Virus record (IMG/VR): IMGVR_UViG_3300030098_001465
Location: 1 to 33,655 of that record
Origin: a virus
Reading direction: 5' to 3' (one strand)
Length of the DNA stretch: 33,655 nt
Shown: positions 1 to 33,655 of the stretch, one piece after another
Position numbering within the stretch: position 1 is the stretch's first letter
Layout of the letters: each line of letters starts with the position of its first letter
Translations under genes and position numbers: made by a program
Notes under the pieces: generated by a model
What the model was told of the DNA's origin: nothing
The model's input: the letters and a program-made list of their open reading frames with translations, nothing else
Database searches by the model: none

Positions 1-98
1 TCTCCTAATGCCGCCATCTCAGCTTCAGAATCTATTTCATCACCACCAACTGCATTATCAATAGCATCCCTATACATGTTAATGCCTTCTTCAAATTC
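1..98. repeat. terminal direct repeat, left copy
   Basis: Identical to 33556-33653. It lies inside the scaffolding-protein gene, and the reading frame runs through it on both ends, so it is most simply the overlap of a closed circular assembly. A real terminal redundancy is possible but less likely, because the repeat is entirely coding and shows no special features. Confidence 0.97.
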
Positions 99-458
99 AT
101 CTTGAGTATAGTTATTTGAATGTGCATGGTTTGCCCACCAGTTTAAAAGCTCATTGTCAGGTGCTAATGTTTCATCAATACCTTCTGGTAACATATAATC
201 ATCAGCAGTTTCAGGAACACCTTCAACAACAGTTTCATTTATTTCTTCTAAAAACTTTTCACGAAATCCATCTTCACCTTCGCTTAACCTTCTTTCCAAA
301 CTGGAATAAGATTTAGCAAAATCCTCAGGACTCTTAAATTTTTCTGGCAACCATTCTGGTCTTTGTTCCTGTGCCTGTTGTTCCTCAGATACTACAAAGT
401 CTCTTTCTTCTTCAGATGTTTCACGTGAAACATTTTCTTCTACATTATCTTCAACCAT
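1..458 (-). CDS. capsid assembly scaffolding protein, N-terminal part (gene continues at 33655)
   Basis: Acts inside the procapsid to guide assembly of the major capsid protein and is then removed. The gene is cut by the window edge: the ATG at 458 opens a frame that runs off base 1 and continues at the right end to a stop at 33255, giving about 252 residues on the closed molecule. The protein is strongly acidic, rich in Glu and Asp, with a WLPEKFKSPEDFAKSY segment near residue 40 that is typical of the scaffold family of T7-like and other podoviruses. Its start overlaps the end of the upstream gene by 8 bases, so translation is probably coupled. It sits between the portal side and the capsid gene, as in T7 (gene 9). 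The call rests on composition, that motif and position; no catalytic signature is expected. Confidence 0.85.
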   Translation of the reverse strand, partial: MVEDNVEENVSRETSEEERDFVVSEEQQAQEQRPEWLPEKFKSPEDFAKSYSSLERRLSEGEDGFREKFLEEINETVVEGVPETADDYMLPEGIDETLAPDNELLNWWANHAHSNNYTQDEFEEGINMYRDAIDNAVGGDEIDSEAEMAALG

Positions 459-714
459 TTTGTTTTATCCTATTTGCATGATTAATTCTTCTATCTATTA
501 AGCCAACAATATACCTTTGGCCTTCTGCATGACGCAATACTTCATCTGTTACTGCCGAACCATGAACAGCTTCAATAGTAATACTTTTAAGATATTGCCT
601 TACTTGCTGTCCGCTTGGTGTAGAAAATAAAGACGCAATATCCATACTTATCTTTTCATCTTCTTCTTTTTTTCTAGGGTATCCGTCTAAACCAATATTA
701 GTTTCGTTGCTCAA
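451..714 (-). CDS. Bbp19-like small phage protein (87 aa)
   Basis: Soluble 87-residue protein. The stretch SMDIASLFSTPSGQQVRQYL (about residues 23-42), followed by TIEAV and then RHAEGQRYIVGLIDRRI, matches my memory of the Bbp19 family of podophages, found next to the portal and scaffold genes; its role is not known. It overlaps the end of the portal gene by 17 bases and the start of the scaffold gene by 8, so the three genes form one tight translational unit. A head-assembly role is inferred from position alone. Confidence 0.7.
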   Translation of the reverse strand: MSNETNIGLDGYPRKKEEDEKISMDIASLFSTPSGQQVRQYLKSITIEAVHGSAVTDEVLRHAEGQRYIVGLIDRRINHANRIKQNG

Positions 715-2296
715 CTTGAGGCTCTCCTTGTGGTTGTGCCTGTGCTTGCATCTGCATTTGTTGTTGTTGCTGTGCTAACTGCTGTGCCATAGCTACTAAC
801 TGTTTTCGTTCTTCCATATCTCTAATAAGAGTGTCAGGAACACCAAACTTTTTAGCAAGGTGTGCGGCTGTCTCTTCAGAATTAATAAGCAAGTTTACCA
901 TTTCAGGACCAAATCTATTTTGAATAAGCTCCAACCATCTAGCAATAGATGTTATATCTTGATTAGATTGTGCCTGACTTAATGGAGAAACGGAACGTAC
1001 CTTAACTTGCCTTCCATTAATTGTAGGTATATTTATTCTGCCTTGCTTTTTTAATATATAAACAACTCTCTGCAATACTGGCTGAACTAACTCTGCCTGT
1101 AACCTACCAAATGCAGAACCTATTCTTCTTGATAGGTCAGCCATTCTTTCAGCAACTTCTGTAGCTGAAGCAGGAGTTCTATCTGGATTACCAAGCATAT
1201 CGTTATACAACGCTTTCTTTATATTTAATCTCATATCTGAAAGTATAAGATTACCTACTTCAAAAGAACCTGCGGATTTAACTGGTTGTAAACCTGCTGA
1301 CTGAGGTGCTTTAGGTATAACAGTTCCAGGAACTAAATTTATAGTATCAGGGTTTATAACTCCATCATCATCCATCTGGTATATTCCAGATATAGCCATC
1401 TGTGCGTTTTCAAGAATTAATTGAATTGTCAAATTGGTGGTTTTAATCGCACTTAATGCGTTGATTAAAGGACCTCTTCCGTAAACCTCGCCTGCACATT
1501 TAGACCAACGAAAACATACAAAAGGATTGGAGCCAGTTCCATTAAGGTCGTCTTGTTTAATCATTGTTTTGCTAGTACAATCTATAGCAAGATAATAATA
1601 AGCATCTTGATTAGGTTTAGTATAGTTACGACAAACTACTTCAAGTACCTTTGTCTTTCCTTCTGGATTCTTTTCTATTGCTTCTTTTATTTCATTTGAC
1701 AATTTTGCTTTAGGATAAACAACTGGAATTTCAGAATATCTTAAACTTCTTTCTCTATACACATGGTCAATACTATCATCTGGACCAACATCTAATACAA
1801 CATGAGGTAACGGCAATGCTGAAAACTTAACAGGGTGAATAGCATCTCCCTCTGAAACATGTATAACACCAGTACCTACAGCCAAATCCATAAAACTTTC
1901 GTGAACTTCCTGAGAAAAATTAGAGTTTTGAAGAACTTCAAACACATAGTCTGTTACTTCATCTAATTCATTATTAATAGCATCTCTTTGTTCAGGTGGT
2001 ATTTCACTACCTGAAGTAAAGTCAGCCCATCTTGCAAAGTTAGGAACTAGACCTGATTGCAGTCTTGATGCAAATTCCTGAACACCAACAACAGCAGTTT
2101 CATCAAATATTTTGTCATCTCTTCTTTCACCTATAGTTTGAGAATAAAATGTTTCTCTCATAGGTAGTGCATACTCGTAACACTCTTGGAAAAGACCTTC
2201 CCATTTCTGCCTTATTGTCTTTGCTTTCTCGTATCTTTTTAAATACAAAGACGCAAGTTCAGTACCAGAACCTGCCTTTTTCATTTCATAGTCCAT
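698..2296 (-). CDS. portal protein (head-tail connector)
   Basis: Forms the ring at the capsid vertex through which DNA is packaged and the tail is attached. The 532-residue length is as expected for T7-type connectors (T7 gp8, 536 residues). The N-terminal third has the usual RYEKAKTIRQKWEGLFQECY helix and the LPMRETF, DETAVVGVQEFASRLQSGL and FARWADF segments of the head-tail connector family. The C-terminus, from about residue 500, is a Gln-rich tail (VAMAQQLAQQQQQ), common in portals of this type. An AAGG ribosome site sits 7 bases before the ATG. Downstream of terL and upstream of scaffold, the usual late-gene order. Confidence 0.95.
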   Translation of the reverse strand: MDYEMKKAGSGTELASLYLKRYEKAKTIRQKWEGLFQECYEYALPMRETFYSQTIGERRDDKIFDETAVVGVQEFASRLQSGLVPNFARWADFTSGSEIPPEQRDAINNELDEVTDYVFEVLQNSNFSQEVHESFMDLAVGTGVIHVSEGDAIHPVKFSALPLPHVVLDVGPDDSIDHVYRERSLRYSEIPVVYPKAKLSNEIKEAIEKNPEGKTKVLEVVCRNYTKPNQDAYYYLAIDCTSKTMIKQDDLNGTGSNPFVCFRWSKCAGEVYGRGPLINALSAIKTTNLTIQLILENAQMAISGIYQMDDDGVINPDTINLVPGTVIPKAPQSAGLQPVKSAGSFEVGNLILSDMRLNIKKALYNDMLGNPDRTPASATEVAERMADLSRRIGSAFGRLQAELVQPVLQRVVYILKKQGRINIPTINGRQVKVRSVSPLSQAQSNQDITSIARWLELIQNRFGPEMVNLLINSEETAAHLAKKFGVPDTLIRDMEERKQLVAMAQQLAQQQQQMQMQAQAQPQGEPQVEQRN

Positions 2297-2310
2297 GAGC
2301 TTACCTTTTA

Positions 2311-2577
2311 TTAATTAAAGTAGGATAAGCCTTTGCTATATCCCATGCCACCACTTCCACTTGTAAGAAGAGAACCCCTACCTCTTCTTTTTCTTCTTAT
2401 CTTTTTTCCATCCATACCAGTGAAACTTGTAGTAATTGGAGTTTCCTCCATATTCTCCTCTAAGGCTTCTTGCCGTCTTTTAATCTTTTTTTCTTCAGAT
2501 TTTTTTATCTCATCTGCCTGTGTTGTATTTATTTCATCTTCCTTAACAGGTGGTGTTCGCCTTCCTCCAAAACACAT
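2311..2577 (-). CDS. small basic protein between terL and portal (88 aa)
   Basis: Function unknown. It starts MCFGGRRTPP, has a charged Lys/Glu-rich middle, and ends in KIRRKRRGRGSLLTSG and a Gly/Ser-rich tail with GGMGYSKG. From memory, similar Cys-Phe-Gly-Gly starts and RRGRxSLLT tails occur in small proteins beside portal genes of many podophages, probably as minor head or connector components; this is inference. A strong ribosome site (GGAGG) lies just upstream, and only short gaps separate it from terL and the portal gene. Confidence 0.75.
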   Translation of the reverse strand: MCFGGRRTPPVKEDEINTTQADEIKKSEEKKIKRRQEALEENMEETPITTSFTGMDGKKIRRKRRGRGSLLTSGSGGMGYSKGLSYFN

Positions 2578-2586
2578 TTTATCCTC

Positions 2587-4107
2587 CTACATTCGTGACC
2601 AAATTGAACTTCTTATTTTCTGTATAGGCTTTCTTGCAAAAATATCAAAGCCTTTTCTTGCATGAAATGCAGAAACTGGTTTCTGTCCAGACATAAGTTT
2701 TCGCCCTTCCCCTGCTCCTAACATCAAATATTGCAGGGCATCATGCACATGGGAATACATATTCTTATCAGGTTTCGTGTCATATCGTTCCCCACTTACC
2801 TGTAACTTTCTGTAGGCATAGCCACCTTCAAACCCCTTAATTAACGTAGGGCATCTTCTATCTACAAGAAAAGCAGGGATACCTTCTGACATTTTATTTA
2901 ATTGAGAAGATACGGACTCTAATCTTAAATCCACACTATTACTTGGAGCAGGTGTCGCTCTTAACCCTGCACCCCTTAATATTTGGAATGGTGTAGATTC
3001 ATCCGTTTGCGCCCTAAAGTCTCCTGCAGGGTCGCCATAGATGTAAACATCTAAGTTGCCAAATCGTGTAGCTATCTCTTGTCGTAGTAATTCAGCGAAC
3101 CGAACTATACCCATGTCAATAGCTACTATTTCTGTTTGTATTAACCATCTGCCTCTTACTTTCTGCCCAAATACAGCAGAAGGAGTAAGGCCAAAGTCAA
3201 TGCCAATATAGAGAGGAACACCTATAGCAATAGGAATTTCTTCTTTTGCTATATGTGTTTCTGGATAAAATTCAGGATATACAGGCTTACCTTCCTGTAT
3301 TAATCCCAATCTGTTCATAACATATACATCTATCCAGTTCTTAGTCTTTCCCCTAATAAGATTAGGATAGTAGGTTGGGAGAATGTTAGATTTATTCTCT
3401 GCTTTCTTATTCATTGAATAACTTTCAATTATACCATCTTCACCCTTCTTTTCTATCATTGCAGAAGGTTGTGTATAAAAGTTCCAGTTATCAGGCTTTA
3501 TTAACATGGTAGCCTGTTCTCTAGGAATGTGGTCTGGTATGGGAACATCACCTGCCATAATCGCCCACCAATGGTCTTCTTCAGGAGCGTTAGTATCGCA
3601 GATAACACCAGACCAACTAGGTCCACCTTCTCGCATAGAAGGAAATCTTCCGCATCTCATTGTTACGGCATCAATAATGCTCTTTGGAATTTCTCTGGCT
3701 TCATTCACCCACACCCCTGTTAATTCAAGAGAGAGTAGTTTTTTTACATCTTCTGGCCTATCAAGTGCTAAAAAGATAACTTCAATATCTAAATCATTTC
3801 TTTTGATGTGGTGAGTGTAGGGAACTGACCAATGAAACTTTCCCCAAGTATCTTCTGGAAACCAATCCAACCAAGTTTTAATAGTAGTAGTTCTAAGTTG
3901 TGGGTTTGTGTTCCTGATGACTGCCCATCTACTTCGTTTGACACCATCTTCATTAGGCTTTTGCTCTAAGGCTCTTCTAAATACTTCCACACAACAAGCA
4001 ACAGATTTGCCAGAACCAACAGGACCACGAATACCACGAAAAAAACTACTATCTTTCATAAAGTCCTTTAAGACTTCTCCGTCTGGCTTGTATTTAAAGG
4101 TTGTCAT
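2587..4107 (-). CDS. terL: terminase large subunit (DNA-packaging ATPase and nuclease)
   Basis: Motor that cuts concatemeric or circular DNA and drives it into the procapsid through the portal. The 506-residue chain shows the Walker A loop GPVGSGKS at residues 28-35, a Walker B-like strand GVWVNEAR at 131-138, and the RNase H-type nuclease domain with GIDFG (Asp304), YGDPAG (Asp359) and HDALQY (Asp456). All key acidic residues for the nuclease are present, so the enzyme looks intact. The start lies 3 bases after the stop of the preceding small gene. The small subunit is not adjacent: it lies about 2 kb upstream, across a very basic protein gene and three small genes. Confidence 0.96.
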   Translation of the reverse strand: MTTFKYKPDGEVLKDFMKDSSFFRGIRGPVGSGKSVACCVEVFRRALEQKPNEDGVKRSRWAVIRNTNPQLRTTTIKTWLDWFPEDTWGKFHWSVPYTHHIKRNDLDIEVIFLALDRPEDVKKLLSLELTGVWVNEAREIPKSIIDAVTMRCGRFPSMREGGPSWSGVICDTNAPEEDHWWAIMAGDVPIPDHIPREQATMLIKPDNWNFYTQPSAMIEKKGEDGIIESYSMNKKAENKSNILPTYYPNLIRGKTKNWIDVYVMNRLGLIQEGKPVYPEFYPETHIAKEEIPIAIGVPLYIGIDFGLTPSAVFGQKVRGRWLIQTEIVAIDMGIVRFAELLRQEIATRFGNLDVYIYGDPAGDFRAQTDESTPFQILRGAGLRATPAPSNSVDLRLESVSSQLNKMSEGIPAFLVDRRCPTLIKGFEGGYAYRKLQVSGERYDTKPDKNMYSHVHDALQYLMLGAGEGRKLMSGQKPVSAFHARKGFDIFARKPIQKIRSSIWSRM

Positions 4108-4110
4108 ATA

Positions 4111-4281
4111 TCAACCTTCTAAACCTCTTCTACCATATTCTTTAGCAATAAATTTATCTAATTTAATTAAGTCTTTATCGTTTGGGTTTCTCATTAAGGC
4201 TCTTTGTATTTTAGATGCGTATCTTAAAAAAAGAACATTATCCATTCCACGCAATATTAGTGTATCGTTTTTGTACTTCAT
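4111..4281 (-). CDS. small basic hypothetical protein (56 aa)
   Basis: A 56-residue frame that starts with an ATG overlapping the stop of the upstream 64-residue gene (ATGA) and ends 3 bases before terL, exactly filling the gap. The product begins MKYKNDTLIL, is lysine- and arginine-rich, and ends RRGLEG; it is probably a short helical protein. No family recognised. The tight packing on both sides is the main evidence that it is translated. Confidence 0.75.
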   Translation of the reverse strand: MKYKNDTLILRGMDNVLFLRYASKIQRALMRNPNDKDLIKLDKFIAKEYGRRGLEG

Positions 4282-4472
4282 AGGTCTGCTACTCCAAAAT
4301 CTTTTCCAGTTTTCTTTAAGTGTTCCAATGCCTCTGGTGCTATAACAGCCATTAGCTTGTCTGCTTCGTAGTCTGTGATGAAATCCTTAGGGTAGTGTTT
4401 AAGGTGAACAGTCTTAATTACCACCCTAAGGATTCGCCTTTCTTCAGGAGAGAGCTTGTGGAGAAAGGACAT
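4278..4472 (-). CDS. small hypothetical protein (64 aa)
   Basis: Begins MSFLHKLSPEERRILRVVIK and continues with HLKHYPKDFITDYEADKLM, an amphipathic, probably all-helical protein. I recall similar short proteins with an EERRILR...TDYEAD pattern near terminase genes in marine podophages, but no function is known to me. Overlaps the next gene by 4 bases. A link to DNA packaging is inferred from position only. Confidence 0.75.
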   Translation of the reverse strand: MSFLHKLSPEERRILRVVIKTVHLKHYPKDFITDYEADKLMAVIAPEALEHLKKTGKDFGVADL

Positions 4473-4482
4473 TTATTTTAAC

Positions 4483-5784
4483 CTAGTCATAAACCCAACC
4501 ACCATGCCAAGCCTTTCGCCTTTTTCTTGGGTCAGGAGCTTCAAAATTAAACTTCTTACCAAAGAGAGTAACAGTCTTTTTAGTTTGACCAACGCCTAGC
4601 TTCTGTAAAGACTTAGGTAATTTAGCTTGAGCTTCTTTAGTTAAACCCCAACCTTTACTACCAAATAATTTTTTCTGCTTACCTGCTTCTGAACTAGAAA
4701 CATTTGAACTCTTAACAGTTGATTTAGTAGGTGTAGAAGTAGGTTTATTAGGGAATCTACCTGCTCCACCTCTTCTTGAAGAAGGTTGTGTAGCTTTATC
4801 CGCATCTCTAAGTCTCTGCATAGCATCTGCTAATTTCTTATCAGACAGCTTTTGCATAGAACCTGCATCTGCATCTTTAAATCTTTTCGAAGCTCTATCA
4901 GCTAGTTTTTTCATAGAGCCTCTATCTGCATCTCGGAATCTACTTAAAGCTGATGGAGATTTAGGTGGTGTAGAAGTAGGTTTGTTTGGAAATGGACCTG
5001 CACCACCTCTTCTTGTGGTAACTCTAGCACCAAGTTGAGAACTAGGAAGTTCTCCTCTAGTGCCTTTATCATCAGAAGGAACTCTACCTGCTAATCTACC
5101 TTTACCAACAGGCTCTTGCTTTCTAACATCTCTAGTTACATCAGTAAGTTTCTTAGGTCTTTTGTTTTCTCTAATCCTATCGCCAACCTCATTAATAGCA
5201 AGAACAGTTCCTATACCTGCGGCTGTTAATCCTATTCGTTTCATTGCCTGAATTGTTGGGTCTACCTTACCCCTACCTACAGACCTACCAACATTCTGTT
5301 TAAGTTTAGGACCTTTTAATAAAGTTTTAGAACCTCTCTTTACTTTAGGACCTTTCCCTTTTGAAACTACTGCCTTAGGGTCAATCTTAAATCTAGTTAA
5401 AAGATTGTTTATTTGTTGAGAAGAAACTTTTTTACCTTGATTAACATTGGAAATAAGTTCTCGTTGACTTTGGGTAAGCTGTGCAGGAGGCTTGTCAAGA
5501 TTGCTAGCTTTAGCTTTTCTTTGCTTTACTATATCCTTAACTTTTTGACCTTGCCCTTTTCCTTTAGGTGCTACATCCTTAACTACCTTTTTGGTCTTGC
5601 CTATATTCTTAACAACAGTTGAGGTTAAGTTCTTTGCTTTTGTTCTATTAGTCTTGCTAAGATTCTTAACAATACTCGCTCCTTTTCTAATAGCTTGCCT
5701 AGCTAAAAGCTGAGCCGCAGGTGAGCGTGCTACTTTAAATATCAAACCCCCAATTTTTATCGCTACGATTAATGGTGCCGCCAT
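4483..5784 (-). CDS. very basic repeat-containing protein (433 aa), possible DNA-binding virion protein
   Basis: Function unknown. The chain is extremely rich in Lys and Arg, with long low-complexity stretches. A hydrophobic segment lies at residues 4-17 and another at 183-199 (IGLTAAGIGTVLAINEV). The C-terminal half holds repeats: RRGGAG-x-FPNKPTSTP at about 258-273 and again at 337-352, and a 17-residue unit of type RFRDADRGSMKKLADRA at 282-298 and 301-317, with a partial copy at 324-330. The ribosome site AAGGAG is strong. Lying between terS and terL in the late set, it may be a packaged DNA-binding protein or a packaging accessory factor; that is inference. The end, KAWHGGWVYD, is unlike the rest and may be a docking tail. 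Confidence 0.8.
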   Translation of the reverse strand: MAAPLIVAIKIGGLIFKVARSPAAQLLARQAIRKGASIVKNLSKTNRTKAKNLTSTVVKNIGKTKKVVKDVAPKGKGQGQKVKDIVKQRKAKASNLDKPPAQLTQSQRELISNVNQGKKVSSQQINNLLTRFKIDPKAVVSKGKGPKVKRGSKTLLKGPKLKQNVGRSVGRGKVDPTIQAMKRIGLTAAGIGTVLAINEVGDRIRENKRPKKLTDVTRDVRKQEPVGKGRLAGRVPSDDKGTRGELPSSQLGARVTTRRGGAGPFPNKPTSTPPKSPSALSRFRDADRGSMKKLADRASKRFKDADAGSMQKLSDKKLADAMQRLRDADKATQPSSRRGGAGRFPNKPTSTPTKSTVKSSNVSSSEAGKQKKLFGSKGWGLTKEAQAKLPKSLQKLGVGQTKKTVTLFGKKFNFEAPDPRKRRKAWHGGWVYD

Positions 5785-5785
5785 T

Positions 5786-5935
5786 TTATTTGCTCCTTGT
5801 TTGTTTAGGCTTTTTCTTAACCCTCTTTATCTGTACTGGAGGTGTAGAAGGTTTGTCAATGTTTCTTTTAAAAAGAGAGCCTAACTTCTTAACTCTTAAT
5901 AAAAAATATTTATACAAAGTGTTCAGGTATTTCAT
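5786..5935 (-). CDS. small basic protein (49 aa)
   Basis: A 49-residue frame beginning MKYLNTLYKYFLLRVKKLG and ending in a Lys/Arg/Pro-rich tail. Its stop is one base before the ATG of the basic 433-residue gene, and a GGAGA element lies 11 bases before its own ATG. The first half could be a short membrane-associated helix. Not recognised. It is the first gene after the structured segment that follows terS. Called on packing and the ribosome site, so moderately sure. Confidence 0.6.
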   Translation of the reverse strand: MKYLNTLYKYFLLRVKKLGSLFKRNIDKPSTPPVQIKRVKKKPKQTRSK

Positions 5936-6025
5936 CGTGCTTTTTTTCTCCAAAATTGTTAGTGATAGACCTTCACAGGGAATGGCGGTAACAGTTTTGA
6001 CCCCCCATACTCCGTATGTGCGGTT

Positions 6026-6091
6026 GACTTAGTGAGCTTTTGCCCAGATTACAGCGGAGCTGTAAGTCAGGCAACAAGCTCAGGCTAAGTC
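6026..6091. other. 66-base hairpin between terS and the next late gene
   Basis: Nearly symmetrical stem of four nested paired blocks: GACTTAG with CTAAGTC (7 bp), GAGCTT with AAGCTC (6 bp), GCC with GGC (3 bp) and ACAGC with GCTGT (5 bp) around a 3-base tip. There is no T-run after it in either direction, so it is not an ordinary terminator. The equivalent position in the right arm of the inverted repeat lacks it. Confidence 0.8.
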
Positions 6092-6102
6092 GAAGGGGAA
6101 GG

Positions 6103-6477
6103 TTAACTGAGGTCAATAGACACCTTGACATCAGCCGTATGAAGATGGACTTGCTTGTCAGGACTCTTCAAGCCAACCCTATCAAGAATGTCCTTGCTTG
6201 CCTCTAGCTGTACGTATTCGCTTCTGGCATCACCTGACAAGGAGACTATCTTTTGTACGGCTGACGTAGCATGCATGCTTAAAGAGTTAGCCACAGATTG
6301 CAGGAGGTACTGCTGTACATGCGGTTGCTTCAGAGCCTTACTGGCACTGACTCTACCGCTTTCACCTTCTGCATATCCTGCAATCTGAGACGCTTCTTTA
6401 ATCGTGCATGCGTTTGCTACGAGAGTATCCACTAAAGCCACCTGTTTTTCTGTCAAATTACGAGTGTTCTGGTTCAT
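6103..6477 (-). CDS. terS: terminase small subunit
   Basis: Recognises the phage DNA and recruits the large subunit to start packaging. I chose the ATG at 6477 (124 residues) over the upstream one at 6513 because GGAGG sits 7 bases before it. Residues 8-58 (LTEKQVALVDTLVANACTIK, then QIAGYAEGESGRVSASKALK and QPHVQQYL) are a typical TerS helix-turn-helix, and the C-terminus (KDILDRVGL, then VKVSIDLS) also fits the family. The gene stands in the left arm of the long inverted repeat; the right arm holds a deleted remnant of a second terS. A promoter-like pair (6497-6526) lies just upstream. Base composition is richer in GC than most of the genome. Confidence 0.9.
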   Translation of the reverse strand: MNQNTRNLTEKQVALVDTLVANACTIKEASQIAGYAEGESGRVSASKALKQPHVQQYLLQSVANSLSMHATSAVQKIVSLSGDARSEYVQLEASKDILDRVGLKSPDKQVHLHTADVKVSIDLS

Positions 6478-6496
6478 GCTAGCACCTCCAGAATGG

Positions 6497-6526
6497 ACTT
6501 TACTCTCGTGCAAACTGGCATGTCAA
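6497..6526 (-). promoter_or_regulatory. candidate sigma70-type promoter before terS
   Basis: On the minus strand TTGACA (6526 to 6521) is followed after 18 bases by TAAAGT (6502 to 6497), a full -35 match and 4 of 6 at -10. The start would fall almost on the terS ribosome site, leaving a very short leader, which weakens the call. Confidence 0.35.
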
Positions 6527-6915
6527 GGTGTTAATACAACTAACGCCCATAAAGTTAAGTTCTGAGGGTGTGGAGATGTCATCTTACCATGAAATATGCC
6601 TGACAATCTCTTGCAGACTCCCTTTGCCGAATCAGAGCATCAGGTCTGCTACTGAATTCTTTACTTCCCTACGGTTACAAGATTGTCATGCTTCATGAAA
6701 GATGACGCTCCACATGCCTCTATACCCCACTCTTTTCCTTAAAGTAGCATACCATCTCCAATAGCGTCACGCTGTTGAAGTACAGATGAACTTTCTCCAC
6801 AAATCCACAACAGATGACATCTACCAATAGTTCGGAGGTAATTCGACTGTAATGCCCAAGCGTCACGAACGAAATCTGACTGCGAGCTTGCCTTGTTTTG
6901 TGCAAGACTGGTCAC
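6497..6915 (-). pseudogene. decayed copy of gene X (left arm)
   Basis: Reverse complement of this stretch aligns with the whole intact gene at 7104-7511. The start codon region reads GTG in place of ATG, and the GTG frame stops after about 57 codons at a TAA near 6742. Recognisable protein fragments remain: VRDAW against VRDPW, and QRDAI followed shortly by ML in both. Many indels of 1 to 7 bases break the frame. No other protein is supported here. It lies between the leftward promoter candidate and terS, so it would now be a 5' leader of the terS transcript. Confidence 0.85.
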
Positions 6916-6923
6916 GCTACCGT

Positions 6924-7095
6924 CCTTTCTTTGCAGTTGTTAAATTCCTCCCCACCATAGCAGGAGCAAAACCATGTCAACAAGAATGACGGTTTCCACT
7001 CGCGAGCAAGAGCGAGCGGACCCTCCGCAATTCTTGTGGACTTGGTTTTCTTTTCTCCTGCTATTGGTGCGTCACAATTTAACAGCAAAGAAAGG
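6924..7095. other. central imperfect hairpin or cruciform of the inverted repeat
   Basis: Six complementary blocks in register: 6924-6934 with 7085-7095 (11 bp), 6939-6946 with 7076-7083 (8 bp), 6957-6966 with 7055-7064 (10 bp), 6968-6973 with 7044-7049 (6 bp), 6980-6987 with 7030-7037 (8 bp) and 6999-7003 with 7012-7016 (5 bp tip). The outer block includes the first part of the ribosome site of gene X (AAAGGAGG, 7091-7098). It could be simply the tip of an inverted duplication, or an extruding or RNA-folding control element. Confidence 0.85.
6954..6980 (-). promoter_or_regulatory. candidate leftward (late-operon) promoter
   Basis: On the minus strand TTGACA (6980 to 6975), 15 bases, then TGC-TATGGT (extended -10, 6962 to 6954). 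The right arm has the mirrored form TGGACT (7037-7042), 19 bases, TGC-TATTGG (7059-7067). The -35 match is perfect only on the left. Spacing is short, so support is moderate. Confidence 0.4.
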
Positions 7096-7103
7096 AGGGC
7101 ATC

Positions 7104-7511
7104 ATGCCCAATCTTACAAAAACAATTCAAGCTCTTGCAGATTCCGTTCGAGACCCTTGGGGTCGAATCCGAACTGTAGAGTCAATCTGTTATGGATTTG
7201 CAGAGAAACTTCAGTACTTCAAAGACCAGCGTGACGCTATTGAATCTGATATGCTTAAGGAAGAAGAGCGTTGCATAGAGGCAGGATGTGAAGCGTCCAT
7301 GAAGCATGAAAATCTCTTCACTCGTTGGGAAGTAAAGAAGGATTCAGTAGCTGACCTTGAGGCTCTTCTTACTTCGGCAAAGGAAGTCTACAAGAAAGAG
7401 TCAGGCGAAGAATATATTCATGGTAAGAAGAAATCTCGCACACCCTCTAAGAACTCAGCCTATAATGAGTACCTTAGTAGATGGAACAGACAGCCTCTTA
7501 GCACAGAGTAA
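7104..7511 (+). CDS. gene X: first rightward gene, unknown 135-aa protein
   Basis: Not recognised. The product is hydrophilic and probably helical, with an acidic, Cys-containing centre (KEEERCIEAGCEAS, about residues 52-65) and a basic C-terminal part (HGKKKSRTPSK). A strong AAAGGAGG ribosome site lies 5 bases before the ATG, partly inside the outer stem of the central hairpin. As the first gene of the rightward set it would be made earliest, which fits a host-takeover or regulatory role, but nothing in the protein shows this. A broken copy lies in mirror position in the left arm; that this copy stayed open while the other decayed argues it is expressed and useful. Richer in GC than the genes that follow. 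Confidence 0.8.
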   Translation: MPNLTKTIQALADSVRDPWGRIRTVESICYGFAEKLQYFKDQRDAIESDMLKEEERCIEAGCEASMKHENLFTRWEVKKDSVADLEALLTSAKEVYKKESGEEYIHGKKKSRTPSKNSAYNEYLSRWNRQPLSTE

Positions 7512-7548
7512 AGTCAAGCAATTCTGGAGGGTGCTATCACTCTCCAGA

Positions 7549-7590
7549 ACACTTTTTTCTGCGAGTGGATACACTCGTAGTAAAAAGTGT
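7549..7590. other. 19-pair hairpin in the terS remnant
   Basis: 7549-7567 pairs with 7572-7590 around the loop GATA, with one mismatch and one G-T pair. The outer part is ACACTTTTT against AAAAAGTGT and the inner part CGAGTG against CACTCG. Confidence 0.85.
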
Positions 7591-7612
7591 ACGTCAGCCG
7601 TAAGGCTGATGT
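7591..7612. other. 9-pair hairpin with GTAA loop
   Basis: TCAGCC (7594-7599), loop GTAA, GGCTGA (7604-7609), extended outward by three more pairs to 7591 and 7612, one of them G-T. It lies one base-step after the 19-pair hairpin. Confidence 0.8.
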
Positions 7613-7631
7613 CTGCTATGTCTATAACTTA

Positions 7632-7667
7632 AACCTTCCCCTAGAATAAGAGGGGGATGGGGGGTTA
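7632..7667. other. GC-rich hairpin at the outer end of the right arm
   Basis: AACCTTCCCCT (7632-7642) faces AGGGGGA and GGGGGGTT (7650-7667) with an 8-base loop. The left arm has the same outer bases (CCTTCCCC and GGGGGGT, minus strand) but with the 66-base hairpin between them. A short run of A, not T, follows, so it is not a clear terminator. Confidence 0.6.
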
Positions 7668-7733
7668 AAATAGGACACCGCCTCGAACAGGGGGTGTTAG
7701 AGTATGGCTACAAATAGATTGGAGTAAAATAAG

Positions 7734-7931
7734 ATGAATGAAGAATTGATTCCTAAATCAGAACTCAATGATTTTATAAATGAAAGACGAAAGATAATTG
7801 TAAAGCAAGAGTTAAGAAAACCAATGATTGATTTCTCAACAGACGGAAAGATATGGTGGCTGTTTGAAGGGGTGCTATATCTAGGAGTATTTACATTAGG
7901 GATTTGGTTAGGGTTTGTGCTGTTATCTTAA
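7734..7931 (+). CDS. small membrane protein (65 aa)
   Basis: Short charged N-terminal part, then one or two hydrophobic segments (WWLFEGVLYLGVFTLGIWLG, about residues 41-60) reaching nearly to the C-terminus, so a tail-anchored inner-membrane protein with its N-terminus probably inside the cell. Ribosome site GGAG lies about 9 bases upstream. No family recognised. Its place early in the rightward set suggests an early host-modifying role, as for many small early phage membrane proteins; this is inference. Confidence 0.75.
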   Translation: MNEELIPKSELNDFINERRKIIVKQELRKPMIDFSTDGKIWWLFEGVLYLGVFTLGIWLGFVLLS

Positions 7932-8094
7932 CCAAATAAAGTAAGGAGATAATGAAAGTACTATACATATAAATCTATCTAAGAATAGTTTGTATGGCCT
8001 CATTATCTTCTTACAAAGGAGGTAGCTGAGTAACGAATGGCATACGAAAAGTTAGCCTTTAGTTACCTCCTGCAACAGCACAGAATTGTGTCCG

Positions 8095-8110
8095 AATAAA
8101 TAGGTATTAA
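8095..8110. repeat. 16-base direct repeat in a hairpin loop, copy 1
   Basis: AATAAATAGGTATTAA, inside the loop of the 8087-8120 hairpin; identical to 8132-8147. Confidence 0.9.
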
Positions 8111-8131
8111 AACGGACACAGATTGTAGGTA

Positions 8132-8147
8132 AATAAATAGGTATTAA
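8132..8147. repeat. 16-base direct repeat in a hairpin loop, copy 2
   Basis: Same 16 bases, inside the loop of the next hairpin (8125-8156), whose stem sequence is different from that of the first. Confidence 0.9.
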
Positions 8148-8291
8148 TTAACCTACGAATGAATCTATCAATCATAACACACAAGAATTGCAAGGTACGC
8201 TTCGCTTAAACACCTTGCAATTATTGTGCTTATATGATTTGATAGTTTGCATAAGTGCAATAATAATATCATCTATAAAAAGGAGAGAAAA

Positions 8292-9194
8292 ATGGATGGA
8301 ACTTTTAATTGGTCAGTCTACAATAAGAAACTACTACAAGCTGATAATGTTTGTGATAGTTCAGACTATAACTTTGGATATGAGTGGAAAGAATTATCTG
8401 CTGATGGTGTACCTATACCAACCAGATTGGGCAGGGCATTAGTCAGAAAAGATAATGGCATGACACTTGGTATTCATAAATCTAAATATGTACCAGTAAA
8501 GCATGAGTCTGTTGTAGATAGTGTACTTGAAACAGTAGAGAAACTAGACTGTGGAAAAACATATACAACAATCGAAGTGTTTGAAGAAGGCAGAAAACTA
8601 AGAGGTCAGATATACTTTGATGATGTATCTATAGAACCTCAGATTGGTGATGTCATTGGATACACTATAGACTTTAGAAATTCTTATGATGGAACATGGA
8701 AGTTAGCAATGGCAGGAGAAGGAAAGAGAATCTTCTGTCTTAATACTATGACACACGGCATGAGGTTGAGTGAGAATATAATTAAGCATACTATCTCTGC
8801 TTCTGTTGCTGATACATCTGAGAAATTGAAGATAGCTATGGACACATTTGTTAATAGTGAAGAAACATATAAAAGAATGATTGAATCTAAACAAGATGAG
8901 ACAACAGCTAAAGAATTACTTGAACGTTATTTGTGTCGGATGCCAACCAAATCAGGCAAGCCGAAAACAAATGATGTTCAATTAGAAATTGTTTGTGGTC
9001 AGTTGCAAAAAGAGAGAGCAATGCTAGGCGGCAATCAATGGGCTACTTATAACACAGCTACACATTGGGCCACCCATACACCTAAGGGAGACAATGACAG
9101 GAAGCGAAACGAATCTGTTGTAGGTAGATTAAATGATGCAACTACTAGGCATCTAAAAGTTGAGCAGTTAAAGGATGCGTTAGCATACGCATAA
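8292..9194 (+). CDS. DUF932-type protein (phage/plasmid-like TIGR03299 family)
   Basis: Resembles the DUF932 family, found in many phages and plasmids; no biochemical role is established to my knowledge. I chose the ATG at 8292 (300 residues) because GGAGAG lies just before it; the in-frame ATG at 8247 is inside a hairpin and has no ribosome site. Family-like parts are the middle, YVPVKHESVVDSVLE, the HGMRLSENIIKHT region, and the C-terminal QLQKERAMLGGNQWATYNTA followed by THWATHTP and the NESVVGRL end. It is the largest early gene, after the hairpin array. In other phages such proteins sit among replication genes, which would fit here. Confidence 0.8.
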   Translation: MDGTFNWSVYNKKLLQADNVCDSSDYNFGYEWKELSADGVPIPTRLGRALVRKDNGMTLGIHKSKYVPVKHESVVDSVLETVEKLDCGKTYTTIEVFEEGRKLRGQIYFDDVSIEPQIGDVIGYTIDFRNSYDGTWKLAMAGEGKRIFCLNTMTHGMRLSENIIKHTISASVADTSEKLKIAMDTFVNSEETYKRMIESKQDETTAKELLERYLCRMPTKSGKPKTNDVQLEIVCGQLQKERAMLGGNQWATYNTATHWATHTPKGDNDRKRNESVVGRLNDATTRHLKVEQLKDALAYA

Positions 9195-9199
9195 GAGAT

Positions 9200-9258
9200 G
9201 AGGGAAGCATGGAGTTTTGTGTCATGGCTTATCTATGCTTCCCTCTACATGACACAAA
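9200..9258 (+). promoter_or_regulatory. two overlapping 11-bp stems before the 9280 gene
   Basis: Stem A: 9200-9210 (GAGGGAAGCAT) with 9235-9245. Stem B: 9216-9226 (TTTGTGTCATG), inside loop A, with 9248-9258. Both are perfect. They can form a pseudoknot or act as alternatives. A third choice, CATGGCTT (9223-9230) with AAGCCATG (9257-9264), competes with B. Confidence 0.75.
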
Positions 9259-9279
9259 GCCATGCAAAAGGAGAGAGTA

Positions 9280-9462
9280 ATGCTATCTAGGACTAATGAA
9301 ATCAGAAAGCTACAGTTTATGGATAAGCTAGATAACTGGTTAGACAATCAGATAGGTGAACACAATCCTCTTATGAAACAATGGAGTTATGTATTTGATG
9401 AGGATAACAATCAACTTAAATTTATTTTACTTATAGATATAGAAGGAGAGACTAATGAGTAA
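9280..9462 (+). CDS. small hypothetical protein (60 aa)
   Basis: Start placed at 9280 because AAGGAGAGAG lies 5 to 10 bases before it; the in-frame ATG at 9262 overlaps the structured leader. Product begins MLSRTNEIRKLQFMDKLDNW and ends in an acidic stretch; soluble, mixed helix and strand. Not recognised. Overlaps the next gene by 8 bases. Confidence 0.75.
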   Translation: MLSRTNEIRKLQFMDKLDNWLDNQIGEHNPLMKQWSYVFDEDNNQLKFILLIDIEGETNE

Positions 9463-9715
9463 ACATTTATTAAATATGTACGAGCTTAGAGAAGGTGAAA
9501 CTGGTCTTAAAAAGATAACTAAAACATCTTTAGTTCTCAAGCATCTTAAAGAACACGGAAGCATAACATCTTTAGAAGCTATAGAAAGATGGAAGGCTAC
9601 TAGGTTAGCCGCAATCATTCTTAATCTAAGAAAGAACCATTCTATAGATACAGAATTGGTGCCTTTTGATGGAGCAAGGTATGCTCGTTATCATTATAGA
9701 GGAGAGATAGAATGA
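9455..9715 (+). CDS. helix-turn-helix protein (HTH_39-like, 86 aa)
   Basis: Likely DNA-binding. Residues about 24-65 (TSLVLKHLKEHGSITSLEAI, then ATRLAAIILNLRKNHSIDTE) match the pattern of the phage HTH_39 type: a helix, a GSIT turn, EAIERW, then a RLAAIILNLR recognition helix and a short wing. Such proteins act as regulators or with replication initiation in small phages. Preceded by GGAGAG and overlapping the next gene by 4 bases. Target sites are not known; the hairpin array at 7941-8254 is a possible one. Confidence 0.75.
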   Translation: MSKHLLNMYELREGETGLKKITKTSLVLKHLKEHGSITSLEAIERWKATRLAAIILNLRKNHSIDTELVPFDGARYARYHYRGEIE

Positions 9716-9906
9716 GTAGTCAATCAAGAAATATAAGAATGATATTAAGAGCATGTGAAGGTATTCAGGATAAACATAAGTTTGATTTCATTGTATCCTC
9801 TATACAAAACAATCAAGTTCATATTAAATTTATAATACCAGATGATGTTCAACCTGCATTTCCAGATGATGAACTAGATATATTAAGAGAGGAGAGTGAA
9901 TTATGA
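9712..9906 (+). CDS. small acidic hypothetical protein (64 aa)
   Basis: Short, soluble, with an acidic C-terminal half (PDDELDILREESEL). No motif recognised. Overlaps both neighbours by 4 bases (ATGA type), with GGAGAG before its ATG, so it is clearly part of the early polycistronic unit. Confidence 0.75.
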   Translation: MSSQSRNIRMILRACEGIQDKHKFDFIVSSIQNNQVHIKFIIPDDVQPAFPDDELDILREESEL

Positions 9907-10148
9907 GTGTGGAATTTACAAGAAAGTTTAGCCCATCTGAACTTGGCTATAAAATAGGTCATCTGTTTGATTCACCACAAGCCGCCTTGTCTGCTTCAGA
10001 AATACTTTATGATGGCAACCCAATCGCACAAGCAGAGTTTTTTGTTGAAGCATCAAAGGCATGGGAAGTATCTATGAATATCCAAGCAGAGATTGCTAAA
10101 GGTATAGAAGATACTTTATTAAATGCAAAGGGGATGAAGCATGGTTGA
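9903..10148 (+). CDS. small hypothetical protein (81 aa)
   Basis: Begins MSVEFTRKFSPSELGYKIGH and is otherwise Ala-rich and probably helical (DSPQAALSASEILY, AEFFVEASKAWEVS). No signal peptide or membrane segment. Not recognised. GGAGAG lies ahead of it, and it overlaps both neighbouring genes by a few bases. Confidence 0.75.
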   Translation: MSVEFTRKFSPSELGYKIGHLFDSPQAALSASEILYDGNPIAQAEFFVEASKAWEVSMNIQAEIAKGIEDTLLNAKGMKHG

Positions 10149-10524
10149 TATCTATGAAAAATATAGAATGGAATTATTAGACAAGCTAAGTCATAATACC
10201 AAGCTAGTTCTTGTAGCTATAGCAGTTATCCAAAATCAAATGAGGCAAGCTAATGTTCATACGATTATGGAGCATCTAAATATGGAACACCCTACAGTTA
10301 ATGGAGTATTAAGTGTTCTTAAAAGAAGAGAGTTGATTACTGCTAAGAGATGCCCAACCTTCTTCAAAGATGTTATAGATATAACAGAGCGTGGAAGAGA
10401 TACTATCAAGGCATTGCATAATGCACTTGCAAATGTGCAAGAAGATAGTGTAGAAGAAGAGTATGCAAACATATCTGGACAGTCTGATAATCAATTCGAA
10501 AGCGAGAGGAGTGCCGCTACCTAA
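10141..10524 (+). CDS. winged-helix protein, MarR-like (127 aa)
   Basis: Probably a transcription regulator. Residues about 20-88 read as a winged helix: NTKLVLVAIAVIQNQ, then QANVHTIMEHLNMEHPTVNG as helix-turn-helix, VLSVLKRRELITAKR as recognition helix and turn, then a wing and ITERGRDTI. The TERGRDT motif near the wing is as in MarR-type proteins. The tail is acidic and Ser-rich. It overlaps the next gene out of frame by 62 bases. Confidence 0.7.
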   Translation: MVDIYEKYRMELLDKLSHNTKLVLVAIAVIQNQMRQANVHTIMEHLNMEHPTVNGVLSVLKRRELITAKRCPTFFKDVIDITERGRDTIKALHNALANVQEDSVEEEYANISGQSDNQFESERSAAT

Positions 10525-10696
10525 GGCATTTGAATTTGCAGGAATACCTTACTCTACCTATTACAGAAGTTTAAGAGGAACAGAGTTAAGGTATTCTACT
10601 GCAATGAAAGTAGATAAAGCTATTAGACAATTAGCTAAAGGCAAAAGGAGAGAGACTAATGCCAAGCAAAAGCAAAATAAAAGGAAGCTATCATGA
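10463..10696 (+). CDS. small helix-turn-helix protein (77 aa)
   Basis: Out-of-frame overlap of 62 bases with the end of the previous gene. The pattern GVPLPKAFEFAGIPYSTYYR (about residues 16-35), then SLRGTELRYSTAMKVDKAI, looks like a Cro/repressor-type helix-turn-helix with a short extra helix. The C-terminal end is very basic (KRRETNAKQKQNKRKLS), as expected for DNA binding. No strong ribosome site, so coupling to the upstream gene is likely. Confidence 0.65.
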   Translation: MQTYLDSLIINSKARGVPLPKAFEFAGIPYSTYYRSLRGTELRYSTAMKVDKAIRQLAKGKRRETNAKQKQNKRKLS

Positions 10697-11117
10697 AAGA
10701 TGGTTTCTTAAATGGTTAACTGAACTAGGTTTTTCTGTTAAGAAACAACCACTTAGCGGTTCGTTAGGTGGTGAATACTCAGGCGACTTAGTTGTAGATG
10801 TATTAGATGAAAAATTAATTACAGAGATAAAGTACAGAGACGCATCTAGTTTCCCCAATGCGTTCTCTGTGCTTGAAGGAAGAGACATAGCTTTCTTCAA
10901 AAGAAAGGTAGGTAAACCTAAGACCTGCCTTATTATTGATGGGGATGTATTCGAAAGACTATGGAAAAAGTTAGGCAAACATCTTGCAAATGATTTACTA
11001 GAGTCTCATCAAAAATATCTTCGTAAACATTATAAAGAATTACTAGGAGAGATTGATGAAAAAAATGGATTGCCTTTTGAACTAGGAGAGAGAAATGAAA
11101 AAGATACAATGGAATAA
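10659..11117 (+). CDS. PD-(D/E)XK nuclease, Holliday-junction-resolvase-like
   Basis: Probable structure-specific endonuclease that would cut branched DNA during replication or recombination, or before packaging. Residues seen: KGSYHERWF with Glu13, a GSLGGEYSGDLVVD strand with Asp43, and TEIKYR with Glu56 and Lys58, which together give the E...D...ExK core of the archaeal Hjc and related phage resolvase fold. The 152-residue length fits a single domain of this type. It has GGAGAGAG ahead of its ATG and overlaps both neighbours. Its grouping with the exonuclease and annealing protein supports a recombination-based replication scheme. Confidence 0.75.
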   Translation: MPSKSKIKGSYHERWFLKWLTELGFSVKKQPLSGSLGGEYSGDLVVDVLDEKLITEIKYRDASSFPNAFSVLEGRDIAFFKRKVGKPKTCLIIDGDVFERLWKKLGKHLANDLLESHQKYLRKHYKELLGEIDEKNGLPFELGERNEKDTME

Positions 11118-11661
11118 TGTTACACCTATAAGAAAAGAAGGTGGCATAGAAGAGCCAATGATTTTACCTGCGGAAAAAAATAAAATCATTTCACAACTAA
11201 CTGAAGTGTTTGTTAAACCACCCTATGAGAACGATAGGATACTCAAAGATATGATAAATGATATACCTAAAGTAAAATTCTTATCAACGAAGAACACAAT
11301 CAAGTTTGAGTCAAATAATAGAGAGGCTATAATTGAGGCGTGGAGGCTTGTTAAAAGTTATCTGGTACCTCAACGTAAAGAAAGCCTTTACACACAGCTC
11401 ACGGACCTACAATTCCTCTTACAACACCCTTACGGAGAGGATAATAAGTCTAGGCATAGAAGAATTGAATTGCTAGCAGAGAATTTAACACAATTTCCTG
11501 CTGATTGTGTCTCGTACTCTATTAAAATTATTCCTATTAAATCAGATATAGCACCACGATTTCCATTCCTTGTGGATTTCGTTAATCAGTTTAGAACATC
11601 TTATAATTTTAGAACTTCTTTGCGTAAGAAAATTGAAGAGGTTGCAAAATCAATAGATTGA
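11095..11661 (+). CDS. hypothetical early protein (188 aa)
   Basis: No family recognised. Soluble, mixed charge, with a proline-rich start (KEGGIEEPMILPAEKN), a central IKFESNNREAIIEAWRLVKS helix and a basic C-terminal end. Position between the resolvase-like nuclease and the exonuclease suggests a DNA-metabolism role. Strong GGAGAGAG before the ATG. It is followed by an intergenic region with two hairpins. Confidence 0.75.
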   Translation: MKKIQWNNVTPIRKEGGIEEPMILPAEKNKIISQLTEVFVKPPYENDRILKDMINDIPKVKFLSTKNTIKFESNNREAIIEAWRLVKSYLVPQRKESLYTQLTDLQFLLQHPYGEDNKSRHRRIELLAENLTQFPADCVSYSIKIIPIKSDIAPRFPFLVDFVNQFRTSYNFRTSLRKKIEEVAKSID

Positions 11662-11754
11662 CTTCGTTGCATTTATGCAATAGAAGTTTAAATAGTTAGG
11701 GTAGATTTATATTTTACCATGCCTGTGTAAAACATTTGCTCGGTCTACCCTAAC
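11661..11754. other. two hairpins before the exonuclease gene
   Basis: First: ACTTC (11661-11665) and TTGCAT (11667-11672) with ATGCAA (11675-11680) and GAAGT (11683-11687). Second: GTTAGGGTAGA (11695-11705) with TCTACCCTAAC (11744-11754), 11 perfect pairs, with an inner TTTTAC/GTAAAA stem (11712-11717, 11727-11732). No T-run follows either. Confidence 0.8.
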
Positions 11755-11772
11755 ACAACAAAGGAGAGAGAG

Positions 11773-12591
11773 ATGGAACGTAAAGGTTTCTTAGGCGGTA
11801 GTGATGCCGTTAGAATTATGAATGGTGACTGGCACCAACTCTGGCTAGAAAAAACTGGAAGAGTAGAACCAGAAGATTTATCAGATAACTTTGCAGTACA
11901 GATGGGAGTAATGTCTGAGCCATTTAACTTACAATGGTTTTATAAAAACTATACAATGCTATCCCCATTTGATTCAAAGTTTTGTGAGTTTATATCTGGC
12001 TTCTTTCGTGGTCATGTTGATGGTCTTATACATACAGATGATAACAATTATGCAGGTATAGAGTGTAAGCATACTCATCAGTTCAACACAATGGACAAGC
12101 AACTTGTTAGATATATGCCACAACTTCAATTCTATTTATACTTAATGGGAGAAAGATATACCCATAGCAGAATAGATGGCATGTACTTCTCAAACATATT
12201 TGGAAACAATAGATGGGAGTGTGTTCATGTAGCACCTGACTATAAATACCAGAAAGAAGTAATAACAGAATGTTCTAAGTTCTGGCAATTTGTAACAGAA
12301 GATAGAGAACCAGAAGATAGAGAAGGGCAGTTTGAACCTGAGAAAAAGCTAGATGCTATAGCTATAGATAAGCTAGTGGCTAAAGATATGAGTGGGAACA
12401 ACTACTTTAGCGAACTCTCTGCTAAATATATAAAGCAAGAGAGTTCAGCTAAAGAGTTTGAGGCAACCAAGAAAGAAATTAAAACTCTTATTGGTGAGCA
12501 AGAGAGAGAGGTTTATAATGATAAGATAAGCCTCAAGAAAGATAAACGAGGAGCAATCCGAATCACAATTAAAGGAGAGAGTGATGAATGA
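11773..12591 (+). CDS. YqaJ-type (lambda-exonuclease-like) DNA exonuclease
   Basis: Expected to resect double-stranded DNA ends to give 3' single strands for annealing by the next gene product. Seen in 272 residues: GGSDA near residue 8, MSEP with Glu49, GHVDGLI with Asp83, and GIECKH with Glu97 and Lys99, then MPQLQFYLY (about 115-123), the order of active-site motifs of the YqaJ group of the PD-(D/E)XK superfamily. The C-terminal part is highly charged and helical. GGAGAGAG lies just before the ATG. The stop overlaps the start of the annealing-protein gene, as in lambda-style recombination pairs. Confidence 0.88.
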   Translation: MERKGFLGGSDAVRIMNGDWHQLWLEKTGRVEPEDLSDNFAVQMGVMSEPFNLQWFYKNYTMLSPFDSKFCEFISGFFRGHVDGLIHTDDNNYAGIECKHTHQFNTMDKQLVRYMPQLQFYLYLMGERYTHSRIDGMYFSNIFGNNRWECVHVAPDYKYQKEVITECSKFWQFVTEDREPEDREGQFEPEKKLDAIAIDKLVAKDMSGNNYFSELSAKYIKQESSAKEFEATKKEIKTLIGEQEREVYNDKISLKKDKRGAIRITIKGESDE

Positions 12592-13117
12592 AACTAAAAA
12601 GAAACAACCAAGAGATGTAGATTTAGAAGTGTCTTTAGAAAAGAAAGATAACATGACTTACTGGAATAGAATTTGTAAGTCTGACCCAAGACACCTGAAG
12701 TCAGTATCATTTGGTGCAAGAAAGTTTACATCAATAGACCCACAATACCAGATACAAAAGATGACAGAAACTTTTGGTCCAGTAGGTAAAGGTTGGGGAT
12801 ACGAAGTAGATTATGATTATCCAACGGCAGGTACAACTGTTGTAGTTATAGCTAAAGTTACAATATGGTGGACTGCTACTATTTCTGGAATACATGATTG
12901 GAACAATAAGTTTAGCTATGGACCAGTAGGAGGTTCAAGAACTCTTATGACTGATGGTATGAAAAGACCAAACGAAGAAGCCGCCAAGATGGCAATGACA
13001 GATGCTTTAACTAAAGCACTATCACATCTTGGTTGTGATGCTAACATCTTCTTAGGCAAGCAAGATGGAAGTAAGTATGTCGCTGACGACAAGAAAAGTA
13101 ATGACAACCCATTTTAA
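12584..13117 (+). CDS. single-strand annealing protein (Erf/Sak type)
   Basis: Partner of the exonuclease: binds and anneals complementary single strands. Start set at the ATG at 12584 (177 residues), 6 bases after GGAGAGA, rather than the in-frame GTG at 12581. The region SFGARKFTSIDPQYQIQKMT with FGPVGKGWGYEV, and later EEAAKMAMTDALTKALSHLG, follows the pattern of phage Erf/Sak-like annealing proteins; which subgroup (Erf or Sak) I cannot decide. The last residues, SNDNPF, resemble an SSB-type tip. Confidence 0.78.
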   Translation: MNETKKKQPRDVDLEVSLEKKDNMTYWNRICKSDPRHLKSVSFGARKFTSIDPQYQIQKMTETFGPVGKGWGYEVDYDYPTAGTTVVVIAKVTIWWTATISGIHDWNNKFSYGPVGGSRTLMTDGMKRPNEEAAKMAMTDALTKALSHLGCDANIFLGKQDGSKYVADDKKSNDNPF

Positions 13118-13126
13118 GGAGGGAAA

Positions 13127-13531
13127 ATGCCTGAATACGATAATACAAATACTGCCGCTATATTTACTATAGAGCCTGAGAAAGCCAAACTTGTAGGTGC
13201 AGGTAAGTGGAACGATAATAGTTTTGATAAAAGAATTATTCTCGTAAAAGAAACTTATCCTGATGGCAATGAGCATAGAGAACTCTATGCAAAGGTTGGC
13301 AGGCTATATGAAAACGATAGCGAGAATGAGAACGCACCTCAATTTACTGGTCCTATATCTACAGATAGAGGGCAAATGAGAATAGCATGTTGGGTAAAAG
13401 AAACTGCTAGAGGTACAGTTCTTTCAATGAAGATAGAGGAGAAGAAACAGTTTCCACCAAAAGACGAAACAAATGTTCATAATTTAGAAACTTCTATTGA
13501 CGACAAAGATGATGATGAAGTACCCTTCTAA
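13127..13531 (+). CDS. SSB-like protein with acidic C-terminal tip (134 aa)
   Basis: Likely single-stranded DNA-binding protein. The globular part is rich in strands (AKVGRLYEND, TARGTVLSMKIEE), as in an OB fold, but I see no certain SSB signature. The C-terminus is DDKDDDEVPF, the acidic-then-Pro-Phe tip that bacterial SSB uses to recruit repair proteins. It lies 9 bases after the annealing protein, with GGAGGG as ribosome site. The context of exonuclease, annealing protein and resolvase supports the role, but family membership is inferred. Confidence 0.6.
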   Translation: MPEYDNTNTAAIFTIEPEKAKLVGAGKWNDNSFDKRIILVKETYPDGNEHRELYAKVGRLYENDSENENAPQFTGPISTDRGQMRIACWVKETARGTVLSMKIEEKKQFPPKDETNVHNLETSIDDKDDDEVPF

Positions 13532-13533
13532 AA

Positions 13534-13588
13534 TATCTTTCTCCCTAAAGATAGGCAAGGTGGTATCTCTCCACCTATCCACCTTGCC
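13534..13588. other. two adjacent hairpins after the SSB-like gene
   Basis: First: TATCTTT (13534-13540) with AAAGATA (13547-13553). Second: GGCAAGGTGG (13554-13563) with CCACCTTGCC (13579-13588), 10 perfect pairs. An inner AGGTGG/CCACCT pairing competes with the second. No T-run follows; the next gene starts 8 bases later without a clear ribosome site. Confidence 0.8.
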
Positions 13589-13596
13589 AACAAACC

Positions 13597-13809
13597 ATGA
13601 CATTTATCACATACATTGCTGTACTTATAACATCTAGCCTACAGATTGTAGCCGTAGAGTTTACAGATAGAGACTTGTGTGTACAAATGGTGGAGCATTT
13701 AAACTATGGTCGTTTGGAAGGGAACTGTTATGAAAGATATAGGTATATCAAACTCCCTCCAGACAGACCAAAGTTCCTGAGGAAATTAGAAAAAAACGAG
13801 GAAATTTAA
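13597..13809 (+). CDS. small exported or membrane-anchored protein (70 aa)
   Basis: Starts with a hydrophobic stretch (MTFITYIAVLITSSLQIVAV, residues 1-20) that could be a signal peptide or anchor, followed by a short domain with two Cys (DLCVQMVEHL, GNCYERY) and a basic tail. Two cysteines outside the membrane could form a disulphide in the periplasm. No ribosome site is visible and the start follows a hairpin, so translation may need that RNA to unfold. Unrecognised; called on the clean frame and tight spacing to the next gene. Confidence 0.6.
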   Translation: MTFITYIAVLITSSLQIVAVEFTDRDLCVQMVEHLNYGRLEGNCYERYRYIKLPPDRPKFLRKLEKNEEI

Positions 13810-13810
13810 T

Positions 13811-14149
13811 ATGGATGGGTTTAATACAGAAGAAAAGCAAAGCAATTATATAGTATCTACTTTGGTGCATGCTTTATTTGAAAATAAAAAGTTTAAAGAA
13901 AAACTTAAAAATGAATTTGAAGAATTGATAGCCGTGCATGAACATTACTCTTCAAAGCCTAACCTTTATTCTTTTGAAGAAGTTATGAATATAACTGGTT
14001 TAGCTAGAGGAACTATTTATTTGCAAATGAAAGAAGGAACATTTCCTCAATCAATTAAGCTAGGGAAAAAGAGAGTGGTTTGGACTACTGAATCTATACA
14101 GAAATGGTTAGATGACTTAGTAGAAAAGAATGGAAGAATGTTAGATTGA
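13811..14149 (+). CDS. AlpA/excisionase-like DNA-binding protein (112 aa)
   Basis: Probable transcription factor or DNA-architecture protein. The C-terminal half (about residues 54-108) reads YSFEEVMNITGLARGTIYLQ, FPQSIKLGKKRVVWTTESI and QKWLDDLVEKN, a MerR/AlpA-type helix-turn-helix with wing and a WTTESIQKWL helix. The N-terminal half is a charged helical part that may allow dimerisation. No integrase is present, so an excision role is unlikely. Its stop overlaps the TTG start of the next gene. Confidence 0.72.
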   Translation: MDGFNTEEKQSNYIVSTLVHALFENKKFKEKLKNEFEELIAVHEHYSSKPNLYSFEEVMNITGLARGTIYLQMKEGTFPQSIKLGKKRVVWTTESIQKWLDDLVEKNGRMLD

Positions 14150-14361
14150 GTAGAATATTTCATGGGCAAGACCAGAAGGGCAGAGTAATAATCCAATGCC
14201 CTCATTGTAAAATGATGCACCATTTAGGTCACATACAATTTAAAAACATTAGATGTAAATGCGGAGAGCGTATCAACAACCCAGAGATTGAGCGTCATGT
14301 AGATATATTAAATGAAGAATGGGAGAGGATGAAATCTAAATGGCAAAAAAACAAAAAATAA
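14146..14361 (+). CDS. small zinc-ribbon protein with TTG start (71 aa)
   Basis: Start is TTG at 14146, overlapping the preceding TGA as TTGA. A CPHC pair (about residues 18-21) and a later CKC pair (residues 37-39) could bind zinc, with two His between them. The C-terminal half is a charged helix rich in Lys, Glu and Trp. Likely nucleic-acid or protein binding. No family recognised; overlaps the next gene by 22 bases. Confidence 0.65.
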   Translation: MSRIFHGQDQKGRVIIQCPHCKMMHHLGHIQFKNIRCKCGERINNPEIERHVDILNEEWERMKSKWQKNKK

Positions 14362-14540
14362 TAGTAGATATAGCAGATAGAATGGACTCCGTTTATTCTG
14401 GTGTAGATAGAGCAATTAAATATGAGATAGATTCTTTGAACTCTGTGATTAAAAAATTATTGAAAGATAATTCTCAGAAAGAAAAGATGATACAGAAACT
14501 TAAAAAGAAAATAAACTGTATGGGTAAAATTTATTTTTAA
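14340..14540 (+). CDS. small coiled-coil-like protein (66 aa)
   Basis: Lys-rich protein with hydrophobic residues at regular spacing (SVIKKLLKDNSQKEKMIQKL), suggestive of a coiled coil, and a short hydrophobic end (MGKIYF). Unrecognised. Start overlaps the preceding gene by 22 bases and a short gap leads to the next. Moderately sure that it is expressed. Confidence 0.6.
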   Translation: MAKKQKIIVDIADRMDSVYSGVDRAIKYEIDSLNSVIKKLLKDNSQKEKMIQKLKKKINCMGKIYF

Positions 14541-14551
14541 AAGGAAACTAA

Positions 14552-14782
14552 ATGGAAAAGCAACAAGTAATAATTAATAAATGGAAGTGTTCTAGGTGTG
14601 GAGACTCAGCAATAGTAAAAACTAAGAAGAATTACTATTGCTCTCCGTGTTCTCAACTGTTTCACAGAACAAAAGATAAAGCCATTGTTCAGGAGGAGCA
14701 GACTCAAAAGGTATCTCGTCTACAGATTCTTCAAAGCCTAAACTTAACTGAAGAGGAGCTTCACTTGTTGAGTTCAAAGTGA
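14552..14782 (+). CDS. small zinc-ribbon protein (76 aa)
   Basis: Two CxxC pairs (KCSRCGD and YCSPCSQ, about residues 13-35) form a likely zinc ribbon, followed by a helical tail ending LTEEELHLLSSK. Such small proteins bind nucleic acid or polymerase. AAGGAAA precedes the ATG. It is the last rightward gene, and its end overlaps the convergent endolysin gene by 22 bases, with no terminator between the two opposed units. Confidence 0.75.
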   Translation: MEKQQVIINKWKCSRCGDSAIVKTKKNYYCSPCSQLFHRTKDKAIVQEEQTQKVSRLQILQSLNLTEEELHLLSSK

Positions 14783-15240
14783 GGTCCGTCAAAAAAAGGT
14801 CTTTGATTTAATTTACGTTTGTAGTCTATGTATGATAGGTATGCCTCTTCCATACTTTTATCCCACTTAGCTAAATCAGAAACAGACCAAGCACCACCCC
14901 ATCTAAGACGGAAACCTTTTGTATCTATTTCTTTAGATGCAGACTGCATAGCGTCAGCAACATCATCATATACATTTACTTCCCAACATACATTGCCATC
15001 TATATAAGCAACCAAGTCTACTGCCCAACTTGTCATGTCATCCTGAAGTAAATGATAACTGTTCATAGTCTGAGACTTACCAGACTCAACTAATTTCTTT
15101 TGAGTATCTAAAGTTCTCACCCCACATGAAACTCCAAAATCTACTTTTGTTTTTTTAATAGCCAGGTTTACTATATCTACAAGAACTGGGTTAACCCCTT
15201 CTAATCTTTCTACACTTCTGTTTGATAATCTGAATGTCAT
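14761..15240 (-). CDS. endolysin, M15-family peptidase
   Basis: Cuts peptide cross-links of the host cell wall at lysis. The 159-residue protein carries the M15 signature: VSCGVRT (37-43), SYHLLQDDMTSWAVDL with His63 and Asp75 (zinc ligands), the RWGGAW segment (113-118) and a GPHFEL end with His154 as the third ligand. No signal peptide, so it depends on the holin to reach the wall. It overlaps the holin gene by 4 bases (ATGA). The spacing between His63 and Asp75 is longer than usual for this family (it holds an extra LLQDDM). Confidence 0.9.
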   Translation of the reverse strand: MTFRLSNRSVERLEGVNPVLVDIVNLAIKKTKVDFGVSCGVRTLDTQKKLVESGKSQTMNSYHLLQDDMTSWAVDLVAYIDGNVCWEVNVYDDVADAMQSASKEIDTKGFRLRWGGAWSVSDLAKWDKSMEEAYLSYIDYKRKLNQRPFFDGPHFELNK

Positions 15241-15602
15241 TTCTTTTTCCCTATTGGATTGAAAAATTTCTTAGCACTTCGTGTGGCGAATGATGCCGCT
15301 ACAATACTGCCCAAACTTACCTGATACCAAGTCGGCATCCCAGAGAGTGCAAGGAAGCCGTCAGTTACTATTTGCCTACCCCACTCGCCACAAAAACATA
15401 ATACCAAAGGTATAGAAAAAAGTATAGTTAACCATTCATCTTTCCAAGAAGATTGACTAGCTCTCATTGCCGCCAAATCCCAATCAATTTCTCCAGTAGC
15501 TTCTTTCATCTTAATAGTAGCTTCTGCTTTTTGAATAGCAGTCTTACCCTCAAGATAAGAAGAAGCTAAAGAACTAACTGATGTAAGTAGTGTACCTATC
15601 AT
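15237..15602 (-). CDS. holin, 3TM gene-transfer-release-like type
   Basis: Forms membrane lesions that release the endolysin. 121 residues: a helical N-terminal part with an Ala/Glu/Lys-rich stretch (KAEATIKMKEATGE), followed by W-KDEWLTILFSIPLVLCF (membrane segment about 57-72) and a second hydrophobic stretch (about 93-107), then a basic tail. The DWDLAAMRASQSSWKDEWL junction is of a type I associate with phage and gene-transfer-agent holins. Location just before the endolysin in a shared unit is strong support. Confidence 0.75.
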   Translation of the reverse strand: MIGTLLTSVSSLASSYLEGKTAIQKAEATIKMKEATGEIDWDLAAMRASQSSWKDEWLTILFSIPLVLCFCGEWGRQIVTDGFLALSGMPTWYQVSLGSIVAASFATRSAKKFFNPIGKKK

Positions 15603-15673
15603 TTAGGTTTCTTTATTGGTTTCTTAGGTGGTCTACCTTTCTTACTTCCGTAAGTTCCTTTCCCAGATGGCAT
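15599..15673 (-). CDS. tiny basic protein (24 aa)
   Basis: A 24-codon frame beginning MPSGKGTYGSKKGRPPKK and ending in a Pro/Lys repeat. AAGGAG lies 8 bases before its ATG, and its stop overlaps the holin ATG (ATGA), so it is very probably translated. A short Gly-Lys-Gly-Thr-Tyr-Gly-Ser start of this kind recurs, as I remember, in marine phages, but no function is known. Possible roles are nucleic-acid binding or leader-type coupling for the holin. Confidence 0.75.
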   Translation of the reverse strand: MPSGKGTYGSKKGRPPKKPIKKPK

Positions 15674-15686
15674 AGCAATCTCCTTT

Positions 15687-15809
15687 TTATTTTATAATAC
15701 TATTATTTTTTTTTCTTTCAACTCTCAAGCGAATGTAATTAATTGTAGTGTTGGCAGTTATCATTAATACAAGCCACAACTCCCAATAATGTATATAACC
15801 CCAAAGCAT
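15687..15809 (-). CDS. tiny membrane protein (40 aa)
   Basis: Starts with an ATG overlapping the stop of the upstream gene (TAATG). Residues about 8-27 (YWELWLVLMITANTTINYI) form a likely single membrane segment, with a basic C-terminal tail (RVERKKNNS) on the inner side. Stop is 13 bases before the next ATG. Unrecognised; could be part of holin control. No strong ribosome site, so expression probably depends on coupling. Confidence 0.55.
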   Translation of the reverse strand: MLWGYIHYWELWLVLMITANTTINYIRLRVERKKNNSIIK

Positions 15810-16015
15810 TATTTCTTTTCACTTCCTAACCAAAGAGAGAAGCAAGCACTAAAGCAACCAAACACAACTGAACAAAAACCAGATTGCTCAATAGTAGGAT
15901 TTTCTAAACTCATCATCCAGAGAGTAACTTGAAAACACATGATAGTAATTGCTATCATCATTAAGCGAGGTAGTATTTTCCACCTCAAGAATCTTTCCAT
16001 TGTAACTTCAGCCAT
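15809..16015 (-). CDS. small two-segment membrane protein (68 aa)
   Basis: Two hydrophobic segments (about 17-35, LMMIAITIMCFQVTLWMM; about 44-62, GFCSVVFGCFSACFSLWLG) separated by a short acidic loop. Short basic N-terminus. Placed in the lysis cassette, it could be a second holin or antiholin. Overlaps both neighbours at TAATG stop-start sites. Function inferred only from position and topology. Confidence 0.7.
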   Translation of the reverse strand: MAEVTMERFLRWKILPRLMMIAITIMCFQVTLWMMSLENPTIEQSGFCSVVFGCFSACFSLWLGSEKK

Positions 16016-16401
16016 TATTTAAACGCCTCCTTCATTGAGTTTAATAAGTCTTTAACTGTGATTCTTTTTTCTCTTGGTTCGTAGAGACATACGATTTGAC
16101 GAGGGCAAGCGTCAATGCTCTCCATGATTTCGATTCCCCCACTATTGTTTGCTCCTTCGTATAAACACCAGTATTGTCTTGTTGTTTTTCCTCTAAATGA
16201 TTCATGTACTTTTTCAACTTTCTTTAGTCTACATATAGTATATCCACCATTATCTAATGTGGGTCTGTAGTAATGTTCATGTGCTTCTGTCAAGCAAGAA
16301 GAGACCATAAGCAAAAGCAGAGAGGACAACAAAGCCGATACCAAAGGTACAGATGATAACAGTCCAGAATATAATTTTTTCTTTACGCTCTTGTGCTTCA
16401 T
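16015..16401 (-). CDS. lipoprotein with N-terminus embedded in the upstream gene (128 aa)
   Basis: Lys-rich start (MKHKSVKKK), then a long hydrophobic stretch and LMVSSC with a lipobox-like Cys at about residue 36, so a probable lipoprotein. The rest (about 92 residues, with a few Cys) is presumably exported. AGAAGGAAG precedes the ATG. The first 125 bases overlap the 3' end of the 162-residue gene in another frame, as in Rz/Rz1 spanin pairs, but the mature part is longer than typical Rz1. An outer-membrane spanin-like lysis protein is one option. Not recognised by family. Confidence 0.65.
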   Translation of the reverse strand: MKHKSVKKKLYSGLLSSVPLVSALLSSLLLLMVSSCLTEAHEHYYRPTLDNGGYTICRLKKVEKVHESFRGKTTRQYWCLYEGANNSGGIEIMESIDACPRQIVCLYEPREKRITVKDLLNSMKEAFK

Positions 16402-16765
16402 AAACTTCCTTCTGTCTACGCTTACGGATTTGTCCCTCCATTTGAATTAATTCATCCCATGCTTTTGTTCCGTGTGTAAACATAATGAAAGTTTTAAGCT
16501 CATCTCTTTGTTGGTCAAGTTTTTTCTTAGCCGCAAATGCTTCGATAGCTTCTTGCTCTATGCTCTGTCCATTAAAAACTTTGTTAAACATAGAGGGATT
16601 CTTTGCTCTTTTCTCTATGTTAGCTACATCAGATACAGCACCCATCCATTTAGATAAGTCTTGAGTCATAGCCTCAAGTTCTCTACCTGCCATGAACGCT
16701 TTTTTAATACCCCCAAATGCGGCAGTCGCAGTTGAGATAGCCGCACTTATAGTAAGAGGGTCCAT
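16277..16765 (-). CDS. C-terminal membrane-anchored helical protein (162 aa)
   Basis: N-terminal Ala-rich stretch (MDPLTISAAISTATAAFGGI), helical charged centre with likely coiled coil (KKKLDQQRDEL, GQIRKRRQKEVYEAQERKEK) and one C-terminal membrane segment (131-157). I recall similar MDPLT...A-type proteins in many marine podophages between fibre and lysis genes, without a known role. It precedes and overlaps the embedded lipoprotein. Since the anchor is C-terminal, it does not match the usual inner-membrane spanin topology. Confidence 0.72.
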   Translation of the reverse strand: MDPLTISAAISTATAAFGGIKKAFMAGRELEAMTQDLSKWMGAVSDVANIEKRAKNPSMFNKVFNGQSIEQEAIEAFAAKKKLDQQRDELKTFIMFTHGTKAWDELIQMEGQIRKRRQKEVYEAQERKEKIIFWTVIICTFGIGFVVLSAFAYGLFLLDRST

Positions 16766-16766
16766 C

Positions 16767-16937
16767 TTACATCCGTATAACTATACTTATTAATAAAAGG
16801 AGAGTAGCACCAGTAGAAGCAAGCATGATAGATTCAAGTCGCTTAACACGATTAAACAAATCTTTAAATTGAATACTGGTTTCAGTTTCAAGTTTAGCTG
16901 TGCGTGTATCAAGAGAGTTTAGAGTTGGTTTACTCAT
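16767..16937 (-). CDS. XhlA-like small membrane protein (56 aa)
   Basis: A 56-residue frame whose ATG overlaps the stop of the preceding gene (ATGA) and whose stop lies just before the next gene. The N-terminal part is a charged heptad-like helix (SLDTRTAKLETETSIQFKDL, VKRLE) and the C-terminal part one membrane segment (ASTGATLLLLISIVI). This arrangement resembles XhlA-type phage membrane proteins linked with lysis. The identification is by pattern only. Confidence 0.7.
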   Translation of the reverse strand: MSKPTLNSLDTRTAKLETETSIQFKDLFNRVKRLESIMLASTGATLLLLISIVIRM

Positions 16938-17494
16938 TCTTTAGGCCAATCGTAGATAGGAGCATTGCCAGTAGGGTTTCCATCACTATCGACTGGTGTA
17001 TCAAACAATGCCTTGAAAGCGGATAAATTAGAGCAAGCATTTATTTTATCTTCAATCGTTTTTGATGCCGTTCTTACTGCTGTTCTATAGGTAGAAGTTC
17101 CATTAGGAATTGCCGTTCCTGCCTCTGCTTTTCTAGTAACATACCAATCAGTAGCTTGAAGCCTGCCGTTAGCTGACTCTTTTGTTTTACGCACCCAGAT
17201 AGTTTTTAACCCTTCATTGATAATTTGGTTGCCATCATCATCTTTGAGCAAGTTCCCATCTTCATCTTTTGCATCTTCATCAGCTAGTTTTCTTTCAATG
17301 AGGGTTTTACCATCTGCTGACCAACCCCAATAGAATTTATTGTCATAGGGCGCAGGGTCATCTGTCCAAGTTAAACCTTTGGCTTTCTTTGTAGCATCAT
17401 CCCAAGTCATCCAGTTGTAAGGATGTGTAAAGCCGTCATCATCTTTCCACGACCTACCACCTGATATCTCTCGCGATTTATATTTCCAAACCAT
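16934..17494 (-). CDS. tail-fibre assembly or chaperone-like protein (186 aa)
   Basis: Follows the fibre genes, in the place where many phages carry a fibre assembly factor. The centre is very acidic (DEDAKDEDGN, DDDGNQIINEG). The part TDWYVTRKAEAGTAIPNGTS, then YRTAVRTASKTIEDKIN (about residues 115-150), is similar to the C-terminal domain of phage tail assembly chaperone-like proteins. The end, IYDWPKE, also fits. Role inferred from pattern and position. Confidence 0.68.
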   Translation of the reverse strand: MVWKYKSREISGGRSWKDDDGFTHPYNWMTWDDATKKAKGLTWTDDPAPYDNKFYWGWSADGKTLIERKLADEDAKDEDGNLLKDDDGNQIINEGLKTIWVRKTKESANGRLQATDWYVTRKAEAGTAIPNGTSTYRTAVRTASKTIEDKINACSNLSAFKALFDTPVDSDGNPTGNAPIYDWPKE

Positions 17495-17506
17495 TATGTC
17501 CTCCTA

Positions 17507-19870
17507 TCACCTTCCGTTAGCATACTTAAAAGGCATTTCAGCAAAAGCCATGTAAATAAATGTTCCTCCACTCGCATTTACTGTACCTCCAGTACCCCTT
17601 GCTTTGAAACCATTTGAATAAAAATCAAAAGCATTTGTTGTTGATTCTGCCTCTGCCGCATCATTGTCAGCTTGCAAAAGTGTTCCTGCTAAATTTATGT
17701 TATCTCTTTTGTTGTCATAGATGTACCAACTTGTTGTTGAATCTGTGCGTTTTACCATTAGCCACGCAGGCCGAAAACCAGTAAAAATAAATGGCCCATT
17801 TGAACTTCCATTTCCCGAATATGAGCCATACTTCGAATAAGATTCAACTTCTGCAAAAACATATGCTATGAAATCATCACCAGATTGATTTATATTTAAG
17901 TGTGTACCTAAACCAAATACAGATGAGGTGGGAAGCGTATTCCAATTTCCTGCTTCTTTGTCATCTGTTGTATTTAATCTTAATCGTTCAGATGCGTTAA
18001 ATGTGTTGTGCCAAACAATCCAATCATAAGTGTTTGTTCTACCTTTAACTATAATCATCTTTGGAACAGCTTCTAATCCATGAGCCACTGTTCCATTTGA
18101 ACCAGTACCAGTATAACTAATAATACTAAACCCTGCCTTAGTACTAACAGAACCAGTACTATCTATTGTACCTACACCTGTAGCTGAAGCGTCATTAGAA
18201 AATGCAGTACCTGCTTTCCAAGCCCAACCCACATAGGTATCAGAACTTGTATTAACACTAGCCGCAGTTCCAAGAGTAAAACCAGTCGAATCAAAAGATT
18301 TAAGACCTTGTGTCATATCAGTTTCTGCTGATGTGGCTTGTGAAGAAAGTCTTTTATTTGCACCTCTAACACTATCAAAAAGTCTATGGTCTTTTGTTCC
18401 ATCTCTATGCTTTATCCATACCCAATCAGGTTGAAAAGTTGTAGTTATAGATTTTTCTGAACCACTTCCTGTCCATCTTTTTGTAAGCTGATAGTCAGAT
18501 GGATTTTCATTTCCAAATGGACTAATTGTTGGTTCTGGAAGATTTTTTGCACATAATGCGAGGAAGCCAGACGGAGGTGTGTAGTAGAAATCTCCATGCC
18601 CATTTTCGTCTGTGTTTCCTTGTGCGGTTTTATTAGTATTAAAAGAACTATCTCCTCCAAAATTAATCATGGCTACTTCATTTCCTGCTGAATTTGCTGA
18701 AGTAAGAAAGGGGACAATAGTTGTCCACCCTTTGCTAGACCAATCTGTGTCTGTTTCAATAGCTGTATTATTTTTATAAAATGTTATTTCTTCGTCATCA
18801 ACATTTACTGCGACACCAATTATATCGCCAACTCCCCAAGTCGTTGCCTGATGACCATAATTAACTTGCTCATTATTGTTTGGATTATCTGCGTCTGCTA
18901 TGCCTATCCCAAGTTTATCATTACTACTTGCTGAAGATTGATGGTCAACTTCCCAATACCACTTACCTGACGAAACTCCAAAACTACCAAACGCTTCTTC
19001 ATTGTCTGCGAGAGTGATTAATGTATCGCCTATTGAAAAGTCTGCCGCTCCAGTATTGCTTAGTGCTAGTGGGTTCATAGTACAAAAATTATTTGTAGGT
19101 GTGTCTGGTCTATTGCAATCTGCCGCATTTACTGCACTTGTAGTAAAGTGATGCCCATTTCCACTACTATCTGCACCTCTCGTTGTTGAAGAAGGAGTAC
19201 CACTTCCAGTTTGGTCAAACTTTAAATAAAAACCATTTGTTCCGTAAGAACCAGTATATTTTTTTGGAATCCAAACATCTTCTTTTTCTTCTCCAAACGA
19301 GTCAGCCGTTAATTGTGTGCCATCAATAAAATGTGTCTCTGCCATATAGCCATCATGGTATCTTGTTCCATTATAACCTCTTTTCCCAATGTAATGTGTT
19401 GCCGCCGCATTAATGTTACTATCAACATTTGCGAATGTGTCATCTTCTGAGCCAAATTCTGTTTGCAATACACCATTTATATACATCTTAACTTTGTCAT
19501 TATTTGTGCTTTGCGTTAAATCTATAGCATAAACAAGATGATACCATGCACTTCTATCTTTTAATATTGCCTTTGTATCCTTTAAATCTCTGTCATTAGA
19601 AACTTCATTTTCAAACCTTAATGCTCCACTTTGCATACCACACTCAGTTTTATTTTGTGCGTCTGCTCCTGCTGTAAAAAACGATTTACTGTTTGACCCT
19701 GACGCTAACTTTACCCAAGTTGAAAATGTAAATACTTTTCTATTGCCTGCACCTGAGAATGTTTTTTCCATACATGATGATTGGCTAGTATTAAAACGAC
19801 ATGAAGAACTTATCTCATACGGATAAAAGCTAGATTCAGAAAACCATTTTTCTGAGGAAAAGTTAACCAT
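17507..19870 (-). CDS. tail fibre or receptor-binding protein with LamG- and SPRY-like domains (787 aa)
   Basis: Likely host-recognition protein at the fibre tip. Domains by eye: a concanavalin/LamG-type sandwich in about residues 40-215 (TFSTWVKLASGS, WYHLVYAIDL, KMYINGVLQTEF); a SPRY-like domain in about 280-420 (SSGKWYWEVDH, GIGIADAD, WGVGDIIGVAVNVDDEEITF); then a Ser/Gly-rich part with repeated strand motifs (WVWIKHRDG, YVGWAWKAG, IAYVFAEV, YMAFAEMPF) common in marine phage fibres. The ATG overlaps the stop of the T7-type fibre gene (TAATG), so the two are probably made together. Confidence 0.8.
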   Translation of the reverse strand: MVNFSSEKWFSESSFYPYEISSSCRFNTSQSSCMEKTFSGAGNRKVFTFSTWVKLASGSNSKSFFTAGADAQNKTECGMQSGALRFENEVSNDRDLKDTKAILKDRSAWYHLVYAIDLTQSTNNDKVKMYINGVLQTEFGSEDDTFANVDSNINAAATHYIGKRGYNGTRYHDGYMAETHFIDGTQLTADSFGEEKEDVWIPKKYTGSYGTNGFYLKFDQTGSGTPSSTTRGADSSGNGHHFTTSAVNAADCNRPDTPTNNFCTMNPLALSNTGAADFSIGDTLITLADNEEAFGSFGVSSGKWYWEVDHQSSASSNDKLGIGIADADNPNNNEQVNYGHQATTWGVGDIIGVAVNVDDEEITFYKNNTAIETDTDWSSKGWTTIVPFLTSANSAGNEVAMINFGGDSSFNTNKTAQGNTDENGHGDFYYTPPSGFLALCAKNLPEPTISPFGNENPSDYQLTKRWTGSGSEKSITTTFQPDWVWIKHRDGTKDHRLFDSVRGANKRLSSQATSAETDMTQGLKSFDSTGFTLGTAASVNTSSDTYVGWAWKAGTAFSNDASATGVGTIDSTGSVSTKAGFSIISYTGTGSNGTVAHGLEAVPKMIIVKGRTNTYDWIVWHNTFNASERLRLNTTDDKEAGNWNTLPTSSVFGLGTHLNINQSGDDFIAYVFAEVESYSKYGSYSGNGSSNGPFIFTGFRPAWLMVKRTDSTTSWYIYDNKRDNINLAGTLLQADNDAAEAESTTNAFDFYSNGFKARGTGGTVNASGGTFIYMAFAEMPFKYANGR

Positions 19871-21588
19871 TATGAAAAAGCCTTTGAAGGACTACCAAGC
19901 AAAATACTGTTGTCTGCTTTAATAAAATAAGGCACAACATCATATTGATTGTTGGTTGAAGATAAAGTTAAGCCACCACCATTTATACTTTCGTAATCGT
20001 CATGTAGTGAAACTGTGCCTGCTGAAGATGAACTTGGCTGAATGAATACAATCACTCCAGTTTGTCCAATTTGAGAACCCTCAGTAGTAGGAGCCGCTAA
20101 AGTATTTTGGCCACTTGCCAGAGTAATTATAAAATTTTGGTAGGTGTCATAATCAAGCACACCACTTGTTGCAGAAAGTGCCGCAGTATAAGTGCTAGGT
20201 AATTGTGCTTTTGTGAATGTATTCTGTGCGTTTGTTGCGACAATGTTTGCTCCTGCAAGGGTTGTTGCACCAGTACCGCCATTCGCTAAAGGTAATGTTC
20301 CAGTAACTTCAGCAGTAAGATTTACTCCACCATCCTTTATCGTTACTGCTCCACTCGATACTGCAAAGTTATCTGAATGAAATGAAGCTATACCTTTATT
20401 ACTTGTTGACGCATCTTCACCTGCAATAGTTAAGGTATCTGTAGCTGATACAGTAGCATCAATACCTTCACCGCTTGTTATTGTTAATGTATTTCCACTA
20501 GCAATAGATTGTGTAGTAGAGCCATCACTTAAAACAAACTCATTAGAACCATCCGCACCAGATTGAGCAAATGAAACACTAACACCCATGCCATCAGAAA
20601 AAGTACCATTAGATACCACATGAGTAACAGCTACTTTATTATAACCACTTGCATCTGTAACTGCACCTGAAACTTTAAAAACTGCATATACATCAGACGC
20701 ACCTTCTTTTACTATAAATATATAACCTCTAGCTATTGCATTTACAGCATCATCCCATGACTGAACATAAGTAGCTATATTTACTGAATTATCATCTACA
20801 TCATCTACATATAAAACAGATATTGAAGCTATTGTTCCATTGTTTCCATAAATTTTACCTGCACCACTATCTGCATCACTTGTATCTGTATCCCATGTCA
20901 TAGGAATACCAATACCTATAGGGCCTGTTGCACCAGTGGCACCAGTCGCACCAGTTGGTAAACCAAATGTAAAAGCGGCATTGTTGTTAGTAACAGCAAC
21001 AGAAGCAGTTGCAGAAGCACCTACTGTAAGAGTATTTGTAGCGGCAACACTTGCTGTAGTTAATTGTGATACAGCTTGAGGTACACCAGTAGAAGAATGA
21101 AAACCTAAAACTTTATCTAATCTATCTGCTTTTAAAGGTAATTCCATTGATACTGCACTATCTGAATCTTGTAATCGAACACCTCTTGAAGAAGTATCCG
21201 CAACGTCTGCATGAATAGCAACCAATCTATCTAACTCTGTATTTAGTGTTCCAATGTTAAAAGCACCAGAAGCAGGAAAGTCCGTTGTTCTGTCTAACGC
21301 AATAGACCTTGTTATAACTACAACTTGTGCCGCAGATGATGGGTCAACTGCATTACCAGTAGTAAAATGTATATAACCTGTGCTACCTGAAACATGAGAC
21401 GCATCATTATCTGAGTTAGCAGAAGTAGTGTAATGAGTAGTTAATGTTTTCTTAACATCATTAACGTACACATTTAAGTCTGCATCAGCAAAGAACTCAA
21501 AGTCTACTTCAAAAGCACTTTGAGAGCTTGCTCCCTGATTAAGAGTATAACTCTTTCTTGGTGTATTGTCTGAAACATTTATTGTCAT
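19870..21588 (-). CDS. tail fibre protein with T7-type N-terminal anchor (572 aa)
   Basis: Anchors the fibre to the tail. Residues 1-150 show the T7 gp17 N-terminal type ([20 protein letters not shown], then [11 protein letters not shown] and [15 protein letters not shown]). A short collagen-like run (GATGATGATG) follows at about residue 215, then beta-rich repeats. It lacks a clear receptor-binding tip, which may be supplied by the 787-residue protein encoded next. Confidence 0.88.
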
Positions 21589-21600
21589 GTCTTGTACCCC

Positions 21601-24600
21601 TTAGTATCTATTACCACTTGCAATCGCTCTTGTCATGTCATTTGTCAATTCTTTTAAAAACCATAAACGCATGAGAGGAAGATTTCTAATAAATTCTTTT
21701 GCTCCTTCGCCTGTATCACCTGCAAGAAACTTACCTGCCGCTTTAGTTAAATCTGTAGTTATACTTGCTCCTGCACCCAATATACCTGTAGTAGTATCTA
21801 ATATAGGTGTGTCAGTTTGTGGAGGAAATTTAGGATTAACAATTCCACCACCTATATTTGGACCACCTAATGCTATTGATGTTGCCATAGCTTTATAAAA
21901 CATATCTGAATAAATTGCTCCTAATCCAGACATATCAAACGACCTAGCTATTTTATCTTCAATAGACATATTATCTAAAATCCAAGGGTTGTTTCTGTAT
22001 TTTAATTGCATACCCATATAGGCTAATCCCATTGCACTAATTATACCTGTGAGTCTATTTCTAACCTGTCCTTGTGTGTAAAGAACTGTAACTTTATTTA
22101 GAGCCGCAAGAGAATATGAATAAAATTGGAAAGGCATACCAAGTAATCCGTTTTCAATTCTAGCATATCCTTTATAAATACTATCTTCCCTTAAATAAGG
22201 AATATGCCGAGCAACGTGCATAGGTACATAAAAAACTCCATCTACCATAATAGGTTTATCAGCAGGAGTTCCCATTAAAACTTGATGTTTGATTGAAGAA
22301 TTAAGGGCTGTCCTAAATTTAAACAAAGAATCTTTATCTGTCCATGCTGTAGAGTTTAAAAAGTTTACACCATTCTCAGCTTCAATAGGTTGTTGAGTAA
22401 ATTTAATAGCATCTTCTTTTGATATACCAAGTCTAGCTAAATATTGTTTATCTTTTACAGACACATTACCTGAGGCTAATCTTTTTGATGCCGCAAGTAT
22501 TGTATGAACATTAGCCATTGAGGACATACGTTTAAATATTCCTGTCATTGGTCCTAATAAGTTAGCAATGAAATAACCATTCATAACTCTTCCACGAACT
22601 TTTTGATAAGTTCCTCCTTGAAATGGGTTATTCATAGTTTCTTCAACAAGGCGAAGCATTACATCACCTTTAAGAATTTCTAACATTTCACCGCCTAATT
22701 GCCCTTCCATTGCATTTAAACGAACCTTGTGATTATCTAATACATGGAACACTTGTTTAAATAATGGTTTTAATTCATTTTGCATCATCACAACTGCCGC
22801 ATCTGGTAGCGTGGAAAACCCTGCCGAACCTAAATAGTTAAGAGTGGCTAGGTCTTTCATTACTTGTGCGGCTCTTTGATTAAAAGCCATAGGACTTCTA
22901 GTAACATGACCTACAACTCTGTCATAACTGTGCCTAAGATTCTTACCATATTTTCTTAATTGCCTAACTGACTGACCTGCTTTTGCTCCTTCTATTTGCA
23001 ACTTTAATAAAACATTATCAAAGTCTGTTTCTCCAAATTTCTTGGCAAAAGAATACTGAGAAGCAACTCTATTGGTATATCCCATCATTAATTTAACAGG
23101 GTCTTTTATAATAAAATCAGAAACAATATGGTTAGGAATATCAACTAATCTATGTTTAAGGTGATTAGATTGACCATGACCAAAGGAAATATTTTCTGTA
23201 GTTACAGGGTTTTCATCTCCTAATATATTATCAATAGTTTCCTTAACTCTTTCATTAATACTATTGTCGTCTGTCCTTAATCTTTTTTGAATGTATTGTT
23301 TTTCTTGAGGGTCATACCTAAATATAAAAGGATGTTGCCTATAATGATTTCTAAATATACCTTCTAACTCAGCCCTATTTTCAAGAATATATTGTCTATC
23401 CCATATTCTAGGATAAAACCTTTCTCTTCTTCTAGCATATCTTCCTGTCATTGTAGCCATAGAAGGGTCATCACTTGAAAATGCTGTTCTAGTTCTTTTT
23501 AAAGACTCAATATCTTTTTCTAATTTAATAATATATTCTTTTTCAAATCCATTTGCGATTCTATTATTGGTATCCTGATTTCTTTTAACTGACCTTAATT
23601 CAGTATCTAGTCTTGCTAATTGCCTATCAACTTGGTCAATATTTCTTATTATTAAATCTTGTTCCTCAAGCCTATTACCCCAAGGGTCAAAGAAGTCATC
23701 AAGTATTTTTATGCCTCTTTTGTCTATATCTGTAAGTTCATCAACAACACCATCAGCATCTTGACGCATCCTTTTTGTACTCAAATCAGAAACAAATTCG
23801 TCAAACTCTTTTCTAAAAAAGAATAAATCCATTTTAGTTTCTGTAGGTACACCTTTTCCTGTTGCCTCTCCGTATAATTCTAATAACTTTTTATACGAAC
23901 CAACCCATTCTCCTTCGTATGTAGACGCTTCTATAAATACAGGTGTATCAGATTTCCCACCATATTTATTAATTCCTATCATTGTACCTAAATCACCTGC
24001 TATATCTAATATAGCTTTCTTTTGACTCTGAAGATAATTACCTTGTAATGTTACTTTTATTGGAGTCGGCATAGCTTTATAAATCCAAGAATTAGTAAAG
24101 GCATTTTCTACCAAATCATAAGGTTGCCATTTTTCAGGAAGTGTTTTCTCAACCTCTCTCATGGCTCTTTCTATTCTTATTTGCTCTATAGCCTCATAAG
24201 CTGAAGGAGTATCATTACCTCTCATGTTTGATTCAATTCTAACTAAGTCATCTTCTGAGGCTTTACCGAAAGTTCTCATAGGATTTTCGTTTTGTTTTAA
24301 AAGACCTATATGTGTTTGAGGTATAGTATCTGTTATTTGACCTGCAAACTCACGCAACTCCTGTTCAGTTCTTAACATTGCATTTGTTCGTATTGTAATA
24401 GGTACAGAAACTAAAGAACCTATTGCTCCACCAAGAACTCCTGCCGCACCTATATTTAAACCAACCTCTCCCCAAGTAGAAGTAGGGTCAAATGGATGCC
24501 GTAATGTTTCAGCTACAGCTTGTCCACCTGCAACACCAAGACCTGCTCTAAGAAAAGACCTGCCTATTCCATAAGCAGGACCACCGAGAGGTAAGGCAAT

Positions 24601-24966
24601 AAGGTTAATTGGGTCAAACAATGCCGCACCAAATTGTGCAAAGAGACTAGAATTATGAAGAATTTTTCTATTGTCCTCGTATCCATCAATCTGACGTTTA
24701 AGTTCATTCATGTGAGATTTGCTTTTTGCATGAACCAAATCGTCTTGATACATTTCATAACCCTGAATATCATGTAAAGGGTTATATGAATGGTCTATCT
24801 CTTTTGTAAATTCACTTCTGATTTTGTTAAATGAAGGCGACCATTGGTATCTTAAACTAGCACCAACAGTTTCAAAAAATGTAGGGTCAGGTTGATAATT
24901 GCCATCAGAGAATGGAGTAATAACTTGTGTCCAATCTGCATCATAATTGTCGAATCTATATTCCAT
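21601..24966 (-). CDS. large internal virion protein, T7 gp16-like position (1121 aa)
   Basis: Probably part of the inner core ejected to form the DNA channel into the host. It is the last and longest of three core-type proteins. It has a hydrophobic Gly/Ala-rich region at about residues 103-190 (FGAALFDPINLIALPLGGPA, then GLGVAGGQAVAE and GAAGVLGGAIGSLV), suited to membrane insertion, and long charged helical stretches (LDTELRSVKRNQDTNNR). I do not see the transglycosylase motif of T7 gp16. Named by size and order rather than by sequence similarity. Confidence 0.75.
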   Translation of the reverse strand: MEYRFDNYDADWTQVITPFSDGNYQPDPTFFETVGASLRYQWSPSFNKIRSEFTKEIDHSYNPLHDIQGYEMYQDDLVHAKSKSHMNELKRQIDGYEDNRKILHNSSLFAQFGAALFDPINLIALPLGGPAYGIGRSFLRAGLGVAGGQAVAETLRHPFDPTSTWGEVGLNIGAAGVLGGAIGSLVSVPITIRTNAMLRTEQELREFAGQITDTIPQTHIGLLKQNENPMRTFGKASEDDLVRIESNMRGNDTPSAYEAIEQIRIERAMREVEKTLPEKWQPYDLVENAFTNSWIYKAMPTPIKVTLQGNYLQSQKKAILDIAGDLGTMIGINKYGGKSDTPVFIEASTYEGEWVGSYKKLLELYGEATGKGVPTETKMDLFFFRKEFDEFVSDLSTKRMRQDADGVVDELTDIDKRGIKILDDFFDPWGNRLEEQDLIIRNIDQVDRQLARLDTELRSVKRNQDTNNRIANGFEKEYIIKLEKDIESLKRTRTAFSSDDPSMATMTGRYARRRERFYPRIWDRQYILENRAELEGIFRNHYRQHPFIFRYDPQEKQYIQKRLRTDDNSINERVKETIDNILGDENPVTTENISFGHGQSNHLKHRLVDIPNHIVSDFIIKDPVKLMMGYTNRVASQYSFAKKFGETDFDNVLLKLQIEGAKAGQSVRQLRKYGKNLRHSYDRVVGHVTRSPMAFNQRAAQVMKDLATLNYLGSAGFSTLPDAAVVMMQNELKPLFKQVFHVLDNHKVRLNAMEGQLGGEMLEILKGDVMLRLVEETMNNPFQGGTYQKVRGRVMNGYFIANLLGPMTGIFKRMSSMANVHTILAASKRLASGNVSVKDKQYLARLGISKEDAIKFTQQPIEAENGVNFLNSTAWTDKDSLFKFRTALNSSIKHQVLMGTPADKPIMVDGVFYVPMHVARHIPYLREDSIYKGYARIENGLLGMPFQFYSYSLAALNKVTVLYTQGQVRNRLTGIISAMGLAYMGMQLKYRNNPWILDNMSIEDKIARSFDMSGLGAIYSDMFYKAMATSIALGGPNIGGGIVNPKFPPQTDTPILDTTTGILGAGASITTDLTKAAGKFLAGDTGEGAKEFIRNLPLMRLWFLKELTNDMTRAIASGNRY

Positions 24967-27872
24967 TAATTCTCTGGCTCATTTAATCTGTTTAGAAAAT
25001 CTTTAATATGATATTGAAGATGTATTGGATTCCCATCAGGACCTTCAATAAAAATTGGCTCTAAAGTATTATTCTCGTCAATCCCATAAGCCATATATAG
25101 TATATTGCCTGTGTAACCTAAGTCTGTTCGATTCATTGAAGTGTCACTTATTTCGTGAGCAACTAATATAGCTTTCTTAGGACCACCTTTAACTCTGGAT
25201 ATTGCATCACGACTTAACAAACCTAAAGGATTAACAGTAGTATCTGTTAAAGGTATAGCTATATCAGGCAAATCTTCAATTTCATCACGACCTTTCTTTT
25301 CTGGAAAGAATGACCATTCGCCTTTTGTTGCAGAATAAATTCCTTCATCTGCATCATATTCTGAGAATATATTAAAAGCCTGTCTCTGTTCATCAGTAGT
25401 AAGAATTTTATTTAAAGACATATAACTTATTGAATCACCATCTCCGCTATAAGCATCCATATCAAGTAAAGATATAACTGGTACTGTTCCAGATGAATCT
25501 ACAAAAAATTCTTCTTTTAAATCATTTAACCAATTTATAACATTATCTGGTTTGTTGCCTCCTACTGCCTGTCTACCTACTGCATAGTATTCTATAGAAT
25601 TACCTACAATATGCCTAGCCGCAGGACTGCCTTGAAAATAATGGTCGACAACCGCTTCTAACAATGCAAATCCTGATTTATCGCCACCTTTAAAATTAGA
25701 AACATCTTGGAAAAAACCACCATATCCATCAAAACTTCCCTTAGGATAATGTTGCTCTGCTAATTTTCTCGTTTCAGCACTATCTGCTTTGTTAATAAAA
25801 GTAATTATTTCAGGAAAAGTTCTTTTATCATCCCCATAAATTTTAGTTATACTATTAACAGCATGATACTTTCTCATGGTATCTTTCATATCTCCATCAT
25901 CATTCCAAGAGTGGTATCTACCACCGCTTTGATTTTGTGAATATGTTCTATTTATAAACTGAATAGCATTATAAATTTTTTCAGGTGTAGATGACCGACC
26001 TCCTAAGAAAGATGCTTTAATAGAGTTTTTAACTGAAGAAGGCACAAAACCTTTTCGTACTGCGTCAACTACTCTATTATAATATTCACTTTCTCCATGA
26101 ACTTCAGGATTATATTCTAAGAAGAAATCACCATTCTCATATCCTTTCTGTAAGAGAGGAGCTATTTTATCATTCTTTAAATCATTAGCACTTAACTCAA
26201 GGAAATGATTATTAAGAGCATCTAAATGTTTTTCTGACCAACCCTGACCATGACCGCCAGTATTAAAAGAAGTAAGTATTTGACCTACATAATCTGTTCC
26301 TGTACTAATACCTTGGTCTATATCAATACCTAAAGCACCAATTCTTTCAGAAATTTTATATCTAGCATCTTGAGATAAATCTTGAATATCTTTATTTTTT
26401 GCTAATTGCTGAACTGCCTTTGGCAAAGCCTTAAAATCTTTTGCCCTAAACTCAGGAACTTCACCATTATTATTTAAAACAAGTGCGGCAAGTTTAATAC
26501 CATCACCACTAACATTTGATTTAGCCATTACTCTTGTAATGTTTGTAGCTAAACTATTGTGCAGTTCATTTCTAAAGTTATTAAATTTATCTTGAGTAAG
26601 CCTTAATGCGTTAGTAGTTCCTATTCTTGTATTATTAGCAACTTCCATTTCGTTTATTAAATCTTTTATATCTCTAGCTGAACTTGCTATATCTTGAACA
26701 GATTGTGCTGACTCTAAATTAATTTCTATTTGCTCTGCAATTCCTGTAAAAGTTTCTATATCAGCATAAGCATTTCTAGTCTCTTCATCATTAGACTCTA
26801 CTTCTTGTCTATTTTTTAAACTTCTTTCTTCAGCTTCAAGAGCATCCATAAGGGTGTCTGATTGATTTACAGACTTTAATAAAGCATCTCTCGAATTTGT
26901 TTTATTTGCAGTTTTAAGTATAGAGGCAAATGCTTCTTGTATATTAACCTCATTTCCATCAACACTTATAGTTCCAGTAGGAAACATATCTGGTCTGTTT
27001 TGGTAAATAGCTTGTTGAACTTCATCTCTTGCAATACTTACATTTCCATCAATAGAACCTAATATTCTTTTTGCAATTTCCGCATTAGCAGATGCTAAGA
27101 ACTGTTCGGACAATAAAGTTTCATTTAATATTCTTTCCTGACCTACACCTAAATCTTTAAATAATTTTCTATTATTACTAATAGTTTCTTCAATAAGTTC
27201 TGGAAGTTCAGTAGTTAAAAGGTTTCCTATATTTTCAGTAGAAAAATCCAAACTAGCTTGTGAAACAAATCCCAATATAGAGTCAGACATTTTACTAACA
27301 GTATCACTTAAAAGAACTTCTCTTTCTTTTTGTGCTAATCTATTTGCTTCATCTATAGCTACAGCTTTACCCTGTGCTATAATAGCAAAACCTATTTCAC
27401 TTAATGCTCCTTGCTGTTCCCCATCAAAGTTTTGAAAAGCAGACTCAAGATAAGATGTCATAGACTGTTCATAGCCTTGAGGATTGGCTCTATTAGCAAT
27501 AGATAGTTCTTGAGATTTTCCTTTTAATTCTATCTCAAAAAGATTCATTGCCCTTTTATTAACATAGGGTTCAAATGTATCCTGATAAACTGTGCCTCTA
27601 CGTTCTTTAGCACTACCTATAATATCTTTTAAAGTATTTCTGTATTTACCTGTAACTGGGTCCTGAACAACTAATTCTTTTGCTGTTAAAGATAGGGCAT
27701 CTCTTTTAGCATCTCTTTGAGAATTTTCTGCCGCCGCTTTGTAAGCCGCATTAGAGAAGTTCATTGCTACATTTGCCATAGTTTGCTTTGAACCTGCAAC
27801 GCTCATGTCTGCTCGGTTTACTCCGATAGTTCTTCTACCTACTTGACGTTTGCCTCTTAAAAGTTCAGCCAT
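24966..27872 (-). CDS. internal virion protein, T7 gp15-like position (968 aa)
   Basis: Long, mostly helical, hydrophilic protein without membrane segments, starting MAELLRGKRQVGRRTIGVNR. Such a helix-rich protein between gp14-like and gp16-like genes matches the second core protein of T7-type phages. Its stop overlaps the next gene's ATG (TAATG). Function inferred from order, length and composition. Confidence 0.75.
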   Translation of the reverse strand: MAELLRGKRQVGRRTIGVNRADMSVAGSKQTMANVAMNFSNAAYKAAAENSQRDAKRDALSLTAKELVVQDPVTGKYRNTLKDIIGSAKERRGTVYQDTFEPYVNKRAMNLFEIELKGKSQELSIANRANPQGYEQSMTSYLESAFQNFDGEQQGALSEIGFAIIAQGKAVAIDEANRLAQKEREVLLSDTVSKMSDSILGFVSQASLDFSTENIGNLLTTELPELIEETISNNRKLFKDLGVGQERILNETLLSEQFLASANAEIAKRILGSIDGNVSIARDEVQQAIYQNRPDMFPTGTISVDGNEVNIQEAFASILKTANKTNSRDALLKSVNQSDTLMDALEAEERSLKNRQEVESNDEETRNAYADIETFTGIAEQIEINLESAQSVQDIASSARDIKDLINEMEVANNTRIGTTNALRLTQDKFNNFRNELHNSLATNITRVMAKSNVSGDGIKLAALVLNNNGEVPEFRAKDFKALPKAVQQLAKNKDIQDLSQDARYKISERIGALGIDIDQGISTGTDYVGQILTSFNTGGHGQGWSEKHLDALNNHFLELSANDLKNDKIAPLLQKGYENGDFFLEYNPEVHGESEYYNRVVDAVRKGFVPSSVKNSIKASFLGGRSSTPEKIYNAIQFINRTYSQNQSGGRYHSWNDDGDMKDTMRKYHAVNSITKIYGDDKRTFPEIITFINKADSAETRKLAEQHYPKGSFDGYGGFFQDVSNFKGGDKSGFALLEAVVDHYFQGSPAARHIVGNSIEYYAVGRQAVGGNKPDNVINWLNDLKEEFFVDSSGTVPVISLLDMDAYSGDGDSISYMSLNKILTTDEQRQAFNIFSEYDADEGIYSATKGEWSFFPEKKGRDEIEDLPDIAIPLTDTTVNPLGLLSRDAISRVKGGPKKAILVAHEISDTSMNRTDLGYTGNILYMAYGIDENNTLEPIFIEGPDGNPIHLQYHIKDFLNRLNEPEN

Positions 27873-28333
27873 TATCTTACCTTAGAAAAGTTTGTTAGTC
27901 CGTTAAAGACAGTAGACATAGCTTGCATGTTTGCCGCTTGCCTAGCCGCAATACCTTTTCGTGTAGATTCTTTTGCTAAGTCTCCGTATCTCTGACCTTG
28001 AACAAAGTATTGAAAATCTGAGATATTCATATCTTCTTCAGCCATTCTTTTTGTTTTTTCTTTTAATGCTTTTAATGACCTATCACTAGCATCTCTTCCT
28101 AAAATAGATGAAATAGCTATATTAGTATCAATTACACTTTGTAAATCAGCTAACCTTCTTAAATGATTATCTGCCGCTTCCAAAGCATTAGATTGCTGTG
28201 CCTGCCTATATTCTTTTGATTCCCTATCATACTGTGCTTGCTGTTCACGACCTGCATCTCTACTTTGTTTTGCACTAATAAGCGAACCTGCAAAACCAAT
28301 TATAGGATTAATACCTGCTAAAAAACTAAACAT
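27872..28333 (-). CDS. internal virion protein, T7 gp14-like position (153 aa)
   Basis: Small core protein: hydrophobic N-terminus (FSFLAGINPIIGFAGSLISA, residues 2-21) followed by a long Gln/Ala/Arg-rich helix (SRDAGREQQAQYDRESKEYR). This matches T7 gp14, which inserts into the outer membrane on ejection. The start codon abuts the stop of the upstream nozzle gene, and the stop overlaps the next ATG. Confidence 0.75.
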   Translation of the reverse strand: MFSFLAGINPIIGFAGSLISAKQSRDAGREQQAQYDRESKEYRQAQQSNALEAADNHLRRLADLQSVIDTNIAISSILGRDASDRSLKALKEKTKRMAEEDMNISDFQYFVQGQRYGDLAKESTRKGIAARQAANMQAMSTVFNGLTNFSKVR

Positions 28334-30943
28334 CTAAAACGAAACCTCCGCTATTATACTATTAACCTGCAATGGCAATGGTGCAGATTGGCTAATAGAT
28401 ACTTGTGGGTCTTTGCTATATCCCAATAATCTAAATTCCTTTTTACCAGTAATGGCAGTTCTAGGTAAACTCAAGTCATCTGTTACCTGCCTAATAATTA
28501 AATCTTTAGAATTAACTGATACAGATAAAGTACTATTCAAATCAAGAATAACTTTAGTTACACTTCTTGGCTCTCCAGTTAAAGGACCATCTCCAACTAC
28601 AGCATCAATAGGATTAGTTTTTAAATTAACATCAAAAGATAAACCAATTTCAGCAGAGATTAAAGAATTATCTACAGAAGAAACATTAATATTGCCACCA
28701 CTAACAGTAAATTTACCAAGATAATCTGTGCCAGAAATAACATCAAGAACAGCACCATTATCAAAATCAGAAGAAACACTAAACACTCCTGCACTTCCTG
28801 TAAATACAGTAGATAAGTCTGTATTCTTGTCGCCATTAAATTCACAAAGTACATACTTACTTGTACCTGCTCCTTTATCTATAGCAACAACAGCATATAC
28901 CCTAGTATCTATTGTACATACTGAATGAAAAGAACCTTGCATTGTAAACTGTGACCAACCTGCTCTTTTTTCTACACGATTTGAATTAAATACAGACATT
29001 GTTCCATCTGCATCTACTACAAAAATATAGCTTTCCGCTCTATCTATAGCACCAGTAAGAGTAGTCATCTGTATTGGTTGCTTAATTAAATGGGAAGAAA
29101 GCATAGAAATTGCCTGTGCAGTATAAGCATCTTCTGAATCAGTAAATAAAAACTCTCTAATAATATCACCTGACGATTGAACATATATTGTAGCACCATC
29201 AAAAACCTGAGGTCTAACATGAGAAGCACCAAACGGAGTTTCTCTTTTTATCTGTGCATTTGCAGGTGTAGTTGGTTTTTCGGAAAAAGCAGGTATAGTC
29301 ATTTCAGAAGTAGAGGTAAATATTTGCAAATCTCTGTTTGATACCATGTGTCTTATACTGTTAATTTCACCGATACTTGCTGTTAAATCTAAGGCATCAT
29401 TATCGTCTGCATCACCAACATCAAAATTAAAATAAACTCCTGTCTTGCTTCCCCACATTCCATCTGGTTGAGAAGCAGTACCACCAAACCATAATCTATT
29501 TTGATGAAAAGCAACCGCCGCAGGGTATCCTCTTAATGCAGAAAAGGATTGTTCACTCCATTCCATGTTTGCCGCATGAGTTTCTACTGTGGGAGTTCCA
29601 CCTCCTGCTGAAGCAGAAGTCGCATTAGCCGCCGCATCAAAAGTGTATTGATTTTCATTTACCACTTCACCTACTGTACGAGAACCATTTATATTAGTTC
29701 TAGCAATACCTCCTACTGCTGAAGCATTAGCAATAGTAATGTCATCACTAGCACTAAAGCCATGATTTGCCTGTGTAACCAGAATGGTCGCTACCCCTTC
29801 TGTAGTTCTAAAAGAATCTATCTCTAATCTTTTCTTTAATGTTCCGTATATAGTTGCTTTTGCTGATGTCGCAGATTGGACACTTGTAATTTTAATTTCA
29901 GCACCGCTATATCTAAGAGTAATATTTTTATGCAAAGAATCAGGATATTCAGAACCATCACTAGAGCCTGTAACATCAAAATAATTAGCACTTGTTACTA
30001 TTGTTCTGTTACTTCCAGAAGTATGACTAGGATTTAATGTAACTCCTGTACTTTGAAATGAATGATAAGGTTGATGTATTAATGTTCCTGCTGAATTTGT
30101 ATCAAAAGAAAAGTTATCTACTTGAAATGTACTTAAACTTGTACGAACAAGCATCATAGGAGCAAATGTTTGATGACATAAAAACATTGTGTCACCTGCT
30201 TGTGCGTATGTAAGTTCATGAATATTTGTATTAGTTATAGGAAGTGCCGCACTATCTACATCTTGTGTTACTGTAGACACTAAAGATACTGCGTTTGTAG
30301 TAGGGTTAATGTAAAAAACTCTTATCTTTAAATTTTCAAGAGAAACAATATATCTTTCATCATCTGAAAATATAAAAGGAACTAACCTATGTTGCTGTGT
30401 ACTTGTAGTTCCAAAACTTGTAACAGTTAATCTAGTAGTATCAGTAGATGTAACCTCAAGATTTCTACCATGATAAGGGTCATCTCTTGCAATTGTAACA
30501 ACAGCCGCAGAAGGATTGGCTACTGTAAAACCACTTATAGCATTAATAGCCGTATAAATATTATCAGCCGTTGTGTTGTTATCTTGATATGCCCTAACAT
30601 AATAAGTATTGCCTACAGAAGAACTGGGGGAAGCACTACTTGATGCCTCAAACTCAAGAGTAATTAATGTACCATCACCTTTGTAAAACCTAATTCTTGA
30701 ACCCACAATTATATTGGCATAATCAGAAACAGTAATAGTAAAAGTTGCTTCTTCAAATGTAGTATCAAATTCATAGATATGTTCTAATCCTGCTCGTTTA
30801 ATAACACCACCTTCTGCTCGTAAAAATAAATTCTCTACTTTTTGTGCAGACTGTGCATATACAGCCGAATCAGTTCTTGATATTAAAGAAGGGCTTACTT
30901 CACCAAATTGAAAGTTACTAATAGGAATTTTCACTTTTCTCAT
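28334..30943 (-). CDS. tail tubular protein B, nozzle (869 aa)
   Basis: Forms the distal part of the short tail. The start, KIPISNFQFGEVSPSLISRT, then AQKVENLFLRAEGGVIKRAG, is the typical T7 gp12-like N-terminus. Further on it has beta-rich repeats and family-type segments such as YPAAVAFHQNRLWFGG (about residue 475) and FGASHVRPQVFDGATIYVQ. The length is a little above T7 gp12 (794). Start overlaps the stop of tail tubular A (TAATG). Confidence 0.9.
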   Translation of the reverse strand: MRKVKIPISNFQFGEVSPSLISRTDSAVYAQSAQKVENLFLRAEGGVIKRAGLEHIYEFDTTFEEATFTITVSDYANIIVGSRIRFYKGDGTLITLEFEASSSASPSSSVGNTYYVRAYQDNNTTADNIYTAINAISGFTVANPSAAVVTIARDDPYHGRNLEVTSTDTTRLTVTSFGTTSTQQHRLVPFIFSDDERYIVSLENLKIRVFYINPTTNAVSLVSTVTQDVDSAALPITNTNIHELTYAQAGDTMFLCHQTFAPMMLVRTSLSTFQVDNFSFDTNSAGTLIHQPYHSFQSTGVTLNPSHTSGSNRTIVTSANYFDVTGSSDGSEYPDSLHKNITLRYSGAEIKITSVQSATSAKATIYGTLKKRLEIDSFRTTEGVATILVTQANHGFSASDDITIANASAVGGIARTNINGSRTVGEVVNENQYTFDAAANATSASAGGGTPTVETHAANMEWSEQSFSALRGYPAAVAFHQNRLWFGGTASQPDGMWGSKTGVYFNFDVGDADDNDALDLTASIGEINSIRHMVSNRDLQIFTSTSEMTIPAFSEKPTTPANAQIKRETPFGASHVRPQVFDGATIYVQSSGDIIREFLFTDSEDAYTAQAISMLSSHLIKQPIQMTTLTGAIDRAESYIFVVDADGTMSVFNSNRVEKRAGWSQFTMQGSFHSVCTIDTRVYAVVAIDKGAGTSKYVLCEFNGDKNTDLSTVFTGSAGVFSVSSDFDNGAVLDVISGTDYLGKFTVSGGNINVSSVDNSLISAEIGLSFDVNLKTNPIDAVVGDGPLTGEPRSVTKVILDLNSTLSVSVNSKDLIIRQVTDDLSLPRTAITGKKEFRLLGYSKDPQVSISQSAPLPLQVNSIIAEVSF

Positions 30944-31533
30944 TAGCTTCGCCTTTCAGTAAGAAACCTCGTTTGAGTAAGTGTTCTAGTTGTCTGCTGT
31001 TGTGAGTCTACGCTTCTAGCTTTAAGCATTGCATTGTTTGCCAAGACAGCCATTTGTTCTCCAAGACTTGCATCTCTAGCTACAGATACAGCAAACACAT
31101 TAGCTAAAGAATAAATAACAGCAATATTAAAATGAGGAGGAAAGTTTTGTTCTGATGCCCTAAATGTGTAATCGCATATTACAGTATCAGAATCAGCAGT
31201 ATCCGCATAAGCCATATCTCCATATAGCTGATAAGCTATAACATTGTCATTTACAGTAAGTGCATGAACCATAAGACTATCAGTTGGTAACTGATAAGCA
31301 TTGTCATACCTTCCTGTTGGTGCGTCTGTTAATAGGTTAAGTTGTGTCTGATTAGTAGCAAATCTCCACCTTGTATTTACAAGGGCAGACCTAACAATAT
31401 CTTCGTACATATTAACAGCAACAAGAGCTTCAGTTGTTCCATCTGCAAAAGATGTAATAGGTTCTGCTCCAATTAAAATAAGACCCCTTGAGCAGAGGTC
31501 TATGGCACTATCTGAATGTGTACTATCTACCAT
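30943..31533 (-). CDS. tail tubular protein A, adaptor (196 aa)
   Basis: Joins portal and nozzle. LCSRGLILIGAEPITSFADG (residues 13-32), then AVNMYEDIVRSALVNTRWRF and TNQTQLNLL are characteristic of the T7 gp11 group, and the length (196) matches. Preceded at 31541-31560 by a perfect 8-pair hairpin that includes its only ribosome-site-like sequence. Confidence 0.92.
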   Translation of the reverse strand: MVDSTHSDSAIDLCSRGLILIGAEPITSFADGTTEALVAVNMYEDIVRSALVNTRWRFATNQTQLNLLTDAPTGRYDNAYQLPTDSLMVHALTVNDNVIAYQLYGDMAYADTADSDTVICDYTFRASEQNFPPHFNIAVIYSLANVFAVSVARDASLGEQMAVLANNAMLKARSVDSQQQTTRTLTQTRFLTERRS

Positions 31534-31540
31534 GTTGGTG

Positions 31541-31560
31541 TAGGGGGATTGCTCCCCCTA
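31541..31560 (-). promoter_or_regulatory. hairpin over the ribosome site of tail tubular A
   Basis: Eight perfect pairs (TAGGGGGA with TCCCCCTA, 4-base loop). On the late strand the GGGGGAG element lies in the stem, 8 bases after which the ATG follows the hairpin. No T-run follows, so it is more likely a translation or RNA-stability element than a terminator; in T7 a terminator also follows the capsid gene. Confidence 0.6.
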
Positions 31561-31564
31561 TTCC

Positions 31565-31828
31565 TTAGTCTGAGTCAGAAACTGTTAATGCTGTACCATC
31601 AGCAATGTCAACGACAGAGCCAGTATTGGACAGCACGACAGAGATACCCATAGTCGGAGCGTCACTATCGTAAACAAAAACTACATCCCCAACATTCATC
31701 ATTCCTGCGGCATCATTAAAATAACCTGATACACGAACAGCAGTTAAAGCGTCTGTTGAATCATAAAACCAAATATTATGACCACCACCACCTGCCATAC
31801 GAGTTAAACCACTTGAACTATAAGCCAT
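31565..31828 (-). CDS. small beta-rich protein after capsid, possible head decoration (87 aa)
   Basis: Gly/Ser/Ala-rich protein with strand-like segments (VRVSGYFNDA, VGDVVFVYDSD, GISVVLSNTGSVVDI). Strong ribosome site (AGGAGG) and position immediately after the capsid gene suggest a high-copy virion part such as a decoration or head-surface protein. Family not recognised with certainty. Confidence 0.75.
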   Translation of the reverse strand: MAYSSSGLTRMAGGGGHNIWFYDSTDALTAVRVSGYFNDAAGMMNVGDVVFVYDSDAPTMGISVVLSNTGSVVDIADGTALTVSDSD

Positions 31829-31837
31829 TTATTCCTC

Positions 31838-32653
31838 CTATGAATTGTTATCAAGGACTTCATAGATACCATTGTCGTCTATGACAGCGGCACCCATTGA
31901 CATCATTGATGTGGTTAGATGTGAGACTTTTTCTGCTACATAGTTTACTTCAGTAGATACATCTTTACCTACTCCTAAACCTACAGCAGACGTATGATAA
32001 GCCATGTTCTTACCTGCGGTCACAGCGGAAGTTGAGAATACTTTAAAACTCAAAAACTCTTTCATTGTGATACCACCTGCATACGGCAGGTTAGCAGGAC
32101 CAACATAATCAGCACTTGCAAACTCATTAATAGCAAACAAATCTGCAAAACCTTTTGGGTGCATTGCAAGATAACGACCACCATCTTCAGGCATATCAGC
32201 AGTACCTACTGTCTCAAACAATGAAAGCAAGTCAGCTTTTTCAAGAGCAGAACTTGTATCATGTATTTGAGTTGAGTTAGCACCTGCATCCATAGCTGTG
32301 ATGAGGAGTTCGTCAGTCTTACGACCTAGAGCCGCCGCCGCAGATTGTGCTACAGCTTGACGCTCATTAATGTTGGTTTTCAATTCGTCTAACTTATCAA
32401 TGTATTCTGCCGCATAGTAGTCTGCCATAGTGGCTTCTACTGTGGTGTGCGTTAATTCCATTGGAGTTACACTACCATTTCTGGATTTTGTAGATGCAGA
32501 ACCAGTTCCGATTTTCTGAAAACGTACTACGCTACCAGAAACATTACTTACAGTTCGTACAGTATTTCTTAATTTAGAACCCATACGCTGATAAGCCATG
32601 TGAACTTCGGACTCGAACTGCTTAATAAAGGCTGTACTTATACTATTAGCCAT
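31838..32653 (-). CDS. major capsid protein (271 aa)
   Basis: Builds the icosahedral shell. MANSISTAFIKQFESEVHMA, then RNTVRTVSNVSGSVVRFQKI and ADYYAAEYIDKLDELKTNIN (about residues 95-114) are of the short HK97-fold podophage capsid type. A GAGGTG ribosome site lies upstream. The 271 residues are shorter than T7 gp10A (345) but as expected for small marine podophages. Follows the gp13-like gene and precedes the small 87-residue gene. Confidence 0.9.
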   Translation of the reverse strand: MANSISTAFIKQFESEVHMAYQRMGSKLRNTVRTVSNVSGSVVRFQKIGTGSASTKSRNGSVTPMELTHTTVEATMADYYAAEYIDKLDELKTNINERQAVAQSAAAALGRKTDELLITAMDAGANSTQIHDTSSALEKADLLSLFETVGTADMPEDGGRYLAMHPKGFADLFAINEFASADYVGPANLPYAGGITMKEFLSFKVFSTSAVTAGKNMAYHTSAVGLGVGKDVSTEVNYVAEKVSHLTTSMMSMGAAVIDDNGIYEVLDNNS

Positions 32654-32740
32654 TATAACACCTCGTTAGTTAAAGTTAATGTTTCAACGTCTAACGATTA
32701 TCCATTTTGTCACTTCAATTAGATTATCCCTAAGGGTCTA
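32654..32740 (-). promoter_or_regulatory. capsid gene leader with a 6-pair hairpin
   Basis: CGTTAG (32664-32669) pairs with CTAACG (32691-32696), just before the capsid ribosome site, and a partly symmetrical CCCTAAGGG core lies further upstream near 32728. One of the few gaps in the late set; a capsid promoter or mRNA-stability element is possible, but no clear -35/-10 pair is seen. Confidence 0.4.
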
Positions 32741-33292
32741 TCAGTGCATTGTGGGTCTTGACTCGTCATTATAAAAACTATTTTCTTTTACATTGCAATG
32801 AAAAAATCGCAAAAACTCGTATTCATTGTGAAAATATGTGTAATTATCTAGCTCAAACCCTAACCATTGTATCCAATCTATAGATTTCCTATGGAATTTA
32901 GGTATATAATTCTCAACAATATCAAATGATTTAAGCATCATTCTCATTACTTTTCGACTATGTTTGTAAAAAGAATACTGAACTTTTTCTATATCTTTAG
33001 TTCCAAGAAGCCATATCTGCCCTACATTCTTTTCATAAATATGTGGAGTTACACCGCACATTGCTATTGGGGTATCACCTTTTAAGATAGTAAAGCCATA
33101 AGCCTCTTCATCTTTAAACGAAATCATTAATGCTTTAAGTGGGTCAACCCCACACATGTAACATTCACGCATATCTTGAATACGCATATTTTCATAGATA
33201 GGCATAACATCTTTCATTTTAGAAGGGCGAAGAGTTAATTCGCCCTCCTTTAAATTAAGAGTTTCTATTGTAGAGGATTTCAAATCCTTCAT
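32741..33292 (-). CDS. T7 gp13-like protein, GNAT-like fold (183 aa)
   Basis: Resembles the T7 gp13 (DUF2833) group, needed for virion assembly in T7 though not part of the mature particle. LTLRPSKMKDVMPIYENMRI (about residues 19-38), PIAMCGVTPHIYEKNVGQIW (about 76-95), and ENYIPKFHRKSIDWIQWLGF are in the order of a GNAT-like fold with the C-terminal W-LGFE strand. Gene place differs from T7: it lies between scaffold and capsid. Start overlaps the scaffold end by 38 bases. Confidence 0.8.
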   Translation of the reverse strand: MKDLKSSTIETLNLKEGELTLRPSKMKDVMPIYENMRIQDMRECYMCGVDPLKALMISFKDEEAYGFTILKGDTPIAMCGVTPHIYEKNVGQIWLLGTKDIEKVQYSFYKHSRKVMRMMLKSFDIVENYIPKFHRKSIDWIQWLGFELDNYTYFHNEYEFLRFFHCNVKENSFYNDESRPTMH

Positions 33293-33655
33293 CTACTTCC
33301 TTTACAAAGTTAGGGTCACGCTGTCCTTGTTTCCAATATCTTTCATCACGCATCATTTCACGCAATGTATCTTCATCAAGAGTATTTGTAGGCTGTGAAT
33401 CAATATTGCCAGATTCTTGTAAAGCACTCATTATACGCTCAACTGCACTAACTCCTTCTGCTGTAGAACAAAGTTCTGCTATTTCTTCAAACTCTTTTTC
33501 TGTAAAGAACTGTTCTGAAAACAACCGAACTGCTTCAAGTCTTTCTGGTGCGTTGTCTCCTAATGCCGCCATCTCAGCTTCAGAATCTATTTCATCACCA
33601 CCAACTGCATTATCAATAGCATCCCTATACATGTTAATGCCTTCTTCAAATTCCT
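33255..33655 (-). CDS. scaffolding protein, C-terminal part (continues at 458 across the circle)
   Basis: Same gene as at 1-458: bases 33556-33653 repeat the left end, and the frame is in phase, so residue 128 of the joined product is the Met of MYRDAIDNAVG. The C-terminal part has ALGDNAPERLEAVRLFSEQF, then CSTAEGVSAVERIMSAL, and ends RDPNFVKEVDEGFEILY, helical and acidic like scaffold C-termini. It overlaps the start of the gp13-like gene by 38 bases. Confidence 0.85.
   Translation of the reverse strand, partial: EFEEGINMYRDAIDNAVGGDEIDSEAEMAALGDNAPERLEAVRLFSEQFFTEKEFEEIAELCSTAEGVSAVERIMSALQESGNIDSQPTNTLDEDTLREMMRDERYWKQGQRDPNFVKEVDEGFEILYNRNS
33556..33653. repeat. terminal direct repeat, right copy
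   Basis: Identical to bases 1-98. The two last bases of the window (CT) do not fully match the left copy (AT at 99-100), probably a contig-end error. Confidence 0.97.

Follow-up and report, generated by a model that had tools for sequence, protein, structure and literature searches.

A probable gene-length RNA hairpin joining gene X to a non-coding mirror beside terS in marine phages

The locus and its inverted arms

The window, i.e., the whole stretch of DNA analyzed, is the virus record IMGVR_UViG_3300030098_001465, with a length of 33,655 bases. Its best match among phage records was Pelagibacter phage EXVC031P Hodr (henceforth Hodr), with amino-acid identities of 63.8% for terL and 52.1% for terS. 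Leftward late genes run from terS (6474-6103) and rightward early genes from the 135-aa gene X (7104-7511), the two being divergent neighbors located on the minus and the plus strand, respectively. The G+C content at 6000-7600 was 0.44–0.49 in 400-base windows, versus 0.32–0.41 in the flanks. The gene terS was recognized by Pfam PF03592 (E 3.2e-5, 25 bits versus a cut-off of 26.1) and by phrog_2538 (E 1.1e-11). The features of the locus are collected in Table 1.

Table 1. Features of the terS–X junction in the window.
Feature	Coordinates	Strand	Remarks
Gene X	7104-7511	+	135 aa, first early gene; ORF with GGAGGG ahead of the ATG; family alignment
X arm of the rod	7012-7553		5′ leader, complete ORF and terminator of X; from 92 nt before the ATG to 41 nt past the stop (GU-aware strict alignment)
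Non-coding arm, X′	6460-7000	−	X-like, frame-broken, complementary to the X arm; extends to the terS start
Rod apex	7001-7011		Short loop in the window phage and L003; 22–156 nt in relatives
X terminator-like hairpin	7522-7549	+	Intrinsic type, followed by CACTTTTTTC
terS, small terminase subunit	6103-6474	−	Shine-Dalgarno and ATG sit in the rod base
Sigma70-like promoter	6497-6526	−	TTGACA, 18, TAAAGT; inside the 3′ end of X′, ahead of terS; shared by L003
Block in the terS 5′ coding region	6413-6433		Pairs with 7564-7584
Partner of 6413-6433	7564-7584		Past the X terminator
Small hairpin ACGTCAGCC..GGCTGATGT	7590-7613		L003 homology stops here; may be where a terS-strand RNA has its 5′ end

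The dN/dS of gene X was 0.10–0.31 in 15 of the 16 pairs compared, and 0.76 between the window and a second contig with the same arms (IMGVR_UViG_3300030104_002037; L003/L004, henceforth L003). To judge from these ratios, X is a real, fast-evolving protein gene under purifying selection; together with the family alignment, they exclude that X is a chance antisense ORF. The protein is predicted to be a two-helix hairpin with a low-confidence C-terminal part (AlphaFold model with a mean pLDDT of 82.6). Searches with X brought up no noteworthy family in Pfam or PADLOC and, in the fold search, nothing in the PDB at E 0.001. The PHROG matches were weak, with function unassigned or, in one case, tail fibre (best E 0.0052), and the viral fold matches, with a best E of 8.8e-4, were phage proteins that are themselves uncharacterised. 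The X genes of the window and of another locus, L050, matched none of 50,697 phage records, and that of Hodr matched only itself. Concerning the X-like sequence X′, no continuous frame was found in the 13 loci examined, where the X-like fragments were short, stop-containing or frame-changing. By its frames, X′ is non-coding.

The initial annotation had described the surroundings of the junction as two long inverted arms, diverged copies of a module made of X and terS, each arm keeping one gene while the other decayed. The observation of inverted arms was confirmed. The reverse complement of 5984-7000 aligned to 7016-7682 with a score of 358, while 200 dinucleotide shuffles gave no more than 31 and the alignment of the arms in direct orientation only 27. 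The strong part of the match is 6463-6987/7030-7553, with 417 of 482 aligned columns identical and many small indels; for this rod core alone, 500 shuffles reached at most 30. It was also correct that the left copy of X is frame-broken, with stops and several frames, while the right arm carries the intact gene, that the arms have diverged too much for a recent fold-back, and that they are placed at the divergent early/late junction.

The module itself was not recovered, as the arms repeat gene X only. No decayed terS lies in the right arm, just the 21-nt block 7564-7584 that pairs with 6413-6433 (score 32, reached by 0 of 500 shuffles), the sole block outside the core clearly above chance. The pairing of 6094-6139 with 7601-7642 is weak (score 27, reached by 1 of 500 shuffles), and in L003 the strict rod enters terS by 74 nt. 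An outer match of 19 nt joins 5995-6013 to 7652-7670; TTTTGACCCCCCAT-like sequence is seen on both these outer sides, and L003 keeps the left one only. A chimeric join at the center, for which the annotation had allowed, does not fit the finding of the same layout in L003 and in further contigs; assembly chimera was excluded, as Hodr and other contigs show this layout too.

Co-variation of the arms and the strand that pairs

The alignment of L003 to the window along 6113-7613 shows 87% identity and 13 gap columns. Between the two arms of one genome, there are about 85 gap columns, which appear as 170 in a self-alignment because each arm is passed twice. So few gaps between genomes, compared to about 85 between arms, indicate that the bulges are old and have been kept. 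Considering the 479 pairs of the window, 436 keep their partner in L003. Changes between both genomes affected the left side in 75 pairs, the right side in 64, and both sides in 39 versus 10.0 expected; 33 of these 39 went from one Watson-Crick pair to another.

Double changes were also counted in 49 comparisons, which share loci, among 43 non-redundant loci, with 12 slid controls for each comparison. They concern two families of X genes, family 1, to which the window and L003 belong, and family C; homology between both was not demonstrable (hhalign probability 0.9%). Plain double changes were above all 12 slid controls in 20 of 28 comparisons of family 1 (sum 1019, slid mean 666) and in 9 of 21 of family C (sum 209, slid mean 136), and kept double changes were above the controls in 24 of 28 (589 versus 96) and 14 of 21 (102 versus 25), respectively. 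With both families pooled, this makes 29 of 49 comparisons by plain double changes and 38 of 49 by kept ones, the kept measure being biased to the true register because the pairs are taken from one of the two sequences, and the plain measure being fairer and weaker. Kept double changes were not above the slid controls in four comparisons of family 1 and seven of family C: six of these eleven had no double change, one had two and none kept, and four had some, in numbers not exceeding the best control. An excess of double changes over slid controls is what is expected of a selected RNA secondary structure, and the arms do not evolve independently as those of a decayed inverted duplication would.

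The similarity of the arms is specific to each locus. For 19 loci, a selection from 65, the non-coding arm was compared with its own X and with the 18 other X genes, and it matched its own best in 19 of 19. The arm of L085, for instance, scored 397 against its own X, the remaining 18 giving no more than 34; the margin was small in L116, L120, L124 and L125. Between L131 and L133, 53 of the 248 paired sites had changed in the X arm versus 5 in the leader arm, so that mismatch is tolerated for a time. The X arm of this pair looks like a recombinant X with an unmatched partner.

These results bear on the possibility that an old inverted duplication persists with each arm decaying the gene kept by the other, the pairing having no present function. 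The likeness of the arms and an X′ full of stops and indels would be accounted for. However, independent decay predicts an X′ equally like related X genes, which is contradicted by the own-X comparison, and the co-evolution of the broken copy with X, the conservation of the bulges and the strand-specific G-U tolerance described below also oppose it, as does a right arm without a terS copy apart from the 21-nt block. It is therefore very improbable, and the reciprocal decay of the initial annotation cannot be maintained. As to the inverted duplication, it may still hold as the origin of the arms, not as the explanation of their present state.

Concerning the strand, the mismatches read on that of terS comprised 931 G-U versus 171 A-C in 33 loci picked from 65 and not all independent, under a scoring that treats both wobble classes alike. 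G-U exceeded A-C in each of the 33, and was also ahead on the terS strand in the 64 testable loci (64/64) of the set found by searching with X. One-sided changes pooled from 16 comparisons gave 83 G-U to 34 in the X arm and 190 to 81 in the leader arm, although some of the 16 had no such bias (L090/L095, with 26 to 25 in the leader and 12 to 11 in the X arm; L109/L111, with 0 to 2 in the X arm). Transcription-linked mutation could imitate a G-U bias on the leader arm and should oppose it on the X arm. As the bias is present also on the X arm, transcription-linked mutation of X′ alone would not yield it, and its occurrence on both arms argues for selected pairing in a terS-strand RNA. Hodr had no G-U bias (6 G-U versus 8 A-C), and that of L038 was slight (11 to 6).

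The predicted folding was examined on both strands. The window rod gave −643.7 kcal/mol on the terS strand (−336.5, sd 9.7, for 20 shuffles) and −553.7 on the X strand (−307.5, sd 13.1, for 20 shuffles). A consensus of six relatives gave −412.5 on the terS strand, with a covariation term of −6.0 and 380 pairs, 60 of them with kept double changes; for the X strand it was −314.6, with a covariation term of +1.4 and 353 pairs, 52 with kept double changes. All of 63 upstream regions, rod-less ones included, folded below their one shuffle, and the terS strand was the lower in 57; in Hodr and L038 it was the opposite strand. In a separate fold of the Hodr rod, both strands were practically equal in energy (terS strand −272.8, opposite strand −272.6), and the opposite strand had the stronger z (−26.1 versus −16.2). 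Taken together, the pairing is read as residing in the RNA of the terS strand.

Two explanations placed at the DNA level can be weighed against this evidence. Homogenisation of the arms by template switching or gene conversion, without selection on RNA, would yield both double changes and own-X similarity, and the nearly equal G-U and A-C numbers of Hodr agree with it. Nevertheless, copying should erase the bulges, which is at odds with the pairs that keep their partner in L003, and A-C should equal G-U on each strand, contrary to the bias found in both arms; this explanation is unlikely. A DNA structure for packaging or replication (cruciform, pac or origin) would suit a position adjoining terS and the repeated 13-mers at 6256, 6128 and 7590-7613, but a DNA hairpin gives no strand-specific G-U tolerance and the consensus folding differs by strand, so it is highly improbable. 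It seems reasonable to interpret that the arms very probably face each other in a single gene-length RNA hairpin (about 1.1 kb), which forms in RNA of the terS strand and is kept by selection on pairing.

Occurrence and extent of the mirrored unit

Of 82 terS loci (80 relatives, the window and Hodr), 51 were tested; the other 31 were omitted because of short upstream sequence, because no suitable divergent ORF was picked, or because they were copies of another locus. The rod was clear in 41 of the 51, marginal in two (L007 and L022) and absent in eight. Among the 41 rod loci, nine carry an X of family 1 and thirty an X of family C, while the genes of L038 and Hodr were unlinked to both (blastp, 1e-3); the ten loci without a clear rod carry genes outside families 1 and C. 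A search with X itself gave 63 loci, overlapping the terS set. With L003 and the window added, 64 of 65 were testable and all were above their ten shuffles, L119 barely (161 versus 158). Hodr is the one cultured isolate found with the rod. Upstream of terS in L007, L041 and L048, strong predicted folds were seen without X of the two families or a clear X-type rod.

The extent of the pairing was studied in 32 family-1 loci, window and L003 included, with script-chosen terS starts; X is cut by the contig end in three. In 27 of the 29 loci with a complete X, the X arm ran from 57–115 nt before the ATG to 18–82 nt past the stop, and in 19 of those 27 it started 67–71 nt before the ATG. Terminator-like hairpins, read by eye, lie at the same place after X in aligned relatives. 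In the X family of the window, the mirrored unit thus corresponds to about the X mRNA, the extent of the latter being predicted. The exceptions to full-length pairing were L119, where X is present with hardly any rod, and L087. The latter, a relative of L085, has a shorter leader (468 nt from terS to X), and its strict pairing is restricted to −112 to +57 of X. Family-C loci pair strictly over a limited stretch too, reaching from 60–153 nt before X to 66–160 nt inside X. The apex is tight in the window and L003 and has 22–156 unpaired nt in other lineages. A permissive pairing profile ran into chance matches and was not used for the extents. The spread of helix lengths was below the permuted mean in 30 of 33 loci, a result that aligners favor, and the reading of evenly spaced bulges as RNase III avoidance is at most suggestive.

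The base of the rod varies in position among family-1 loci, from 74 nt inside terS to 335 nt upstream. This bears on whether the rod serves the translational control of terS, with the Shine-Dalgarno and start codon in its base. Such a layout holds in the window and L003, but the remaining 25 full-length family-1 rods, out of 27, have their base 27–335 nt upstream of the terS start, and the weak promoter-like site of Table 1 is downstream of most of X′. As the function of the rod, this control is quite unlikely, and a rod that always sequesters the terS start was excluded by the variable position of the base. In the window and L003, terS expression may respond to the rod, a response that would not be general. 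In these two, at 6463-6497 of the window, the X′ copy of the X terminator hairpin, inspected by eye, now forms the Shine-Dalgarno and start codon of terS.

Proposed role and relation to known systems

A role can be proposed for a hairpin of this kind. If RNA of the terS strand is started beyond X, its passage through X is necessarily antisense. Next in this RNA, X′ would follow and fold back on the antisense-X segment, acting as a built-in, broken mimic of the X mRNA that ties the antisense up in cis. Late transcription would then neither silence X nor form perfect duplexes of X mRNA and antisense for RNase III, and the bulges would stop the rod itself from being a perfect RNase III substrate. 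A function in keeping antisense off the X mRNA agrees with a mirrored unit that approximates this mRNA instead of the whole leader, and folding in cis agrees with the tight apex of the window and L003. This antisense-neutralising mechanism, with its assumptions on the existence of the RNA, its starting point and the effect of its folding, is put forward tentatively. The combination of selected pairing with a neutralising role is probably the best explanation overall. Quite possibly, there is a hitherto undescribed class of gene-length structured RNA in a diverse marine phage lineage, in which the non-coding arm mirrors about the whole X mRNA and co-evolves with it, so that the antisense folds on itself and carries its own neutraliser.

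Regarding known hairpin and rod RNAs, eukaryotic hairpin RNAs arise by inverted duplication of target genes and co-evolve with the gene; here, by contrast, the live gene itself is one arm, and bacteria are not known to have a Dicer pathway. Hepatitis delta-like rods of about 1 kb, with an ORF on one side, are circular RNA replicons. Obelisks (PMC11922315) resemble the present case in forming a rod of about 1 kb, one side of which carries an ORF, and differ in being circular RNA replicons, whereas the rod described here belongs to phage DNA, being found next to terS in phage contigs and in the Hodr genome record. The defining trait of obelisk- and delta-like elements, a circular RNA without DNA counterpart, does not apply to it. 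A captured viroid- or obelisk-like element would explain a rod of about 1.1 kb with an ORF on one arm and a helical protein X; however, the element sits in phage DNA beside terS in many contigs and no Rfam ribozyme was found in 5000-9000, which makes such a capture exceedingly improbable. The same Rfam search of 5000-9000 gave no match at the gathering score, and only two sub-threshold matches to mir-208 (best E 0.039).

The nearest known idea, going by the excerpted description, is the excludon, where the long leader of one gene is antisense to its divergent neighbor (PMC7154746). The likeness consists of two divergent genes, a terS-strand RNA that would cover X as antisense and a plausible early/late exclusion. 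An excludon-type antisense overlap of X by the terS transcript would agree with the strand-specific G-U bias. The difference is that the rod RNA would carry a co-evolving self-complement over about the whole neighboring mRNA, and none appears in the excerpt of the excludon description. Similarly, control by cis-antisense RNA with RNase III (PMC7373196) has in common the sense/antisense overlap, and its excerpted account describes no built-in mimic of the sense RNA. In the open-licence literature on pelagiphage, on SAR11 phage transcriptomes and on phage antisense RNA or long hairpins, no such element appeared in titles or the starts of abstracts. If true, the proposed hairpin would be a rare case of mRNA-length pairing under selection in phage, in which a coding arm stays linked to a non-coding one despite the fast evolution of the protein. 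The case is relevant to the way compact genomes handle antisense overlap and RNase III, is testable in a cultured pelagiphage, and implies that an apparent 'decayed duplication' beside a gene can be a functional RNA.

Concerning promoters, the site at 6497-6526 has 10 of 12 consensus matches and is weak, the scan of the region having found 2 sites versus 4.3 expected in shuffles. Its place inside X′ suggests that terS could be transcribed without the rod. The scan found no promoter-like site for the terS strand beyond X, and no clear sigma70 consensus promoter, either for X or for the terS strand beyond X, was recognized by eye or by scan. Repeats of TACGTCAGCCGTA / ACATCAGCC occur at 6256-6268 and 6128-6139, inside terS, and at 7590-7613, just past the rod; they could be TerS (pac) or regulator sites. 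In several relatives, G-runs (AAGGGGGGG) are found at the ribosome-binding position of terS, and the L096 group has, ahead of terS, TTGACA repeats and a long GGGGGGAGAGAGGG block.

Follow-up and report, generated by a model that had tools for sequence, protein, structure and literature searches.

Hairpins with an invariant loop core and covarying stems at early-gene boundaries of putative marine podoviruses

A 360-nt intergenic gap of a viral genome contains five consecutive hairpins, two of which belong to a family of 34-nt elements that recurs in related genomes. The members of this family show an RNA-type constraint on the stem, a conserved loop core, sense orientation, placement at gene boundaries, and mosaic junctions at the hairpin. 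We propose that they are cis-acting RNA hairpins of the early operon which mark cistron boundaries and which may also be used as short linkers for gene exchange. From the sequence comparisons, we assign this reading a probability of about one half.

The window, which is the whole stretch of DNA analysed, is IMG/VR virus record IMGVR_UViG_3300030098_001465 (33,655 nt). It is the genome of a podovirus, a marine virus of bacteria with Pelagibacter phage Hodr as a relative. TerL shows 64% identity to that of Pelagibacter phage EXVC031P Hodr, and the ERF-like protein shows 41-43% identity to Pelagibacter phages HTVC035P and Lederberg. The late genes are on the - strand and a rightward early operon begins near 7.1 kb. 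This operon codes for a DUF932 protein, small HTH proteins, a RusA-like protein, a YqaJ exonuclease, an ERF-like annealing protein and an SSB-like protein, with small DNA-binding proteins (HTH_39, MarR-like or AlpA-like) among the products encoded nearby. The Pfam scan took in 20 window proteins, and neither tRNA nor tmRNA genes were found in the window. The gap (7932-8291) separates an ORF of 65 aa (7734-7931) from the DUF932 gene. Its features, and the gene that follows, are:

7941-8014, + strand: hairpin 1, 15-bp stem GTAAGGAGATAATGA/TCATTATCTTCTTAC with one G.U pair on the + strand
8017-8071, + strand: hairpin 2, 14-bp outer stem
8037-8099, + strand: hypothetical 20-codon ORF that passes through hairpin 2 and stops within hairpin A
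8087-8120, + strand: hairpin A, 34-nt family member, stem TGTGTCCG/CGGACACA, 18-nt loop AATAAATAGGTATTAAAA
8124-8157, + strand: hairpin B, second 34-nt family member, stem TGTAGGT/ACCTACG, loop as in A
about 8165-8245, + strand: hairpin E, long interrupted stem (~22 bp), loop CGCTTCGCTTAAAC
8239-8267, + strand: weak promoter-like match TTGATA-17-AATAAT, overlapping the 3' arm of hairpin E
8292-9194, + strand: gene for the DUF932 protein (300 aa), ribosome binding site at 8280-8285

The first-pass annotation had reported at least five stems in this gap, and five separate hairpins were indeed found. The RNA fold of the + strand has -106.6 kcal/mol (z -9.1), a value that none of 100 shuffles equals, and that of the - strand has -99.5 kcal/mol (z -7.9). 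When folded singly, the hairpins at 7941-8014, 8017-8071, 8087-8120, 8124-8157 and ~8165-8245 have z-values of -5.8, -5.3, -4.4, -2.7 and -5.8, hairpin B alone being modestly better than shuffles (5/200). Overlapping 120-nt windows from 7500 to 8280 rank among the most structured of the genome. The loop AATAAATAGGTATTAA has exactly two copies in the genome (8095-8110 and 8132-8147), enclosed by TGTGTCCG/CGGACACA in hairpin A and by GTAGGT/ACCTAC in hairpin B, so that the description of two neighbours with a common 16-base loop on unrelated stems is accurate. Intrinsic terminator features were not detected: the hairpins lack a U-run and there is no match in a terminator scan. The 5' arm of hairpin 1 carries an SD-like AAGGAG and an ATG (6-codon ORF). 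The frame of ORF 8037-8099 through hairpin A continues in relative L130 as the 3' end of ORF 3579-3764.

The close relatives L003 and L004 have nearly unchanged versions of hairpins 1, A, B and E, and the -10 box of the promoter-like match is not kept. Between hairpins 1 and A, the slot of hairpin 2 is occupied by unrelated sequence. In addition, L003 has a second copy of hairpin 1 behind the DUF932 gene, with identical stem and different loop, where the window has nothing. The swap of hairpin 2 and the extra copy of hairpin 1 indicate that the array is an exchange region of hairpin-sized pieces. No DNA similarity of the array to named phages was found, and the hairpins and the promoter region of L068 have only chance-level matches there. 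The core of hairpin E is found in IMG/VR only in two close relatives. One relative carries the 32-nt core of hairpin B without any change, and two other groups carry it with a 1-nt difference.

Relatives were gathered by a search with the annealing protein, which yielded 69 loci (viral contigs that are often fragments) and no relatives in cellular genome contigs. At the start of the early gene MTDEEF, many of these loci carry an A-like hairpin (GTGTCCTAATAAATACGATTAAATAGGACAC and variants). Hairpins at this site were identified by position, not by sequence, and further copies were obtained by pattern scans. Together, 13 distinct sequences of 33-34 nt were obtained, all with a stem of 8 bp; their A/T-rich loop contains AATA-n2-3-ATTAA as an invariant core. 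Mean pairwise identity is 100% for the loop core, a value partly inflated by those members that were ascertained by loop sequence, and 66% for the stem.

The stem covaries. Changes on both sides with pairing kept occur at six of the eight stem pairs and in 18 cells, a count that overstates the independent events because orthologous copies are partly related by descent. Pairing is retained in 95.2% of the stem cells as compared to 77.7% in shuffles, and the covariation score (0.551, shuffled 0.246) is reached by none of 500 shuffles and drops to near zero when stem partners are slid. Compensatory base-pair changes, by which a structured RNA is recognized, are thus present above controls. An inner extension of the stem (AAT/ATT), which the alignment columns suggest, was not supported. 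On the + strand, nine T.G wobble cells (U.G on the mRNA) stand against one A.C cell, as would be expected for selection on the mRNA strand. The lone A.C cell stems from the L034/L027 copy of hairpin B, where one + strand pair is broken that would be G.U on the - strand.

When A-type stems were searched without a condition on the loop, only members with the AATA/ATTAA loop core were returned; the corresponding search for B-type stems gave, in addition, a single chance hit within the terminase gene region of L003/L004. Exact copies of the loop 16-mer across IMG/VR are mostly chance matches without a G+C stem, and only clade members have such a stem. The copies in L034 and L027 have one mismatch in the 16-mer. 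No family was found in Rfam at gathering or relaxed thresholds, where one microRNA match was at chance level, far below the cut-off. Since the loop core is invariant, the stem covaries and the A-type stem search returns only loop-core members, the loops are, on the side of sequence, conserved in related genomes. The proposal that the loop is conserved and the stem need only pair has thus held up, and among the candidates named initially a regulatory RNA domain fits best.

Alternatively, the element may act as DNA, as a hyphenated palindrome that is the dimer site of a phage transcription factor controlling an early promoter. Most members do have a constant core of 31-32 nt with the dyad centre AATASSTATT, the hairpin centre at the MTDEEF site is ~30 nt upstream of a conserved -35 box, and the operon encodes small DNA-binding proteins. 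However, the outer half-sites change completely (GTGTCC to GTAGGT) and yet stay complementary, which dimers that read sequence do not need. For this reason the binding site for a dimeric phage HTH protein that had been considered earlier fits poorly. Moreover, the copies in L034 and L130 lack an evident promoter, and the orientation is constant despite the near-palindrome. We consider an operator rather unlikely.

The family occurs at four non-homologous gene boundaries: before the DUF932 gene (window group, in tandem), before MTDEEF (L068, L082 and others), before MSQKN (L034 and L027, with the near-identical copy of hairpin B), and before MALPF (L130). All copies are sense to transcription and coincide with the end of an ORF or follow it closely. 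The window group has two copies per genome; elsewhere there is a single copy or no copy. As many relatives lack the hairpin, the element is dispensable. Similarity is confined to the element: identity is 97% between hairpin A and its L130 counterpart and likewise 97% between hairpin B and its L034 counterpart, with the flanks at background (60-61% for A, 56-61% for B). BLAST of the array matched segments of 37 and 35 nt, which is the hairpin and little else.

An empty site exists at MTDEEF, where L079 hardly differs from L068 on either side and L068 has an insert of ~44 nt that bears the hairpin. Members at this site are 84-99% alike in the downstream promoter region, while the upstream side consists of unrelated groups, one of them a tRNA-like sequence that ends just before the hairpin. 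Some relatives have another hairpin or none in this slot. Gene neighbours are thus exchanged at the hairpin. A putative sigma-70-type promoter (TTGATT-17-TATAAT), conserved at this site, lies ~14 nt after the hairpin. It was recognised by comparing relatives, counts in promoter scans being near the shuffle mean. As to sequences directly upstream of the hairpin, the tRNA-like sequence is located in L067 at about 1335-1410, and L074 has short iteron-like repeats (GTGGACA..., TATATCAGG) at 5603-5668. The earlier reading was correct on the conserved loop and the pairing stem, but the moving placement at gene boundaries and the mosaic junctions had been missed.

A mobile MITE- or REP-like hairpin element with a transposase in trans would likewise leave a clean empty site and place one 34-nt unit at non-homologous positions. 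Such an element is improbable, however, as there are only one or two copies per genome, the 20 window proteins scanned with Pfam yielded no transposase match, the copies keep a constant orientation and position at gene ends, and there is no clear target-site duplication beyond an ATTT microhomology. A pure recombination linker, that is, shared homology at module boundaries that has no role as RNA, would explain why identity shifts at the hairpin edges and why upstream neighbours are swapped. It would not give a constant loop together with paired stem changes and a wobble bias on the mRNA strand, and we regard it as equally improbable. Integron attC sites were considered as well, but R-box-like ends were not seen by eye.

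Loop-conserved hairpins that occur once or twice per genome in an early operon, with a tandem pair in the window, could be cis-acting antitermination RNAs of the nut/boxB or put type. Against this, no boxA-like sequence was seen upstream by eye, the single copies elsewhere are upstream and not downstream of the promoter, and many relatives have no element. This explanation is very improbable. A lambda nut site in particular was discarded on account of the 18-nt loop and of the boxA-like sequence not being seen by eye.

A replication origin, also among the initial candidates, would fit the change of sign of GC and AT skew near 7 kb, with the hairpins close by. The skew switch coincides, however, with the change in gene strand, and the elements do not keep one conserved place in all relatives but are absent from many and located elsewhere in others. 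Absence of the element from many relatives makes an origin unlikely, and we give it hardly any weight.

Other structures were observed in the vicinity. An imperfect palindrome of ~1.1 kb (6463-7553, ~72% self-complementary) is centred near 7008, where the gene strands diverge; ORF 7104-7511 is on its right arm and a decayed-looking inverted copy on its left arm. The palindrome is kept in L052 and L053, and a counterpart was not found in 13 more distant loci. Coordinated changes between the arms account for 27 of 64 changes at paired positions, far above the expectation from independent change; gene conversion or structural constraint would explain them. At the corresponding position in Hodr (L051, about 12195-12366), the divergent intergenic region folds as one very long hairpin (~170 nt). 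More hairpins are located 3' of ORF 7104-7511 (7522-7670), the one at 7522-7549 being terminator-like and followed by a T-run, and of all 120-nt windows in the genome the one at 7501 has the strongest structure. By eye, a possible H-type pseudoknot (GAGGGAAGCAT/ATGCTTCCCTC, with GTGTCATGGCTT pairing to downstream ATGACAC and AAGCCAT) can be drawn in the gap that follows the DUF932 gene (9199-9265); it is kept in L003.

We thus return to RNA hairpins that mark cistron boundaries and serve as linkers. The hairpin would function as a transcript end or processing signal: within the early polycistronic mRNA, it may provide 3'-end protection or processing at a cistron boundary, and its A/U-rich loop is perhaps read by some factor. 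As a short common sequence at gene ends, it could at the same time be a linker for recombination by single-strand annealing, through which small early genes are exchanged. The ERF-like, YqaJ and SSB genes of the same operon are a candidate annealing system, and hairpins 1, 2 and E may be further boundary hairpins of the same exchangeable region. Phage annealing recombinases are described as acting in relaxed recombination and mosaicism (PMC3945230, PMC5499656). More tentatively, the elements may represent an undescribed family of minimal, loop-recognised RNA hairpins that move between phage gene boundaries as a bare 34-nt unit, being post-transcriptional signal and recombination linker at once, with a dedicated loop-reading factor from phage or host.

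The system is a small, testable example of gene-boundary marking and exchange in phages outside the T4 group. One marine podovirus clade near cultured Pelagibacter phages displays the junctions, an empty site, exchanged neighbours and stems that covary. It also allows conserved RNA signals to be told apart from recombination linkers, which discussions of phage mosaicism usually treat as one.

Among known systems, T7-like phages have RNase III processing hairpins between their early genes. The likeness is in the position between small early cistrons of a podovirus, and the stems of hairpins 1, 2 and E are long enough; in contrast, A and B have 8-bp outer stems only and a conserved A/U-rich loop. 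In lambda nut sites, boxA is located upstream of boxB, which has a 5-nt GNRA-like loop. With lambda boxB and the RNA antiterminators at HK022 put (PMC9378689), the family shares few copies per genome, an early operon, and a conserved loop or tandem stem-loops. It differs in its 18-nt A/U-rich loop, in that no boxA was seen, and in being upstream of the promoter at the commonest site. TIGR arrays have multiple units (most often 5-15), spacers, box C/D motifs and a Nop-domain Tas protein (PMC12045711). The resemblance to such stem-loop or dual-repeat arrays lies in phage-borne units set in tandem at a distance of ~37 nt, with one loop in common and flanks that vary, but the flanks in the window are complementary stems and not spacers. 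A TIGR array was rejected, there being two units at most and the variable parts pairing with each other; the scan of 20 window proteins gave no match to a Nop-domain protein.

Of the known systems, the PeSL (promoter-early stem-loop) cassette of T4-type phages, cited in PMC4503421, comes nearest. The family appears to be a good match to it in how it works, and fails membership on terminator features and copy number. In PeSL cassettes the stem-loop is a terminator, a sigma-70-like early promoter is adjacent, and there are many copies per genome in shuffled regions; they were reportedly described by Arbiol in 2010 and Comeau in 2014. The present hairpins, in contrast, have no terminator features but a conserved loop on a covarying stem, they occur in one or two copies per genome rather than many, and the part common to the sites is the hairpin without a promoter, the promoter-like match in the window being weak and unconserved. 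What both have in common is a short stem-loop at early-gene boundaries whose neighbours are shuffled; at one of the sites described here a putative sigma-70-like promoter is adjacent.
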